NCBI RefSeq assembly: GCF_004212215.1
Contig: NZ_QVFV01000003.1
Coordinates: 248,001 to 312,000, forward strand
Origin: Leptolyngbya iicbica LK
Lineage (GTDB): Bacteria > Cyanobacteriota > Cyanobacteriia > Phormidesmidales > Phormidesmidaceae
Length of the DNA stretch: 64,000 bases
Direction of reading: 5' to 3'
Position numbers and translations under genes: made by a program. The notes below the pieces were generated by a model that saw only the letters and a list, made by a program, of their open reading frames with translations, searched no databases and was not told where the DNA came from. Positions 1 through 64,000 of the stretch are shown here, piece by piece. Position 1 is the stretch's first letter. Each line of letters opens with the position of its first letter.

Positions 1-51
1 CTTTCTTTCGGGTAATTTCTTTTTCAAAGCTCTCCTTAGACCGGGTTTCTA

Positions 52-1227
52 CTATTTTTGGTCCAGCTCACGGGCTTGCTCTAGGGCGGCTTTTTCCCGT
101 GCGCGCTGCACATAGGGCTGCAACTGTGCTGGCGACAAGCCCGACAACAGACTGAGATTTTCCACAGTCATGCCCCGGGTCAGCATTTCCACACACCAGG
201 TAGACTTGGCTTGCTCTGGCTGCGACAGGGAAGGGAGGGAGAGATCGTGAACCCAAGCGGCCCATTTTTCGACAATGTCTTCGACTGAGAAGGCAACGGG
301 TTCTTCGTCAGTCTTAATGAACAGCCATGGGCTTTCATCTTTACGACTTTTGAGCCATTTGGTGAGCGGATTGCTGGTGTAAGAACCATAGCGCTTGCCC
401 CAAATCCACTGATTGATCGGCACTTGGCGATCGCCGACTTGCAGCGTGTGCTGGGTTTTGGCACTGAGGTGTTGCGATCTCGTCAGCGCCACCACTTCTG
501 CTGGTTCTAACCCCGCCGCCAAGAGCAAATATGCCAGGGCATAGTCTTGCGCATTGACGGCTTTGGCCTGGGCCAAAATTTGGTGCACCCAGGGGGCGGG
601 CAAATCTTGCACGGGCGTCGGGGTGAGGGGAGTCGCTCCGTTAGCCTGATTAGCGAAGGTTTCTCCCAGGAGCAACCCGACCAACCCATCGAGAAAATTT
701 TCGCGGTTGGCCCAGAGACCATGCCCGTCGCTGGTGGATTCGATCACGACATACCCTACCAAGAGCGCGCCAAGGTAGCCCGATAGCTGACCAGCGGCAA
801 AGTGGCGATTGGGCATGGTGTGCTCTAAATATTGCGCCACATATTGGCTGGCTTCTTGAATGCGCTGGCCAAGGGCCTGCCGATTGTCGTCGGGAAATTG
901 ACCGGCCTCGCCAATCAGCGATCGCACAAATGCGGGGGCTTGTTCTAACGCTGCCAAGCATTCCCCCGCATAGGTTTTCAGGGTTTGGTGGCGATCGCTG
1001 GTAGCAATGGTTTGCTCCATCAATCCTTCGCCCAAATTACGAAAAGTTGGGGCCGCAGTCAGCACTGCCTGCAACAAGCCATATTTGTTGCCAAAGTTTC
1101 GAAACAGGGTCACTTCATTGACGCCCGCCAGGTCCGCGATTTGACGGGTCGTGGTTTGACTGACCCCCTGCGCCAAAAAGAGTTGCAGAGCGGCTTGAAT
1201 CAGACTTTCGCGAGAGGATTTTGCCAT
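52..1227 (-). CDS. TetR/AcrR-family repressor with C-terminal integrase-like extension
   Basis: The N-terminal ~60 residues form a classic TetR DNA-binding helix-turn-helix (ALQLFLAQGVSQTTTRQIA followed by GVNEVTLFRNFGNK). A helical ligand-binding region runs to about residue 190. The protein continues for about 180 more residues, unlike ordinary TetR proteins of ~200 residues. The extension has the spacing of a tyrosine-recombinase catalytic fold (AAGLEPAEVVALTRSQHL; a late LLSGLSPAQLQPY) but lacks the catalytic Arg and HxxR residues, so any recombinase activity is unlikely. The start at 1227 (MAKSSRE) is preferred over an in-frame start at 1263, because the extra 12 codons overlap a palindrome that looks like its operator. 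It is divergent from a fatty-acid desaturase, so it probably controls membrane-lipid unsaturation and itself. TetR assignment is firm; the extension's fold is inferred by eye. Confidence 0.85.
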   Translation of the reverse strand: MAKSSRESLIQAALQLFLAQGVSQTTTRQIADLAGVNEVTLFRNFGNKYGLLQAVLTAAPTFRNLGEGLMEQTIATSDRHQTLKTYAGECLAALEQAPAFVRSLIGEAGQFPDDNRQALGQRIQEASQYVAQYLEHTMPNRHFAAGQLSGYLGALLVGYVVIESTSDGHGLWANRENFLDGLVGLLLGETFANQANGATPLTPTPVQDLPAPWVHQILAQAKAVNAQDYALAYLLLAAGLEPAEVVALTRSQHLSAKTQHTLQVGDRQVPINQWIWGKRYGSYTSNPLTKWLKSRKDESPWLFIKTDEEPVAFSVEDIVEKWAAWVHDLSLPSLSQPEQAKSTWCVEMLTRGMTVENLSLLSGLSPAQLQPYVQRAREKAALEQARELDQK

Positions 1228-1238
1228 ATGACCAGTCT

Positions 1239-1253
1239 GCAAGCTGTGCTTGC
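1239..1253. promoter_or_regulatory. Candidate TetR operator, copy proximal to the regulator
   Basis: GCAAGCTGTGCTTGC is an inverted repeat with 6-bp arms and a 3-bp centre. It lies 12 bp upstream of the preferred start of the TetR gene and shares the frame GCAAG-N5-CTTGC with a second palindrome at 1324-1338. Two matching palindromes in a divergent regulator/target gap are the usual arrangement for autoregulated TetR proteins. Binding is inferred. Confidence 0.55.
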
Positions 1254-1323
1254 ATTCAACCAAATATTAAGACAACATTGAGCCCTTGTCACCCTGCCCA
1301 AAACTCGCTAAGCTGACCCTTGT

Positions 1324-1338
1324 GCAAGTGGCACTTGC
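1324..1338. promoter_or_regulatory. Candidate TetR operator, copy proximal to the desaturase
   Basis: GCAAGTGGCACTTGC is a perfect 7-bp inverted repeat around one base. It lies 52 bp before the desaturase ATG, where a bound repressor would block the promoter. It matches the 1239-1253 palindrome at all ten outer positions; the two centres are 85 bp apart, about eight helical turns. Confidence 0.6.
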
Positions 1339-1390
1339 TTTACCTTAGCAGGCCGTCACGTTTGATAAAACATACTGTTCGGTTGGTGCA

Positions 1391-2236
1391 ATGAATTCAA
1401 CACGTTTATCGACTCCTCCCCGTGCCCGCAATACTTTGGATTGGGGAGTTGTGTTCTTTTTTGGGGTATGTCACGCGATCGCCCTGATCCTTGCTCCCGT
1501 TTATTTTTCTTGGTCAGCGCTGGGGGTCATGCTGCTGTTGCATTGGCTCTTTGGCAGCATCGGCATTTGTTTGGGCTATCATCGCTTACTGAGTCACCGC
1601 AGTTTTCGGGTGCCCCGCTGGCTGGAATATCTCTTTGCGACGGTGGGCGCCTTAGCGGCACAGGGCGGCCCGATTTTTTGGGTGGGTGGTCATCGCAAGC
1701 ACCACGCTTTTACTGAAGACCCAGAGCAAGATCCCTACTCTGCCAAGCGTGGTTTTTGGTGGAGCCACATGCTGTGGATTCTGCAACCGCAACCGGAGTC
1801 CTTTGAATTTGCTCAGTACTCCAAATTTGCACCAGATTTAGCGAAGCAGTCCTATTACCGCTGGTTAGACCGTTATTTTCTACTTTTGCAAGTTCCACTT
1901 GCGATCGCGCTTTACGCTTTCGGGGGGTGGTCGTTTGTGGTGTACGGCATTTTTGTGCGCTCCGTTTTGCTGTGGCACTCCACCTGGTTTGTGAACTCTG
2001 CCACCCACTGCTGGGGCTATCGCAATTTTGATGCCGACGACAATGCCCGCAACCTCTGGTGGGTTTCCCTCGTTACGTATGGCGAAGGCTGGCACAACAA
2101 CCATCACACATTTCCGCGATCGGCCCAAACTGGCTGGCACTGGTGGGAAATTGACGTCACGTGGCAAACCATTCGGCTGCTGCATCGCCTGGGGCTCGCT
2201 ACCAAAGTGAAGATGATTCCCCGCGTGAAAAGTTGA
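1391..2236 (+). CDS. desC: Acyl-lipid/acyl-CoA desaturase, Delta9 type (DesC-like)
   Basis: Integral-membrane di-iron desaturase of 281 residues that introduces a cis double bond into acyl chains using ferredoxin electrons in cyanobacteria. All three histidine boxes are visible: HRLLSH, HRKHH and HNNHH, with hydrophobic segments before and between them. The length and box spacing match the DesC/Delta9 acyl-lipid group rather than the longer Delta12 or Delta15 enzymes. It is divergently transcribed from a TetR regulator, with a 15-bp palindrome 52 bp upstream of its ATG, which suggests repression by that protein. No strong Shine-Dalgarno sequence precedes the ATG. The exact regiospecificity and the symbol are inferred from family resemblance. 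Confidence 0.88.
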   Translation: MNSTRLSTPPRARNTLDWGVVFFFGVCHAIALILAPVYFSWSALGVMLLLHWLFGSIGICLGYHRLLSHRSFRVPRWLEYLFATVGALAAQGGPIFWVGGHRKHHAFTEDPEQDPYSAKRGFWWSHMLWILQPQPESFEFAQYSKFAPDLAKQSYYRWLDRYFLLLQVPLAIALYAFGGWSFVVYGIFVRSVLLWHSTWFVNSATHCWGYRNFDADDNARNLWWVSLVTYGEGWHNNHHTFPRSAQTGWHWWEIDVTWQTIRLLHRLGLATKVKMIPRVKS

Positions 2237-2629
2237 GTTGTTGTTTTCGCTGGCGGAAAGTCTCGCTGGGGGAGCTATGCCAAACCGTTTCCTCGGTCGT
2301 AGGAGTCAAGCACGGTTCAATCCTGACCGCAGGCGTTACCGTGTGGGGCTGATCATTCACACCGTTCCCTTGCCGCTGGCGCAGGAGGGTCTGAGCGAAT
2401 CGGTGAAGGGCTTCAGGTCGCCTTTCTTCATGCCGATCCCAATATCGAAGTCGACCCAATTTGCGACTTACTCGGCGTCTGGCAGCGCGGGGGGGGGAGC
2501 GATCGCGGCTATGACCAACCGCCGCAGACATGACGATTATCTGCGACGGTTGGTTTCATCTGCGATTGTGCTCAAATAGAGCGGGCGATGCTGCTGCGCA
2601 ACGCTACTGAGCGTGCGGGGATGGCTGCA
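2237..2629. other. Intergenic stretch without a convincing gene
   Basis: About 390 bp between the desaturase and an oppositely oriented HdeD-like gene. Several short open frames occur on both strands. One plus-strand frame (2327-2533) reads like protein in places but has no start codon, so it could be a decayed gene fragment. A G9 run sits near 2490. No clear terminator was seen. Confidence 0.4.
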
Positions 2630-3208
2630 TTACGCTTCAGATGTTTGATTAATGGCGCGACGAGTCGACATCGCAATCACCAACAGCGAGAGACCACTCA
2701 TGAGAATGCTGATGCCAATGTAGAGGCCGATGAGCCAGATGGCGCTTTGGGGCCACTGACTGAGGACGAGAATGCCGAGAATCAGGGTGATGACACCGTC
2801 TAACACCAAGAGCCAGGCGAGGCTGCGTCCCGTTTTGTTGACGAAGGCGGAGATGATGGTCACGATGCCTTCAAATATCAGCATGAAGCCAAAGAGCCAG
2901 GTCAGGGTCAGGACCGCTTCGATCGGGTTGAAGAGGACAATGACGCCAGAGATGGCATACAAAATGCCGACAATGAGACTGAGCCAAAAGCCTCGGACGG
3001 GCTTGGAGCGGAAAGAGTTAACGATGCGGACGACGCCGTTAAACAGGAGTAGCCAGCCCAAGATGAGGGTGAATGTGACCGATGAGATGCCGGGCAGGGC
3101 GATCGCAAGAATGCCGGTCAAGATCATCACAATGCTGAGGGCAATGAGCCACCCTGTGGCCTGTTTAGCTTCTGGGCCAAGCAGTTCGGTTAGAGACGTT
3201 GATTCCAT
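2630..3208 (-). CDS. HdeD-family (DUF308) membrane protein
   Basis: A 192-residue protein made almost entirely of hydrophobic helices, probably six membrane spans arranged as three repeats of the DUF308 unit. Typical pieces are GWLLLFNGVVRIVNSF and LVLDGVITLILGILVL. The family includes E. coli HdeD, an inner-membrane protein linked to acid resistance, but the molecular activity is unknown. The short N-terminus (residues 1-16) is polar and probably cytoplasmic. It stands alone, with about 100 bp to the next minus-strand gene upstream. Family assignment is good; a role in acid or stress tolerance is only suggested by homology. Confidence 0.85.
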   Translation of the reverse strand: MESTSLTELLGPEAKQATGWLIALSIVMILTGILAIALPGISSVTFTLILGWLLLFNGVVRIVNSFRSKPVRGFWLSLIVGILYAISGVIVLFNPIEAVLTLTWLFGFMLIFEGIVTIISAFVNKTGRSLAWLLVLDGVITLILGILVLSQWPQSAIWLIGLYIGISILMSGLSLLVIAMSTRRAINQTSEA

Positions 3209-3307
3209 GAGTTACACCTTCCTTAACGTGCTGTCTTTTCAACATGTCAAGAAATGCTAGGAAATCAGTAAAAACCCTGAAATTCTTAAAGATCGCTGAA
3301 ATCGTTC

Positions 3308-4042
3308 TTATTTCGTTACCAGCTTGGCGAGATCCGTTTGTCCCGTTTCGAGCCAGCCAACTGCTTCGAGGGAGGCTGCCAGCTTGGCGGCATCAGGGGG
3401 TGCTGTCCGCAGTTTGGTGATGCTTTGCCACAGTAGGGGGACGGCACTCACCGCAATGATCAGCGCCACAGCCGTGCCAATGAGCATGTCGGCCCAGACC
3501 CAGTTGAGAAAGGTGACGGCGATCGCGGCCAAAATGGCTCCCACGGAGCCCACCAAGTCCGCCAGGATGTGCAAAAAGACGCCGCGCACATTCAAGTCTT
3601 GACGCCAATCACCATGCAGCCAGTACAGGTTTAGCCCATTAATCAGCAGCCCCAGCAGTGAGGTGATTAACATCGGCCAGGTCAGAATTTCGGTGGGGGT
3701 ACCGTGCCAATGGGTCCACGCTTCGCGACCAATCCAAACTGCCATCGCCAGTAGAGCCAGGCTGTTAATCAGCGCTGCCAGCACTTCGACCCGCTGATTA
3801 CCAGTCGCGACGGAACGCGATCGCTGGGCCATCCACGCTGCTGCAAGGGCGATCGCCATGGCCAGGCCGTCCGTCAGCATATGGCCCGAATCAGCCCGCA
3901 AAGTGAGGCTGTGGCTCAGCCAACCCACCCACAACTCGATGCCCGCAAACAGAGTGACGGTCACCATGACTATCGCCAGCCAGCGTAGTTTCAGCGTGGG
4001 TTGCCAGCAGGCAGAGCAATGTATCGGTAACGGATTCACCAT
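3308..4042 (-). CDS. Cation diffusion facilitator, short form lacking the C-terminal domain
   Basis: Membrane antiporter that expels Zn2+ or related divalent cations in exchange for protons. The two intramembrane metal-site motifs are present: ADSGHMLTD in the second helix and HILADLVG in the fifth, each an HxxxD pair. Six transmembrane helices are recognisable, with CzcD/ZitB-like sequence (SHSLTLRADSGHMLTDGLA). At 244 residues it ends shortly after the sixth helix, whereas most family members have a further ~80-residue cytoplasmic ferredoxin-like domain that dimerises and senses metal. No downstream continuation was recognised in another frame, so this looks like a naturally short or C-terminally truncated member. 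Metal specificity cannot be read from the sequence. Confidence 0.85.
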   Translation of the reverse strand: MVNPLPIHCSACWQPTLKLRWLAIVMVTVTLFAGIELWVGWLSHSLTLRADSGHMLTDGLAMAIALAAAWMAQRSRSVATGNQRVEVLAALINSLALLAMAVWIGREAWTHWHGTPTEILTWPMLITSLLGLLINGLNLYWLHGDWRQDLNVRGVFLHILADLVGSVGAILAAIAVTFLNWVWADMLIGTAVALIIAVSAVPLLWQSITKLRTAPPDAAKLAASLEAVGWLETGQTDLAKLVTK

Positions 4043-4334
4043 AGGAGCGTCACTTTATATCTGCTTAAGAATACCCCAGACCATAGAAATTACCGCATTG
4101 CGGCACTATCAACTTGGATGGCTCTCGAGCCGCCAGCGACTGGCCGGGCACTTCACATCTGCAGACTGCGCAGCGCTCTGCTGAGTTCCCCACGGCCCAG
4201 GCATGCCCCTAAGACCAACGGCAGTTTGACCATATGCTAGGGATCAGTGCTCTGCCTTCCGGCATCGATTCATTAAATAGGGCTTAAGCAGAATGTTAAA
4301 CTGGCTTCTGCGTTCTACTGAACTGCGGGTCTCC

Positions 4335-5582
4335 ATGCCTCAGCGAGTCTTATTTATTAGTAACGGCCACGGGGAAGACAATCACTCGGCTCACGTCATC
4401 CGCACCCTGCGCAAGCTGGCCCCGGACATTGACATCGCCGCGATTCCCATTGTGGGTGAAGGCAACGCCTATCGTCGCTTGGGTATCCCGATTTTGGGGC
4501 CAACGCAGGTGCTGCCCTCCGGCGGGTTTACCTACGTCAACCGCTGGCTGCTGCTAAAAGATATTCAAGCGGGACTGCTGAGTCTGAGTCTGCGCCAAAT
4601 CCAAGCCATTCGTCGCCACGGGCCAGAATTTGACTTAGTGCATGCCACGGGCGATTCCGTAGGACAAACGTGCGCCTATTTGACTGGGCGCCCGTTTATT
4701 TCCTTTATCTCCTGCCTATCTGCCCTGTACGAGGGCCATTTGCAAACGGATTTCGTCATGCGCTTTGTGGTGCGATCGCCCCGCTGCCGCGCCGTCATCA
4801 CCCGCGATCCCTACACCGCCAAAGATCTGCAACAGCAGGGCTTCGACAAAGTTCACTACGGGGGCATTCCCTCTTTGGACTGGCTGATTCCCCAGGGCAA
4901 AGATCTGCAGCTCACGCCAGCGGTACCGATGGTGGCGCTGCTGCCCGGTTCGCGGATGCCGGAAGCGGTGCGCAACTTCAAACTAATGATGCAGTTTGTG
5001 GTGGAAGCGACCCGACTCATGGGCCAGACTGTCCAGTTCCGAGCGGCACTCGTCCCCGCGTTGATGCGGGAGTTGGGCGCGATCGCTACGGAGCTAGGTT
5101 GGCAATACGATGCGGGCAAGTTGACCTATCCGTTAGCGGATGGCGCGATCGCAGAAATCCGCTGCTACGACGACGCCTTTAACGACATTGTCTGCAACAC
5201 GACTCTGGTGATCGGCATGGCCGGACTCGCCGTGGATCAAGCGGTCGCCCTGGGCAAACCTGTGATTCAAATTCCCGGTGAGGGGCCACAGTTCAATTAC
5301 GCTTTTGCGGAAGCCCAAGACCGCTTGCTGGGCATTTCGGCTCAGACGATTGGCACGGGACCCGCGACGCCAGCCACCCTGGTCGAAGCGGCCCATTGCC
5401 TCCAAAAAACGGTGAACGATGCTGATTACTTAGCGGCCTGCGTGGAAAATGGCCGCGATCGCCTCGGCACCCCTGGCGCTTCCCAACGGATTGTGCAACT
5501 CATTTTGGATAACCTGCAATCGAACCAAGTTGATTTATCCCCCAATTCCCCCACTGCTGAGAGAGGAACCATTACCCCGTGA
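4335..5582 (+). CDS. Lipid-A-disaccharide-synthase-related protein (TIGR03492 type)
   Basis: A 415-residue glycosyltransferase-B-like protein distantly related to LpxB. The N-terminus RVLFISNGHGEDNHSAHVI is a Rossmann entry with a glycine/histidine loop. LLPGSRMPEAVRNF and IGMAGLAVDQAVALGKP resemble the nucleotide-sugar binding half of GT-B enzymes. The family is conserved across cyanobacteria, many of which lack canonical lipid A, so the acceptor is unknown. The start at ATG 4335 (MPQRVLF) is chosen because the fold begins there; an in-frame ATG at 4293 would add 14 residues. Its stop overlaps the GTG start of an ABC exporter by 4 nt (GTGA), so the two are translationally coupled and may make and move the same lipid-linked product. 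Confidence 0.8.
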   Translation: MPQRVLFISNGHGEDNHSAHVIRTLRKLAPDIDIAAIPIVGEGNAYRRLGIPILGPTQVLPSGGFTYVNRWLLLKDIQAGLLSLSLRQIQAIRRHGPEFDLVHATGDSVGQTCAYLTGRPFISFISCLSALYEGHLQTDFVMRFVVRSPRCRAVITRDPYTAKDLQQQGFDKVHYGGIPSLDWLIPQGKDLQLTPAVPMVALLPGSRMPEAVRNFKLMMQFVVEATRLMGQTVQFRAALVPALMRELGAIATELGWQYDAGKLTYPLADGAIAEIRCYDDAFNDIVCNTTLVIGMAGLAVDQAVALGKPVIQIPGEGPQFNYAFAEAQDRLLGISAQTIGTGPATPATLVEAAHCLQKTVNDADYLAACVENGRDRLGTPGASQRIVQLILDNLQSNQVDLSPNSPTAERGTITP

Positions 5583-7321
5583 CCGCGAAAACGCCTCGAC
5601 CGCGCTCTAGTTACTGGCAGTTGCTGCCCTTCATTCACCCCCACAGAATGCGATTTGCCCTGGGGTTTGTCTGCATCTTGGCCTATGTCTTATCGACGCT
5701 GGTGTTGCCTTATCTGGCGGGGCAGGTCGCGCTCTACATCGGCCAGGGCAATGTACCGCAAATGGCCTACTGGCTGGGGCTCGGCGCTGTCGTCTTTCTG
5801 GTGCGCAGCGTTTTCCAATATTGGGAAAACATCATCATGATCCGTGCCTCGCTCGATGTGGCGTTGGATCTGCGGCAGGCGGTCTATGCCCATCTACATC
5901 GGCTGGGATTGGACTATTACGAGCGCAACAAAACTGGCGATTTGAGCTATCGCCTGACGGAAGATATTGATCGCATTGGCGAAGTCACCCACAAAATGTC
6001 GCAGCAGTTTGTCTCCTGCGTGCTGCAACTCATCGCCATCCCCATCTACATGCTGTATTTGAACTGGCAGCTCACTCTGGCGGGGCTGATCATCGCGCCG
6101 CTGATGGCGTGGCTAATTGGCGAATTTGGTAACCGCCTGCTGAAGCTGTCGCGTAAGAGCCAGAGTCAAATTTCCAGTTTGTCGGCCTTGCTTACCGAGG
6201 TCTTTGGCAGTATGCGCCTGGTGCAAGCGTTTGCAGCCCAAAGCTTTGAAAAGCAGCGGTTCAATCAAGAGGCTGTTCACAACCGTAACCTACGCTACCG
6301 GGCCGAACAGCTCAAAGCGCTGCAATATCCCGTCGTCGGCTTTTTAGAAGCGATCGGGATTATGTTTTTGTTCTTTCTCGGCGGTTGGCAAATCGCCCAG
6401 GGCAACCTGACGCCGCAAGCATTGGTAAGCTTTTTGGCCGCGATCGCCCTCCTCCTGCATCCCATTGATCTGGTCACCCAGCATTACAACGAGTTCAAAC
6501 AAACGGAAGCTTCGGTGGAGCGGGTGTTTGAGCTGATGGATGTGCCACCGACCTTAGTCGAAGACCCGAACGCCCAGCCGCTACCCGCTGTCACGGGCAA
6601 GGTCGAATACAGTGACGTGTCGTTCGCCTATGACCCCAGCAAGCCGGTGTTGCAGCATTTAGATTTGCGGGTGCATCCGGGGGAAGTCATTGCCCTGGTG
6701 GGGTCTTCGGGCGCGGGAAAGACGACGCTGATCAATTTGCTGATGCGCTTTTTTGATCCCGTGGAGGGTCAGGTGCTGATCGATGGCATCGATATTCGCA
6801 CGGTTACTCTCGACAGTCTGCGGCGGCAAATCGGCATCGTGCCCCAAGACATCACCCTGTTCTCCGGCAATATTGCTCAGAACATTGCCTATGGGGAAAT
6901 TGAGCCCAATTTTGAGCGAATTGAAGCCTCTGCCAAACTGGCGAATGCTCACAACTTCATCACCCAATTTTCGCAGGGCTATCACACCTGGGTGGGTGAG
7001 CGAGGGGTAAACCTGTCGGGGGGGCAGAGGCAACGGATCGCGATCTCCCGCGCCCTCTACTTCGATCCCCGCATCCTCATTTTGGACGAAGCCACCTCGG
7101 CGCTGGATTCTGAGTCGGAAGCCTTGGTGCAAGAAGCGCTAGATCGCGCCATGAAAAACCGCACCGTGTTCGTCATTGCCCACCGCCTCAGCACCGTTCG
7201 CGAAGCCGATCGCATCATCTTTCTCGAAAAAGGCACGATTGTGGAATCGGGCACCCACGACGAACTACTCAGCTACGGCCAACGGTACGCCCAGTTCTAC
7301 GCTCAGCAGTTCAAGTCTTGA
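5579..7321 (+). CDS. ABC exporter, fused permease-ATPase (MsbA/multidrug type)
   Basis: Half-transporter of 580 residues that would work as a homodimer in the plasma membrane. Residues ~20-310 form the six-helix type-I exporter domain. The C-terminal ATPase has Walker A GSSGAGKTT, signature LSGGQRQR, Walker B ILILDEATSALD and the H-loop VIAHRLSTV. The start is a GTG overlapping the preceding stop (GTGA). Coupling with a LpxB-related gene points to lipid or glycolipid flipping rather than drug export, but many cyanobacterial homologues are simply labelled multidrug exporters. All catalytic motifs are intact. It is followed by a long inverted repeat before the convergent ndk gene. Confidence 0.9.
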   Translation: MTAKTPRPRSSYWQLLPFIHPHRMRFALGFVCILAYVLSTLVLPYLAGQVALYIGQGNVPQMAYWLGLGAVVFLVRSVFQYWENIIMIRASLDVALDLRQAVYAHLHRLGLDYYERNKTGDLSYRLTEDIDRIGEVTHKMSQQFVSCVLQLIAIPIYMLYLNWQLTLAGLIIAPLMAWLIGEFGNRLLKLSRKSQSQISSLSALLTEVFGSMRLVQAFAAQSFEKQRFNQEAVHNRNLRYRAEQLKALQYPVVGFLEAIGIMFLFFLGGWQIAQGNLTPQALVSFLAAIALLLHPIDLVTQHYNEFKQTEASVERVFELMDVPPTLVEDPNAQPLPAVTGKVEYSDVSFAYDPSKPVLQHLDLRVHPGEVIALVGSSGAGKTTLINLLMRFFDPVEGQVLIDGIDIRTVTLDSLRRQIGIVPQDITLFSGNIAQNIAYGEIEPNFERIEASAKLANAHNFITQFSQGYHTWVGERGVNLSGGQRQRIAISRALYFDPRILILDEATSALDSESEALVQEALDRAMKNRTVFVIAHRLSTVREADRIIFLEKGTIVESGTHDELLSYGQRYAQFYAQQFKS

Positions 7322-7324
7322 TAG

Positions 7325-7393
7325 AAAAGGGGACGGTTCCCTCGTTTGACTCGCCACCAGATCGGTTGAGCCAACAGGGCACCGTCCCCTTAT
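7325..7393. repeat. Imperfect inverted repeat between convergent genes
   Basis: The arms 7325-7342 and 7376-7393 pair at about 16 of 18 positions, sharing AAGGGGACGGT and CCCT, around a 33-nt loop. The element lies between the stop of the ABC exporter and the stop of ndk, so it could end transcription from both sides. It carries the same GGGGACGG core as the repeat cluster at 11509-11618, suggesting a REP-like family. Confidence 0.6.
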
Positions 7394-7417
7394 TAATTGC
7401 GATTGCTGTTTAGTCGA

Positions 7418-7870
7418 TTAATCTTCGTAGAGCCAGCCATGATTGGCGGGAGTCCAGCTGGCAAGTTCCGGCTCAGTGAACCAGAGGGCGATTTCGCGCT
7501 GGGCAGTTTCTACCGCGTCAGAGCCGTGGATCAGGTTGCGGCCAATGGTGATGCCAAAGTCGCCGCGAATGGTGCCGGGAGCTGAGGAAATCGGATTCGT
7601 GGCGCCGATCAAGGTGCGCCCGGAAGCGACGACATTCTCGCCTTCCCACACCATGGCCACCACGGGACTAGAGGTAATGAATTCCACCAGGCCACCGAAG
7701 AAAGGCTTGTCTTTGTGGACATCGTAGTGCTTTTCAGCCAATTCCCGAGACACGGCCATCAGCTTCATGCCGACCAGCGTAAAGCCCTTGCGCTCAAAGC
7801 GGGCAATCACTTCACCAATAAGCCCACGCTGCACCCCATCGGGCTTGATCATAATAAACGTGCGTTCCAC
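7418..7870 (-). CDS. ndk: Nucleoside diphosphate kinase
   Basis: Transfers the gamma phosphate of ATP onto nucleoside diphosphates through a phospho-histidine in the cytoplasm. The 150-residue length is normal. It begins [20 protein letters not shown], typical for the family, and has the active-site motif NLIHGSD with His115 as the phosphorylated residue. Other signatures include KDKPFF and [16 protein letters not shown]. It is transcribed convergently with the ABC exporter and separated from it by the inverted repeat at 7325-7393. No frameshift or loss is seen. Confidence 0.97.
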
Positions 7871-7969
7871 AGATCCGAACTCCTAACATGCGGATAATCC
7901 TTTCCATGCTGAGCAAGAAAGGGACGTTTGTAAAGGTGCGGGGGTGACAAAGTCGGGGCAATGGGAGCA

Positions 7970-8080
7970 AGGGGGCGGGGGAGCGGGGGAGCGGGGGAGC
8001 AAGAGGGCAGGGGGAGCAAGGGGAGCAAGGGGAGCAAGGGGAGCAGGGGGAGCAAGGGGAGCAGGGGGAGCAGGGGGAGC
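7970..8080. repeat. G-rich short tandem repeat upstream of nanE
   Basis: Degenerate 9-12 bp units of the form GGGGAGCAAG, GGGGAGC and GGGGGAGCAG are repeated about a dozen times on the plus strand. The tract contains many runs of three or more G, so it could form G-quadruplexes and is prone to slippage. It ends about 60 bp before the nanE start. Similar GGGGAGCA spacers are common in filamentous cyanobacteria. Confidence 0.8.
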
Positions 8081-8139
8081 GATTCGGCGTAGCATGGACG
8101 GTGTGGTTGGCGTGCGGATAAACGCAGAAGGGGGCAGTG

Positions 8140-8829
8140 ATGAGTTTTGAGAGGGTGCTGGGTCAGCTGCGGGGGGGACTGATTGTGTCGTGTCAGGCTC
8201 CGGCGGACTCGCCTTTGCATGATCCGTATGTGATTGGGGCGATGGCGGCGGCAGCGGTGAAGCAGGGGGCGATCGCGGTGCGCATTGACAGTCCGGCTCA
8301 CATTGCGGCGGTACGCGATCGCATCAGCGTCCCCATCATTGGCTTGTGGAAGCAGGTTATCCCCAGTTCGGAGGTGTACATTACGCCGCAATTTCACCAT
8401 GCGCAGGCGGTGGCAGAGGCGGGGGCAGATGTGATTGCGATCGATGCGACGGAGCGATCGCGTCCCGGCGGGGAAACGTTAGCCGACTTGGTGCAGCAAA
8501 TTCACGACCAACTTCAAAAGCCCGTGATGGCGGATATTGATACGCTGGCTTCGGCGCAGGCGGCGGTGGCGGCAGGTGTCGATCTTTTGGGCACGACGCT
8601 CTATGGCTATACCCGAGAAACTCAGCACTGCGAGCCACCCGGCTTTGAACTGTTGGGCAACTTGATCGACCAGTTTGCTGTCCCGTGTATTTGCGAGGGG
8701 GGCATTGCCTCGCCTGCCGCCGCCCAACAAGCGCTGAAATTGGGGGCATCGGCGGTGGTGGTGGGCACGGCGATTACGGGCATCGACATTTTGGTGCAGC
8801 GTTATCAAGCGGCGCTGTCAGATGTTTAG
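8140..8829 (+). CDS. nanE: N-acetylmannosamine-6-phosphate 2-epimerase
   Basis: TIM-barrel enzyme that interconverts ManNAc-6-P and GlcNAc-6-P in amino-sugar metabolism. Diagnostic stretches are GLIVSCQAPADSPLHDP at the N-terminus, IIGLWKQ, VIAIDATERSRPGG, VMADIDT, LLGTTLYGYT and the C-terminal phosphate loop VVGTAIT. The ATG at 8140 follows AAGGGGG at a good spacing; a GTG three bases earlier is also in frame. No sialic-acid lyase or ManNAc kinase gene is next to it, so its local role is probably cell-wall or exopolysaccharide amino-sugar recycling rather than sialate catabolism; that is inferred. A G-rich tandem repeat occupies its upstream region. Confidence 0.92.
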   Translation: MSFERVLGQLRGGLIVSCQAPADSPLHDPYVIGAMAAAAVKQGAIAVRIDSPAHIAAVRDRISVPIIGLWKQVIPSSEVYITPQFHHAQAVAEAGADVIAIDATERSRPGGETLADLVQQIHDQLQKPVMADIDTLASAQAAVAAGVDLLGTTLYGYTRETQHCEPPGFELLGNLIDQFAVPCICEGGIASPAAAQQALKLGASAVVVGTAITGIDILVQRYQAALSDV

Positions 8830-8842
8830 GCATCAGGATTTC

Positions 8843-8920
8843 ATGAAATCTAAGTCTTGTCGGGCAAGTATGTTGTCTGCGCATGAACCGCCGAGACGGC
8901 TGTCCACACTGGATTTAAGT
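8843..8920. repeat. Dispersed hairpin repeat, copy A (diverged)
   Basis: This stretch aligns over about 78 bp with 20246-20322. Shared pieces include AAATC-AAGT, TTGTC-GGCA, CTGCGC and CGGCTGTCCACACT. In this copy the hairpin arms have decayed, while the other copy keeps both hairpins. It lies just after nanE, before the convergent glycosyltransferase gene. Confidence 0.6.
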
Positions 8921-8946
8921 CTCCTTTCTTCACATGGCAATTCCAG

Positions 8947-9690
8947 TTATTTAGATTTGGGTCTAATTTCATCATCGGCGTAAGTGACGTTGATTTGGGC
9001 TTTGCGCTCGTACAGGCGATTCATCCAGCGGGGATCGAGCTGGAGGTGGTACATCACCTTGAGAGATTGATTCATCAGAGCTTGGCGAAGCACGCCGCGA
9101 TCGCGATATCGCCGCGCGGAGGTCACCACCGTACCGGGCAAGATTTTCGGTGGGCCATATTCCTTTAGTCGCTGGCTCAGCACCGTGTCTTCAAAAATGT
9201 CGAGATCGGGCACACCGCCGATGGTTTGCAGGAGCGATCGCCGCACCGCCACACAATGATCCAAATACAAAATCTGCCCCCAGCGAGGCCGCACCACCGA
9301 GGAATACCAGGACGTGTAGCGCAACAGCCAGTGGCTCAGGTCAAACTGGTGACGAAAGCCGCTCCACATGACCGTTGGATCTTGAAAAGCCTGAGCGACT
9401 TGTCGCAGAGCCGTTTCTGGCGGTAGCAGCGTCGCGGGATGGTGTAGCAGCACCACCTCTCCCTGACTGGCCTGGATGCCGACATTTAGCCGTTGCGCGC
9501 GATTCGTGGCCTCGGACTCAATTACCCGGAAATGGGGAGCAGCTTGCAAGACGGCTAACGTTTCATCCGAGCTGGCACTCACAACCGCAATGAGTTCCTG
9601 ATCGCCCTGCTGGGCCTGTAAATTCTCAATAATTTTGGGCAAATAGCCGTGGCGCAATTCATTGACACAGGGCAAGACAACAGAAATCAC
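8947..9690 (-). CDS. Glycosyltransferase family 2
   Basis: A 247-residue soluble GT-A glycosyltransferase. It begins ISVVLPCVNELRHGYLPKII, the usual GT2 entry. Then come the donor-binding strand ELIAVVSASSDET and the motif GEVVLLHHPATLLPP, where many relatives have an acidic metal-binding pair (HAD-like), so the metal site is atypical. Later, FEDTVLSQRLKEYGP fits the GT2 catalytic-base region. The C-terminal part (residues 190-247) is basic and without a membrane span. The donor and acceptor are unknown; neighbours do not form a polysaccharide cluster. It could act on a hopanoid, carotenoid or exopolysaccharide acceptor, but nothing here decides that. Confidence 0.8.
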   Translation of the reverse strand: MISVVLPCVNELRHGYLPKIIENLQAQQGDQELIAVVSASSDETLAVLQAAPHFRVIESEATNRAQRLNVGIQASQGEVVLLHHPATLLPPETALRQVAQAFQDPTVMWSGFRHQFDLSHWLLRYTSWYSSVVRPRWGQILYLDHCVAVRRSLLQTIGGVPDLDIFEDTVLSQRLKEYGPPKILPGTVVTSARRYRDRGVLRQALMNQSLKVMYHLQLDPRWMNRLYERKAQINVTYADDEIRPKSK

Positions 9691-9806
9691 AGGCTCAACC
9701 TTGAACGAATCCTACGCACTCTAAAAGTAAAGCTTAAGCAATCTCGCCCGGCAGAGAAAATCGTTTACGCTGCAACCGAAGGTTCCCACGTCTATCGCTC
9801 AAGGTT

Positions 9807-10541
9807 ATGACTACTGCACAGATTGAAATTTATCCCGATCGCCCCGCTTTGGTGGCGCGATCGCTGGAATTGGTGCAAGACCGCATCCAAACCGCCGTCG
9901 CGGAACATGGCCGCTGTGCGATCGCCCTGGCTGGCGGCAGCACGCCCAAGCCGCTCTACGAAGGGCTTGCCAAACTCGATCTGCCCTGGGCCAACCTCCA
10001 CATCTTTTGGGGCGATGAGCGCTACGTCCCGGTCGATCATCCTGATAGCAACGCGGGCATGGCCAAAGCCGCCTGGTTGGATCACGTCGCCATTCCGCCG
10101 ACGCAGATCCACATCATGCCGACGCATTTTGAACAGCCCGAGGCTGCCGCTAGCGCTCATGAAACCTTGCTGAAGGACGTGTTGGGCTATCAGCCTACCT
10201 TCGATATCGTGCTGCTGGGCATGGGCGACGATGGGCACACGCTGTCACTGTTTCCCCATACCGAGGCGGTGACCGTGAGCGATCGCCTCGTCACCGTGGG
10301 CAACAAAGACGGTGAACCCCGCATTACCCTCACAGCGACCGTGGTCAACCAAAGCCGTTGTGTGATGTTCCTCGTGTCTGGCAGCAATAAGCAACCCGCC
10401 TTAAAGGCCGTCTTTTCTGACGATGCCGATGATCTGGAATTTCCCTCGCGCACCATTCGTCCCGAGGGTGAACTTTGGTGGCTCCTGGATGCAGCGGCGG
10501 GCGCGGCTGTCAAAACCCTGCCAAACGTTCGCGAGGCTTAG
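9807..10541 (+). CDS. pgl: 6-phosphogluconolactonase
   Basis: Hydrolyses 6-phosphogluconolactone to 6-phosphogluconate, the second step of the oxidative pentose phosphate pathway, which supplies NADPH in the dark in cyanobacteria. The 244-residue protein has the family motifs ALAGGSTPKPLYE near residue 40, FWGDERYVP near 70, and GMGDDGHTLSLFP near 140. The start ATG follows a short AT-rich leader after the divergent glycosyltransferase, so the two genes share an upstream gap of about 115 bp. No zwf, gnd or opcA lies within the window. The assignment is secure. Confidence 0.95.
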   Translation: MTTAQIEIYPDRPALVARSLELVQDRIQTAVAEHGRCAIALAGGSTPKPLYEGLAKLDLPWANLHIFWGDERYVPVDHPDSNAGMAKAAWLDHVAIPPTQIHIMPTHFEQPEAAASAHETLLKDVLGYQPTFDIVLLGMGDDGHTLSLFPHTEAVTVSDRLVTVGNKDGEPRITLTATVVNQSRCVMFLVSGSNKQPALKAVFSDDADDLEFPSRTIRPEGELWWLLDAAAGAAVKTLPNVREA

Positions 10542-10761
10542 GTAGCTGACCACCTCAAACCTTTTATAAACAAAGGGTGTGGCCGCTCATTAAAGTGCCA
10601 TTCCCAGTAGCGGCGATCGCCCCCACAGGGGCCGAAATTTGCATTTGTTAAATTAATCCTCTAAAGCCCGACCGGAATACCGGGGTTTGTGGCAAGATAA
10701 CAATCGTGGCTAACTCAGTCACAACCACATTGACCTTTCAGATTCAGAGAGAGAGTTACCT

Positions 10762-11397
10762 ATGACGCTGCAATTAGGCGATACCGTACCTAATTTCACT
10801 CAACAATCTTCCGAGGGTGAAATCACGTTTTACGACTGGGCTGGTGATAGCTGGGTCGTCTTCTTTTCCCACCCCGCTGACTACACTCCGGTTTGCACCA
10901 CAGAACTGGGTGAAGTCGCTAAGCTCAAAGGCGAATTTGCCAAGCGCAATGCCAAAGTGATCGCCCTGAGTGTGGACGACGTTGATTCCCACAAGGGTTG
11001 GATTGGCGATATTGACGAAACCCAAGGCACCGCTGTTAACTACCCCATCATTGCGGATGCCGATAACAAGGTTTCTAACCTGTACGGCATGATTCACCCC
11101 AATGCCGATGCCAAGGTCACCGTGCGCACCGTCTTCGTGATTGACCCGAACCGTAAGCTGCGGTTGACCATCACCTATCCCCCCAGCACGGGCCGCAACT
11201 TCCAGGAAATTCTGCGCGTCATCGATTCTTTGCAGTTGACGGATAACTACAGCGTGGCAACTCCGGTGAACTGGAAGGATGGCGAAGATGTCGTCGTTTC
11301 TCCCAAGATTTCCACCGAAGATGCGAAGCAGAAGTTTCCCAAGGGCGTTACTGAAATCAAGCCCTACCTGCGCATGACTCCGCAGCCCAACAAGTAA
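10762..11397 (+). CDS. 1-Cys peroxiredoxin (Prx6 type)
   Basis: Thiol peroxidase that reduces hydrogen peroxide and alkyl hydroperoxides. The only cysteine in the 211 residues is Cys45 in SHPADYTPVCTTE, the peroxidatic site, so this is a 1-Cys enzyme that needs an outside thiol for recycling. The length and the C-terminal extension (YLRMTPQPNK) match the Prx6 group rather than 2-Cys enzymes. A purine-rich GAGAGAGAG tract precedes the ATG as a ribosome site. A strong intrinsic terminator follows 35 bp after the stop, and the upstream gap is 220 bp, so it is probably a single-gene unit. It may protect against photosynthesis-derived peroxide. Confidence 0.94.
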   Translation: MTLQLGDTVPNFTQQSSEGEITFYDWAGDSWVVFFSHPADYTPVCTTELGEVAKLKGEFAKRNAKVIALSVDDVDSHKGWIGDIDETQGTAVNYPIIADADNKVSNLYGMIHPNADAKVTVRTVFVIDPNRKLRLTITYPPSTGRNFQEILRVIDSLQLTDNYSVATPVNWKDGEDVVVSPKISTEDAKQKFPKGVTEIKPYLRMTPQPNK

Positions 11398-11432
11398 GTT
11401 GATGTGGCATTGCTGCCAACTTTAGGACTATC

Positions 11433-11468
11433 AAAAAGGGGCTGTCGTAAACACGGCAGCCCCTTTTT
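11433..11468 (+). terminator. Rho-independent terminator of the peroxiredoxin gene
   Basis: AAAAAGGGGCTGTCG and CGGCAGCCCCTTTTT form a stem of about 15 bp with one G-T wobble around a 6-nt loop. The 3' arm ends in five T. The matching A run means it could also stop transcripts from the other side. Confidence 0.88.
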
Positions 11469-11508
11469 GTTGTTGGGCGAGATGCGTTAGCGATAGTGCC
11501 TGGCCGAA

Positions 11509-11618
11509 GTCAGGGGACGGGTCCCTTGGTCTGATCCCGAATATATCGGTGTCAGGGGACGGGTCCCTTGGTCTTATCCCGAATGTATCGGTTGATCCGA
11601 CAGGGACCCGTCCCCTGG
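11509..11618. repeat. Two 42-bp tandem repeats plus an inverted GGGGACGGGTCCC copy
   Basis: The units 11509-11550 and 11551-11592 are identical except for two bases (G/T near 11534, A/G near 11585). Each begins GTCAGGGGACGGGTCCCTTG and ends ATCGGT. An inverted partial copy, CAGGGACCCGTCCCCTGG, follows at 11601-11618, so the cluster can fold into long alternative hairpins. It lies between the peroxiredoxin terminator and the 3' end of the convergent GH15-like gene. The core is shared with 7325-7393. Confidence 0.85.
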
Positions 11619-11653
11619 AGTTGCCAGGTCAATGTGAATTTGTGCCTACCGGA

Positions 11654-14600
11654 TCAACTGATTTCGGCAGCTTCTGCTTCGGCAGCCTCGGCGGCTTCGC
11701 GGGCAGCGGTTTCGGCGGCTTCGGCCTCGGCGATTTCCACCAAGAATTGGAGCGCCTTGGACGTGTAAATAGCGCAGTCTTTGGGCGATCGCCCATAAAA
11801 CGCCGACCACGCGGCCTCTTTCTGTGCATCATATTGGCCAGCGCGATCGGGCCGATCTTCGACCCAGGCAATGCGGACAGCGTGACCGATCAGCACATCC
11901 AGGGCGATGTAATCATCAAACTGGAGATCGGGATTGCCTTCAAAAATCGCCGCCAGTTCCCGCAGGGACTCGATGGTGAGGTGGCGATATTCCGGCGCGT
12001 GGATTTTGGTGAGCAAGTGATCCAGGCGGCGGGCGAAGTTGGCCTCTCCCGGCGTCATTTCCGAAATTACCGATTCGCTATCAATGCGGTTGCGGCGATC
12101 GAGCTTGTTGCCAATAATGACGCCCCGGCAGTGATGCAGCAGCTCCCACACTTTGAGGTAAAACTCTTCCGGCAGGCGAGTCAGCTCTCCATCGATTTGT
12201 CGCTTGCGCCACCAGTCTTCCACTGACATTTCACTCGTGGCTTCAAATTGCTCCGGCACCACGCTCCAGGTGACCGGAGACGAGGTTTTGATGTGCAGGG
12301 ATTCTTGTTGAAAGAGGGTGCGATTGATGCCGCTGTAGCCCGCCAATACCTGGCGCAGCCGCATTTTGACTTCATAGGGGCTGAGGGCGGTGAGGCGATC
12401 GTAGGCTTCGTCGCGGGGAATGTAATGCTCGCGGGCCATTTCACCCGTCAGCAAGAGAATCAAATAGCCCACCCGCAGCGTCAGCAGGCCGTCAAACAGT
12501 TCGCGCTCGGATTTGATCAGGACGCTCAGGTAGACGATGATTTCTTGGGTGAGGGCGCGATCGCGTTCGTCTTCTCGACAAAACGTGATGATTTTCTCCA
12601 TGATTTCTGAGTGGGGCATGGGGTCGCGAATCAGCGAGTCATCGGAGTAGGCCTTGCCCACCGTGACGTACTTTTGGCGCACTAACAGCTCGGTGACCGC
12701 ATCCGACAAATTCACATCCATCTTGTTCAGGAGTCCGGCGGCGCGGCGCACGATCACCCAAATTTCCTGCCGTCCCGCTTTGACGTAGACTTCTTCGAGC
12801 AGGTCACCGACTGTCATCGGGCCGTCTGGATCAATGCCTGTGTCAAAATCGAGCCCTTCTAGTGCCTGCAGTCGCGCCAGCAGCTCCACCTGCTCGTACA
12901 GGTTGGTCGATCGCTGCAAATTGTTGACCAGATGCCCCGCATCCGTCTCCCGCTCAATGCGAAACAGGTGCCACACATCTAGCGGAACCGTCTCTTCAGG
13001 CACCATCGCCAGGTAAGCCGAGCGGTGAACGCGATCGCGCAGGGTCGGCGGATGGAAGGCATAAACCCCCACATCATCCACCCGTTCGGAGCCCGCCGTG
13101 AGCAAGAGTTGGTTGAGTGGCCCCAACACCACCGGTACGCCCCCACAACGTCCCGTTTTGAGCTCTTGAATGAGGGCGAGCAAAGGCGACTCATGAATCG
13201 GCCGATGTCCCAACTCGAACATGTCGTAGGTCAGCAAGAGGGTGATGGTCGGTCGGCCGATCGCCTTCCAGTGATAGTGAATGTAGGACAGCTCGCTGCG
13301 AATTTGGGCTACCAAAAAGTGATAGTCCAGGGTGATGTAAAACTTTTGCGGGTCGAGAAAGGACGGCAAAAAGACCGCTGTTTCGCCGCGAATGCGGAAC
13401 ACTTGGGCAGTGGTCAGTCCCCGCAGTCGCCGAATCGGACGTCCCGAAAGGCCCAATTTTTCGTTAATGCCGATTTGGGCATAAATCGCGGACAGCTCAC
13501 CCGACGGATAAATTTTGACGGGCTCGACCTGTTCGGGCACCTGGGTCTCGATGCCGTAATCGGCCAGCGTCTCTTGCAGGGCTTCATTTTCCGCAATCAG
13601 CGCAATTTGGACGATGGACTGCCGTTTGCGACCCACCTGGGCGTGACGCCCCAGGGGATCGATATCGCCGGGGGTGATCAATCGGTTTTCAAGCAGTTGA
13701 CCCAACAAATAAAGGCTCTGCGCCCAAATCAGGGGCACATTCTCGTTCGGCAACCGGGTCTGACTCCCCGGCTTTTCACGCTCTGCCGCGATCGCCTCCT
13801 CCGGCACGTAATACAGCTCGGGCAAGAGTTGCAGGCCATCTTGGGGCACCGCTATCGCCTCTAGCCGTTGCCGATAAAAGTCCACCGCTTTCGCATCATT
13901 GCGAAACAGCCCATCCAAATAGAGATAGGTGAAAAAGAGGGGCCACTCACATTCGATATGCTCAAACTGTTGCAGCTCGGCCGATTCGTAGTGCAGGCGA
14001 GTGGTGTCTTCAATCACCGTCTGGTGACCATCGCGCAAAAAACGCTTGCACCCGTAATTGCCTTGCAGCTTGTCGATGATTTTGGTGCGGGTGCGATCGA
14101 CCAAATCTGCATCCTCAATCGCAAATGCCGGATAGCCAATAATGCTCAGCACCGCCGCATCTACTTCCTTCGAGCCTGATTCGCGGGGCAAGAGGGATTC
14201 CAACGTCAGCCGCGCCCGCGACATTTCATCCGGCAACACATGCACCACCGACGCCTGCCCCCCCTGCACGCCAAACAGGTTCAGACCATCCATCGCCTCT
14301 AGTGCCGCCTTGGCCATGCCGACTGAACTGGCATTGAGTTCTGGCTTGCCGTGGTTCAGCTTGTTGCCCCGCTCCCAAATGCCGTAGTCGGGGGTGCGGT
14401 AGGCCCGCGCCACGTAGTACACCAGGTTTTGAATGAAGCTCACCTCATCCAGCGTGAAAATGATTTGTAAGCCTGAAGCGGTCATCTGCGCCAGCATGAG
14501 CAAGAACACCGAGGTGGCATCAATCTGCAAATGCCCCCACTCGTCATCGCCCACCACCGTGCTGCCGGTCGCCGTGTCGTATTTGGCGTGCAGCGACTCC

Positions 14601-14947
14601 AAGGGATCTTGGGCATCTTTGAACTTCTCGACCTTAGCGGCCTGCTGCATCATGGCAAACAGCAGGCCCCGCATCAGTTTGGTCACACTTTGCTGCAGCT
14701 CATAGGTGCGCCCCTGATTTTCATCAATCTTGCGGTAGGCCAGCGCCAAGCCCCACACCGCGAGAATGCTGTACACGTTGTCGCGCACCCAGGCGTCGGT
14801 GTAGTTGCCGTGGGTGGTGATGGCGGTGCTCGCGGGTAGCAGCCCACTGACAGGATGCTGTCGCGCCAAGATCAGCTGTTTGACTTGACCGTAATATTCA
14901 TTCAGTTGGTCGGTGAGGGTAACCAAAGATGACGTTGCAGAGCCCAT
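11654..14947 (-). CDS. GH15-related, phosphorylase-kinase-alpha-like protein
   Basis: A ~1097-residue protein whose first ~400 residues form an (alpha/alpha)6 glucoamylase-like barrel: HGNYTDAWVRDNVYSI near the N-terminus, then DEWGHLQIDATSVFLL and YGIWERGNKLNHGKPELN. This matches the family that includes eukaryotic phosphorylase kinase regulatory alpha/beta subunits, found as stand-alone proteins in cyanobacteria. The long helical remainder resembles the rest of those subunits. Whether it hydrolyses or only senses alpha-glucan is unknown; a role in glycogen metabolism is inferred. The start at 14947 (MGSATSS) is preferred, since the 49 residues upstream (to 15094) look non-coding. The C-terminus is an odd low-complexity Ala/Glu tail (about 25 residues). 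Confidence 0.85.
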   Translation of the reverse strand: MGSATSSLVTLTDQLNEYYGQVKQLILARQHPVSGLLPASTAITTHGNYTDAWVRDNVYSILAVWGLALAYRKIDENQGRTYELQQSVTKLMRGLLFAMMQQAAKVEKFKDAQDPLESLHAKYDTATGSTVVGDDEWGHLQIDATSVFLLMLAQMTASGLQIIFTLDEVSFIQNLVYYVARAYRTPDYGIWERGNKLNHGKPELNASSVGMAKAALEAMDGLNLFGVQGGQASVVHVLPDEMSRARLTLESLLPRESGSKEVDAAVLSIIGYPAFAIEDADLVDRTRTKIIDKLQGNYGCKRFLRDGHQTVIEDTTRLHYESAELQQFEHIECEWPLFFTYLYLDGLFRNDAKAVDFYRQRLEAIAVPQDGLQLLPELYYVPEEAIAAEREKPGSQTRLPNENVPLIWAQSLYLLGQLLENRLITPGDIDPLGRHAQVGRKRQSIVQIALIAENEALQETLADYGIETQVPEQVEPVKIYPSGELSAIYAQIGINEKLGLSGRPIRRLRGLTTAQVFRIRGETAVFLPSFLDPQKFYITLDYHFLVAQIRSELSYIHYHWKAIGRPTITLLLTYDMFELGHRPIHESPLLALIQELKTGRCGGVPVVLGPLNQLLLTAGSERVDDVGVYAFHPPTLRDRVHRSAYLAMVPEETVPLDVWHLFRIERETDAGHLVNNLQRSTNLYEQVELLARLQALEGLDFDTGIDPDGPMTVGDLLEEVYVKAGRQEIWVIVRRAAGLLNKMDVNLSDAVTELLVRQKYVTVGKAYSDDSLIRDPMPHSEIMEKIITFCREDERDRALTQEIIVYLSVLIKSERELFDGLLTLRVGYLILLLTGEMAREHYIPRDEAYDRLTALSPYEVKMRLRQVLAGYSGINRTLFQQESLHIKTSSPVTWSVVPEQFEATSEMSVEDWWRKRQIDGELTRLPEEFYLKVWELLHHCRGVIIGNKLDRRNRIDSESVISEMTPGEANFARRLDHLLTKIHAPEYRHLTIESLRELAAIFEGNPDLQFDDYIALDVLIGHAVRIAWVEDRPDRAGQYDAQKEAAWSAFYGRSPKDCAIYTSKALQFLVEIAEAEAAETAAREAAEAAEAEAAEIS

Positions 14948-15430
14948 AAACGCACTGTCCTGCTCAAAGTTTAAGAAAGCGTGAATATAGCCTAGTGGAT
15001 ACTTAGGTAAATCAGCTAGCGTCGTTATCTTGTCCGATGCGGCTATGCCCTTTGGTAACGCTGCACACCCCCACGAACGGTCACATTCAGACAATGTGAA
15101 TGGAGCGGGCTTTCAGACATGAAGGAATTGGGACCCGACCCAATGCGATGGCCGCGTCAGCAGGCGATGGTTGCAGCTTTATCGCTCTGAAAGAGTGACA
15201 GAGTATCGTCTGCCCTTCGTTGCCGAGCGACTAAAGGTTCCTCTGGGTAAAAATCGCCTTCCCCCTAGATTGCAGTGGCGCTCGCGCGATCAATTTCCGT
15301 TGTAAAGGTAGGGTTGGCAGCGATCGCCCTCAACCTCTTTTGGATCAGCTGAAGAAATATGAGTCGGGTCAATATGAAGATTGATTTTCCTGCCGTCAGT
15401 TTTTCAGTTTTATTGTCGGAGAGGAACGAC
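14948..15430. other. Intergenic stretch upstream of the GH15-like gene
   Basis: About 480 bp with no convincing gene, if the GH15-like protein starts at 14947. It holds a small palindrome, ATTGGG-ACCCGA-CCCAAT, at 15127-15144 and a HIP1 site near 15321. Composition turns AT-rich toward 15400, where the HEPN-like accessory gene ends. No tRNA or attachment site was recognised. Confidence 0.4.
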
Positions 15431-16375
15431 CTAATCTATTCTAGGTGATTCATTACTGATGAATGACTTTCGAAAGAAGTCAAAGTTATTATTTTTCATT
15501 TCTAATTCATTCCGTCTTCTCGAAAAGAAATCAAAGATTTCTTCAGACTCTACTACAGAACCTAAGGCATCATACCTTGTCACTTTTGTAGAGCTGTAAA
15601 AACCCATCCTGCCTTTGTAGTTGTCAATTCGCGAAGAGACTTTACTCTCGCATAGATTTAAATCAGCCCTGAGTGATTTCCGAGTTTGCTCATGAATTTT
15701 CCATAACGATCTGAGATATCCTCTTATTAGAGGGAGTAGGTCTATTTCATTCCCCATCTCATTTAATTCGCTTAACGTTTCTTTCTTGAACTTCTTATTC
15801 TTTCTAAGCTCGTCAACACGAATTTTTAGGCTAAATACATATTTATTAAAGACGCCAGATTTCGCTTCTACTCTTTTGAAGTTTTGATTTAGCATCTGAA
15901 AAGGTATATCGTAATGTTGACAATGGTTTCGAAAGGCACACATCACACGATATCCCGGATCCTCTCCATCATACTCAGATTGAGTAAGAGATTTGACGAG
16001 GTTATAGTTTCGATTTTCTCGGTTATAGATAGAATGAATTGAGTGCTTTAAATGCTCAACATATAAAAAGCCAACCGCAAGCAGGTTGATGACTCTTCTG
16101 TTCATAAAGTAAATTTTTTCGACTGACCTGCACCACTGTTCATCATCACTTAAGCTCATGTTTAAACCTTCGCAGAAAACGACATTTCTAAGACTGCATC
16201 CATAAAAGTCTTTTTCAAGCTCAATGTAGTTTTCGATGACTGAATTGAAATGCTCTTCAATAGACATGGCTTTGAAGAGAAAGTCTTTCGCTCGTTTTAG
16301 AGATATGTACTCCTGTTCTGAGATTTCTTCTTGTCCATTTTTAATTCCTCGTGCCACAAAGAAATATTTATCCAT
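15431..16375 (-). CDS. AT-rich orphan with a HEPN-like RN-x3-H motif
   Basis: A 314-residue hydrophilic, mostly helical protein of no family I can name. It is far more AT-rich and Lys/Asn-rich than its neighbours, a sign of recent transfer. Around residues 90-160 there are long amphipathic helices, ending in VMCAFRNHCQHYDIPF. Arg149-Asn150...His154 fits the Rx4-6H motif with a polar residue after Arg that marks HEPN ribonucleases of toxins and defence systems. The rest of the protein, including the basic helix RVDELRKNKKFKKETL, gives no further clue. It stands alone, next to a toxin-antitoxin pair on the same strand. A HEPN RNase or abortive-infection-like role is a hypothesis based on one motif. 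Confidence 0.6.
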   Translation of the reverse strand: MDKYFFVARGIKNGQEEISEQEYISLKRAKDFLFKAMSIEEHFNSVIENYIELEKDFYGCSLRNVVFCEGLNMSLSDDEQWCRSVEKIYFMNRRVINLLAVGFLYVEHLKHSIHSIYNRENRNYNLVKSLTQSEYDGEDPGYRVMCAFRNHCQHYDIPFQMLNQNFKRVEAKSGVFNKYVFSLKIRVDELRKNKKFKKETLSELNEMGNEIDLLPLIRGYLRSLWKIHEQTRKSLRADLNLCESKVSSRIDNYKGRMGFYSSTKVTRYDALGSVVESEEIFDFFSRRRNELEMKNNNFDFFRKSFISNESPRID

Positions 16376-16597
16376 GGAATTTGTTCGAAGTGATGTCGAA
16401 AATACAATAAATCGGATTTTGACTACTTTTACCTAGCAAGGTAATTCGCTGCGCGGATGTACCTCAAAACTACGAATTTCGCCCCTCATTAACAAATCAG
16501 CAAATACGATTGTACGGGCCGATTCTCCTCATGAGATGTTTCACTAACGCTGCCAGCTTAGCTTTTCATTGCAGATGTCAACTCTCAGTGATCGCCC

Positions 16598-17079
16598 CTA
16601 TTCTTCAGCCAGTTCTAGCACTTTTGTTAACACCTCTGTGCTGACGCGAAAACCAGATTCGACCAGTTTTGAGATTTCAGTGCTGGCAGAGGTGATATAG
16701 CCCGCTTGCTTGGCTAACAAAACGATACTCAACGTGCCGCGAACGTTAACTTGCAGGCTTTTTGCAGCTTTGCGAGCGGCGCGATCGTCCAAGATGGCTT
16801 CATAGGTCGGATGGCAAATTGCCCAAGAGAGAACGTGGCTCTCTCCAGGTCCTAAATCCCAAGCGGCCACGAGGCGATCAATCTCGGTCTCTTTGAGAAA
16901 GACCTGGCCCTCAGCCTGTATCCATGACAGTGCGGCATCATCATAATTGCCCTGTTGAATTTCGTCCGCAACGCCTGAGGAATCACCATTTCATCGCAAA
17001 GCTGAGGGAGCAGATTAACCCTGTCAATTTTTGCCAACGTGATAATGGGCGAAGCATTGACAACCCACTGCCTAACCAC
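16598..17079 (-). pseudogene. DUF3368/PIN-like toxin gene broken by a frameshift
   Basis: The N-terminal part (from GTG 17079) reads VVNASPIITLAKIDRVNLLP, the start of DUF3368 PIN-domain proteins, and goes out of frame near 16970-16976. A second frame carries VADEIQQGNYDDAALSW and then AAWDLGPGESHVLSWA, ILDDRAARKAAKSL and GTLSIVLLAKQAGYI to the stop at 16598. Adding one base at about GCG-TTG would restore a complete ~160-residue protein, so a single-base deletion (or sequencing error) explains the break. Intact homologues are VapC-like ribonuclease toxins paired with UPF0175 antitoxins, and such a gene overlaps the 5' end. The conserved Asp in the VNAS entry is already replaced by Asn, as is usual in DUF3368. 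Confidence 0.85.
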
Positions 17080-17323
17080 GATTCAGTTCTTCCTCCAGTT
17101 CTTCGGGCGTGGTCTGAAACGGAGAAACTTCAAAGCGATTGAGGGCTGTCAGGAAGGCTTGCCGACTGATGCCTGCAATCTCTGCTGCCTTCGATTGCGA
17201 GATCATGCCCATCTCGTACCATTTCACCACAGCAGCAATCAGCAGCTCTTGTCCAAACTCATCGGGCGTGCTGCGTAAGGCAGAGAAGGCACTTTCGGGT
17301 AAGTTCAGTTGAATTTGAATCAT
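17072..17323 (-). CDS. UPF0175-family antitoxin
   Basis: A small protein of 83 residues from the preferred ATG at 17323 (MIQIQLNLPESAF); a GTG nine bases earlier is also in frame. The N-terminal strand resembles a ribbon that binds the partner. MISQSKAAEIAGISRQAFLTAL is a helix-turn-helix, so it likely binds its own promoter. UPF0175 proteins are encoded just before DUF3368/PIN toxins. Here the stop overlaps the toxin start by 8 nt, the usual coupled layout. Because the toxin is frameshifted, this antitoxin may now be an orphan. The two-gene pair lies between an AT-rich orphan and a tRNA, a common place for mobile cargo. Confidence 0.88.
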   Translation of the reverse strand: MIQIQLNLPESAFSALRSTPDEFGQELLIAAVVKWYEMGMISQSKAAEIAGISRQAFLTALNRFEVSPFQTTPEELEEELNRG

Positions 17324-17465
17324 GGGTAGCACCGAAAACAGGAGCCATCGTTAATCACAATGGTAATCGGGCTAAGCGGATACCGTCTGCTGTGCTTTAC
17401 CCTCGTCAGCAGATCTCTAGATACGATTATTTGAATCAGCGCCAATGGTACCGATATTTTGTTAA

Positions 17466-17539
17466 CGAGCACGGAGGGATTCGAACCCCCGACCCTCAGA
17501 ACCGGAATCTGATGCTCTATCCAACTGAGCTACGTGCCC
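17466..17539 (-). tRNA. tRNA-Arg (anticodon CCG)
   Basis: The reverse complement folds into a full cloverleaf: acceptor GGGCACG/CGTGCTC with one G-U pair, D arm GCTC...GAGC, anticodon stem TCAGA/TCTGA with loop TTCCGGT (anticodon CCG), and T loop TTCGAAT. The discriminator is G and no CCA is encoded, as is usual in cyanobacteria. Confidence 0.96.
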
Positions 17540-17613
17540 TGGGCCAGCATTGATTGTAACACCCTGGTTTTGTTGCGATCGCACCCACCGCCGAAAAGTT
17601 TAAGAATTGCGGG

Positions 17614-19068
17614 CTAACTGACCAGCTTTTCACCGCGAATCGACCGATCTAGCAATTCGATCGGGTGCATCAGCGGCATCTGATGGCCTTGCGCTTCCAG
17701 ATGCTTGAGAATTTGTAGCGAGCAGCCGGGGTTGGGCGATGCCACCAGTTTGGCCCCCGTATTGACCAAATTTTGCGCCTTCATCTGCCCCAACTCTGCC
17801 GCCACTTCGGGTTGCAGCATGTTGTAGACGCCCGCACTGCCGCAGCACAGTGCCGCGTCCACCGGTTCCCGAATTTGCACTTGGGGAATTTGCTTCAGCA
17901 CTTGCCGGGGTTGCACGCTGATTTTCTGACCATGCAGCAGGTGGCAGGCGTCTTGATACACCAGCGGTAACGGGCCGTCGGTGATGGGGTGCAGTTCGGC
18001 AGTTAGTCCCACCTCCGCGAGAAACTCGTGGACATCGCGAACGCTGGCAGAAAAGGCTTGGGCGCGATCGCGGTATTCGTCATCGTCCTGCAAGATGTGG
18101 CCGTATTCCTTCAGCGTGTGACCACAGCCCGCTGCATTGATCACCACATAATCCACGTCGGTGCCCTCAAAGGCGTCGATCATTTGTCGCGCCAGCGCTT
18201 GGGCCTGCTCTTCTTCGCCCTGGTGAGCGGGCAGAGCCGAACAGCAGCCCTGACTTCGGGGAATCACGATTTCGCAACCGTTCGCCGAGAGCACCCGCGC
18301 GGTGGCTTCATTTACATCGGAGAAAAAGACCCGCTGCACACAGCCCAAAATCATGCCGACCCGATAGCGCTTGTTGCCCTGAGCGGGGATCACCTCCGGC
18401 AAATTGTCTTGAAACGATTTAGCCGTGACCGTCGGCAACAGCGACTCCATCGCCGCGAGATGGGGCGACAAGCGCTGCAACAGCCCTGAGCCTTGCACCA
18501 ATTTTGAGATACCGAGTTTTTGATAGAGGCCCAGCGGCGTTAGCAATAGGCGGATGCGATCAGGGTAGGGAAAGAGCTGAAAAATGAGGGTGCGAAAGAG
18601 TTGTCCCGGGAGCGATCGCGTATGGTTGCGCTTGACCTGGGGACGCACCGCCGCAATCAACTGGTCATATTGCACCCCCGACGGACAGGCCGTGGTGCAG
18701 GCCAGACAGCCCAAACAAGAATCAAAGTGCTCCACCGCCGTCTCGGAAAACGGCACCTCCCCCTGGTTGATCGCATCCATCAGGTAAATGCGACCGCGCG
18801 GCGAATCCATCTCTTTGCCGATGACCCGATAGCTGGGACAGGTCGTGAGACAAAAGCCACAGTGCACACAGGCATCAATCAGCCCTTGCTCTGGCGGATG
18901 CTGGGGGTCAAAGCCTTGGCTGGCCGGGGCGGGGGCAGGCTGCTGAGCAGCATCAAGCGAAGCAGAATTGGGAGAGTCAGCCGTTTGCATAGGGGCGATC
19001 GCGAACTGTGGGTCAGTAGTTTCCAGCGTACCGTGTTGCTTTCGCGATCGCGGGGGATCATCTTTCAA
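17614..19068 (-). CDS. glcF: Glycolate dehydrogenase iron-sulfur subunit GlcF
   Basis: The Fe-S subunit of glycolate dehydrogenase, which oxidises photorespiratory glycolate to glyoxylate and passes electrons to the quinone pool. Two 4Fe-4S motifs lie in the N-terminal third: CVHCGFCLTTCP and CLGCLACTTACP. Two CCG-type cysteine domains follow (SQGCCSALPAHQ, ALCCGSAGVYN), as in heterodisulfide-reductase-like subunits. The first ~45 residues are a polar, Pro/Ala-rich extension, and an internal ATG at 18990 (MQTADSP) may be the true start. The GlcE-like flavoprotein subunit is about 3 kb upstream on the same strand, separated by small genes and an insertion sequence. GlcD is not in the window. 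Confidence 0.92.
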   Translation of the reverse strand: MKDDPPRSRKQHGTLETTDPQFAIAPMQTADSPNSASLDAAQQPAPAPASQGFDPQHPPEQGLIDACVHCGFCLTTCPSYRVIGKEMDSPRGRIYLMDAINQGEVPFSETAVEHFDSCLGCLACTTACPSGVQYDQLIAAVRPQVKRNHTRSLPGQLFRTLIFQLFPYPDRIRLLLTPLGLYQKLGISKLVQGSGLLQRLSPHLAAMESLLPTVTAKSFQDNLPEVIPAQGNKRYRVGMILGCVQRVFFSDVNEATARVLSANGCEIVIPRSQGCCSALPAHQGEEEQAQALARQMIDAFEGTDVDYVVINAAGCGHTLKEYGHILQDDDEYRDRAQAFSASVRDVHEFLAEVGLTAELHPITDGPLPLVYQDACHLLHGQKISVQPRQVLKQIPQVQIREPVDAALCCGSAGVYNMLQPEVAAELGQMKAQNLVNTGAKLVASPNPGCSLQILKHLEAQGHQMPLMHPIELLDRSIRGEKLVS

Positions 19069-19160
19069 TAGTGATCATTTGCCCCAGCGAAGTCCCTTTT
19101 TTGGCAAACATACCTGCGTATTCTGGCGGGCGATCGCCGACCAGAATACGCGCCCAAACC

Positions 19161-19565
19161 TTAGCCCGCCAACAATTTGGCCTTAGCGAGCTGAAACTCC
19201 TCATCCGTTAGGGCTCCAGCGGTTTTGAGATCGGTGAGCTTTTGCAATTGTCCCAATAAGTCATCACTGCCCGTCGCCGGGGCTGCCGCTGCGGGCATCG
19301 GTGTTGCCGCCATCGCCTGCTGAGCTTGCATCGCCGCCATTTCAGCGCGCATTTGCTCCAGTTCAATTTGCGACTGCATGGCAGCGTTATTGGCAACCTG
19401 TTGCTGCTGGGCGGTTTGGGCACGGTTATTCATCGCGCCGCCCACCGCTCGCGAAGTGGCCGTCGCTGTACCCGAAATCACGGCAGTGCGAGCCATCGTC
19501 CGGACCAGGCCAGGCCCTTGACGTTGCACATTGACGGTGGGACCACGTCTTCCTCTACGGGGCAT
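19161..19565 (-). CDS. Small SHOCT-domain protein
   Basis: A 134-residue protein with a basic, Gly/Arg-rich N-terminus, an Ala/Gln/Met-rich helical middle (residues ~55-100) and a C-terminal SHOCT motif, LKTAGALTDEEFQLAKAKLL. SHOCT is a short helical hairpin at the ends of many bacterial proteins; its role is oligomerisation or unknown. AGGAG sits nine bases before the ATG. The next gene upstream encodes DUF6325, and DUF6325 and SHOCT proteins are often neighbours, so the two may act together. No enzymatic residues are recognisable. Confidence 0.8.
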   Translation of the reverse strand: MPRRGRRGPTVNVQRQGPGLVRTMARTAVISGTATATSRAVGGAMNNRAQTAQQQQVANNAAMQSQIELEQMRAEMAAMQAQQAMAATPMPAAAAPATGSDDLLGQLQKLTDLKTAGALTDEEFQLAKAKLLAG

Positions 19566-19618
19566 AACAAAACTCCTAATGAATTGATGAGGGTTTTAAC
19601 TAAATCCAAACGGCTAAC

Positions 19619-20053
19619 TTAAGCGATCGCTTCTGGCTGCTCGGTGCTCAGGGCTTCAATGACGCGGTGAGGGATGCGCTCACTCAGCAGTACTTGTCCA
19701 TTAGCGTTGACGATCGCATCCCGGAAGCGGGTAGCCCAAACATTTTCAAACAGTAGCAGGGCCGCAGAGGAATTGGGTTCCAAGGATTGCGCCAGGGTAA
19801 TGGCGTCGCTTTCTGCCAAAAATCCATTGACCTCAGGGACTAACGGGTCAAAGGCATCGTACACCTCGTCTTCATCCACTTCGTCCACTTCGATAATGGT
19901 CAAACTGCCATCCGCGTCTTTTTTGATAAACAACAGATCAAGAATGCGGACAGTATTGTTATCCACCAGTTCTTGTAAAGCCGGCACAATTTCGCCAGTG
20001 AACTGGTTGCCAGGAAATTTCACCAGCAACATTTCGACGGGGCCAAGGGACAT
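19619..20053 (-). CDS. DUF6325-family protein
   Basis: A 144-residue soluble protein of unknown function. It begins MSLGPVEMLLVKFPGNQF, then has VRILDLLFIKKDADGSL, a very acidic stretch (EVDEVDEDEVYDAFD) and AALLLFENVWATRF, all typical of the family. The start at 20053 is preferred because GAGGAG lies about ten bases before it; an open frame continues upstream to 20155 but reads as leader. It precedes the SHOCT gene by 53 bp on the same strand, probably as an operon. No ligand or catalytic residues can be named. Confidence 0.78.
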   Translation of the reverse strand: MSLGPVEMLLVKFPGNQFTGEIVPALQELVDNNTVRILDLLFIKKDADGSLTIIEVDEVDEDEVYDAFDPLVPEVNGFLAESDAITLAQSLEPNSSAALLLFENVWATRFRDAIVNANGQVLLSERIPHRVIEALSTEQPEAIA

Positions 20054-20245
20054 GAGAGCGATCTCCTCAGAGCACAAGAACGAGGCCATTATATGAATAC
20101 TTTGAATTGAATGGGGGATGCCGCAATGCTTCTGCATAGAGCGTGAATGCGGCACCAGTCGCTCTCGACCTGAAATATAGCGTTGCGCAGATAACTCCGT
20201 TCATCGACTTGGCAGAAAAATAAGGAGCTGAAGAAGCAGGGTCTT

Positions 20246-20322
20246 ATCAAATCCAAGTTTTGTCAGGCAGGCATCTTGCCTGCGCCGGGACAGCCGTCTC
20301 GGCTGTCCACACTTAGGTTAAA
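20246..20322. repeat. Dispersed hairpin repeat, copy B (two intact hairpins)
   Basis: Copy B of the element at 8843-8920. It holds two adjacent hairpins with TCT loops: GCAGGCA-TCT-TGCCTGC and GACAGCCG-TCT-CGGCTGTC. The double-hairpin form suggests a non-autonomous REP-type element. It ends about 35 bp before the left end of the insertion sequence. Confidence 0.7.
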
Positions 20323-20356
20323 TTCCCATGCTTTAAACTTTTGGGCTGTCGGCACC

Positions 20357-22007
20357 GTAAGTGTTTAGCGTAAAGCTCTCCGCCGGTATTGCATCCCCTC
20401 TGGGGCTAATCCTGTAGGGGTTTTGTACGAGCCTATCAGAGAATCGCAGACACCTCGTTTAGCAGAAGCTAGCGGTGATTGTATAGACTAAGTTGACGTT
20501 AAAAGTTGAGTGAGTGTCAGCGCCTCCAAATGTCAGAATTTAGCCAATTGAGTGCCTTCCGCCCGCAGGTAAAAAAAGCCTAAACAGAGCTTATGAACTG
20601 GCCTGTGAGCAACCGAGCCTGTCCTTTTCTAGCTGCATGGGCAATAGCTTCCGGCAAACTGTGGCCGGGTTGTTTGCGAAAGACGAGATGAACAGTTCAA
20701 CGATGTTGTCAGGTCACGTCGCAGCGACGCGAGCGCGGGCGCAAGCCAGTGAGAGCGAGTATCTGATAGCGGCCCAAGACACGACGTACTACAACTACTC
20801 AGGGCAGGCGCAGATGTCGGGACTCGGTGTAATTCAGGGCCAGGTACGGGGGCTGATGCAGCATAACGTGTTGCTTATGGATGAAGGCGGGCTGCCGCTG
20901 GGTATCGTCGACCAACAGTACTGGACGCGAGGCGGTGCGATGGACTGGCCCACGTCGCAGAAAGAGTCTCAGAAGTGGTTCAACGGTCTAGCTGCGGTCA
21001 ACCAGCAAGCGCAGGGCAGCGACAAACGCTGGGTGGTCACGGGTGACCGCGAGAGCGACATCTTCGACTTCTTTAAGGCAGAGTGCGAGTCGAATGTCGA
21101 CTTGCTGGTGCGGGTGTTTCAACCGCGTCGGGTCGAAGTCGTCACCGCTGGGGTCGTCTGCCCATTGCCGACAGTCTGCGCCCACCTCGACGACTATGGG
21201 AATGAGTCAGTCCAAATTGAGCGTCTGTATGACGGTAAGCGCCGCACGGTCGAGCTGACGCTACACCTGCAAGCCGCCATCGTTCATATCCATCCCAACC
21301 AGACTCTGAGCTCAGCGCGCCACAAGACGCAAGCCCTCTCGCTAGTGGTGGCGACTGAAGTCGCTTGTTGCGATGTCAAATCTCAAGCGGACTGCTTCGA
21401 GACCGACAACTCCCTGTCTTGGTTTCTGCTCACCAGTTTACCGATTACACAGGCCGACGAGGTGCAACGCATTGTTCGCTTCTATGCCTTGCGCTGGCGC
21501 ATTGAGCGCCTGCATTTCACCCTCAAGTCAGGGGCACTGGATGTTGAGAAGCTACAGTTTGACGATGTCCATACCTTGACCAATGCCTTAAGCTTCTATT
21601 CTGTGGTCGCTTGGCAATTGTTGGGGCTCACCTATGCCTTGCGCCAGGACCCAGAACAACCCGCTGAGACACTGTTTGAGCCAGATGAACTGACGTTGTT
21701 GCAGCAACTGTCAGGTAAACCGGTTGCCTCGCTGCGTCAGGCAACTCTGGCATTAACCAGGTTGGTCGGCTTTGCCCCGTCTAAGAAGCAGCCCTTGCCA
21801 GGTGTCAACGTATTGGCCACTGCCATTGAACGTTTCTTCTTTGTCAAACAGGGCGCTGCAGCTGTTTCTAAACCCCTACAAGATTAGCCTCTGGGGAGGG
21901 GCGTTGGGGTGGGTTAGTCAAGTCATGACCGATATCTGACCCACCCCGCCCTCCGGGTACCCCGCCATCGGAGGGGCAGCTATTCCGAACTAACGCTAAA
22001 CAGGTAC
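20357..22007 (+). mobile_element. IS4-family insertion sequence, 1651 bp, with 8-bp target duplication
   Basis: Both ends can be set from the sequence. The left end reads GTAAGTGTTTAGCGTAAAG (from 20357); the right end, read inward from 22007 on the other strand, reads GTACCTGTTTAGCGTTAG. They match at about 14 of 18 positions. The 8-bp sequence TCGGCACC flanks the element on each side (20349-20356 and 22008-22015), a clean target-site duplication. A single transposase gene fills the inside. A 9-bp hairpin, GGGGTGGGT/ACCCACCCC (21906-21914 and 21939-21947), lies just after the transposase stop. Intact direct repeats imply a fairly recent insertion. Confidence 0.88.
20530..21887 (+). CDS. IS4-family DDE transposase, possibly made by -1 frameshifting
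   Basis: Cut-and-paste transposase. The DDE residues sit in AAQDTTYYNY, VVTGDRESDIFDFF and the Y-R-E-K signature YALRWRIERLHFTLKSG. The main open frame starts at ATG 20637 (416 residues), but the coding signal continues upstream in that frame (AYELACEQPSLSF) without a start. In the neighbouring frame, ATG 20530 begins MSEFSQLSAFRPQVKK and stops at 20581-20583. The frames meet at a run of seven A (20571-20577), set as gtA-AAA-AAA, a classic slippery heptamer. A -1 shift there gives one protein of about 452 residues. It may be programmed, or the element may carry a small inactivating insertion. Confidence 0.8.
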
Positions 22008-22069
22008 TCGGCACCTGACTGCGGATTGCGATACGTGCGAATTGCCAAACGTTACGTGAGCGTCGCTGC

Positions 22070-23377
22070 TCAACCCATGCGCCCAGGACTGAACTGGGTT
22101 TGAGGATCGAAATTGGCTTGTAGACGCGCCATCATGAGTTGGCTGGCGGGAGCAATGCCCCAAGCCTCAAACTGTTCTTTCCAGGCTGTGGGTGCTTCTA
22201 ATAAATTGAGGTAGCCACCAAAGGCTTGACAGTGCGATCGCACTGCTATCAGTGTCTCTACAGAATTTTCTCCTGCTTTCAGTCGTAACGTCCCGATGCC
22301 GCTACTAGCGTGAATCCGGGCTTGCCAGGAATCGGCGGCAAGGGTCTTGGCTAAAAAGTTCAGCAGTGGCACGGCTTGAGCAGGAAGGATGCCCAGTTTG
22401 GTGATCGCGACATCGTCAGCCTGCGGAGCAAACAGGGTGTCGCCTAACCTTCGCCAGAATTCTGCATCGGCGGCATCAGTGAGGACTTGAGAGTGGAGTT
22501 GGTGCGTTTGAGCGATCGCCTGCAACCGTTCCACCTGTTCGCTCACCCCCGCCGCAATACTTTGAAACTGTAGCGCCAGTCCCACCGTTCCCTGCTCCGC
22601 CCCCTCGAATAAATCCGTGGTCACCAGATCCATGGCTACCGGGGTTAGTGAAGAGGCCAAAATGCTGGCCGTCGCTTGTTGAATAGCCGTCGGCTCACCC
22701 GTGAGCAAAACGGTCTGAGCCGCTTCTTGCAAAGGGTAGGTACGCAATGTGAGTTGGGTCATGATGCCCAGGGTGCCAAAGGAGCCCGTCATCAGCTTCA
22801 TCAGGTCGTAACCGGCGACATTTTTTACCACGCGGCCCCCCGCCTTGGCGATTTGCCCATCATGGCGGACGAAGGAAACCCCAATCAGCATGTCGCGAAT
22901 GCCGCCATAGCGTTGCCGCAGGGCGCCCGTATCGCGCGTTGCCACGATTCCCCCAAGGGTGGCCCGGTCGGGATAGGCTGGGTCAATCGCCAGAAATTGT
23001 CGCGTAGCCAACAGTTGTGCCTGCAAGTCCGCGAAACTTACCCCCGCTTGGGCCGTCACCGTCAAATCCCCTTCGGCATGTTCGATCACTTGATTTAAAT
23101 GCTGGGTGCTGACCACGATGTCGGCCCCCGTGACCAAGTTTCCCCAAGCCAGTTTGCTGCCATGTCCACAGGGCAAAATCCGCCATTGATTGTGGTGGGC
23201 ACAGGCGACGATCGCCGCCATCTCGGCTGGAGTTTTGGGAAAAGCCACGCACGCGGGTAATTCATCGGCGGCGATCGCACCCTTCACCGCACTCAAGAGG
23301 GGCTCCACCAACGACTCGCATGGGGTCACCTGAGACGCCCCCAAAATAGATTCCACAGTTTGGGCGATCGACCCCAT
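22070..23377 (-). CDS. glcE: FAD-binding oxidoreductase, GlcE-type glycolate dehydrogenase subunit
   Basis: A flavoprotein of the vanillyl-alcohol-oxidase/PCMH fold. FAD-binding motifs include LPCGHGSKLAWG near residue 80, the long loop DRATLGGIVATRDTGALRQRYGG, and KNVAGYDLMKLMTGSFGTLGI. The ~435-residue length and the sequence fit GlcE better than GlcD (which is longer at its C-terminus). With GlcF, encoded 3 kb downstream on the same strand, it would oxidise photorespiratory glycolate. The start at 23377 (MGSIAQTVES) is preferred over 23434, because the extra 19 residues do not resemble the family. The insertion sequence lies just downstream of its stop and has not damaged the gene. Confidence 0.85.
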   Translation of the reverse strand: MGSIAQTVESILGASQVTPCESLVEPLLSAVKGAIAADELPACVAFPKTPAEMAAIVACAHHNQWRILPCGHGSKLAWGNLVTGADIVVSTQHLNQVIEHAEGDLTVTAQAGVSFADLQAQLLATRQFLAIDPAYPDRATLGGIVATRDTGALRQRYGGIRDMLIGVSFVRHDGQIAKAGGRVVKNVAGYDLMKLMTGSFGTLGIMTQLTLRTYPLQEAAQTVLLTGEPTAIQQATASILASSLTPVAMDLVTTDLFEGAEQGTVGLALQFQSIAAGVSEQVERLQAIAQTHQLHSQVLTDAADAEFWRRLGDTLFAPQADDVAITKLGILPAQAVPLLNFLAKTLAADSWQARIHASSGIGTLRLKAGENSVETLIAVRSHCQAFGGYLNLLEAPTAWKEQFEAWGIAPASQLMMARLQANFDPQTQFSPGRMG

Positions 23378-23548
23378 AGCGCAATTCCGAACCTCACCAT
23401 TATTTAGTGTAAGTCGTGCGGTCACCCTGCCCACGGCGTCGCCTGGGCTTCCGCCGTCCCATACACAAATGTGCAGGCTACTCCTTGAGAAGCAGCCTGC
23501 ACATACGACAAAAGTAATTGAATGCTCGATCTAGCGAGAAGTTTTGTC

Positions 23549-23671
23549 CTAAGCTTCCCGATTGTTCAAGAAAGTCTGGAATTGACCAATGGCAGCTTTG
23601 CCAATATTGAAGACCGCCCAGCCAGCAGCCAGACCGAGGGGAGCTAATACAACCACAATTCTCCAATCCAT
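23549..23671 (-). CDS. psbY: Photosystem II protein PsbY
   Basis: A 40-residue single-span thylakoid membrane protein that binds the edge of the photosystem II core near cytochrome b559. It starts [20 protein letters not shown], continues [15 protein letters not shown], and ends NNREA, matching cyanobacterial PsbY in length, the N-terminal MDW and the NIG motif. AGGAGGT sits six bases before the ATG, an ideal ribosome site. The gene is easily missed because of its size; a longer overlapping open frame in another register is only a shadow. It lies alone between glcE and the gamma-carbonic anhydrase gene. Confidence 0.93.
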
Positions 23672-23770
23672 CGCCAAACCTCCTAAAAATTAAGTGACTT
23701 AATGTGATGTCACATTCTTCTCATAATCTCTCTATATCATAATTGAGAATTGATTCACAATCTTTGTGAC

Positions 23771-24319
23771 TTAACCAAACCCAAGATTTTCCGATTGCCC
23801 CGCGTGGGCTAAGGCCAGTTGACGATATTTCTTGGCGTGCTCAATCAGGTCAGCGGCTTCAGTCTCCGAAACTGGACGAGCCACCTTAGCGGGTACCCCA
23901 ACCACCAGCGATCGCGGCGGCACATCCTTCGTCACCAGAGCCCCCGCTCCAAGAATGCTACCGGCCCCGACCCGTACCCCATTCAGCACAATGGCACCAA
24001 TACCAATCAAGCATCCCGCTTCGATATGGGCGCTGTGAATCACCGCGCGATGCCCCACCGTGACATATGCCTCCAACACCGTTGGCTGACCCGGATCGCC
24101 ATGCAGCACCGCCCCGTCTTGAATATTGGTCGCTTCCCCCACTTGAATGGCTTCGACATCGCCGCGCAGGACTGCGCCATACCAGACGCTACTGCCGGGG
24201 GCGAGGGTGATTTGACCAATGAGAGTCGCACCGGGAGCGACAAACGCGGCTGATGAGATATCGGGGGCAGGCCACAATTTTCCCGGCGCAGATAAAATGG
24301 GGGCTGAAAAATTTGTCAT
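23771..24319 (-). CDS. Gamma-carbonic-anhydrase-family hexapeptide protein
   Basis: Left-handed beta-helix protein of 182 residues, trimeric in known homologues (YrdA, CcmM N-domain, plant gamma-CAs). Hexapeptide turns run from residue ~25 to ~150 (VAPGATLIGQITLAPGSSV; GVRVGAGSILGAGALV). Candidate zinc ligands are the His of VLHGD and the pair in VGHRAVIHSA. The C-terminal helix (residues ~155-182) closes the trimer. Bona fide carbonic anhydrase activity is not certain, as several family members are inactive or have other substrates. Its 5' end is about 100 bp from the divergent TIGR02652 gene, with which it shares a promoter region. Confidence 0.9.
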   Translation of the reverse strand: MTNFSAPILSAPGKLWPAPDISSAAFVAPGATLIGQITLAPGSSVWYGAVLRGDVEAIQVGEATNIQDGAVLHGDPGQPTVLEAYVTVGHRAVIHSAHIEAGCLIGIGAIVLNGVRVGAGSILGAGALVTKDVPPRSLVVGVPAKVARPVSETEAADLIEHAKKYRQLALAHAGQSENLGFG

Positions 24320-24367
24320 TGACCAAAGGTTTATAGAGATTGCACAGTGGAAGCATCGTTCCCCCGT

Positions 24368-24373
24368 TATAAT
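24368..24373 (+). promoter_or_regulatory. Candidate -10 box of the TIGR02652 gene
   Basis: A perfect TATAAT about 46 bp before the ATG at 24420. A possible -35 (TTGCAC, 24340-24345) is 22 bp away, longer than ideal, so the -35 is doubtful. Confidence 0.35.
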
Positions 24374-24419
24374 ACGGCTACTGGATTCCGTTGGACTGCC
24401 TCCCTCAGCCGATTGCTAC

Positions 24420-24929
24420 ATGGTTAACCCAGCCCTGCAATATCCGATTTTTGGCCCTGAGATTAAGTGTCCGCATTGTCGGCAAAAGATTCCGGCATTG
24501 ACCCTGACCGATACCTATCTGTGTCAGCGACATGGGGCTTTTGAGGCCAACCCTGATAGCAAGGAGTTGGTCCATTTACAATCGGGTCGTCACTGGCGGC
24601 AGTGGGAAGGCGAATGGTATCGCCAACATACGCATCCTGACGGCATTCGGTTCGAGATTCATGAAGCGCTTGATCGACTCTATACCCAGGGGTACAGAGC
24701 TACGCGAGTGATCATCGCCCAGCGCTATCAAGAGCTGGTCAAAACGTATTTAGAACGGAGTGCCCCCTGGCGAGGCCATAGCGAAGGGACGACGCCTCGG
24801 CTATATGGTTTGCCGGTGGAGTTCAGTCCTTCGTCGGATGAAGACCCTTGCTGGAATGTCATTAACTTCAATCTGGAGAAAGAGCCGGGCGTGCCTGTGC
24901 GCTATCCCTATTTCCGCTTGTTTGAATAG
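24420..24929 (+). CDS. TIGR02652-family cyanobacterial protein
   Basis: A 169-residue protein of a family found almost only in cyanobacteria. The N-terminal ~40 residues hold a likely zinc knuckle: CPHCRQKIPALTLTDTYLC, a CxxC pair with a later Cys and His (LCQRHGAF). Next come the highly conserved LQSGRHWRQWEGEWYRQHT and HEALDRLYTQGYRATRVII. The C-terminus (VRYPYFRLFE) is also typical. The start at 24420 is chosen because an upstream in-frame extension (to 24219) overlaps the opposite gene and its promoter. The function is unknown; the zinc knuckle could bind nucleic acid or protein. It is divergent from the gamma-carbonic anhydrase gene. Confidence 0.85.
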   Translation: MVNPALQYPIFGPEIKCPHCRQKIPALTLTDTYLCQRHGAFEANPDSKELVHLQSGRHWRQWEGEWYRQHTHPDGIRFEIHEALDRLYTQGYRATRVIIAQRYQELVKTYLERSAPWRGHSEGTTPRLYGLPVEFSPSSDEDPCWNVINFNLEKEPGVPVRYPYFRLFE

Positions 24930-25003
24930 GCCAGCACGCTAGGGCGGGTCGCAGCGTTGCTTGTTTTGATGGCTCCCAGCCTGGCCCACTTACTTGTGTC
25001 TGT

Positions 25004-25441
25004 ATGCATCACGCTTCCATCCGTACGGCTAATATCCACCGCGCGATCGCGTTTTATTCGCTGTTGGGCTTTGAGATGGAAACGCAATTTACCGCTGGCA
25101 TCACTCTGGCTTGTTGGATGACGGGGTTACAAGGCCGCATCGAGTTACTGCAAATTCCGGAGCCGCAGCCTGCGCCCGACTGTTTTCACGACGAACACTA
25201 CACCGGGTATTACCATTTGTCGTTTGACTTAACAGAAACCGTCGATAGTTTGCCAAATTGGCTAGAATCGCTGGCAAAGCAGTTTGAGCACGCCAGTCAG
25301 CAACCAACGGCTGACGTTTCGCCCCTCAAGGTTTTGCTACCGCCGCAGCAACAAATGATCGGCGATCGCGTGTATGAGGTGGCCTTTATTGCCGATGCAG
25401 ATGGCCTGCCCCTGGAGTTTTTGCGGATGATGAAAGCATGA
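25004..25441 (+). CDS. VOC-superfamily (glyoxalase/dioxygenase fold) protein
   Basis: A 145-residue protein with two beta-alpha-beta-beta-beta units of the VOC fold: HHASIRTANIHRAIAFYSLLGF at the start and VAFIADADGLPLEFLRMM at the end. Candidate metal ligands are His3 or His2, Glu in RIELLQI, a His in YYHLSFDL, and the final Glu in PLEFL, as in glyoxalase I. Substrate is unknown. Its last four bases (ATGA) overlap the start of the AAA ATPase gene, so the two are coupled and probably co-regulated. VOC proteins of this size are often lactoylglutathione-lyase-like, but nothing here proves that. Confidence 0.85.
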   Translation: MHHASIRTANIHRAIAFYSLLGFEMETQFTAGITLACWMTGLQGRIELLQIPEPQPAPDCFHDEHYTGYYHLSFDLTETVDSLPNWLESLAKQFEHASQQPTADVSPLKVLLPPQQQMIGDRVYEVAFIADADGLPLEFLRMMKA

Positions 25442-26997
25442 GCAGTAATGGCGTGCAGCCGTTTGAAAATAACTGGGCTTACCTAAAAACGGAGCTGCGC
25501 TGGCTCGATCGCATGTTGATGATGGCGGTAGCTCGCAAGCGCCAGGATGATAAAGCCGTGCATCGGGTATCTAGTGCCACCGTGGACGAGATCACCAGCC
25601 ACTGGTGGAAGGGCATCATCACGGTGAATCGCGGCATTGACGATCGTGAAGGCCCCCCGCCCAAACGCCAGCCCCCCGCCACCCCGAGTCAAGCCAGCTA
25701 TAGTCAACAGCTACAGCTGCGGGTGCGGGCGTCGCAACAGGCCAATATCCTTCTGGCGTTGCCGCTATTGCGCGATCGCCTCCAACTCTCGGAGGTTGAG
25801 AAGAATCTGGTGCTGATGGCGATCGCCCCCGAAATTAATCGCCGCTATGGTCGTCTTTACGATTACCTACAAGAAGAAGAAGGGGCGCTGGCCGATTTGC
25901 CCACGGTGGATCTCTGTCTGCGATTGCTGTGTCGCAATGATCAAGACTGGCAACAAGCTCGGGCTCGCCTCACGGCCCATCACTCTCTGGTCCACCGTGG
26001 CCTGCTGGAGTGGATTGGGGATGAAGACGGTACGCTGCTGAGTCAGCAAGTGCGCGTCAGTGACGACCTGGCAAATTTTTTGCTCGCCGATTATCCCACT
26101 GCCGCCACCCTAGAGTCGTTGCTGGCATCCTCGGCACTCGATGGGTCAGAGGCGTTGGATGAACTGCCATCGGGAGTGGCACCCCGCCGGAGTACTGCAC
26201 CCGTGCCGCTCGCCGACTCGGAGACAGCTGCGCTAGACAGCTCTGAGGAAACCGCTGCTCCGTCGTCGACAACCTCCACTACCTGGGACGATTTGGTCTT
26301 GCCCAAAGCCCTCATGCGGCAACTGCAATATCTGGCTCGTCAGGCCCAAGCCCGCCACCATGAGACCGACATTCCCGGCCTAATGGTGTTGCTAGTAGGA
26401 GCACCGGGTACGGGAAAAACCACGGCAGCCAGCGCGATCGCCACTGATCTGAAAGCGCCTCTCACCTCCGTTGACCTGGAAACACTGACGCCTGAGGACT
26501 ATCCCGACAGCTTGACGGCTTCCCCCAGCGAAACTACCAGCTTGCTCTTAGTCAACCAGGCCGAGCACTGGTTTGGTCGCCAGTCCCAAGTCGAGGCCCC
26601 CTGGCTGCATCAATGGTGGCAATGGCGACAGCAGTTTGGTCTGACCCTGGTGAGCACGACTGCCCCGCAAAAAATTCTGCCCCATTGGCGACAAAAGTTT
26701 GACGTTGTGCTCACCCTGCCGCGTCCCGATGAGAAGACTCGCCAGCAACTCTGGGAACGGGCGTTTGCCCCCAAGTTCAAAACTCATCAGTTGGATTGGC
26801 GGGCGATCGCTCAACAGCTTCCCCTCACGGGCGGCGAGATTAGTATCCTGGCCCAGACCATCGAGCTGGATCTGCGATCGCGGCAACGTGCCACGGTTAC
26901 CCTCGCTGTTTTCCGGGCGGCACTGGCGCTCCATCATCCCCACTTAGAGGTGACAGCCGTCGCCAAAGCTAAAGTAAACAACCCCAAACAGCCCTAG
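25438..26997 (+). CDS. AAA-family ATPase with a degenerate Walker B
   Basis: A 519-residue cytoplasmic protein. The N-terminal ~210 residues are helical and unassigned, a Ser/Thr/Ala-rich linker spans about 220-285, and the AAA module fills 285-500. Walker A is GAPGTGKTT near residue 322. The Walker B line reads LLLVNQAEHWFG: Asn373 and Gln374 replace the usual Asp-Glu, which normally bind Mg2+ and activate water. ATP binding without efficient hydrolysis is expected from this. Sensor-1 is also altered (LVSTTAP). It overlaps the VOC gene upstream by 4 nt. The architecture (helical N-domain, linker, single AAA) resembles cyanobacterial AAA proteins of unknown function. Confidence 0.82.
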   Translation: MSSNGVQPFENNWAYLKTELRWLDRMLMMAVARKRQDDKAVHRVSSATVDEITSHWWKGIITVNRGIDDREGPPPKRQPPATPSQASYSQQLQLRVRASQQANILLALPLLRDRLQLSEVEKNLVLMAIAPEINRRYGRLYDYLQEEEGALADLPTVDLCLRLLCRNDQDWQQARARLTAHHSLVHRGLLEWIGDEDGTLLSQQVRVSDDLANFLLADYPTAATLESLLASSALDGSEALDELPSGVAPRRSTAPVPLADSETAALDSSEETAAPSSTTSTTWDDLVLPKALMRQLQYLARQAQARHHETDIPGLMVLLVGAPGTGKTTAASAIATDLKAPLTSVDLETLTPEDYPDSLTASPSETTSLLLVNQAEHWFGRQSQVEAPWLHQWWQWRQQFGLTLVSTTAPQKILPHWRQKFDVVLTLPRPDEKTRQQLWERAFAPKFKTHQLDWRAIAQQLPLTGGEISILAQTIELDLRSRQRATVTLAVFRAALALHHPHLEVTAVAKAKVNNPKQP

Positions 26998-27038
26998 TAA
27001 CGGGCATCGCGCCAAGCGGTGCAACCCAGCTGGCATCG

Positions 27039-27575
27039 CTAAAACAAGGGCCACTGTTGATGACACGTCCAACTGTTATCCTCATGGCGCTCATAGAACC
27101 GGAGTTCCCAAGCCACCGACGCCTGCGGCTTCACGAAGTCTTCAGCCAGTTGTTGCAGTACTTGACGGTGCTCACTTTCAAAGCCGTAGGCCAAACTCAG
27201 ATGCAGCCAATCTTTGAGCCGAAGGGGGGCTGACCGGGTCGGCGAATTGGCGGCACTGGCAAAGTCAGCAATCAGCTGTTTGAGCCAGTCAGAAGACAAT
27301 TCCAACCCATGCCACTGTGCTCGAAACGTGAGAGCTTTCACCCCAATCGGGGGCTGCGGTTGCGATCGCCGATGCCGTTGCAGCGATCGCGCCAACCCAT
27401 CTACATAATGCGGAATGCTGCTGACCGTGTCTTCAAAAAAGCCCGTCAGCGTGCAGTGCGGCATATAGTGGTGGGCCAGATTAGGGCCACAAGTAGCGCG
27501 ACTGCGTTCAAAATACACCGCGAGTTGATCGGCTAATTCCCCGACTGGGCAGGCGTAAACAATCAGTTTGGGCAT
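27039..27575 (-). CDS. 2H phosphoesterase-like protein (RNA ligase/cyclic phosphodiesterase fold)
   Basis: A ~178-residue soluble protein with the two signature motifs of the 2H superfamily: HCTLTGFF near residue 40 and HLSLAYGF near residue 125, each an H-x-[TS] tetrad. Family members open 2',3'-cyclic or other cyclic phosphates, or ligate 2'-5' RNA ends. The start MPKLIVYACPVGELADQ is the usual N-terminal strand; an ATG three codons earlier is also possible. It is encoded just upstream of pilD on the same strand but with no obvious functional tie. The substrate is unknown; both catalytic His are present, so it is probably active. Confidence 0.82.
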   Translation of the reverse strand: MPKLIVYACPVGELADQLAVYFERSRATCGPNLAHHYMPHCTLTGFFEDTVSSIPHYVDGLARSLQRHRRSQPQPPIGVKALTFRAQWHGLELSSDWLKQLIADFASAANSPTRSAPLRLKDWLHLSLAYGFESEHRQVLQQLAEDFVKPQASVAWELRFYERHEDNSWTCHQQWPLF

Positions 27576-27623
27576 GGGTTGCAAATACGAGTCAGGCTCT
27601 GGAAAATTGCCCCAACGCGGTGT

Positions 27624-28442
27624 TTAGCTGGCCAGGGGAAAGAAGAGTTGCCAGTACCAGTTGATCAGGCGATCGCCCCAAAACAGCGTAACCAATCCTC
27701 CCAAGGCGAGAAAGGGGCCAAACGGAATGGGATTTTGGCGGGTGGTCAGCCGGAGCGCGATCGCGGCGCCCCCGATCAATGCGCCCAAGGCACAAGCCAA
27801 AAAGCTACTCAGCAACATGCCCTGCCAGCCGAGCCAAGCCCCCAACATCGCGGCTAGCTTACCGTCGCCGCCCCCCATCACCGTTTTACCCGTCAACACC
27901 GAGCCCACAAATCCGATCGTTTCAAAAATCCAGATGCCCAGCACTGCCCCCACGACGGCAGCCATTAAGCCGCTGGCTGCATGGCTGAGCGTCAGCGTCT
28001 CGGTGGAAAAAATCAGGAGCGTTTGGGCCAGGATCCCAAGCACTAATCCAGACTGGGTCAAGACATTGGGCAAGGTCAGCGTGTCGAGGTCGATAAACGT
28101 GAGGCACACCAGCCAGCTCAAAAAAATCCACGCGCCGACGGTGGCCCAAGTTAGCCCAAAGTAAGCAAAAGTGCCTAAAAATAGACCGCCGACCAATGCC
28201 TCTACTAGGGGATAACGGGGCGCGATCGGGGTATCGCAGTACCGACAATGGCCTTTGAGCCACAGCCAACCCAAGATGGGCACATTGTCGTAGGGGCGCA
28301 GGGGATGATGACAAACCGGACAGCGAGACGGCGGATGCAGCAAAGAGAGTGCTGCCGGCACTCGGTAAATCACAACGTTCAAAAAGCTGCCGATCGCCGC
28401 TCCGAACGCAAACACAATCAGTGGAAAAATGATACCTATCAC
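27624..28442 (-). CDS. pilD: Prepilin peptidase / N-methyltransferase
   Basis: Membrane aspartyl protease that removes the leader from type IV prepilins and methylates the new N-terminus. At the N-terminus, AAIGSFLNVVIYRVP is followed by the zinc-type CPVC...CRYC motif (residues ~40-75), where methylation takes place. About seven or eight membrane helices follow. The second catalytic Asp is in the GxGD motif (MGGGDGKLAA), and the first in FIDLDTLTLPN. The 272-residue length is normal. In cyanobacteria this enzyme serves pili for motility, adhesion and DNA uptake. No pilin genes are in the window. A helical phosphoesterase gene follows it. Confidence 0.94.
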   Translation of the reverse strand: MIGIIFPLIVFAFGAAIGSFLNVVIYRVPAALSLLHPPSRCPVCHHPLRPYDNVPILGWLWLKGHCRYCDTPIAPRYPLVEALVGGLFLGTFAYFGLTWATVGAWIFLSWLVCLTFIDLDTLTLPNVLTQSGLVLGILAQTLLIFSTETLTLSHAASGLMAAVVGAVLGIWIFETIGFVGSVLTGKTVMGGGDGKLAAMLGAWLGWQGMLLSSFLACALGALIGGAAIALRLTTRQNPIPFGPFLALGGLVTLFWGDRLINWYWQLFFPLAS

Positions 28443-28490
28443 AATGGCTCTGGCACCGTGTGCTGAACAGGATCCCGTTTGCCCAGAGAG

Positions 28491-28769
28491 TTAGTGAATA
28501 TCGGGCTCAATTTGCTCGAGGGGCACAAAACACTCACTCGGTAGCAAGACTGGCGGGCCGCTGAAGATCAGTTTGCCCCGGCGACTTTTGCGATTAATCG
28601 CGACGCCCATGGGCCGCTGCATGTCGTCAGGATGCACCTCATAGTAGGTGCGATAAATGTGTCGGGCAGCCTTAAGCAAGGCCGGATCAAAAATGGCGGC
28701 GGCCCCAGCAATTTCGTCGGGATAGGGGGCACGGGCGATCGGTGGGAGCGGCTGATGATAGCTATGCAC
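28491..28769 (-). CDS. Small hypothetical protein
   Basis: A 92-residue open frame of no family I can name. The sequence is plausible as protein, with IARAPYPDEIAGAAAIFD, a helical LLKAARHIYRTYYEV and a basic segment NRKSRRGKLIF. It has no signal peptide or membrane helix. The gene fills the gap between pilD and leuB, and its codon use matches neighbours (many GCC, CTG, CGG). It may be a conserved cyanobacterial protein. The function is unknown. Confidence 0.6.
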   Translation of the reverse strand: MHSYHQPLPPIARAPYPDEIAGAAAIFDPALLKAARHIYRTYYEVHPDDMQRPMGVAINRKSRRGKLIFSGPPVLLPSECFVPLEQIEPDIH

Positions 28770-28862
28770 AGCTCAGGAACCCTTAGTGTGTGGACAAAAG
28801 TTCAGTCAACTATAGCAGCAGTCTTTACAATCGCTCGGCGAGCGATCGCTTTGCAAAACTTC

Positions 28863-29945
28863 TTAAGCAAGTGCCTCTAGGATAGCGTCTCCCATGGCTT
28901 TGCAGCCAACTGGCGTCATGCCCTCAGCCATAATATCGCCCGTGCGATAGCCCTGATCGAGTACTGTGTTCACTGCCGCTTCAATCTTGTCTGCTGCTGC
29001 TGGCTGATCGAGGCCATAGCGCAGCATCATCGCTGCACTAAGCACCTGGGCGAGGGGATTCGCTTTGTCCTGCCCCGCGATATCGGGGGCAGAACCGTGG
29101 ACAGGTTCAAACACCCCAGGGCCATCGGCTCCCAAACTGGCGGACGGCAACATGCCAATACTGCCCGTTAGCATCGCCGCCGCGTCAGACAAAATATCGC
29201 CAAAGAGGTTGCCCGTCACAATGGTGTCGAACTGTTTGGGCCATCGCACCAACTGCATGGCCGCATTATCTACATATAAATGTGATAACTCTACATCGGG
29301 GTAGTCGGCGGCGAGGGCGGTGATGAGATCGCGCCATAACTGCGACACTTCCAACACATTCGCCTTATCGACAGAACAGAGGCGACCCTGCCGCTTTTGC
29401 GCCGTTTCAAAGGCGACGCGACCGATGCGATCGATTTCGCTCTCGGTGTAGGCCATGGTGCTGACCCCCCGCTTTTCTCCCGTTTCTGACTGAAAAATCC
29501 CCTTGGGCTCCCCAAAGTAGATGCCGCCGGTCAGTTCTCGCACCACCATAATGTCTACCCCTTCGACGACTTCCCGCTTCAGAGATGACGCATCAACCAG
29601 TTGGGGCAAAATCGTGGCCGGACGCAGATTGGCAAACAGTTCTAATCCCGCCCGCAGAGCCAGCAATCCGGTCTCGGGGCGTTGGTGGCGCGGCAGCGTA
29701 TCCCACTTGTAGCCGCCGATCGCCGCCAGCAACACCGCATCACTTTGCTTACACGTCTCCAGTGTGGCCTCTGGCAAGGGGGAACCCGTCTCATCAATCG
29801 CGGCTCCGCCCATGAGCGCTTCCTGAAAGTCGAAGCTGAGATCCAGCTGACTGCCTATCTGATTCATAACATCGACGGTGACGGCCATAATTTCAGGCCC
29901 AATGCCGTCGCCAGGGAGCAGAGTGATGCGAAAGGATTGCGTCAT
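28863..29945 (-). CDS. leuB: 3-isopropylmalate dehydrogenase
   Basis: NAD-dependent oxidative decarboxylase, third step of leucine synthesis from 2-oxoisovalerate. The start [19 protein letters not shown] at 29945 fits the family; an in-frame ATG at 29999 would add 18 residues with no counterpart. Substrate-binding Arg residues lie in [14 protein letters not shown]. The catalytic Tyr is in the segment [11 protein letters not shown] and Lys in [11 protein letters not shown]. The metal-binding Asp residues are in [14 protein letters not shown]. The NAD pocket [14 protein letters not shown] is complete. Length (360 residues) is standard. No other leucine genes are adjacent, as is usual in cyanobacteria. 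Confidence 0.97.
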
Positions 29946-30100
29946 GGATTTGCCAGGAAATCGAATTGCGTGAGCAGAATGACCGTTAGCAACAGTCATC
30001 CAAAGGCGTATTATCCTACATCTGAGTCAGGAGTCCAACCCTGTTATTTGCAGGATGTCCGATCAATTGCCGAAAAATGGGGAGGAACCCGTTACAGTTG

Positions 30101-30742
30101 ATGGAATACCTTTATCTGCATGGGTTTGCGTCGGGGCCACAATCTGCCAAGGCACAGTTTTTCCAGCAACAGTTTGCGCAGCTGGGCCACCCCCTGCACA
30201 TTCTGGATTTGAATCAGGGGGATTTTACCCATCTCACCCTGAGCCGCCAAATTGAGCAGGCGATGGCGTGGATGGGCGATCGCCCCCAGGTCACCGTCAT
30301 CGGCTCCAGCTTTGGCGGCCTCACGACCTGCTGGCTGGCCGAACAGCCTCAGGTATCAGCTCAAATCAAACAGTTGGTGTTGCTCGCTCCGGCCTTTCAG
30401 TTCTTGGCTCAGTGGCTACCGCGCTTGGGGCCTGAAGCGGTAGCCCACTGGTGCAAAACCGGGCGGCTCTCGGTCTACCACTATGGTCAGCAACAGCAGG
30501 CAGAGTTAGCCTACGACTTCATCACCGATGCCCAAAAATATGATGAGGCTCATCTCCAGGCCGCCGTCCCAACGTTGATTTTTCACGGTTACCACGACGA
30601 TGTGATCGACATTCAAGTCAGTCGCGACTACGCCGCCCCTCGTCCTTGGGTGCAACTCATCGAACTCGACAGCGACCATGCCCTGGGCAATGTGAATGAC
30701 ATCATTTGGGCGACCTTGCGATCGCAGCTTGCACTCGCCTAA
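30101..30742 (+). CDS. YqiA-like alpha/beta hydrolase (esterase)
   Basis: A 213-residue serine hydrolase of the YqiA/UPF0227 type. The N-terminus MEYLYLHGFASGPQSAKAQ supplies the oxyanion loop (HGFASGP). The nucleophile elbow is GSSFGG (near residue 78). The acid Asp lies in FHGYHDDVIDI and the catalytic His in DSDHALGN. The start at 30101 is preferred; an in-frame GTG or ATG eight codons upstream (30077) is less conserved. Natural substrates are unknown, though E. coli YqiA cleaves short acyl esters. Its 5' end is 155 bp from the divergent leuB start. Confidence 0.85.
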   Translation: MEYLYLHGFASGPQSAKAQFFQQQFAQLGHPLHILDLNQGDFTHLTLSRQIEQAMAWMGDRPQVTVIGSSFGGLTTCWLAEQPQVSAQIKQLVLLAPAFQFLAQWLPRLGPEAVAHWCKTGRLSVYHYGQQQQAELAYDFITDAQKYDEAHLQAAVPTLIFHGYHDDVIDIQVSRDYAAPRPWVQLIELDSDHALGNVNDIIWATLRSQLALA

Positions 30743-31264
30743 ACAGGCTTACCTGCTGCCATAGAGACAGCGATCGTCGAGCCGACCATCATGACCTGCA
30801 AGGCGTCATTTATACGGTCTGATCATGAGGTCTTAACGAAGAAATGACGGTAAAGTTTTAGCCTAGATGAAGATACCCCTGTGGACTTGCAAGAATCTAC
30901 CATAGCGGTCAGGTTAGGAAGGAAAGCGGTCAGGGCTTTTACGTAAGTATCAGTACGACATGAGTACGATACGGATTTGGGTGCAGGGTTCATCGGTCAG
31001 GCGTATCATAATTTTTCAAGCGCATCTTGATATTTAGACTTTTTCAACCTTGTAAGATTTGCGATCGCCAGCAGTTAGTGAGTTAGAGCGAGCCTTATTG
31101 AACTGCAGACCGTGGTATTGGGTGCATCAACTTGGGAACGTCAGTCAACCTTAAGCAGACTTAAGTAGATATCAGTCAAAGACGAATCTTTAAACCCAGG
31201 TGAGTGAGGTCGAGCATTGCCTCACTCCGATTGAGTCAATTCCGCTGCAAGTGTTGAGGAAGGT
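30743..31264. promoter_or_regulatory. Long upstream region of the PEP-CTERM gene with a repeated octamer
   Basis: About 520 bp without a gene. CGGTCAGG occurs three times on the plus strand (30906, 30927 and 30994), the first two within a direct repeat of AGCGGTCAGG. Nearby is the tandem AGTACGACATG / AGTACGATACG. Such repeats could be regulator sites for the downstream gene, but no regulator is known. A long AT-rich tract (31010-31060) follows. Confidence 0.35.
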
Positions 31265-32128
31265 ATGAAGGCTGTCGGCCTAAAATGTATTTCAGCTGGG
31301 CTGGGGCTAGCGATCGCCACCAGCGCAGGGGGCGCAGCAGAAGCGGCCACCTTGATTTTGGGAGCCAGCACACAATCTCGATACGACCAATATGGCATTG
31401 ATTTTTTGGCCCCTCGGCCTGAGCATCCTCCCCTAGCTAACACCCTCACCGGGTGGCGGAATGATGTGGAATTTCGCTCCTACTTTTTCTTTGATTTAGA
31501 TACCGTATCTACTGCCGTGACGGGGGCTCGGTTGCGGCTCCTCAACAAGCGCTATTACTCCACTGAGGCCAGTGAAACCCTGCAACTGTTTGACATTGTC
31601 ACCCCTATGGAGCAGTTGGTCGGCGGTTTTGGGCGACCGGAGTTTTTTGCTGATCTAGGCCAAGATGATTCTGGACAAGGCAGCTACGGTGAAGTCACGT
31701 TAGTGTCTGCTCCTACCACCACTGACTTTGACAATCTGGTTGAAGAATACTTTGAAGTGGTGCTGACACAAGCCGCCATTGACGGTATTAATCGGGCAGT
31801 GGCAGCAGGGCAGCGCTATTTTGGCATTGGCATTCGACTCGCCGATACAAGTCGAGGCAGTCCCTACGCCTTTAAATGTGAATTTTCGAATGGCGAGCCG
31901 ATTCCCCCTGACGATTGTCCGGTGAGGGGAGTCCTAACAGAAGGAGTCGTCTTTTCGGGTGGCAAGGGCGATCCACGTCAGCAGTCTGAAGTACCAGGAG
32001 AATTGCTACTCGATCTGCAGCCAGATTCACCGTCAGTCGGAGTTCCTGAGCCGGCCACCGCCCTGAGCCTGATCACTGTGGGATTAACGGGTATCTGGTT
32101 CAAAAGTCGCCTACGGCAGTCTGATTGA
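31265..32128 (+). CDS. Exported PEP-CTERM protein
   Basis: A 287-residue secreted protein. Residues 1-28 are a signal peptide with an Ala-rich end (GGAAEAA). The C-terminus has the PEP-CTERM sorting signal VPEPATALSLITVGLTGIWF followed by basic residues, which exosortase cleaves and anchors in bacteria that make exopolysaccharide. The central domain (residues 30-240) is beta-rich and resembles DNRLRE/lectin-like jelly-roll domains of surface proteins (FRSYFFFDLDTVSTAVTGA), but no family is certain. Two Cys (near residues 206 and 219) may form a disulfide. Long upstream sequence with short repeats suggests regulated expression. The role is likely in the extracellular matrix. Confidence 0.85.
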   Translation: MKAVGLKCISAGLGLAIATSAGGAAEAATLILGASTQSRYDQYGIDFLAPRPEHPPLANTLTGWRNDVEFRSYFFFDLDTVSTAVTGARLRLLNKRYYSTEASETLQLFDIVTPMEQLVGGFGRPEFFADLGQDDSGQGSYGEVTLVSAPTTTDFDNLVEEYFEVVLTQAAIDGINRAVAAGQRYFGIGIRLADTSRGSPYAFKCEFSNGEPIPPDDCPVRGVLTEGVVFSGGKGDPRQQSEVPGELLLDLQPDSPSVGVPEPATALSLITVGLTGIWFKSRLRQSD

Positions 32129-32253
32129 GCGGGGGATGACCGATATCCCCCACCTGGATAGGAATTAGGCTGTTGTACAGGGGCATCTACTTGCTATTAA
32201 AACTGTGTCGCCCATCTCAAAGGCATCATTGATGCCAGCGAATAAGGCCAGGA

Positions 32254-32634
32254 CTACCCCGTTTGAGAAAAGGAATATGTAAAGAATCGATTGAGTATGC
32301 CGAGGGACTCAATCCGATATTCTGGCAGCATCGGCATATTGGGAATGCCCAGAGAAGTTCGATAAATGCTGCCGATCGCAAAATTTAAGCGCTCAGTGCG
32401 ATCGCGAATGAGGGTGTCTAACTCTGGCATGAGTGACTGCACCATCTCGCCACACTGGCCGCCCAAAAGGTCACTGATACCGGCGGGCAAATCGGTACAG
32501 ACTTCATCGGTGAGATAGGTTTGCGCCTGGGCCCCGACGTAATCGGCATAAGCCTCTGGGCCAGGATTAGTGACGACTAACGCAGCTGTGGCGACGGCTA
32601 AGATGATCGCCCCCAGCAGAACAGACAGTTTCAT
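32254..32634 (-). CDS. DUF4359-family protein
   Basis: A 126-residue protein with a single N-terminal hydrophobic helix (VLLGAIILAVATAALVVTNP), then TNPGPEAYADYVGAQAQTYL, typical of DUF4359. The helix acts as a signal anchor or an uncleaved signal, with the rest in the periplasm or lumen. Two Cys residues (EVCTDLP, GGQCGEM) could form a disulfide there. The start at 32634 (MKLSV) is preferred over 32676. The family is almost confined to cyanobacteria and its function is unknown. The gene ends convergently with the PEP-CTERM gene, about 125 bp away. Confidence 0.8.
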   Translation of the reverse strand: MKLSVLLGAIILAVATAALVVTNPGPEAYADYVGAQAQTYLTDEVCTDLPAGISDLLGGQCGEMVQSLMPELDTLIRDRTERLNFAIGSIYRTSLGIPNMPMLPEYRIESLGILNRFFTYSFSQTG

Positions 32635-32881
32635 TATGAATCCAGATTTACTAACGTGGACGCTCGCAGATGACACTGACGCCTGCTAGCTTTCGTGTCC
32701 TTGAGACGGGCGATCGCCGCTACGGTTCCATCGTAGTGTTCATGCTAGCAGAGTCATCATCGCACCATGTGGCCCTGCTAGCTGCAGTTGAGCAACAGTG
32801 ATCATCCCCTCACCAAGACTGAATTTGCTGACGGTGCTTGTCAACAAAACGAGATGAAATGCTATATTGAAAAACGCGCAT

Positions 32882-32955
32882 GGCGAGCGTAGCCAAGGGG
32901 TTAAGGCAGCGGATTGTGGTTCCGCCACTCGGGGGTTCGAATCCCCTCGTTCGCC
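32882..32955 (+). tRNA. tRNA-His (anticodon GTG)
   Basis: Full cloverleaf with an eight-pair acceptor (GGCGAGCG/CGTTCGCC) including the G-1:C73 pair that marks tRNA-His. The anticodon stem is GCGGA/TCCGC with loop TTGTGGT (anticodon GTG). The T loop is TTCGAAT. CCA is not encoded. Confidence 0.97.
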
Positions 32956-33414
32956 CTTATTTTACATAGTTAGCTTCAGGGCTAGATTCTTATTCGTGCT
33001 GGTCTGGTTGAGTCCGCTCAACACACCAAAGTTGATGTACAAAACAGCTTAAACCTTGGGAGTTTTACTAGGGTCGGTCGGTATGGCTCTCAGCATCCAA
33101 ACCCTACTCAAAAGCAACGTCATAGCGTCCGGTTAAAGGAGATCCTTCGTTCCTGCCGCGTTACTGTTTCTTGCAGTGAAGCATGCAGTCACAGCCAGGC
33201 GAGTACACAGCAGAGAATGGCTGTTGCTCAAACGACTTGTTGAAACGGTTAGCAGGACGGAGCCGTTTTCGTAAAGGGCTCAGGTAGGGCAACAAAATTC
33301 CTGATTTGACGCCTGATGGCTATTACTGTCAGAGGGCTGCGGGACTCAGGAGGAAGCTGAGTCATTTCTATCGATTCATTAGCTAACTTTACGGTTTGAC
33401 CTACGCTGAACTGA
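32956..33414. other. Intergenic stretch downstream of tRNA-His
   Basis: About 460 bp without a recognisable gene between tRNA-His and the 3' end of a response-regulator gene. Short open frames are present but read as chance. No integrase, direct tRNA 3' repeat or other attachment-site sign was found. Confidence 0.4.
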
Positions 33415-34518
33415 TTAGTGGTTGACTGCCACGGCAGGCAATGTAATGCGAACAATGGTTTGCTTTTTGGGGATACTTTCGATGACAAAAGAACCGTGAT
33501 GTAGTTCGACCAGTTTTTTGGCGATCGCTAAACCTAAGCCCACCCCCTGATGCTGAGTTCCCTCCTCTGAGAACTGCAAGTAAGCACCAATGTTGTCAAT
33601 TTCTTCGGGCGTCATGCCTTTGCCGTAATCAATCACATAGAAAACAAAAGCCTGGTTCTGAGAAGCACACACTACTTTTACAGGGCTTCCTTCTTCAGAG
33701 AACTTGAAGGCGTTGGCAATGATTTCTTGGCAAATCCACTTGAAGTTGGATGCTGATACCTGAGCTGAAGCGGGCTCAGCCATGAGCTCAAGATCAGCAT
33801 CACGTAAGAAATCTTTAGCAATCGTGTGAGCAATTTTAATCAGGACTTCGTCAGCGTGCTCTGTTCGCTGCTGCCGCATCGCGATCGCCCTTTCTGCATG
33901 GGGATCTAAGCTCTCCAACTGCGCAGAAAACATCAGTTTTTCTATCAACTCCGCCATCTGCTGAGCATTGCGATTAATCGCCTTGGCTAAACCCACGATA
34001 CCTGCGGTTGGCAAGGTGTCGGCTTTCAGACTTAATGAGTGAGAGAGCGCCCAAATTTCCTCTAGATAAGTGGCAATCTCTCTTGGGATAGCGTTATTGA
34101 CGCTCGTTCTCAAAATCTCTAATTGCTTCTTGGTTTCCTGGTGAGCGGCGGCCTTAAGCTTTAGGCGACTTTGGATAGTGCTTAACAGTTCATCATGAGT
34201 AAACGGTTTGGTGATGTAATCATTGGCCCCTAAATCCATCCCTTCTCTGAAGTCAATCTTGTCTGCTTTCGCCGTCAGAAAAATGAAGGGTAACGTTTGA
34301 GTTTGAGGATTGTTGCGAATTTTTTTTAGCACCCCGTGCCCATCTAAAATCGGCATCATGACGTCACAAATCACTAAATCAGGATGAAATTCCTCAATCA
34401 CCTCTAATCCTTCTTGACCATTAGAAGCACTTTCGACAATATAATCTTCAGCTTGTAGGATGTCGACAATGCTATCTCGAATGCCAACTTCATCTTCAAT
34501 CACAAGAAGTTTAGTCAT
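33415..34518 (-). CDS. Receiver protein with a kinase-like half lacking the phosphorylatable His
   Basis: A 367-residue two-component protein. Residues 1-120 are a receiver with intact acidic site, phosphoacceptor Asp52 (LVICDVMMP) and Lys104 (ITKPF). The second half is shaped like HisKA plus HATPase. In the HisKA helix the usual PHELRTPL is replaced by PREIATYL, with Arg146 at the His position, so it cannot be phosphorylated the normal way. The ATP-binding boxes look intact (WICQEIIANAFKFSEEG; DYGKGM; GVGLGLAIAKK). It overlaps the upstream hybrid kinase by 8 nt, so it is likely its co-translated partner. The protein might bind ATP as a phosphorylation-controlled scaffold. Confidence 0.9.
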   Translation of the reverse strand: MTKLLVIEDEVGIRDSIVDILQAEDYIVESASNGQEGLEVIEEFHPDLVICDVMMPILDGHGVLKKIRNNPQTQTLPFIFLTAKADKIDFREGMDLGANDYITKPFTHDELLSTIQSRLKLKAAAHQETKKQLEILRTSVNNAIPREIATYLEEIWALSHSLSLKADTLPTAGIVGLAKAINRNAQQMAELIEKLMFSAQLESLDPHAERAIAMRQQRTEHADEVLIKIAHTIAKDFLRDADLELMAEPASAQVSASNFKWICQEIIANAFKFSEEGSPVKVVCASQNQAFVFYVIDYGKGMTPEEIDNIGAYLQFSEEGTQHQGVGLGLAIAKKLVELHHGSFVIESIPKKQTIVRITLPAVAVNH

Positions 34519-36403
34519 GGGTAGATCTCTCTTTCATAAATGGTAAATTGACGACAAATGTGGTGCCGTGCCCTAATTCACTGGAACAGGCAATTTTTCC
34601 CTGATGTGCCATGACTGCTTGTTTAGCAATCATCAACCCTAATCCTGTGCCTGAGATATTGCCAACATTGTTACCCCGATGGAAAGGCTCAAATAAATGG
34701 CGCTGATCCTCTTCAGAAATCCCAATACCTTCATCCGACACTTTGAAAATTGCCGTGCCACTATCCACGGTTAGTGAAAATTTTACGGGTGTCTGCTCAG
34801 GAGAGTACTTGACCGCATTTGACAGCAGATTAATCAAAATATGATTTAGCAACTTTTCATCGGCTTCACCTTCAAACCGATCTCCAATGCATTCAAATTC
34901 AATGGGAGTCACTGAACCAGACTGAATAATGTGCATTTCTTCTACTAAGTTCAAGCAGAACTTACGTAAATTAATCATTTGCGGCTGACAGGTGAATTTC
35001 CCAGCTTCTGCTTTGCCGGCAGTTAAGACATCACTCAAGAGGGTCGTAATATATCCCACTGAGTCTTGGATACGTTTGAGAATAATGGCCTGCTTTTCAT
35101 CGGAAAATTTATGCCGATATCGCTCTAAACTTTCGGCTGAAGCCATAATGGTTGTGAGGGGCGTCCGAAATTCGTGAGATGCCATCGAGATAAAACGAGT
35201 TTTGAGTTCGCTCAGTTCTTTCTCTTGAGTGAAAGCTTTGCGAATGTCAAGTTCAGCTTGTTTGCGCTCTGTAATATCCCGAGCAATACCACGATAGCCA
35301 CCAAAGCTACTATCAGGGTTTAAGACGGGTGAACCGCTAATTTCTAAGGTCAGCGATCGCCCGGTTTTGTGGCAACAATTCACTTCAATCTGGGTAAACG
35401 GTTGGTGAGAGCGAATGAAGTAGCTCAGGATAGTGGTGAACCGGATACCTTCATCCGCTGACATTAGATCAGTAAGATCTTTTCCTAGTAAGTCATTAAT
35501 TGTGTAGCCGGTGATGTCTTGCACCTTAGGACTGAGATAAATAAATTGGGAATCTAAATCCATTTCCCAAACCCAGTCATTGATATGCTCCACTAAATTT
35601 CGAAATCGCGTCTCACTTTGTTGAAGGGCGGCCTGAGCCTCTTTTTGTTCGGTAACGTTGATGCCAACACAAACAGCAGCATTACCATTATCGTATTTTT
35701 GTGCAGCGACATAATAAGGCGACTGAGTTCCCTGAGATTCAATAATCACTTCTTGAGCCGCAACTGTTTTGTCGCTTGCGAAAAAGCTTTCAAGAAACTC
35801 CCGGAAATTAAAAATTTCATTTTTGAAGCCTACCTGGCATCCGATAAAGTCAGTTGGATGTAGTTGATAGGCTTCTGCCAAGGCCTGATTGCAGCCGAGG
35901 TAAGTTAAGTCACGGTTGACCCACGAAACCATCCCGGGAACCGCATTCAGGACAGCTTGCAACTGCTGGTTCGTTTGGGCCAGAGTCTTCTTGACTTGGG
36001 CCTGCTGATTGAGGAGTTTTTTGATGATCAGGTGATTTTGAATGCGAGCTTTCAACACAGTGGGGTCGGCGGGCTTCACGATATAGTCATTGCCCCCAAT
36101 TTGAAAACCTTTGGCCTCTTCGCTAGCCTCCCGAAGACCGGTCAGAAAGATGATGGGAATATCTTTTGTGAGGTCGTCTTGCCTGAACTCAATGCATAAG
36201 TCATAGCCACTCAATTGGGGCATCATGACGTCCAGCAAAATCAAATCTGGTGGCGGTGACAGATGAGCTAATTTTCTGGCCTGCTCCGGTTCCGTCGTCG
36301 TCATCACATCGTAGTCTTGCTTGAGATGCTCTGTTAGGACGTCAAGTTGCTCAGGTTGATCATCCACAATCAAGATCTTCGAGAGAGTTGCAGATGTCAT
36401 CAT
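34511..36403 (-). CDS. Hybrid sensor kinase REC-PAS-PAS-HisKA-HATPase
   Basis: A 630-residue cytoplasmic sensor kinase. The N-terminal receiver (ILIVDDQPEQ; LILLDVMMPQLSG) is followed by a coiled coil, PAS 1 (VLNAVPGMVSWVNRDLTYLG), PAS 2 (HINDWVWEMDLDSQFIY, with a PAC tail), HisKA with intact His (MASHEFRTPL) and HATPase (LINLLSNAVKYS; GTGLGLMIAKQA). No membrane span exists, so it senses an internal signal. The start at 36403 (MMTSATLSK) is chosen because GGAG lies about eight bases before it; the frame is open to 36595. It ends within the start of the REC/kinase-like gene, forming a two-gene operon, divergent from the giant kinase. Confidence 0.9.
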   Translation of the reverse strand: MMTSATLSKILIVDDQPEQLDVLTEHLKQDYDVMTTTEPEQARKLAHLSPPPDLILLDVMMPQLSGYDLCIEFRQDDLTKDIPIIFLTGLREASEEAKGFQIGGNDYIVKPADPTVLKARIQNHLIIKKLLNQQAQVKKTLAQTNQQLQAVLNAVPGMVSWVNRDLTYLGCNQALAEAYQLHPTDFIGCQVGFKNEIFNFREFLESFFASDKTVAAQEVIIESQGTQSPYYVAAQKYDNGNAAVCVGINVTEQKEAQAALQQSETRFRNLVEHINDWVWEMDLDSQFIYLSPKVQDITGYTINDLLGKDLTDLMSADEGIRFTTILSYFIRSHQPFTQIEVNCCHKTGRSLTLEISGSPVLNPDSSFGGYRGIARDITERKQAELDIRKAFTQEKELSELKTRFISMASHEFRTPLTTIMASAESLERYRHKFSDEKQAIILKRIQDSVGYITTLLSDVLTAGKAEAGKFTCQPQMINLRKFCLNLVEEMHIIQSGSVTPIEFECIGDRFEGEADEKLLNHILINLLSNAVKYSPEQTPVKFSLTVDSGTAIFKVSDEGIGISEEDQRHLFEPFHRGNNVGNISGTGLGLMIAKQAVMAHQGKIACSSELGHGTTFVVNLPFMKERSTHD

Positions 36404-37331
36404 GCCATTAACTCCAGCCAAAAATCCGACAGCATCGGAAAGGAATCGTATGCTTTGATCCTTCATTAAACGATGATTTCGCTCAAAATACTCAGTATTT
36501 TTATCGAGATTTACATGACTTTGAGAAGGGAAACTGCCATTTTCAAGCCATTCAGAATGATTGAGAATATGCTGTTTACAGGAATCGTCAACCATGTTGA
36601 TTTTGCGCGGGCTTGATTGATTTGATGACTGATCTCAAATCAACCAAGGAGCACATGATTACCTGTAGCGCTCATTCTTCTATCACAGACACCCTGATGG
36701 CTAGAAAAGATACAGGTTGAGTAGGAAGTGATGTTTTGATGTTGTTGAAACAATTTCCTGCTGAACTTAAGATGCCACCAAGCTACTCGAAAATGACATC
36801 CATTCACACTAATTTATGTTTTAGCTAGTCGATGATTCTCTGAAAGGTCTGATGCGAAACCTATGGGATTAGCCTCGGGTCTCTGGCGGAGAATACTGTT
36901 CGCCAGAAGATAAGATATGTGAATTTTTGTTTTGCTTCTCTCGATTACGTCTGGCCTCTTGAAAAGCTAGGAAAAGTATATGAAAAGAAGATTGGATGGC
37001 TGATTTATTACTCTTGATGTTGTTTCAGGAGTTGATGATTGGGACTGCGCTTTGATCGGGGAATACTGGGGCGTGCTCCAGAAGGTCTAGTTAGGCTATC
37101 CTCCATGGGTTTGGGTTGCTTTACCTGGTCTTGGGTCTCTTTGGGAGTTTTATGAAAAGCGGCTTGGTGCAGCGTCGAGGCTGAATTTGAGGGCTGTCGC
37201 GAGGTGACGAGACTCACCGCTTTAAGACCTCTGGTGGGCTGCTCTACGGTCGACCCACCAAAGGTATCCCAATTGTGGGGATTGGTAGAGCACTGGCTGC
37301 AAAATCTCACTTTCCATTCTTGATGTAAGGA
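36404..37331. other. Divergent intergenic region between the two signalling operons
   Basis: About 930 bp between the hybrid kinase start and the giant kinase start. It is AT-rich from 36400 to 37010 and must hold both promoters. A minus-strand frame at 37008-37310 (100 residues, starting MRFCSQCSTNPHNWDTF) is open but lacks family resemblance. No terminator or palindrome stands out. Confidence 0.4.
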
Positions 37332-40300
37332 ATGAACACGCTCTGGGTTGTCGCTAGTTCTGAAACGGTATCTAACACCTATCGGCGTTGGATGCTAGAA
37401 GAGCCATTGGGGAAGACGACGGTTGAGGTGGTTCATACGATCGCGGCTGATACGACCTCTCCTCTCTGGGATTTAATTATTCTGGATGCTGGCGTCGGTG
37501 CGGACTCCACGCAGCCGGTGCGGCAATCTTTGTTGCAAGCAGATGTGCCGGTGTTGGTGGTGGCGGCTCCGCACGAAGAGGCGATCGCTCTAGAGCTGCT
37601 CCGTCAAGGTGCTCAGGACTACATTATTGACCTGTCTGAGCAGTCTTACGACGGTTTGGTTTACAAGGCTCAGCAGTTGACTGCCGCCCAAGCGCCTCCT
37701 ACCCGAGCCGAGAGGTCGCCGTCAATGCCGCTGGCTGAACATGTCAGGGATCAGCCAGTGTCGGCTGTCGTGGCGGATATCGCCGCAGTTGCAGCGACCT
37801 CACTCCAGCTTTTACAAATCGGTTTGGAGGCTGACCAGATTCGCCTGGTGCGGGGTGGACTGGGTGCCCCTGGTGAGGTGATTGCCGCCGCTCAGCCAAC
37901 AACATCTGGTGTCTCGCTCGGTCAGCTAGCGAGCTATTTTGACGGTCAGCTCCACGAGACTGATGCACCCTCAAAATCCACTGATGCCTCAGATGCCGCT
38001 TTGCTCGTTGTGCCGATTTACCAAAGCGGTGTGTTTTGGGGAGCGTGGGTGGTGGAGCAGTGGTCACGATCGCGATCGTGGCAATCGCAAGACCTCGCAC
38101 TATTGCAACTGGCGGCGCAGCAGATTGCCCAATGGCTACAAAGCCAAGAGTTGGCGCAGCAAGCACACCGGGAAAGAGCCCGCCATAACGATGCGATCGC
38201 TGCCCTGGCTGACACCACAGAAATGTATGCCAGTATCTTGCGGAATATCTCTGATGCCGTTTTCATCACCGATCACGCGGGCAAATTTACCTTTATTTGT
38301 CCGAATGTGGCCACCATTTTTGGCTACAACCAAGCCGATGTCGTGGCGATGGGCTCTATCGACCAGCTCTTGGGAGACGATCTCTGTGAACCCAGTGAGC
38401 TGCAAGCCCGTCAAGAATTGACGAATCTGGAATGCCGAATCAATGACCAATCTGGTCGGACCCATGACTTATTGATCAATGTGAAGCGGGTGGATATTGG
38501 TCAGGGCAGCCGGCTGTATACCTGCCGCGATGTGAGCGATCGCAAGCAGGCCGAGACACAACTGCACCAAAGCGAAACGGACTATCGCCGCTTAGTCGAC
38601 AACATCCCGGCAGGGGTAGTAGTGCATGACGGCAACACTGAGATTCTGACCTGCAATCACCGCGCTTCAGAATTATTGGAACTTAGCCTGGCGCAAATGC
38701 AAGGTAAAACGAGCCTTGATCCAGCCTGGTCTTTTTTACAGGAAGACGGTACGCCGCTCTCGCCCGCCGATTTTCCGGTAAATCGTGTGGTGGCAACTGG
38801 CCAACCCTTGGAAAATTGGGTCATTGGGGTCAATCGTCCAGTCAGCCAAACGCAGATCTGGGCCTTGGTCAATGCCTATCCCACCTTTAAGCGCGATCGC
38901 ACCCTCGATCAAATCATTGTGGTGTTTGTCGAGATCACCGCTCAGAAACAAGCCCAAATTGCCTTGGCGGCGAGTGAACGGCGCTATGCCTCCCTAGCGC
39001 AAGCGGCCCCGGTCGGCATCTTCCGCACCGACTCTGAGGGCCACTGTGTTTATGTGAACGATCGCTGGTCTGACATTGCCGGCATGACTCTAGCGCAAGC
39101 CCAAGGCTTTGGCTGGGTCGAGGGTTTGCATCCTGAGGATCGCGATGCCATCACGGCGGAATGGTACGACGCCGCGCAAAATAACCGGCCCTTTAGCCTG
39201 GAATATCGCTTTTTGAGCCCGGCTCAGGAAACCACTTGGGTCTATGGTCAGGCCGTGGCCGAGACTGATATTGAAGGGCAGATCACAGGCTACATTGGCA
39301 CTGTAACGGATATTACTGAGCGTCACCAAGCCGAGGCTCAGCTCAAGGCCAGTGAAGAGCGCTATCGCCTGCTGTTTAACATTGCCAACGATCTCATCTT
39401 GATGCACCCATTGGGCACTCCTGAGCAGCCGGGGCAGCGCTTCATTCATGTGAATGCCATGGCCTGTGAACGGCTGGGGTATACCCAGGCAGAATTGCAG
39501 CAGCTAACCCCACTGGACCTCATCCCCCCTGGGGAAATGGACGAAGTCCCCGCCGAGCTCGATATTCTCACTACGAATGGACAACTGCTCTTTGAGAAAA
39601 CGCTGATTGCTAAGGACGGGCGGCACATTCCGGTGGAATTGCATGCCCATGTTTTTGAATGGGATGGCCAACCGATGGTGCTATCCATCGCTCGAGACAT
39701 CAGCGAACGCAAAGTGGTGCAAGATCAACTAAAAGCTCGGGAACGTCTGTTTAGAGCGACCTTTGATCAATCGGCGGTGGCCATGGCCATGGAGTTTATC
39801 GATGGTCATTTCGTCCGCGTCAATCAAAAAATGTGTGACCTGCTAGGTTACACCGAAGCCGAACTCTTAGAATTGCACGCGGCTCATCTGCGCCATCCTG
39901 ACTATCGCGCAGCGGCACTCAACATCACCGAACAGCTGTTGGCTGGCGAAGTGAGTCTTTGGCAAGGTGATGAACAATTCCTCAACAAAGCTGGCCAGCC
40001 AGTCTGGATCAATACCTGCATCAGCTTGATTCGAGACACTGATGGCCGACCTGACTATTTCCTCAGCGTGATGCAGGATGTGGGCGATCGCATCCAAGCC
40101 CACGCGGCCTTGCAAGCCAGTGAAGTTTTATTCCGCAATACTTTTGAGCAGGCTGCAGTCGGCGTGGCCCATGTGTCTCCTACAGGGAACTTTGTGCGGT
40201 TAAACCAGCGATTTTGCGACATCCTCGGGTATCCCCACGATGAACTCATTGGCCTCACCTTCCAAGACATTACCCATCCTGATGACCTGACCGTCGACCT

Positions 40301-43300
40301 CAAACAGGTACAAAATTTGCTGTCAGGGGCTGCCAACACCTACAGCCTGGAAAAACGCTATATCCATCAAACTGGCAGTATTGTCTGGGTGAATCTCACC
40401 GTGGCCCTGGTCAGAAATGCGGAGGCGGCTCCCGATTACTTCATTGCCGTGGTGCAAGACATCAGTGCGCTCAAAGCGACCGAAGAGCGCCTCTCGCTCG
40501 CTCTGAGTTCAGCGAATCAGGGCATCTATGATCTCAATCTCAAAACGGATGAGGCGATCGTCGGTCGTGAGTATGCGTTGATGCTGGGCTACGACCCCGA
40601 CCACTTTGCCGAAACCGTGACCTCTTGGCGCCAGCGAGTTCACCCGGAGGATCAAGCCGCTGTCAAAGCTGCTTACCAAGCTTATGCCGAGGGCCAAACC
40701 CCCAACTATCGAGTCGAGTTTAGAATGCTCACTTGCCAACACACCTGGAAGTGGGTGCTGTCGGTCGGCAAATTTGTCGATTGGGATGTTGACGGTAACC
40801 CGACGCGACTGTTGGGCACCCACACTGATATTGACGATCGCAAGCAGGCTGAACTGGAACTGCAAGCGCTGAACCAAACCTTAGAACATCGGGTGCTGAG
40901 GCGGACGCAAGATCTCACGGCGGTCAACCGCCAACTCAAAACCCAAGCGGCAGCGTTGCACCAAGCCAACCAACTGCTGCAAACCGTGATGGATAGCATT
41001 CCGCAGCGGATTTTTTGGACAGACCGAAACTCCATTTTGCTCGGCTGCAACCGGCAATTTGCCGCCGATCGCGGACTCACAGTTGAAGCGGCGATCGGTC
41101 GCAACAATCATGAGGTTTCAGCCACGCCAGAAGAAGCCGACTTGTTTGATGTGGGCGATCGCCAGGTCATGGAATCGGGGGAACCCAATTTGCATGTTCA
41201 AGAAACCTGGCGTCGGGCCGATGGGGTCTTACTCCATCTCGACACCAGCAAAGTGCCTCTCCGCAATGAAGCTGGGGAAGTGATTGGCCTGTTGGGCTGC
41301 TATGAAGACATCACGCAGCGCAAAGTGATGGAAAACCGGATTCAACAACAGCTGCAAAAAGAGCGGTTGTTGTCGTCGCTGCAGCAACAAATGCGCGAAA
41401 CCCTTGACCTGCAAGAAATTTTGGATCTCACGGTGCAGCAGGTGCAGCAGTTACTCAAGATCCATCGAGTGCTGATTTACCAGATTGATGAACATCGCCA
41501 GGGCCAAGTGATGGCTGAGGCGACTGGTTGTGAATGTTTTCCGGTCAGTTTGCAAGGGGCGACCAATCATCTGACGATTTCGGAGGCTTGTTATCGCCAG
41601 TATTTGCCTGGTAAAGCCCAGGCCATCGCTGATATGCGCCAGGAAGATGTGTCTGAGTGCATGCAACTTTTAACGCAACAGACTCCCGGTGTGGTGGGTG
41701 AAATCATGGTGCCCATCGTGGAGCATGGCGGTCATCGAGTTTGGGGGCTGCTCATTGGCCATCAATGTGAACGGCCCCGCCAATGGCAACGGTGGGAACG
41801 TCAGTTTTTGGAGCAGCTCAGCAGTCACTTAGCGATCGCCATTCACCAAATTTGCCTGTACGAGCAGCTTCAGGCCGAACTCCAGCAGCGGCAACAAATT
41901 GAAAAATCATTGCGGGCCAGCGAAGCCCGTCTCCAGTTAGTCACCGACTCGGTTAACGGCTGTATTGCTTATGTGGATGCTGAGCAGCGCTATCAGTTCA
42001 TCAACCACACCTTTGAAGCTTGGTTTGGCTGGGAAAAGGCCAATATTATCGGACGCACCGTCAAATCGATTATTGGCGCTGCCGCTTACGACGCCACGCG
42101 CAATTATATTACGCGGGCTTTAGCAGGCGAACCTGTTACCTATGAAGCGGCCCTGCCTTATCAACGCGGTGGGGTGCGCCATGTCATCGCTTCGCTGGTG
42201 CCAGAAATTGATGAGCAGCGGCAGGTGCATGGCTATTACGTGCTGATTACGGATATTAGCGATCGCAAAGCCGCTGAACTGGCTTTACAAGAGAGTCGCC
42301 ACTTTATTGAGCAAATTGCGAACGCCTCACCTAATGCGATTTACCTCTACGACTTGATCGAACAGCGCAATCTATATGTGAATCGGGAAATTGGAGCCAT
42401 GTTGGGCTACAGCCCCGATGAGATTCAAGCGATGGGGGCACAGCTACTCTCCCGCCTGATGCACCCCGACGATTGGCGACGCTATCAAGCCTATTGTCAG
42501 CAACTCATGGGTGCCCAAGATGGCGAAGTGCTGGAATTTGAATACCGCATGCGCCATCAAGAGGGCAATTGGCACTGGCTCAATAGTCGTGACAGCATCT
42601 TTGCGCGCAATGAGCAGGGCCAGGCGACGCAGATTATTGGTTCGGCCCAAGACATTACCGATCGCAAGCAGGCCGAAGCGCTGATTCAAGCCCAGGCCAA
42701 GCGAGAAAAACTGTTGCGAGAGATTACCCAGCGGATTCGGAGCACTTTAGAGCTCGCGACGATTTTTACCACCGCTTGTGATGAGATTCGCCAAGCGTTG
42801 CAGTGCGATCGCGTGGGGGTTTTTCAATTTGATCCCGCTGCCGGCTACACCGTTGGCGAGTTTGTCGCCGAGTCGACGGGGGCTGATATGGCCTCCACCC
42901 TGCACGTCACCATCGAAGAGCCCTGCTTTGCCGAAGCATACGCCGAGCAATATCGTCGAGGCCGTTACTTCATTGCCAATAATATTTACGAGGCGGATAT
43001 CTCCAACTGTCATGCTGGCATTTTAGAGCTGTTCCAGATTCATGCCTGTATGGTGATGCCGCTGCTGGAAGGCGAGGCCCTGTGGGGGCTACTCTGCATT
43101 CATGAATGCCAGGCCCCCCGCGACTGGCAAACAGCGGAAATTGATCTTGTGCATCAACTCGCTGCGCAAATTGCGATCGCACTCCGGCAGGCCAAATTCT
43201 ACACGCAGACCCAGGCCGAACTCAGCGTGCGCAAACAGGCAGAACGCCAAATTGCCCGCCAATTGCGAGAACAACAAACCCTCGCCGCAATTACGCAGAT

Positions 43301-46160
43301 TACCCGAGAATCCCTCAACGTCGCTGACATTCTGGAAAGCATTGCCGCTCAGGTGAAAGAAATCCTCAACGGTGATCGGGTCATTATTTTCCGGCTATTT
43401 GACGATGGCCGCACCCGCATTATTGAAGAGGCCGTCGGGCCGGACTTGCCCCAGCTTAAAGATCAGCAATGGAACGATGAAGTCTGGTCACAAGATATTT
43501 TAGAACGCTACTGGCGGGGCGAACCGCGTCAGGTACCCGATGTGATGGATGACATCTGGACTGAGTGCTTGCAAGCGTATGCTCAGTCAGGGCAAATTCG
43601 CTCGAAGCTGGTGGCCCCCATCTTGCAGCACGATGCCGCAGTGGAAATGAACCGTTGGACTTGCCCAGAGACGCATACCAAAATTTGGGGGCTGTTGGTC
43701 GTTCATGCTTGTGTGGCCCCACGGCAGTGGAAAGACTCAGAGGCGCGGCTGTTACAGCAAATTGCCGACCAGTTAGCGATCGCGATGCGCCAAGCTGGGT
43801 TGTTCGAACGGTTGCAGACCGAACTGCAAGAGCGCCAACATGCCCAAAACTTGCTCACCGAACGCAACCAACAGCTCGCCACCTCGAATGAGCAGTTGGC
43901 CCATGCCACTCGGATGAAAGACGAGTTTTTGGCGAATGTCAGTCACGAAATTCGCACCCCCATGAATGCCATTATCGGCATGACTCAACTCACTTTAGAA
44001 ACGTCACTCACAGCCCGGCAGCGCAACTATCTCACCAAAATTGACAAATCAGCGACGACTTTGCTGCATATCATCAACGACATTCTCGACTTTTCTAAGA
44101 TTGAAGCCGACAAGCTCGAACTAGAGGTCGTGCCGTTTGCCTTGGATGAAGTGCTCAGCAACCTGGCTGATGTCATTGGGGTGCAAGCGAGTCATCAAGG
44201 GCTCGAACTGCTCTTCCACGTGGCTCTGGATACGCCGTTACAGTTGGTGGGGGATCCGTTCCGACTTGGTCAAATTTTGTTGAACTTGGTGTCAAATGCG
44301 ATCAAGTTTACGGCGCAGGGCCATGTCTTGGTGGCAGTGAGGGTTGAGCAGGCCAATGAGACGTCGTGCCGACTGCGGTTTGCCGTGACCGATACCGGCA
44401 TTGGCCTGAGTGCCGCACAACAGGCCAAATTGTTCCAAGCGTTTGCCCAGGGCGATGCCTCCACGACGCGCAAGTTTGGCGGCACCGGGCTAGGGCTCGT
44501 GATTTCTCAACGCTTGGCTCACCTCATGCAGGGAGAAATTGGCTTGGAAAGCACCCTCGGCCAGGGCAGTACCTTTTGGCTGACGGCGACGTTCCAACTG
44601 GCGACGGCATGCCCGAATGCTCTCTTGACCCAGTGTGAACTCCCCACCGCACTGCAGGGAATCCGGGTGTTGGCGGTGGATGATAACGCTGCTGCACGCA
44701 CAATCTTTCACGAAGTGCTGTCAAGCTTCCAGTTTGAGCCGACCGTGGTGGCGACGGCGGCTGAAGCGATCGCCGCGATCGCCGCGGCTGAAACTGCACA
44801 GCAGCCCTTTGAGGTGGTGATTGTGGACTATGTCATGCCCGATATTGACGGCATTGCCCTGATTCAGCAAATCCATCGGACGTATCCAACTGCTATTGGT
44901 CCGGCCATTTTGCTCGTGACCGCTCATCGGCAGCGGGTGGTGCAAGAGTCTGCCCAGGCCGCCGGCATTAACCACCTGCTCTATAAACCTTTGCAACCGT
45001 CTCAACTGTTGGAGGCCATTGTCGAAGCAGTGCTCCCAGGTCAGGCCACCGTTACGGTGCCAGCGGTGCCGTCGCTGGCGCTGCCGTCTCCGGGGGCGTT
45101 AGCCCAGGTGCGGGTGCTCTTGGTCGAAGATCACGAAATCAACCAAGAACTGGCCCTGGAATTTTTGACCCAGGCGGGGGCGATCGCGACCGTGGTGGAT
45201 CATGGCCGGGCTGCTATTGAGGCCCTGCAACAAGCCCCCTTTGATGTGGTGCTGATGGATTGCCAAATGCCCGTGATGGATGGCTATGAAGCCACGCGCC
45301 ATATTCGTGCCCTGCCGGGGGCCGTCAGCCAGGTGCCGATCATCGCCATGACGGCCAACGCCATGCAGGGCGATCGCCAAAAATGTCTCGCGATCGGCAT
45401 GAATGATTACCTGGCCAAACCGATCGTGAAAGCGGAAATGTATGCCGCAATTCAGCGGTGGGTACCCTCAGAACAGGTTCCCTCATCACGGTCAACCCGT
45501 TCTATGCATGCCCTTCCCATCTCCCCAGTTCCTGCTGCTTTTACCCACCTCAACTCTTTTAATATCGAGCAGGGCTTGCAATACGTTGGCGAAAATCTAG
45601 ACCTTTATATCAAACTGCTCCAGCAATTTCTGAGCAAAAATCAAACTTTTGTCGAGCAGTTTCAACAGCATATTGACCAAGAAGATTATGTGACAGCGAC
45701 CCGGTTAGTCCATAACCTCAAAAGTACGGCGGCTACTTTAGGGTGTGCGGCCCTCAAAAATCCCGCCCAAACGCTTGAACAGTCCCTGCTCCAACATCCG
45801 CAAAACTATGATGCCGATAGCTTCACTGCAGTAGTCGATATTCTAGCCACGGTGCTGAATGAACTCACCACCTGGCAAGCCTCTTACCATCAGCCCCAGC
45901 TCCCTGAGGAGACGCTCGATGACCTTGATTGGTCAGTGGTCTTGCAGCAAGTGCAGCAGATGCAAACAGCTTTAGACAGCGATCTCGTCGCCGCCCTTGA
46001 GCATCTCAAATATCTTCAAGAAGTCTTACAAAATCATCATTCCACCCGCCAGATTGTGAATACTCTTGCCAGGTCGCTCGACGACTTTGAGATTGACCGG
46101 GCCCAGACCACATTACAGACGCTCGCCCAATTTGCGAACTCGCGGATACCGCATGGCTAA
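37332..46160 (+). CDS. Giant hybrid histidine kinase with multiple PAS and phytochrome-like GAF domains
   Basis: A 2942-residue soluble sensor. Domains in order: a degenerate receiver (1-115), GAF (~140-280), eight PAS/PAC units (from ~297, 414, 546, 672, 802, 928, 1049, 1209), GAF (~1355-1515), two PAS units (~1529, 1652), two GAF domains (~1790-1960, ~1980-2170), HisKA with His2205 (ANVSHEIRTPMN), HATPase, two receivers (~2443 and 2592) and an HPt domain with His2794 (VHNLKSTAATLG). Three GAFs resemble cyanobacteriochromes; one keeps the Cys-His pair (Cys1893-His1894), the others Cys1443 and Cys2079 without His. A full phosphorelay is encoded in one chain. Its stop overlaps the GGDEF-EAL gene start by 8 nt, so c-di-GMP turnover is its likely output. 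Confidence 0.93.
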   Translation: MNTLWVVASSETVSNTYRRWMLEEPLGKTTVEVVHTIAADTTSPLWDLIILDAGVGADSTQPVRQSLLQADVPVLVVAAPHEEAIALELLRQGAQDYIIDLSEQSYDGLVYKAQQLTAAQAPPTRAERSPSMPLAEHVRDQPVSAVVADIAAVAATSLQLLQIGLEADQIRLVRGGLGAPGEVIAAAQPTTSGVSLGQLASYFDGQLHETDAPSKSTDASDAALLVVPIYQSGVFWGAWVVEQWSRSRSWQSQDLALLQLAAQQIAQWLQSQELAQQAHRERARHNDAIAALADTTEMYASILRNISDAVFITDHAGKFTFICPNVATIFGYNQADVVAMGSIDQLLGDDLCEPSELQARQELTNLECRINDQSGRTHDLLINVKRVDIGQGSRLYTCRDVSDRKQAETQLHQSETDYRRLVDNIPAGVVVHDGNTEILTCNHRASELLELSLAQMQGKTSLDPAWSFLQEDGTPLSPADFPVNRVVATGQPLENWVIGVNRPVSQTQIWALVNAYPTFKRDRTLDQIIVVFVEITAQKQAQIALAASERRYASLAQAAPVGIFRTDSEGHCVYVNDRWSDIAGMTLAQAQGFGWVEGLHPEDRDAITAEWYDAAQNNRPFSLEYRFLSPAQETTWVYGQAVAETDIEGQITGYIGTVTDITERHQAEAQLKASEERYRLLFNIANDLILMHPLGTPEQPGQRFIHVNAMACERLGYTQAELQQLTPLDLIPPGEMDEVPAELDILTTNGQLLFEKTLIAKDGRHIPVELHAHVFEWDGQPMVLSIARDISERKVVQDQLKARERLFRATFDQSAVAMAMEFIDGHFVRVNQKMCDLLGYTEAELLELHAAHLRHPDYRAAALNITEQLLAGEVSLWQGDEQFLNKAGQPVWINTCISLIRDTDGRPDYFLSVMQDVGDRIQAHAALQASEVLFRNTFEQAAVGVAHVSPTGNFVRLNQRFCDILGYPHDELIGLTFQDITHPDDLTVDLKQVQNLLSGAANTYSLEKRYIHQTGSIVWVNLTVALVRNAEAAPDYFIAVVQDISALKATEERLSLALSSANQGIYDLNLKTDEAIVGREYALMLGYDPDHFAETVTSWRQRVHPEDQAAVKAAYQAYAEGQTPNYRVEFRMLTCQHTWKWVLSVGKFVDWDVDGNPTRLLGTHTDIDDRKQAELELQALNQTLEHRVLRRTQDLTAVNRQLKTQAAALHQANQLLQTVMDSIPQRIFWTDRNSILLGCNRQFAADRGLTVEAAIGRNNHEVSATPEEADLFDVGDRQVMESGEPNLHVQETWRRADGVLLHLDTSKVPLRNEAGEVIGLLGCYEDITQRKVMENRIQQQLQKERLLSSLQQQMRETLDLQEILDLTVQQVQQLLKIHRVLIYQIDEHRQGQVMAEATGCECFPVSLQGATNHLTISEACYRQYLPGKAQAIADMRQEDVSECMQLLTQQTPGVVGEIMVPIVEHGGHRVWGLLIGHQCERPRQWQRWERQFLEQLSSHLAIAIHQICLYEQLQAELQQRQQIEKSLRASEARLQLVTDSVNGCIAYVDAEQRYQFINHTFEAWFGWEKANIIGRTVKSIIGAAAYDATRNYITRALAGEPVTYEAALPYQRGGVRHVIASLVPEIDEQRQVHGYYVLITDISDRKAAELALQESRHFIEQIANASPNAIYLYDLIEQRNLYVNREIGAMLGYSPDEIQAMGAQLLSRLMHPDDWRRYQAYCQQLMGAQDGEVLEFEYRMRHQEGNWHWLNSRDSIFARNEQGQATQIIGSAQDITDRKQAEALIQAQAKREKLLREITQRIRSTLELATIFTTACDEIRQALQCDRVGVFQFDPAAGYTVGEFVAESTGADMASTLHVTIEEPCFAEAYAEQYRRGRYFIANNIYEADISNCHAGILELFQIHACMVMPLLEGEALWGLLCIHECQAPRDWQTAEIDLVHQLAAQIAIALRQAKFYTQTQAELSVRKQAERQIARQLREQQTLAAITQITRESLNVADILESIAAQVKEILNGDRVIIFRLFDDGRTRIIEEAVGPDLPQLKDQQWNDEVWSQDILERYWRGEPRQVPDVMDDIWTECLQAYAQSGQIRSKLVAPILQHDAAVEMNRWTCPETHTKIWGLLVVHACVAPRQWKDSEARLLQQIADQLAIAMRQAGLFERLQTELQERQHAQNLLTERNQQLATSNEQLAHATRMKDEFLANVSHEIRTPMNAIIGMTQLTLETSLTARQRNYLTKIDKSATTLLHIINDILDFSKIEADKLELEVVPFALDEVLSNLADVIGVQASHQGLELLFHVALDTPLQLVGDPFRLGQILLNLVSNAIKFTAQGHVLVAVRVEQANETSCRLRFAVTDTGIGLSAAQQAKLFQAFAQGDASTTRKFGGTGLGLVISQRLAHLMQGEIGLESTLGQGSTFWLTATFQLATACPNALLTQCELPTALQGIRVLAVDDNAAARTIFHEVLSSFQFEPTVVATAAEAIAAIAAAETAQQPFEVVIVDYVMPDIDGIALIQQIHRTYPTAIGPAILLVTAHRQRVVQESAQAAGINHLLYKPLQPSQLLEAIVEAVLPGQATVTVPAVPSLALPSPGALAQVRVLLVEDHEINQELALEFLTQAGAIATVVDHGRAAIEALQQAPFDVVLMDCQMPVMDGYEATRHIRALPGAVSQVPIIAMTANAMQGDRQKCLAIGMNDYLAKPIVKAEMYAAIQRWVPSEQVPSSRSTRSMHALPISPVPAAFTHLNSFNIEQGLQYVGENLDLYIKLLQQFLSKNQTFVEQFQQHIDQEDYVTATRLVHNLKSTAATLGCAALKNPAQTLEQSLLQHPQNYDADSFTAVVDILATVLNELTTWQASYHQPQLPEETLDDLDWSVVLQQVQQMQTALDSDLVAALEHLKYLQEVLQNHHSTRQIVNTLARSLDDFEIDRAQTTLQTLAQFANSRIPHG

Positions 46161-47958
46161 ATCACCAACTGCCAAAATTCTGATTGTTGATGATCAACCC
46201 GAAAACATTCGGGTCCTGATGTCAGCCCTGCAAGATGATTACGCCGTGATCGCTGCCACGAATGGCACTAAGGCCGCTGAGCTCGCCATGAAATCGCCTC
46301 AGCCGGACCTGATTTTGCTCGATGTCATGATGCCAGACGTCAGTGGCTATCAACTCTGTGAGCAGCTCAAAAGCGCTGCGGCAACTCACCACATTCCCAT
46401 CATTTTTGTGACCGCCCTCAGCGAAGCCCATGACGAAGCCAAGGGTTTTGAATATGGGGGGGCTGACTTTATTGTGAAACCGGCTAATCCTGCTGTCGTG
46501 CGGGCTCGGGTCAAGAGTCATCTCACCATTCGCCAACTCACTCAGCAACTCCAGGCGATCAATGACTTGCTAGAGCAAAAAGTTGCACAGCGCACCATTG
46601 AGCTGAACCAAGCGTTGAATGAAGTCAAGTCGCGCACCCAAGCGCTGCATCGCGCCCTGTATACCCACGCCCTGACCGGCTTACCCAGTCGGGCGTCGTT
46701 AATTGCCACCCTGCAGGCACTGTGCGATAAGCCTGCCGCTGAGAAGCGGCCCTTCGTGCTGATGTTGATGAACCTGGTGCGATTTAGTTTGATCAACAAT
46801 TCCTTAGGCCATGAGATCGGTGATCAGGTCTTAAAGGAAATTGGTCAGCGCTTGAACCAGCTCGTTGCTACCCAAGATGTTTTGTATCAAGTGGGGGGAG
46901 ATGAATTTTGTATTTTGAGTTTCGCTCCTCAAACTGAAGACGAAATTCTGAAATACGCGAATACCATTAGTGAAACCCTGGGCCAAGTGGTGCATGTAGA
47001 CGGCTATGAAATTGTTGTTCACGCTTGCGTTGGCATCGTGCAAGGCGACGACCATTACGCAACTTCGACCGAAATTCTCAGAGATGCGGATACTGCCTTA
47101 CAAAAGGCGAAAGCCGAAGTCATTGACGGACATTACATCTTCCGGGCAGATTTTCACGAGGCGGCGATGCGCCGCTTGGATTTGGAAAGCGCGCTGAATC
47201 AGGCCCTGGAGAAAGAAGAATTTGTCCTCTTTTACCAACCGATCATTAATTTAGAGACTCGTCAGGTGGATGGGTTTGAAGCGCTCATTCGTTGGCAGCG
47301 CGCAGGGCACGGGCTAGTGCCTCCCAATGTGTTCATTCCTTGTTTAGAAGAAACGGGGTTGATTATTCCGGTGGGGCGCTGGGTGATGCAGACCGCGATT
47401 CAGCAATTGGCTCTTTGGCAGCAACAATTTGGTCGATTGACCATGAGTGTGAACTTAGCGGCTCCTCAATTTAGTCACCCCAATTTGCTGCAAGACATTG
47501 ATGCTGCGGTGGCTTCAGTCTCTTTGCTAGAGGGCACCTTGAAGTTGGAGGTCACCGAAAGCGGGCTGTTAGAAACCCAAGAACGCATTCTGGCCAAATT
47601 TAACCAAATTCGCGATCGCGGCATCAGCATTAGCATTGACGACTTTGGCACCGGATATTCTTCCCTCAGCTACTTACAACAATTGCCGGTGGATATTCTC
47701 AAAATCGATCGCTGCTTTGTGAAAGATATTACTGAGACTGGCGACAACTCGGAAATTGCGCGGGCGGTCATCTCGATGGGGGCAGCCCTCAACATGAGCA
47801 TCATTGCTGAAGGCTGTGAAACTGAAACCCAGGTCAACTTTTTGCATCAACTGGGTTGTCAATTTTGTCAGGGTTATTTCTTTAGCAAACCGATGTCGGC
47901 CCCCGATGCGACTCAGTGGCTACAGGACACCTATCCAGAATTGGCCTTGAAACGGTAG
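46153..47958 (+). CDS. Response regulator with degenerate GGDEF and intact EAL domains
   Basis: A 601-residue cyclic-di-GMP protein. The receiver (1-130) has DDQ and phosphoacceptor in LILLDVMMPD. The GGDEF domain keeps VGGDEF (around residue 250), but the metal-binding Asp region reads LMNLVRF instead of DLDRF, and no RxxD inhibitory site is present, so diguanylate cyclase activity is doubtful. The EAL domain (from ~330) looks complete: FEALIRW, MSVNLA, LEVTESG, SIDDFGTGYSSL, KIDRCFVKD, AEGCET and QGYFFSKPM. It would hydrolyse c-di-GMP, with GGDEF perhaps binding GTP as an activator. The start at 46153 (MAKSPTAK) overlaps the kinase stop, pointing to translational coupling and direct phosphotransfer. 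Confidence 0.93.
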   Translation: MAKSPTAKILIVDDQPENIRVLMSALQDDYAVIAATNGTKAAELAMKSPQPDLILLDVMMPDVSGYQLCEQLKSAAATHHIPIIFVTALSEAHDEAKGFEYGGADFIVKPANPAVVRARVKSHLTIRQLTQQLQAINDLLEQKVAQRTIELNQALNEVKSRTQALHRALYTHALTGLPSRASLIATLQALCDKPAAEKRPFVLMLMNLVRFSLINNSLGHEIGDQVLKEIGQRLNQLVATQDVLYQVGGDEFCILSFAPQTEDEILKYANTISETLGQVVHVDGYEIVVHACVGIVQGDDHYATSTEILRDADTALQKAKAEVIDGHYIFRADFHEAAMRRLDLESALNQALEKEEFVLFYQPIINLETRQVDGFEALIRWQRAGHGLVPPNVFIPCLEETGLIIPVGRWVMQTAIQQLALWQQQFGRLTMSVNLAAPQFSHPNLLQDIDAAVASVSLLEGTLKLEVTESGLLETQERILAKFNQIRDRGISISIDDFGTGYSSLSYLQQLPVDILKIDRCFVKDITETGDNSEIARAVISMGAALNMSIIAEGCETETQVNFLHQLGCQFCQGYFFSKPMSAPDATQWLQDTYPELALKR

Positions 47959-48141
47959 CTCGGATCAGTTTGTTTGCTCGGCTTTGCACAAACTGACGCC
48001 CTCGGGGGATGGCACTAGCGTGCTGCTCGGGATGGATATACCGGAGGACCGGGTGGGCTCGAACGTGCCGTGCGGATCTGCAGCAATTCCTGACGATCCG
48101 CGCGACACAGTTACCGACCAGTTTGTTTCCGGTTTCTCTGG

Positions 48142-49383
48142 CTACTGGGCTGGCAGCGTCAGAGCCGTGTTCAAGACCAAGCTGAGATCCTCATTGGGAT
48201 TGACGGTGATGACCTCAATTTGGTTGCGCCCCAGAAGACGGGCAATGGTCGCTCCAGTCGCGGTGCCCGCCAAGACTTCGAGGGTCTCGACGCGCTGATC
48301 GCCCGTCAGGCCCGCGATCGCTGCCGCCGCCCCAGAACCGATGGCCGCACCCAGCAGGGTTTCACCCAGGCTGGCTCCGCGACTGATGGTTTCGGTCGTG
48401 GTGACGATTTGCGAGGTCGCGTTCAGAGGGAAGCGATCGTCCGTTGGCAGCACCAATTCTTGCGCGACAAACTGGGTGCCTGCACCGTTAGGCCGCAGCT
48501 CACCGACAATCTGGCTGCCGACAGGAATCAAAATTTCGCCGCTGGAGTTGGTCACGGCTTGGGCCACTTCGAGGGTTAAGTCGGTGGTTTCTTCGGGCAG
48601 TACCACGACGGTGTCGCTCTCGGCATAACTCACGCTGAGGACCGTGCCAGCCGGGACGGTGAAGTCATTTACCACGAGGGACTGACCCACGATGTAAGGC
48701 GAGTTGACAACCGCGACCTGATTTTGGCTGACCAGTGCCTGGTAGATGAAGGCCGCGACATCGGCCCGGGTCGCAGTTTGGTTGGGGCGCAGCGCTTGCA
48801 CATCGGGATAGTTGACGACCATGCGCTGCTCAGTGGCGGCGGCAATGCTTGCGACGGCATAGTCGGGAATTTGGGCCGCGTCGCGAAACACTTGCACGCT
48901 ATTGGTGTTGGTCGCGGTGTAGTTCAACCCATTGGCTAAGGAGACGAGGACTTGAGCCCGAGGAATATTTAGGTTAGGTCGAAACTCGTTGCCCGGATAG
49001 CCGGACAAAAAGCCCATCATGTTGGCTTCCCGGATGGCTTCCGTCGCCCAATAGCCAGCGGGCACATCCACAAAAGTCGTGGCCCCGCGTACCGAAGATT
49101 GGTTAAACGCCTGGCGCAGCATCGCCGCATATTGCGCCCGAGTGACGGGCTCTTCGGGCCGGAAGGTGCCATCGGGAAAACCGGCGATGATGTCTCTGGC
49201 GGCTAACGTGACGATGAATTCTCGCGCCCAATGCCCAGAGGGCACATCACTAAACTGCACTTGCGCTACTTGCGTCTGGGCGACTACGGGCGTTGCGGTC
49301 AGCATGGGAGCAACGGTTCCCATTCCCATTCCCAGAGCTAAGAATAAAGCGGTGCCAGATTTCCAACGAGAGACATTTGACAT
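48142..49383 (-). CDS. Secreted protein with three SLH domains
   Basis: A 413-residue exported protein. The signal peptide covers residues 1-36, ending AVVAQ-like (TPVVAQTQ). Three S-layer homology repeats follow between ~42 and 215: FSDVPSGHWAREFI, FVDVPAGYWATEAI and FRDAAQIPDYAVASI, each with a GFPDGTFRP-type tail. SLH units bind peptidoglycan-linked polymers. The C-terminal half is beta-rich, then includes a Gly/Ala-rich stretch (GASLGETLLGAAIGSGAAAAI), perhaps an inserting hairpin. Many cyanobacterial SLH proteins are outer-membrane porins, but this one lacks the porin barrel, so it is more likely an envelope anchor. The gene stands alone. Confidence 0.87.
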   Translation of the reverse strand: MSNVSRWKSGTALFLALGMGMGTVAPMLTATPVVAQTQVAQVQFSDVPSGHWAREFIVTLAARDIIAGFPDGTFRPEEPVTRAQYAAMLRQAFNQSSVRGATTFVDVPAGYWATEAIREANMMGFLSGYPGNEFRPNLNIPRAQVLVSLANGLNYTATNTNSVQVFRDAAQIPDYAVASIAAATEQRMVVNYPDVQALRPNQTATRADVAAFIYQALVSQNQVAVVNSPYIVGQSLVVNDFTVPAGTVLSVSYAESDTVVVLPEETTDLTLEVAQAVTNSSGEILIPVGSQIVGELRPNGAGTQFVAQELVLPTDDRFPLNATSQIVTTTETISRGASLGETLLGAAIGSGAAAAIAGLTGDQRVETLEVLAGTATGATIARLLGRNQIEVITVNPNEDLSLVLNTALTLPAQ

Positions 49384-49894
49384 AAAAAACTCCGAACAAG
49401 CTTAAAAGATGAGCACAATGATGGGAGATGCGAGCGCGATCGCCCAGATTCCGATGGTATGTCAGCGATGAAATCCCCTAGGACAAGGATGTTGAAGCCA
49501 GGGGCGGTTGCCGCGATCGCGGGAGCGTGCATTGAATCAACCTGGGCCGACTTCAGAGGGCATTAGCATGAGCTACCGAGTGATTGGGGGTTAGCGCCAT
49601 TCCCGAGATACAAGACTGGGACGCTGGACGAGAAGTTCCCCCAGCGAGGTGGCGAGGCGGACGTAAAGGGGGCTATTCAGTGATGAAAATGTTGAGCCTC
49701 AATATCAATGCATCGCCCAAGGGGGCGGCTCAGTCTCTGGCCTGCTTTGGGGCCGCCGAGACGATTATCCCCAAGCAGGCAAGCCTCATTGCTTAGCTGC
49801 GGTGGGCGATCTCCGTCGGACGATGCCCCAGCAGCGGGCGGAAAATTGATATATTAAGGAATGTAAATAAAGCGATAAGGTCCGCGAGCGCTTA
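49384..49894. other. Intergenic stretch before the acyltransferase gene
   Basis: About 510 bp. It holds a short plus-strand frame (49683-49796, MKMLSLNINASPKGAAQ) after an AAAGGGGG purine tract; its coding status is uncertain. An AT-rich tract with TGATATATTAAGG (49848-49860) could be the promoter of the acyltransferase gene. Confidence 0.35.
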
Positions 49895-50629
49895 ATGACA
49901 GCACTCTCCCTTCCTACCATGCCCTTCTTAGAGGCGCCTGAACCCCTGGATTTGTCCCGCGGTTTGATTCATCTGACGGGCGTTAAATTGACCGTGTCGG
50001 GGCAGCGCCACATTCCTCAAGGAGTGCCCACGCTGGTCATCAGCAATCACCGCAGTGGGATGGATGCGCCTGTGCTCATGGCTGGCCTCAATCGCCACAT
50101 TGGCTTTGTGTGTCATCAATACATGCAGCACGTGCCGATTTTGCGGGACATGGTGCACCAGTTTGGGGCTTTTCCCTTGGATACACCCCAGCGGTTTTTT
50201 CGGCAGGGATATCGCCGCCTGCGACAGCGCGAAATGATTGGCATTTTTCCTGAGGGGGCGCAGTCGATGGTGCAGCTGAATGAACCTCGGCAGTTGCAAC
50301 CGTTTCATCGCGGGTTTGCGCATTTGGCGTTGCGGGCACCGGTGGAACCGTTGGCGCTATTGCCTGTAGCCCTCGTGTCAGATGACATGGGTTTTGAGAC
50401 TCCTGTCCCCCTCCGGTTGTTGGGCTGGTTTGATCCCAGTGAGCCGATGTTTCAGCAAGAGGGTGGGCACCCGTTGGTGTTTTATCGTCGGGTCGAGGTC
50501 AGGGTGGGAGAGCCGATTTGGGTGACAGACCGCGATCGCGAGCAGTATCAAGGTCGGCAAGGCCCGCAACATGCCCAAGCGCTGACCGATCGCTGCTGGT
50601 CAGCGGTGCATGGGTTGTTGCAGTCATAG
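49895..50629 (+). CDS. Lysophosphatidic-acid-type acyltransferase (PlsC/LPLAT family)
   Basis: A 244-residue acyltransferase. The catalytic motif NHRSGMD (NHx4D) lies near residue 50. The substrate-binding block is GIFPEGAQS (near 122), and the third block PVALVSDD follows. No strong transmembrane span is seen, so it may attach peripherally. The family makes phosphatidic acid from lysophosphatidate, but this group also includes cyanobacterial Slr2103-like enzymes that make acyl plastoquinol and phytyl esters. The adjacent alpha/beta hydrolase gene (29 bp downstream) recalls the two halves of plant phytyl ester synthases. Substrate remains open. Confidence 0.85.
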   Translation: MTALSLPTMPFLEAPEPLDLSRGLIHLTGVKLTVSGQRHIPQGVPTLVISNHRSGMDAPVLMAGLNRHIGFVCHQYMQHVPILRDMVHQFGAFPLDTPQRFFRQGYRRLRQREMIGIFPEGAQSMVQLNEPRQLQPFHRGFAHLALRAPVEPLALLPVALVSDDMGFETPVPLRLLGWFDPSEPMFQQEGGHPLVFYRRVEVRVGEPIWVTDRDREQYQGRQGPQHAQALTDRCWSAVHGLLQS

Positions 50630-50657
50630 TTTGCGTTAGCGACGTTCTCTGAGGTTA

Positions 50658-51470
50658 ATGAAATCATCCGTTGCGCCTAGCTTATTTGCTCCTGTGTTGC
50701 CTCAACTCGACAAGCCGCTTTTGTTGCTGCTGCCGGGGTTAGATGGCACGGGCCAGTTGTTTGTGTCCCAAGTGCCGACGTTGGCGCGAGATTTTGACGT
50801 GCGATGTTTGACGATTCCTCCCGATAATCGCCAAGATTGGCCCGCTCTGGCGCAGGCGGTCATCCGGCTGATGCAAGAGGCCGGGGGCGATCGCCCGATT
50901 TATGTTTGTGGGGAGTCATTTGGCGGTTGCTTGGCGTTGCAAGTGGCGCTGCTGGCGCCAGCGCGGTTGACTCATTTAGTGCTGGTTAATCCGGCGTCGG
51001 CGTTGCGTCGCTCGGTGTGGGTGCGGTGGCTGTCGCAGTATACCAGCACCATTCCAGAGTGGTTATTTCAAACGTCGGGGGCGATCGCGCTGCCCTTGTT
51101 GGCCAATTTAGAGCGCATTAGTCAAGACAAGCGCGATTTGTTTACGCGCACGGTGCGGCCCATTTCCCAGGCCTGTGTGGCTTGGCGCATTGCCATGCTG
51201 AACCGCTTTGACGTGAGTCAGGAGCAATTATCCCGATTACGGGTGCCCACCAGCTTATTGGCCAGTGGCCGCGATCGCCTACTGCCGTCCTATTCAGAAG
51301 CGCAGCTGCTACAAAAGTCGCTGCCCCAAGCCCAGATCTACGCCCTGCCCGAGAGCGGTCACGTCTGTTTATTAGAAGATACGGTGAATTTGAGTCGATG
51401 CCTGGAGGCATTGAACGTGTTGCCGGTGTCGCAGGATGTGGCTCCCGTGGTGAACTTGCAACCGCGTTAG
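50658..51470 (+). CDS. Alpha/beta hydrolase
   Basis: A 270-residue serine hydrolase. It begins with the HG-like oxyanion loop in LLLLPGLDGTGQLFVSQVP, the nucleophile elbow GESFGG (near residue 95), a lid region (110-190), the Asp loop LASGRDRLLPS and the catalytic His in ESGHVCLL. No signal peptide is visible. The LPLAT gene lies directly upstream in the same direction, 29 bp away, a probable operon. In plants, proteins with an N-terminal hydrolase of this kind and a C-terminal LPLAT make phytyl and triacyl esters, so the pair may jointly turn over acyl esters. The link is inferred. Confidence 0.85.
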   Translation: MKSSVAPSLFAPVLPQLDKPLLLLLPGLDGTGQLFVSQVPTLARDFDVRCLTIPPDNRQDWPALAQAVIRLMQEAGGDRPIYVCGESFGGCLALQVALLAPARLTHLVLVNPASALRRSVWVRWLSQYTSTIPEWLFQTSGAIALPLLANLERISQDKRDLFTRTVRPISQACVAWRIAMLNRFDVSQEQLSRLRVPTSLLASGRDRLLPSYSEAQLLQKSLPQAQIYALPESGHVCLLEDTVNLSRCLEALNVLPVSQDVAPVVNLQPR

Positions 51471-51549
51471 TTGGCAGGAACTCAGGAGGGGCGGCGCGAT
51501 CGCGCCCGATGTCGCTATGATGATGGGCGGCATTTACCTGTAGCAGAGC

Positions 51550-52224
51550 GTGGATATTACCAACACGTTGTTGACCAGTTGGGTGACGATCCCGTTGTTG
51601 GCGACCTCCCTGGTGGCGGCGACGCTGATTTTTGAGCGGCTGTGGTTTTGGCGGCGAATTGCGCGACGGCAGCGCCAACTGGCTCGGACGGTGTTGCAGA
51701 CCTATGCCCAGGAGCCCCAAATTGTCGTGACTCATCTGCAAAAAAATACGGACTTGCCCTTGGCCCGCATCTTTTTGGCAGCGCTGACGTTACCCGATGC
51801 GACGCCCGAAGAATTTCGCTTGGCGTTGGAGAGTGCGGCTCAGGGCGAATTGCCGTTATTGCAGCGCTTTGCTACGGCATTTAATACGATTGTGGGCATT
51901 GCGCCGCTGTTGGGATTGCTGGGCACGATTTTGGGTTTGGTGCAGGCACTGTCGGCACTGGAACTGGGCAGTGCGGGTGGGGATAGCTCATTGGCGGTGA
52001 TTGCGGGCATTGGGGAAGCGCTGTTGACCACAGCGGTGGGCCTGGTGATTGCGATCGCTACGCTGGTCTTTGCCAATTACTTTCAAAGTCAATATCGGCG
52101 TCAGCGGGCGTTCATTCAAGAGACTGGGGGACAGCTAGAGCTGCTGTATCGGCGATCGACTCGCCACAAAATCACCCGGCCCCGCGATCGCGCCCACTCC
52201 AATCAGCCTTATCCCTATCCATAG
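51550..52224 (+). CDS. MotA/TolQ/ExbB-family proton channel subunit
   Basis: A 224-residue membrane protein starting at GTG 51550. Three membrane spans are visible: residues ~10-32, ~110-135 (IVGIAPLLGLLGTILGLVQAL, the family signature) and ~150-175. Pentameric ExbB/TolQ proteins form a proton channel around a dimer of ExbD/TolR and drive TonB-dependent uptake or envelope processes. No ExbD or TonB gene follows; the next gene is unrelated, so the partner must be elsewhere or has been lost. The C-terminal ~25 residues are basic and disordered. Confidence 0.88.
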   Translation: MDITNTLLTSWVTIPLLATSLVAATLIFERLWFWRRIARRQRQLARTVLQTYAQEPQIVVTHLQKNTDLPLARIFLAALTLPDATPEEFRLALESAAQGELPLLQRFATAFNTIVGIAPLLGLLGTILGLVQALSALELGSAGGDSSLAVIAGIGEALLTTAVGLVIAIATLVFANYFQSQYRRQRAFIQETGGQLELLYRRSTRHKITRPRDRAHSNQPYPYP

Positions 52225-52381
52225 AAATTCCGTGATTGTTATGCGCTCCAAAGGTCGTGCTTGAAATGCGACTGCCTATGGTTCATCAGCTTAAACTTGA
52301 GACACAATTGAGTGGAGGTGTTGGAAACGGGGCAAATTAACGACGTAGCATCAACCAAACTTACAGTCGAAGGCAATAGAC

Positions 52382-54205
52382 GTGGAAGCTCGTAACCGTA
52401 AAATCAGCGAATGGTATACCAAGATTCAGTACGGTGAAATTAAATTACCTAGATTTCAGCGCGTTGAAGCATGGGACAGTCATCGTATTGCCAGTCTTTT
52501 ACAAACCGTTATTCAGAATTTACCTTTAGGTATCACCCTGGTCTTAGAGGTCGGTGACCAAGAGAAATTTATCTCACGCTACCTGGAAACGGCCCCTGCC
52601 ACCCATAACAAAGTCCAGGAACATCTTCTAGATGGACAGCAACGACTGACGGCTCTCTGGCGAACATTCCACAACAACTATGCACAGGAGACTTACTACG
52701 TCTATCTCAAAGAATTTGACAATTACGATAAAAATCAAGACCGTGACGATCTATCAATTTACTGGCGTGGGAGATATATCAAGAAGAAAGACGGTAAAAG
52801 ATATCCTCTTTGGTGTGATAATCCCGCACGAACTCTAGAGAGAGGCTTAATCCCGGTTGATTTATTGCGCCCTGACAGCATTCAAACCGAAATCGATGAT
52901 TGGAGCAATGCTGCGCTTCAGGAACCTGATGCTGAAGCTGGCATAGAAACCCTAAAACAGTTTTTCTCCCTTAAAGATCGGTTACGTGCCCAAATTCAAG
53001 AGTTGCGTTCCATAATTTCCAATTACAATTTGCCCTTTCTTTCTTTACCGAATTACACAGATAAATCTGTCGCCTTGAGTGTGTTCATCAACATGAACAC
53101 CAATAGCAAACCACTCTCAACCTACGACATTATCGTTGCGGAAGTGGAAAGCGCGATGGGGCAATCTTTACATGACTTAGAGGCTGATTTACATCAGCAA
53201 CATCCAGCCATCAGTCGTTATGCACCTTTGTCGAGTCTGATTTTGACGACATCAGCACTGCTGCAAGGTAATTTGCCTAATCAACGGGGAGCCTGGAATA
53301 TGGATAAGACTCGTATGGTTGAGCAGTGGAGCAGACTGGAACGGGGATTAAACTTAATGGCTCAGTTCCTTAATGGTGAAGGGATTTATGACGAACATCG
53401 ATTACCCACTAATGCTGTGCTGGCAGTTGTCGCCGCTCTTTATGCAGATATTCCAGAATCTGGAGATAAGCGTGGGCAAGACGAGCTACTACTAAGGAAG
53501 TATATGTGGTACAGCTTCTTTAGCGATCGTTATGAGAATTCTGCAGCCACTTATGCTTTCGCTGATTTCAACGTGCTTAGAGCCATTATTACGGGCAAGT
53601 CAAAACCTGATGGAAGCGCTTATACAGTTGCAGATGTTCCAATTTTTGCGAATCATTCTCTAGTTGAGTTGGAAGAACTAAAGACCGCTGAATGGCCTAA
53701 GCGTACAACCATTCGCGGAAGGGGAGTTCTGGCTGTTATGTGCCGCTTTGGAGGGCTTGACTTTTTCACCGCAGAGAAGCTGGATGCTCAGAATATTCGT
53801 GAACGTCACTACCACCACGTCTATCCCGATGCTTTACTGAAAGAGGCTGGTATTGAAAGCTTTTTGGCGCTCAACTGTGCTCTGATAAAAGATAAAACCA
53901 ATATGTCTATCGGGCGAAAAGACCCATTAGTCTACATGAAAGAAAGATTTAAATGGGTTTCAGAAGAGATTGTACAAGACCGATTACAATCTCATCTAAT
54001 TCCCATTAATGAGCTAGCCAACGGCGGCTATGAAGGATTATCAGAAGAACAGAAAAATACGAAGTTGAAGCAAGATTTCGAAGCATTTATCCAGAAACGA
54101 GCTGAATTAGTCATGGTGGCTGTAAACAAATTAGTTGAAGGACGCCAGCTTAGCGCCACAGAGGTTTATGAAGAGGTCGAGAGCTCCTTAGTAACTATTA
54201 TTTAG
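52382..54205 (+). CDS. DUF262/DUF1524 (GmrSD-like) protein
   Basis: A 607-residue protein of the ParB-like DUF262 group. KLPRFQRVEAWD and the nucleotide-binding motif LLDGQQRLTALW are near the N-terminus. FINMNTNSKPLSTYDI is also typical. The C-terminal region (~480-530) has HYHHVYPDALLKEAG followed by ALIKDKTNMSIGRKDP, which fits the His-Me/HNH nuclease of DUF1524. Known members (GmrSD) cut modified phage DNA using NTP. The gene starts at GTG 52382, as no ATG fits in frame after the last stop. It is clearly more AT-rich than its neighbours, which suggests transfer. It stands alone, without other restriction genes. Confidence 0.85.
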   Translation: MEARNRKISEWYTKIQYGEIKLPRFQRVEAWDSHRIASLLQTVIQNLPLGITLVLEVGDQEKFISRYLETAPATHNKVQEHLLDGQQRLTALWRTFHNNYAQETYYVYLKEFDNYDKNQDRDDLSIYWRGRYIKKKDGKRYPLWCDNPARTLERGLIPVDLLRPDSIQTEIDDWSNAALQEPDAEAGIETLKQFFSLKDRLRAQIQELRSIISNYNLPFLSLPNYTDKSVALSVFINMNTNSKPLSTYDIIVAEVESAMGQSLHDLEADLHQQHPAISRYAPLSSLILTTSALLQGNLPNQRGAWNMDKTRMVEQWSRLERGLNLMAQFLNGEGIYDEHRLPTNAVLAVVAALYADIPESGDKRGQDELLLRKYMWYSFFSDRYENSAATYAFADFNVLRAIITGKSKPDGSAYTVADVPIFANHSLVELEELKTAEWPKRTTIRGRGVLAVMCRFGGLDFFTAEKLDAQNIRERHYHHVYPDALLKEAGIESFLALNCALIKDKTNMSIGRKDPLVYMKERFKWVSEEIVQDRLQSHLIPINELANGGYEGLSEEQKNTKLKQDFEAFIQKRAELVMVAVNKLVEGRQLSATEVYEEVESSLVTII

Positions 54206-54320
54206 AGTCTGATAGTGTTCCCGTAGTTGACCCTTCAATTCTGGTTTGTTGATAGCCTTTCATTTCCAGCTCAGAGTTGCTTGGAATCAAAACAATTGTA
54301 TTGTTTGAAGTTGCTCTTGT

Positions 54321-57300
54321 TTACAAGTAGTCTTGCAACGCTTTGACGCTGAGCGATTCCTTTTGCAATGCTCGCAAAGCCGCTGCGGTTGCCCGAGCGG
54401 CGGCGATGGTGGTGATAGTCGGCACTTTGTAGGCCAACGCCGTCCGCCGAATTTCGTGATCATCCTGCTGGGCTTTGTCCCCCAGCGGCGTATTGATGAT
54501 GAGCTGAATTTGCCCGTTTTTGATCTGGTCCACGACGTGGGGGCGACCTTCGTGAACTTTGAGGACGGTATCCACCGTCAGGCCATGCTCTTGCAGCACC
54601 GCTTGAGTGCCGCTGGTCGCAACTAATTGGAAACCCAGGTCAGTTAAGTCTTTGGCGATGGGCACTACCGCCTGTTTATCGCGATCGTTCATCGAGATAA
54701 AGACCGCTCCCTGCTGCGGCAGCTTCTGATTCGCGCCCAACTCGGCTTTGGCGAAGGCCTTACCGAAGTCCACGTCGATGCCCATGACTTCCCCAGTGGA
54801 ACGCATCTCTGGCCCGAGGATGGTGTCGGTGCCCAGGAAGCGATCGAAGGGCAGCACCGCTTCTTTTACGGCGATGTGTTTGGGAATCACCTCTTTGGTT
54901 ACGCCGAGTTCTGCGAGGGTTTTGCCGGACATGACCTGTACCGCAATTTTGGCCAGCGGTACCCCCGTCGCTTTGGAGACAAAAGGCACGGTGCGCGAGG
55001 CACGGGGATTCGCTTCGAGAATGTAAACCTGTTCGTCTTTGACGGCAAATTGGATGTTCATTAACCCGATGACTTGCAACCGCTTCGCCAGCTTGACGGT
55101 CCATTCGCGGATGGTGGCTAGGGCGGCATCGGACAGGGTGATGGTGGGGATGGAGCAGGCAGAGTCGCCGGAGTGAATCCCGGCTTGTTCGATATGCTCC
55201 ATGATGCCGCCGATAACGACATCGCCGGTGGCGTCGGCGATCGCATCCACATCCACTTCCACCGCTTCTTGCAAAAATTGGTCGATGAGGATGGGATGAT
55301 CAGGCTCCACCTGCACCGCATAGGTCATGTAGTGTTCGAGTTCTCGATCGGAATAGACAATTTCCATCGCCCGACCGCCGAGCACATAGCTGGGCCGCAC
55401 CACGACGGGATAGTCGATCTTGCGCGCAATCTGGAGGGCTTCGCCCGTGCTGCGGGCAATGCCGTTAGCGGGTTGGACAATCTCCAACTCGTGCAAAATC
55501 TGCTCAAATCGCTCGCGATCTTCTGCCGTATCGATGGAGTCGGGCGAGGTGCCCCAGATTTTTGTGGTGCTGTTGTTGGACAGATATTCTTGCAGCGGGA
55601 CGGCCAGTTTCAATGGTGTCTGACCACCAAACTGGATGATGATGCCCTCGGGTTGCTCGGCTTCGATGATATTCAGCACGTCCTCTTTAGTCAGCGGCTC
55701 AAAGTAGAGGCGATCGCTGGTGTCGTAGTCGGTGGAAACCGTCTCGGGGTTGGAATTGACCATGATGGTCTCGAAGTCATCATCCTGCAGCGCAAAGGAC
55801 GCATGGCAGCAGCAGTAGTCAAACTCGATGCCCTGCCCGATGCGGTTCGGCCCCCCGCCGAGAATCATGACTTTGCGGCGATCGCTGGGCTGTACCTCGG
55901 TCTCTTCTTCGTAAGTGGAATAGTAGTAGGGGGTGTAAGCTTCGAACTCAGCGGCGCAGGTGTCCACTGTTTTATAGACAGGGTTCACCCCGAGAGACTG
56001 CCGCAGTTGCCGCACGGCATCTTCGGTGGTGTTTTTGGCAAAGGCGATCTGGCGATCGCTAAAGCCCTGCTGTTTGAGGCGATACATTTGCTGCGCCGTC
56101 AGGGTATTGAGGTCTTGGCGCTTGAGCCATTTTTCGGTGGCGAGCAGATCCGCGAGCTTGTGCAAAAACCAGGGGTCGATGCCCGTCAGGGAGTAGATTT
56201 CGTCAATGTCGATGCCGAGCTGCAGGGCGTGACGCACCGAGAAGATGCGATCGGGGCTGGGGGTGCGTAAGCGCGATCGCAAGGTGGAGAGATTGGGCAA
56301 GGTTTCGCGGCGATCGCCGCCCCAACCAGCGCGGCCCGTTTCCAGCGATCGCAACGCCTTTTGAAAGGATTCCTGAAAGGTGCGACCAATGGCCATGGCC
56401 TCGCCCACCGACTTCATCTGGGTGGTCAGCACCGCCTGGGTACCGGGGAATTTTTCGAAGGCAAAGCGGGGAATTTTCGTCACCACATAGTCAATGGTGG
56501 GCTCAAAGCTCGCGGGCGTTTTTTGGGTGATGTCGTTGTTGATTTCATCCAGGGTGTAGCCGACGGCCAGCTTGGCGGCAAATTTCGCGATGGGGAAGCC
56601 CGTCGCCTTGGAGGCCAGGGCCGAACTGCGGGACACGCGCGGGTTCATCTCAATTACGATGAATTCGCCATTGGTGGGATTCACCGCAAACTGAATGTTG
56701 GAGCCCCCCGTTTCCACGCCAATTTCGCGAATGATGCGAATGGAGGCGTCCCGCAGCCGCTGATATTCCTTATCGGTCAGGGTTTGGGCCGGTGCCACCG
56801 TGATGGAGTCCCCGGTGTGAACCCCCATGGGGTCCACGTTTTCGATGGAGCAGATGATCACGACGTTGTCCGCCAGGTCGCGCATCACTTCCAGCTCATA
56901 CTCTTTCCACCCCAGCAGCGATTGCTCGATGATGATCTGCGACACGGGGCTGGCATCTAGCCCGGACTGGGAAATGCGCTCAAATTCTTCTTGGTTGTAG
57001 GCGATGCCGCCGCCCGCGCCGCCCATGGTAAAAGCGGGACGAATAATCAGCGGAAAGGAGTTGATTTTGGCGGCGACCTCTTTGGCGTCGCTCATGGTCT
57101 CGGCCAGCCCCGACGGACACACCGCCACGCCGATTTTTTCCATGGCGTCTTTAAAGAGTTTGCGGTCCTCGGCTTTTTCAATGGCGTCCAATTTGGCCCC
57201 AATCAGCTCCACGCCGTAGCGATCGAGCACGCCGCTTTTGGCCAAATCCACCGCAATATTCAGCGCCGTCTGGCCCCCCATGGTGGGCAGCATGGCGTCG

Positions 57301-57548
57301 GGGCGTTCCTGTTCGATGACCTTGGCGACCAGTTCCGGCGTCAGGGGCTCAATGTAGGTGCGATCGGCCGTTTCGGGGTCGGTCATGATGGTGGCCGGAT
57401 TCGAGTTCACCAGCACCACTTCGTAGCCTTCTTCGCGCAGCGCTTTGCACGCCTGAGTCCCCGAGTAGTCAAACTCGCAGGCTTGACCAATCACAATCGG
57501 GCCAGAACCAATGAGGAGGATTTTTTTCAGGTCTTCGCGGCGCGGCAT
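54321..57548 (-). CDS. carB: Carbamoyl-phosphate synthase large subunit
   Basis: Makes carbamoyl phosphate from bicarbonate, ammonia (channelled from CarA) and two ATP for arginine and pyrimidine synthesis. The 1075-residue protein has two homologous ATP-grasp halves (residues ~1-400 and ~550-930), an oligomerisation segment between them and a C-terminal allosteric MGS-like domain (~940-1075). The start [20 protein letters not shown] is standard. Repeated signatures [21 protein letters not shown] and [20 protein letters not shown] are present. No carA is adjacent, which is normal in cyanobacteria. No odd features. Confidence 0.98.
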
Positions 57549-57962
57549 AGGCTTTTCCCAACCAAGGCAGGATACAGATCCAAATCATTCTATAGGCTGT
57601 TGCTGATCCCCAACGTCCTGATCCAAATTTGCTTGGAATTGCAAGACCTGCCGCAATGCCAAAAGACTCAATACTCGCTAGCAACCGCCGAAAAAAGCTG
57701 ACGGTCTAGCGGTGGCTTTGAGAGTCCTTGTCCGCCGCCGCCACTGAGCAAACAAGCTCTAGGACAGCGGACAATTACCATCATGATTTTGGCTCAACAG
57801 GCGAGCCAAAATTTGATCTGAGCATGGAGCTACGGAGCGGTTAGGCGTTCGGTACTCAAAATTACTTGGTGACTCCAGAAATTCTTGTTATTTTCATGGA
57901 ACGACGTAATCACCCTGCGATCGCTGTATTTATCAACTTAGTCTTCTTGGTGCTGCTGCCTT
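57549..57962. other. Intergenic stretch between carB and the TIR gene
   Basis: About 410 bp containing the divergent promoters of carB and the TIR/STAND operon. Small open frames exist but none is convincing. One HIP1-like GCGATCGC is at 57918. No direct repeats or attachment site were recognised. Confidence 0.4.
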
Positions 57963-59456
57963 ATGACTTTCGCGCAGGATGTCTTTATTAGCTTCACCCA
58001 TATTGATAACCAGTCTTTGAACCCGGATGAAGACGGCTGGATATCATCCTTCCACAAGGCGTTAGAGATTCGGCTGTCGCAGTTGCGGGGCAAAGAGTCG
58101 CGCATTTGGCGCGATCGCCGACTGTGGGGCAACGAAGATCTCGATGAAGCCATTTTTGATGCTCTGACCCAGTCAGCCCTACTGGTGTCGGTGTTGTCGC
58201 CGCGCTACTTGCAATCCGAATGGTGTATGAGAGAGCTCCAGCGGTTTTGTCAGGCCGCAGATCAGGGGGGCGGCTTGCGAGTCGGAGAGGCCAAAGCACG
58301 GCTGTTTAAGGTGATTAAGACTTACCTGCCCATCGAGCAGCACCCAGCAGTAGTGGCCAACTTTTTAGGGTATGAGTTCTACGAAATTGATGATGCCGGT
58401 CGGCCCCAAGAGTTTGACCGGGTTTACGGCCCAGAGCAGGAGCGGAAGTTTTACGCCAAATTAAACGACTTGGCCTACGACATTCACCAAACTCTGGAAA
58501 TTCTAGACGCCCAGGTGGGGCAGCCCCCATTGACCGAGCCACAATTCGGAGCCGTCGCCGCTGATCGCAAAGTGATTTACCTGGCCGATACTACGCCCGA
58601 CTTGCAGGTCGATCGCGAGCGCATTCGGCGGGAGTTAGAGCAGGCGGGCCATCAGGTGCTGCCAGAGCAGCCCTTGCCCAGCGAGCCGGGAGCCTTTAAG
58701 CAGACGGTGTGTGAAGCGTTGACCCGCGCCCACCTGTCGGTGCATTTATTGAGTCCGTATCCCAGTCAGCCCCCGGCGGGGCAGTCGCCCACTCAGGAAC
58801 AGCTCTATCGCCAATTGGTGACTGCGCGGACCCGCGATCAGGTTGCCCTCGCCGCCCAATGTGGACAAGGACGGTCAGACTTTTCGCGGTTGTTGTGGTT
58901 GCCCCCGGATACCGGCGCAGTCGCCCCAGACGATTTCGTGACTGAACTTCAAAGCGACCCCGATTTCATCCGCACGAATTTAGAAGCGTTGAAGGACATC
59001 ATCCACACCCGCTTGACTCAGCCTGCTACACCAGCCTTGGAGCTTTCCACCGATGGGCGGGTACAGATTTATTTGGATTGTGACGAGCGCGATTTGGAGA
59101 ATCCAGCGATCGATCCCCTATTTGAGTGGCTCGATCAGCATTTTCAGGTGATTTTGCCGGACTACGAGCAGGGCACCCTCAGCCGCTCGGAGGCATTGCT
59201 ACAGCAGTGTGAGGCGGTATTGATTTATTACGGTGAGGCCAGTGCCCTGTGGCTCAAGCGTCGCCTCAATGCGCTGAAAAAGACCCTGTATGGTCGACCC
59301 AAACCCTTGTTGGCCAAGGCCGTGTATGTGGCCGACCCGGCCAAGCAAAAGTTTTCTGATCCGGAGGTGTTGATGATTCCCGGTTATCAGGGCTTTCAGC
59401 CCACACTGTTGGAAGAGTTTGTGGCCTCGTTAGGCCCTGCAGGAGGGCAAGCATAA
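57963..59456 (+). CDS. TIR-domain protein with two further TIR-like modules
   Basis: A 497-residue soluble protein. Residues 5-175 form a TIR domain: DVFISFTHIDNQS, IWRDRRLWGNEDLDEAI, LLVSVLSPRYLQSEWCMREL. The Glu of WCMREL lies where TIR NADases have their catalytic Glu. A second Rossmann-like module (~205-345) starts VIYLADTTPDLQVDRERI, and a third (~365-490) VQIYLDCDERDLENPAI; both resemble TIR or DUF4062 units without the WCxxE motif. No membrane span. It lies 2 nt before a STAND-WD40 gene and shares its operon. The likely model is an effector or adaptor activated by the STAND partner, perhaps by NAD+ cleavage; this is inferred. Confidence 0.87.
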   Translation: MTFAQDVFISFTHIDNQSLNPDEDGWISSFHKALEIRLSQLRGKESRIWRDRRLWGNEDLDEAIFDALTQSALLVSVLSPRYLQSEWCMRELQRFCQAADQGGGLRVGEAKARLFKVIKTYLPIEQHPAVVANFLGYEFYEIDDAGRPQEFDRVYGPEQERKFYAKLNDLAYDIHQTLEILDAQVGQPPLTEPQFGAVAADRKVIYLADTTPDLQVDRERIRRELEQAGHQVLPEQPLPSEPGAFKQTVCEALTRAHLSVHLLSPYPSQPPAGQSPTQEQLYRQLVTARTRDQVALAAQCGQGRSDFSRLLWLPPDTGAVAPDDFVTELQSDPDFIRTNLEALKDIIHTRLTQPATPALELSTDGRVQIYLDCDERDLENPAIDPLFEWLDQHFQVILPDYEQGTLSRSEALLQQCEAVLIYYGEASALWLKRRLNALKKTLYGRPKPLLAKAVYVADPAKQKFSDPEVLMIPGYQGFQPTLLEEFVASLGPAGGQA

Positions 59457-59458
59457 TC

Positions 59459-62400
59459 ATGGTGATGACTCCTCAGCGCACGAATCCATTCCCCGGTCTA
59501 CGGCCCTTTGAGCTGGACGAAGAGCATCTGTTTTTTGGCCGCGAAGGGCAATCCGATGAACTGATCAATCGCCTGCATCGCACTCGCTTTCTGGGGGTCG
59601 TGGGCACCTCGGGTAGTGGTAAATCCTCTCTGGTGCGGGCGGGGTTGTTGCCCTCGCTGTATAGCGGCTTTTTGCCGGGGGCGAGTTCCAGTTGGCGTAT
59701 TGCGGTGTTGCGGCCCGGTAGTGCCCCGATACACAATTTGGCCGCCGCGCTGAATGACTCAGAGGTCTTAGGGGCAGCAACCACCAACGACGAAGCCATT
59801 ATTCGCCTGGCGCTCATGGAGAGTACTCTGCGGCGAGGCAGCCTGGGCCTGGTGGAAGTGGCCCAGCAAGCCCGTCTGGCTGCGGATGAGAGTCTGCTCA
59901 TCGTGGTGGATCAGTTTGAGGAACTGTTTCGCTTTAAGGCGCAAGCGGAAGCTGCGGGCAAGTCCCTAGAGGCGGAAGATGAGGCGGCCGCGTTTGTGAA
60001 GCTGCTATTGGCGGCGGTGAATCAGCGGGCGGTGCCGATTTTTGTGGTGCTGACCATGCGATCGGACTTTTTGGGGGACTGCGCCCAGTTTCGTGACCTG
60101 CCGGAAACCCTGAACGATAGCCAGTACCTGATTCCCCGGCTGACGCGGGAGCAGCTGCGGCGGGCCATTGAGGGGCCAGTGGCGGTGGGAGGCGCGACCA
60201 TCACCCCGCGCCTGGTGAATAAGCTGCTCAACGACACCGGGGACAACCCCGACCAGTTGCCGATTTTGCAGCATGCCCTGATGCGCACCTGGGACTATTG
60301 GGAAGATCAGCGCACCCCGGACGCGCCGCTGGATCTAGAACATTATGAAGCGATCGGCGGTATGGCCCAGGCCCTCTCCCGCCATGCGGATCAGATTTAT
60401 GAAGGCTTTACTGACGATCAGTGTGAAGGGTTAAAGACCGATCGCAGTCGGGCGATCGCTGAAGTCTTGTTCAAATGCCTGACGGATCGGGGAGCCGATA
60501 ATCGAGAAATTCGCCGCCCGACCCAGCTCGGGGAAATTTGCGCCGTAGCGAATGCCGAGTTAACTGAAGTCGTTGAGGTTATTGATGCCTTTCGGGGGCC
60601 ACGGCGATCGTTTTTGATGCCACCCCCCTCGGTGCCCCTGCACGCAGGTTCCGTAATTGATATCTCTCACGAGAGTTTGATGCGCAACTGGCAGCGGCTC
60701 AAAGGGTGGGTCGAGCAGGAGGTACAGTCAGCCAACATTTACCGACGACTAGCAGAAACGGCGTCGATGCATGAGCAGAGTCAGGCTGGCTATTTGCGCG
60801 ACCCAGAGTTGACCATTGCCCTGAATTGGGAAGCCAAAACGCAACCCACCCAAGCTTGGGCCGATCGCTATGCGACCAATTTTGAAGAGGCCATGGCGTT
60901 TTTGGCGGCGAGTGCCGACGCGCAAGAGCGCGAAGCCACAGAACGGGAACGAACCCGAAGACGGGAAATCAATCGTTTGCGAGGGTTTCTCGCCATCTTT
61001 GCAGGGCTATCGGTATTGGCTGGGAGTACAGCAGTCTACGCCTTCTATCAGCAACAGGAAGCTCAAATACAAGCACAGATAGCAGAAGAACGAGGACGAG
61101 AAGCGAAACACCAAGAAGGGGTGGCAGATCGTCGTCGACAAGAAGCAGAATGGCAGCAACAAGAAGCTGAGCGGCAGCGGCGAGAAGCGGAACGCCTACG
61201 AGCTGAAGCAGAAGTTGCGAAGGAAGATGCCCTAGAACAGCAGCAGGAAGCCGAAACGGCTCGACTTGCCGAAGCCGAACAGCGTCAGCAGGCGCAAGCA
61301 GCACGACGAAGAGCTGAGGCTGGAGAAGCGGAAGCACAGCAACAGGCCGAAATTGCCAAACAGCAAACAGCAATTGCCATACGGGAAACGCAAAGGGCCG
61401 AAAAGCAAGCTCTAAATGCAAACATCCAGACTGGAGCGTTAACGGTCGAAAACTTAATGGCCAGTAAGCTCCATATCCCAGCGCTGCTCAGCGGCTTAGA
61501 GTTAGGACTACTCATTAGTACAATTGAAGCAGACTTAATCTCGCGAATTGACAGCCCAATCAGCTCAAGTACTCGCCTACAGGCGGTTTCGGTCCTGCGA
61601 GAGAGCTACCATCACAAAGACCTGGAGCGCAACACTTTCCTCCATCCTGATGGACTCAGGAGTGTGAGTTTTGCTCCCGATGGTCAGACAATTGCCAGTG
61701 CTAGCTTCTCAAGGGTGAAGCTGTGGGATCGCAGTGGTCGTGAACTGCAAACCTTGGTTGGCCATTCCGATAGGATTTTGAGTGTGAGTTTTGCCCCGGA
61801 TGGTCAAACGCTAGTCAGTGCCAGCACCGATGGTACGGTGAAGCTGTGGGATGTGAGTAGCGGTCGTGAACTGCAAACCTTGGCTGGCCATTCCGATTGG
61901 GTTTGGAGTGTAAGTTTTGCTCCCGATGGTCAGACAATTGTCAGTGCCAGCAATGATGGCACGGTGAAGCTGTGGGATGTGAGTAGCGGTCGTGAACTGC
62001 AAACCCTAGAAGGTCATAATGATTTGGTCTTGAGTGTAAGTTTTGCTCCGGATGGTCAGACGATAGCTAGTTCTAGCGATGGCACGGTGAAGCTGTGGGA
62101 TGTGAGTAGTGGTCGTGAATTGCAAACCTTAGAAGGTCATAATGACTGGGTCAGGAGTGTAAGTTTTGCCCCGGATGGTCAGACAATTGCTAGTGCCAGC
62201 GCAGATGGCACGGTGAAGCTGTGGGATGTGAGTAGCGGTCGTGAACTGCAAACCCTAGAAGGTCATAATGATTTGGTCTTAAGTGTAAGTTTCGCTCCGG
62301 ATGGTCAGACGATAGCTAGTTCTGGCAATGGCACGGTGAAGCTGTGGGATGTAAGGAGCGGCCGTGAACTGCAAACCCTCGAAGGTCATAATGACTGGGT

Positions 62401-63481
62401 CTGGAGTGTCAGTTTTGCTCCGGATGGTCAGACGATTGCCAGTGCCAGCGAAGATAACACCATGAAGCTGTGGGATGTGAGTAGCAGTCGTGAATTGCAA
62501 ACCTTAGAAGGTCATAATGACTGGGTCAGGAGTGTGAGTTTTGCCCCAGATGGTCAGACGATTGCCAGTGCCAGCGATGATGGCACCGTCAAGCTATGGA
62601 GTATGAGTGGTCGTGAACTGCAAACCATGGCCGGCCATTCCGGCTATGTCTTAAGTGTGAGTTTTGCCCCAGATGGTCAGACGATTGCCAGTGCTAGCGA
62701 AGATAACACCATGAAGTTGTGGGATGTGAGTAGCGGTCGTGAACTGCAAACCCTAGAAGGTCATAATGACTGGGTCTGGAGTGTCAGTTTTGCCCCGAAT
62801 GGTCAAACCCTGGCCAGTGGCAGCGAAGATGGCACAGCAAAGCTGTGGGATGTGAGTAGTGGTCGTGAACTGCAAACTCTGGCTGGCCATTCTGGCTATG
62901 TCTTGAGTGTGAGTTTTACCCCGGATGGTCAAACGCTGGCTAGTGCCAGTACCAGTGGTACGGTGAAGCTATGGGATGTGAATAGCGGTCGTGAACTGCA
63001 AACCCTAGTAGGTCATACTGACTGGGTCAGGAGTGTCAGTTTTGCCCCGAATGGTCAAATCCTGGCCAGTGCTAGCGATGATGGCACGGTGAAGCTGTGG
63101 GATGTGAATAGCGGTCGTGAACTGCAAACCCTAGTAGGTCATACTGACTGGGTCAGGAGTGTCAGTTTTGCCCCGAATGGTCAAACCCTCGCCAGTACTA
63201 GCGATGATGGCACCGTCAAGCTGTGGGATGTAAATAGCGGTCGTGAACTGCAAACTCTGGTTGGCCATTCCGGCTATGTCTTGAGTGTGAGTTTTGCCCC
63301 GGATGGAAACACACTAATCTCTAGTGATGGAGACAGCCTTGGTTCTAGTAACTATACAGGTAGTATTATTCTTTGGAACTTGAACCTCGACGACCTCATC
63401 GCCAAAAGTTGTGACTGGCTCCGCGACTACATGACCAATCCCACTACTCTCCCCGAGGAAAAAGCTCTGTGCGCCCGCTGA
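59459..63481 (+). CDS. nSTAND NTPase with membrane helix, coiled coil and 14 WD40 repeats
   Basis: A 1340-residue signalling NTPase. N-terminal NPFPGLRPF and HLFFGREGQ mark the nSTAND1 family. Walker A is GTSGSGKSS (about residues 48-56) and Walker B LLIVVDQFEELF (~143-154). A winged-helix-like region extends to ~500. One membrane helix (~507-529, GFLAIFAGLSVLAGSTAVYAF) leads into a long Glu/Gln/Arg/Ala coiled coil (~530-660). From ~730 to 1310 are 14 WD40 repeats, each of the form SVSFAPDGQTIASAS followed by GTVKLWDVSSGRELQTL, enough for two seven-blade propellers. AGGAGG lies 12 nt before the ATG. It probably oligomerises when the propellers bind a trigger and then activates the TIR protein encoded just upstream. 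Confidence 0.92.
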   Translation: MVMTPQRTNPFPGLRPFELDEEHLFFGREGQSDELINRLHRTRFLGVVGTSGSGKSSLVRAGLLPSLYSGFLPGASSSWRIAVLRPGSAPIHNLAAALNDSEVLGAATTNDEAIIRLALMESTLRRGSLGLVEVAQQARLAADESLLIVVDQFEELFRFKAQAEAAGKSLEAEDEAAAFVKLLLAAVNQRAVPIFVVLTMRSDFLGDCAQFRDLPETLNDSQYLIPRLTREQLRRAIEGPVAVGGATITPRLVNKLLNDTGDNPDQLPILQHALMRTWDYWEDQRTPDAPLDLEHYEAIGGMAQALSRHADQIYEGFTDDQCEGLKTDRSRAIAEVLFKCLTDRGADNREIRRPTQLGEICAVANAELTEVVEVIDAFRGPRRSFLMPPPSVPLHAGSVIDISHESLMRNWQRLKGWVEQEVQSANIYRRLAETASMHEQSQAGYLRDPELTIALNWEAKTQPTQAWADRYATNFEEAMAFLAASADAQEREATERERTRRREINRLRGFLAIFAGLSVLAGSTAVYAFYQQQEAQIQAQIAEERGREAKHQEGVADRRRQEAEWQQQEAERQRREAERLRAEAEVAKEDALEQQQEAETARLAEAEQRQQAQAARRRAEAGEAEAQQQAEIAKQQTAIAIRETQRAEKQALNANIQTGALTVENLMASKLHIPALLSGLELGLLISTIEADLISRIDSPISSSTRLQAVSVLRESYHHKDLERNTFLHPDGLRSVSFAPDGQTIASASFSRVKLWDRSGRELQTLVGHSDRILSVSFAPDGQTLVSASTDGTVKLWDVSSGRELQTLAGHSDWVWSVSFAPDGQTIVSASNDGTVKLWDVSSGRELQTLEGHNDLVLSVSFAPDGQTIASSSDGTVKLWDVSSGRELQTLEGHNDWVRSVSFAPDGQTIASASADGTVKLWDVSSGRELQTLEGHNDLVLSVSFAPDGQTIASSGNGTVKLWDVRSGRELQTLEGHNDWVWSVSFAPDGQTIASASEDNTMKLWDVSSSRELQTLEGHNDWVRSVSFAPDGQTIASASDDGTVKLWSMSGRELQTMAGHSGYVLSVSFAPDGQTIASASEDNTMKLWDVSSGRELQTLEGHNDWVWSVSFAPNGQTLASGSEDGTAKLWDVSSGRELQTLAGHSGYVLSVSFTPDGQTLASASTSGTVKLWDVNSGRELQTLVGHTDWVRSVSFAPNGQILASASDDGTVKLWDVNSGRELQTLVGHTDWVRSVSFAPNGQTLASTSDDGTVKLWDVNSGRELQTLVGHSGYVLSVSFAPDGNTLISSDGDSLGSSNYTGSIILWNLNLDDLIAKSCDWLRDYMTNPTTLPEEKALCAR
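61648..63390 (+). repeat. WD40-coding tandem repeat array (14 units, ~126 bp each)
   Basis: The repeats are conserved at the DNA level. Units starting 62998 and 63124 differ by only about six bases in 126. A two-unit block of 249 bp starting near 62012 is repeated near 62261. Such identity exceeds what protein selection needs and indicates recent duplication or gene conversion. Confidence 0.9.
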
Positions 63482-63629
63482 GGAGAGGCCTGTCAAAGTG
63501 GTCTCTCCTGAGTCTCAGATCGTTAATTTGATGGTTGCTTTGCTTTCGGTTCAAGTCTGTTGAGGTCTCAGTAACGAGGCCAGGCAGCTTTTGAAAAAGG
63601 CTTACGACATAAACTACCAGTGCGGGGTG

Positions 63630-64000
63630 TCACGCATCCAGTTCCAGCGCAAACCCGTGACGCAACTTGGTCGTCACCCGATCGCACGCCCGGGCCGTGA
63701 TCGCCATTTCCGTCAGCGTCGGACTCTGCCACCCGGAGGACGTCCAGCACGCCCCATCCGTCACCAACACATTGGGGGCTTCCCAGCATTGGTTGTCGGC
63801 ATTCACCACCGAGTTGTGGGGCGAGGTGCCCATGCGGGCGCCGCCGACTTCATGGATGTAGTACCCCGGCGGGCCAGCGGGGGTGAGGGTTTTCTCCACT
63901 CGTCGCATTAAGGGGGCCACAGCGGGCATGTGGTACAGGTCTGTGAGCGCGTAGCACTGTCCCCCTGCGGCCTTAACCGTCGCTTCGATTTCTTGGCGCA
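63630..64000 (-). CDS. GMC-family oxidoreductase, C-terminal part (runs off the window)
   Basis: The last ~123 residues of a flavin-dependent glucose-methanol-choline oxidoreductase; the frame is open to position 64000 and the start lies outside. GMC C-terminal signatures are visible: HEVGGARMGTSP (with the catalytic-site His), then NVLVTDGACWTSSG and NPTLTEMAITARA-like (QSPTLTEMAITARA). This region closes the substrate pocket and binds the FAD. Substrate cannot be told from the fragment. It converges with the STAND-WD40 gene, with 148 bp between stops. Confidence 0.9.
   Translation of the reverse strand, partial: RQEIEATVKAAGGQCYALTDLYHMPAVAPLMRRVEKTLTPAGPPGYYIHEVGGARMGTSPHNSVVNADNQCWEAPNVLVTDGACWTSSGWQSPTLTEMAITARACDRVTTKLRHGFALELDA

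Follow-up and report, generated by a model that had tools for sequence, protein, structure and literature searches.

DXCF-type cyanobacteriochromes (CBCRs) are described as carrying a second cysteine that adds to C10 of the bilin in one state and leaves after isomerisation at C15, and the extended red/green CBCRs are defined by a WXDXXL motif (PMC11284453). Far-red CBCRs have a 15Z dark state that absorbs at about 725-750 nm (PMC5578081). A value of 728 nm is given for Anacy_2551g3, in which Lys956 forms a salt bridge to the propionate of phycocyanobilin (PCB) and Lys915 is also named (PMC11480761), and the CBCRs SesA, SesB and SesC place cyclic-di-GMP under the control of light (PMC5871770). 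The window analysed here is a stretch of 64,000 nucleotides from Leptolyngbya iicbica LK (assembly GCF_004212215.1, contig NZ_QVFV01000003.1, positions 248,001 to 312,000), which encodes a hybrid sensor kinase in a single open reading frame without internal stops (Table 1). We hold with moderate confidence that this kinase is a two-colour sensor, in which a dual-cysteine GAF2 responding to short wavelengths and a far-red GAF3 feed a phosphorelay directed towards cyclic-di-GMP. This reading draws on homology, motifs, conservation, purifying selection, bilin genes and gene order, from which we infer chromophore binding, the colours, phosphotransfer and the direction of the output.

Pfam recognised 16 families in the kinase at E 0.001 or below, among them two REC and four GAF stretches, of which the fourth GAF is a partial one near the N-terminus (residues 222-267, 1.1e-6). 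No PHY domain was present among these 16 families, the order being GAF2, GAF3 and then HisKA, and neither GAF2 nor GAF3 is therefore a phytochrome.

Table 1. Position of the kinase, its candidate photosensory residues and the neighbouring regulator gene, in window coordinates (residue numbers are those of the kinase unless stated otherwise).
Feature	Position	Strand	Remark
Hybrid sensor kinase, 2942 aa	37332..46160	+	PAS domains, whole GAF1-3, one partial N-terminal GAF, HisKA, HATPase, two REC, HPt
GAF1, about 1342-1516	41355..41879	+	CBCR-like
GAF2, about 1790-1963	42699..43220	+	Cys-His domain named in the initial annotation
E1863-P1864-C1865-F1866	42918..42929	+	Motif at the DXCF position with Asp replaced by Glu; a second bilin cysteine is predicted at C1865
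C1893-H1894	43008..43013	+	Canonical bilin-attachment Cys, then His
C1906	43047..43049	+	Additional cysteine of GAF2; aligns with Lys956, the propionate salt-bridge residue of the far-red CBCR
GAF3, about 1975-2166	43254..43829	+	Far-red CBCR lineage, 54% identity to 6uv8 over 169 residues
E2050	43479..43481	+	Corresponds to residue 914 of 6uv8; acidic, directly before Lys915
C2079	43566..43568	+	Corresponds to residue 943 of 6uv8; predicted GAF3 bilin attachment
K2092	43605..43607	+	Corresponds to Lys956 (propionate salt bridge)
HisKA (2195-2259) and HATPase (2307-2419)	43914..44588	+	Pfam
REC2 (2595-2708) and HPt (2762-2841)	45114..45854	+	Pfam; the other REC stretch precedes REC2
REC-GGDEF-EAL response regulator, 601 aa	46153..47958	+	ATG upstream of the kinase stop codon (46158-46160)

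The initial annotation had placed the Cys-His pair of GAF2 where CBCRs attach their bilin and had proposed that the domain may bind PCB and turn the kinase into a light sensor. The pair lies inside ISNCHAGILELFQIHACMV, with WGLLCIHECQAPRDW starting downstream at residue 1918, and both are part of a domain that Pfam matches to GAF over residues 1808-1951. It is the sole Cys-His dipeptide of the kinase; as 1.07 such dipeptides are expected by chance from its composition (2942 residues, of which 37 are Cys and 85 are His), the evidence is the position of the pair rather than its presence. Among the top PDB hits for the 207-aa GAF2 domain are the CBCRs 6oap (2.6e-41), which we take to be the dual-sensor histidine kinase PPHK, 6bhn (2.1e-33) and 3w2z (1.8e-28), and the Cys-His of all three aligns letter for letter with C1893-H1894, while the engineered miRFP670nano has Cys-Tyr at this position. 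We also predicted a model of the GAF2-GAF3 tandem (mean pLDDT 86, pTM 0.54); in view of the low pTM, no use was made of how its two GAFs are arranged towards each other. Superposition with VIA-align matched model residues 28-179 to residues 436-584 of TePixJ (4glq) with a Z of 24.4 and an rmsd of 2.0 over 149 residues, so that E1863, C1865 and C1893 (Cys117 of the model) fall on TePixJ 492, 494 and 522 when positions are counted backwards from the last residue of the matched stretch; 494 and 522 are presumably the numbers of the TePixJ bilin cysteines. Of 36 tandem sequences, which were chosen by hand and mostly carry the second cysteine, at least 90% have the canonical Cys and at least 90% have the His. 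The proposed attachment position is thus confirmed by the PDB alignments and by the pairing with TePixJ.

GAF domains share a general ligand fold, and given that one Cys-His is expected by chance at this composition, GAF2 might be regarded as an ordinary cyclic-nucleotide or small-ligand GAF that acquired the pair by accident. We regard this as highly improbable: a chance origin of the pair was rejected on the whole-domain CBCR alignment at 1e-41 and on the fact that most of the family has both residues, Cys and His, where the bilin attaches, and a generic ligand domain on the PDB matches and the TePixJ model pairing. GAF2 instead combines homology to CBCR GAFs, an attachment Cys followed by His and a bilin supply in the genome, which encodes one PcyA and two heme oxygenases and in which the phycobilisome domain was matched 12 times. 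The best reading is that GAF2 attaches a bilin through C1893 as a CBCR would. The suggestion that it binds PCB and renders the kinase light-responsive is favoured by homology, namely by the closeness to solved CBCRs, the conserved Cys and His, purifying selection and the pigment genes. The light-sensor part of the initial annotation therefore stands, although it omitted the second cysteine C1865, the far-red-type GAF3 and the CBCR-type GAF1.

The GAF2-GAF3 pair is widespread but patchy across cyanobacteria, and its patchiness counts against the two-colour reading. With a 404-aa tandem query spanning both domains, some match at 1e-30 or better was obtained in 118 of 386 genomes of the phylum and a near-full-length match at 1e-80 or better in 20 of them (own genome included); at 1e-70 or better, matches were found in 9 of 63 genomes of the order (own included), and the pair was found in one of five other genomes of the genus. 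The tandem loci used for comparison were found by GAF3 patterns, and the best 80 of 85, as ranked with the 404-aa query, were taken; the GAF2 types among them are consequently not a random sample. Counts for GAF2 cover 65 of 81 rows (the 80 loci and the window): in 15 rows, which were excluded by name and of which some are truncated where their contig stops, GAF2 could not be aligned, and L091 has a gap there, though it reads HCF.

The second GAF2 cysteine, C1865, lies 28 residues upstream of C1893, and the domain reads IEEPCF where TePixJ, a blue/green photoreceptor of the DXCF type, reads IEDPCF. This cysteine is kept in 50 of the 65 counted tandem rows (window included; best 80 of 85 loci), the other GAF2 types being XRG-like with D-x-Y-L (7 rows), green/red-like with V-F (6) and D-P-G-F (2). 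The Cys-Phe of the motif is invariant in all 15 sequences of an alignment picked from second-Cys rows. Position 1863 is Asp in all second-Cys tandem rows but one (49 of 50), the exception being the window with Glu (best 80 of 85 loci). The closest relative among the best 80 of 85 loci, L074 from Leptolyngbya sp. SIOISBB (74% identity over the tandem), reads EDHCF with Cys-His, and L075 (64% over the tandem) reads QDHCF with Cys-His. In one FastTree run, in which several deeper nodes were weakly supported, the window GAF2 joined L062 and then L075 with support of 0.98 and 0.995, L062 being by its coordinates the same place as L074, reached through a second search. As both neighbours bear Asp, the exchange to Glu arose on the window's own branch, and inheritance of E-P-C-F together with the E-x-C-F GAFs that this genome also encodes was rejected. 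Two further assignments were discarded: an equation of Glu1863 with the conserved acidic residue of green/red CBCRs of the RcaE type is not supported, given that the Glu of FPxEVF aligns one column later, at Pro1864, and a red/green XRG identity does not agree with IEEPCF in place of WXDXXL with its stacking Trp.

Glu at this position is not confined to the window in a wider sample, where it occurs in 9 of 128 distinct second-Cys GAFs. Another CBCR group, a member of which was found in this genome, combines E-P-C-F with Cys-His in 5 of 30 rows (query included) and has Asp in the other 25, and since Glu recurs there with both cysteines, the exchange need not mean loss of function. In GAF2 the Cys-Phe of the DXCF motif (C1865-F1866) is present, but the Asp two residues before the second cysteine is replaced by Glu1863, so that the strict motif is not retained. 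GAF2 is hence a variant within the DXCF-type clade rather than a strict DXCF member, and it probably works like one. Judged by its sequence, C1865 points to a dual-cysteine, short-wavelength photocycle rather than a simple single-cysteine one, and GAF2 probably senses blue or green light. The terms "cyanobacteriochrome" and "EXCF" were not found together in the literature searched, from which two far-red CBCR papers fell outside, so that a prior description of the tandem is possible.

It could be argued that GAF2 is a single-cysteine sensor with bilin on C1893 only, from which Glu1863 and a reshaped pocket keep C1865 away. The best solved match, 6oap, does lack a second cysteine (VEDQYF), none of the other 49 second-Cys tandem rows (best 80 of 85 loci) shares the Glu of this species, and for one DXCF CBCR the second cysteine is described as dispensable for isomerisation (PMC11284453). 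Nevertheless, the Cys-Phe has been retained while its neighbours changed (IEEPCF in the window against VEDHCF in L074), E-P-C-F with Cys-His persists in another CBCR group, and the 14 tips nearest to GAF2 in the tree, deeper nodes of which are weakly supported, all have the second cysteine and do not include 6oap. We therefore consider the single-cysteine explanation unlikely, though worth keeping in mind, and continue with the dual-cysteine reading.

Departures of the GAF2 pocket from the family extend beyond Glu1863. Among second-Cys tandem rows of the best 80 of 85 loci, Asn occupies the column of C1906 in 41 of 50 and Arg that of H1904 in 44 of 50, and a Cys at the C1906 column is found, among the 65 counted rows, only in the window, L074 and L075. 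In the wider sample, 79 of 129 second-Cys rows have Asn and 38 have Lys at the C1906 column, with the window GAF2 counted twice. Overall, GAF2 deviates in 8 of 49 columns that are strongly conserved, more than any other of the 47 rows compared (best 80 of 85 loci; 47 of the 50 second-Cys rows, with L092, L123 and L125 left out by name); L074 and L099 come next with 7 each. Five of the eight departures are common to L074 (S1805T, I1830V, D1884N, L1907M and L1947I). Two members of the second-Cys family, L081 and L102, do not have the canonical cysteine, which also speaks against the two-colour reading. When compared with L074, dN and dS were 0.201 and 1.318 for GAF2, 0.169 and 1.136 for GAF3, and 0.157 and 1.052 for GAF1; dN/dS is about 0.15 for both GAF2 and GAF3 and only rough, because dS exceeds 1 and is near saturation. 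All three domains are thus under purifying selection, roughly measured.

Such a pocket may be in the course of being retuned in this lineage, or it may be drifting or in early decay. Carried to its end, decay would mean that the photochemistry of GAF2 has been lost, with no bilin or a bilin that does not photoconvert, and that input comes from GAF3 alone or from the PAS domains. The high number of departures among the 47 rows and the replacement of the common Asp, Asn and Arg by Glu1863, C1906 and H1904 agree with such a loss, as does the effect of the same acidic exchange in the insert-Cys CBCRs UG1 and UG2, where Asp-to-Glu is described as keeping PCB binding and lowering photoconversion, more mildly than Ala (PMC5240096). 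We nonetheless judge the loss of photochemistry improbable, as neither the two bilin cysteines nor the His have been lost, dN/dS is about 0.15, and the five departures common to L074 occur there next to a full DXCF motif.

The case for a specific colour is stronger for GAF3, and here for far-red, than for GAF2. A 196-aa stretch at 43281-43870 matches 6uv8, titled a far-red cyanobacteriochrome in the PDB, with an E value of 8.1e-57, the 54% identity over 169 residues holds without gaps, and the GAF3 part of the model superimposes on the structure with a Z of 28.2 and an rmsd of 1.1 over 164 residues. We take 6uv8 to be Anacy_2551g3, which fits because the Lys915 and Lys956 named for that protein fall on lysines of 6uv8 in our alignment. 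Across 78 of the 81 rows (L151, L152 and L153 dropped; best 80 of 85 loci), Glu is found at position 914 in 77, Cys at 943 in 74 and Lys at 956 in all 78; residue 914 is presumably the functional Glu of the structure paper. The four tree tips nearest to 6uv8, again from one FastTree run, belong to GAFs that likewise show the CL and W-x-x-E-x-W signature. GAF3 thus clusters with 6uv8 and has the attachment Cys, the acidic residue at 914 and the equivalent of Lys956, and by this homology it probably senses far-red light. The remaining whole GAF of the kinase, GAF1, has SEACY at the second-Cys site and Cys-Met at the canonical site, and its nearest relative, L062, has VPASSY and Cys-Leu there, with neither a second Cys nor Cys-His. 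As a separate observation, the dN/dS of GAF1 resembles that of GAF2 and GAF3.

Downstream, the start of the REC-GGDEF-EAL gene overlaps the stop of the kinase gene by 8 bases. In L075 the kinase likewise has HisKA, HATPase, two REC stretches and HPt, and a REC-GGDEF-EAL gene adjoins it. Of the 71 rows whose downstream DNA was long enough (best 80 of 85 loci), 25, the window among them, have a response regulator as the next gene, which is an undercount owing to the strict pattern used; a further 10 rows had too little DNA. This incomplete recurrence weighs against the proposed reading. Pfam assigned ten of these 25 regulators (window included) as REC-GGDEF-EAL (6) or REC-HisKA-HATPase (4). L074 is a counter-example, with no response regulator found beside the kinase: its reading frame stops within the second REC, the remainder of which lies in a different frame, and an ORF that by reading is of the GGDEF/EAL type lies on the opposite strand.

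Under the two-colour reading, PCB would be attached to GAF2 through C1893, and C1865 would add to C10 of the bilin to give a blue- or violet-absorbing state, whereas isomerisation at C15 and loss of the C1865-C10 bond would give a state absorbing at longer wavelength. Part of the GAF2 pigment may isomerise to phycoviolobilin, as in DXCF CBCRs. PCB on C2079 of GAF3 would absorb far-red light in the dark, like Anacy_2551g3. Both domains might shift the long helix that runs from GAF3 towards HisKA (residues 359-403 of the model) and thereby signal into HisKA-HATPase, from where phosphate would pass over REC to HPt and on to the overlapping REC-GGDEF-EAL regulator, which would alter cyclic-di-GMP and so probably affect motility or aggregation.

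We further speculate, and offer this as a tentative and rather doubtful extension, that the pair might represent a conserved two-colour module in which a constant far-red GAF is joined by an exchangeable N-terminal partner of the second-Cys, red/green or green/red type. The partner in this kinase would then be a three-cysteine EXCF variant (C1865, C1893 and C1906) with altered colour or bond chemistry, and the kinase would compare short-wavelength with far-red light to set cyclic-di-GMP. If the proposals hold, one kinase would read both ends of the visible spectrum through adjacent pockets, providing a natural system for studying whether two serial bilin GAFs are integrated as a sum, as a ratio or by veto ahead of a phosphorelay. 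The replacement of Asp by Glu next to two retained cysteines, here and independently in another group, would likewise supply natural variants that probe the role of the DXCF acid.

Among the systems described, TePixJ and other DXCF CBCRs (4glq, 3vv4) share with GAF2 the GAF fold, the Cys-His and the second Cys-Phe at the same positions, but differ in that the Asp of their motif is Glu1863 and the Asn of the RANL column is Cys1906 in GAF2, and the output of TePixJ is a methyl-accepting chemotaxis protein rather than a hybrid kinase with HPt. Anacy_2551g3 (6uv8) is 54% identical to GAF3 without gaps and has the conserved positions 914, 943 and 956 in common with it; in contrast, its Lys915 is Val in GAF3, GAF3 follows a second-Cys GAF within a 2942-aa kinase, and the colour of GAF3 is a predicted one. 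PPHK (6oap), likewise a histidine kinase, is the best sequence match of GAF2 and differs from it in having no second cysteine. Finally, SesA, SesB and SesC of Thermosynechococcus are described as placing cyclic-di-GMP under the control of light colour (PMC5871770), as is proposed for the kinase; those proteins, however, themselves make or degrade cyclic-di-GMP, whereas in the window this output would presumably fall to a distinct protein, the REC-GGDEF-EAL regulator.

Among the tandem homologues of the GAF2-GAF3 pair (the best 80 of 85 loci), the far-red GAF appears to be the constant element, while the domain that precedes it appears to have been swapped. A green/red-type GAF, with a V-F motif and Cys-Leu, stands ahead of the far-red GAF in six loci (L115, L118, L120, L127, L143 and L148) from Microcoleus, Lyngbya, Argonema and the strain Phorm 6, and a red/green-type GAF, recognized by D-x-Y-L, occupies this place in seven others (L121, L122, L124, L126, L128, L130 and L147), hosted by Nostoc, Calothrix, Dolichospermum, Phormidium and Pseudanabaena. 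In two tandem homologues, L081 and L102, the canonical cysteine of GAF2 is replaced by Tyr and Asp, respectively, with the second cysteine retained. E-x-C-F in place of D-x-C-F also occurs in three further GAFs of the genome to which the window belongs, namely L004 (FEEPCF), L005 (IDEPCF) and L008 (IEESCF), and E-P-C-F is present in 5 of the 30 rows of the L005 group, the query being counted among them.

The cyanobacteriochrome-type GAF1, N-terminal to the pair, is under purifying selection. It carries SEACY at the second-Cys site and Cys-Met at the canonical site, where L062, a relative from the same genus, has VPASSY and Cys-Leu; GAF1 shows no clear bilin signature. In the orthologous kinase of Leptolyngbya sp. 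SIOISBB (L074:3547-13109), the frame stops inside the second REC and resumes in a different one, with similarity to the HPt region of the window kinase lying in its own ORF at 12453-13109. Such a split may reflect an error of sequencing, a rearrangement or a true gene fission. Upstream of the kinase, two overlapping two-component genes span 33415-36595.

Additional features of the window and the genome
Feature	Position	Strand	Remark
ORF with REC and ATPase	33415-34518	opposite to kinase	reading of translation only
ORF with REC, PAS and histidine-kinase sequence	34511-36595	opposite to kinase	reading of translation only
Partial GAF match, kinase N-terminal part	~37995-38132 (residues 222-267)	+	Pfam 1.1e-6
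GAF1	41355-41879	+	
L016, far-red-type GAF (WADEVW)	own genome, C5:241936-242595		within another open frame, 1848 aa

The genome holds a second far-red-type GAF, L016, which has Cys-Pro at the position held by Cys-Leu in the far-red lineage.
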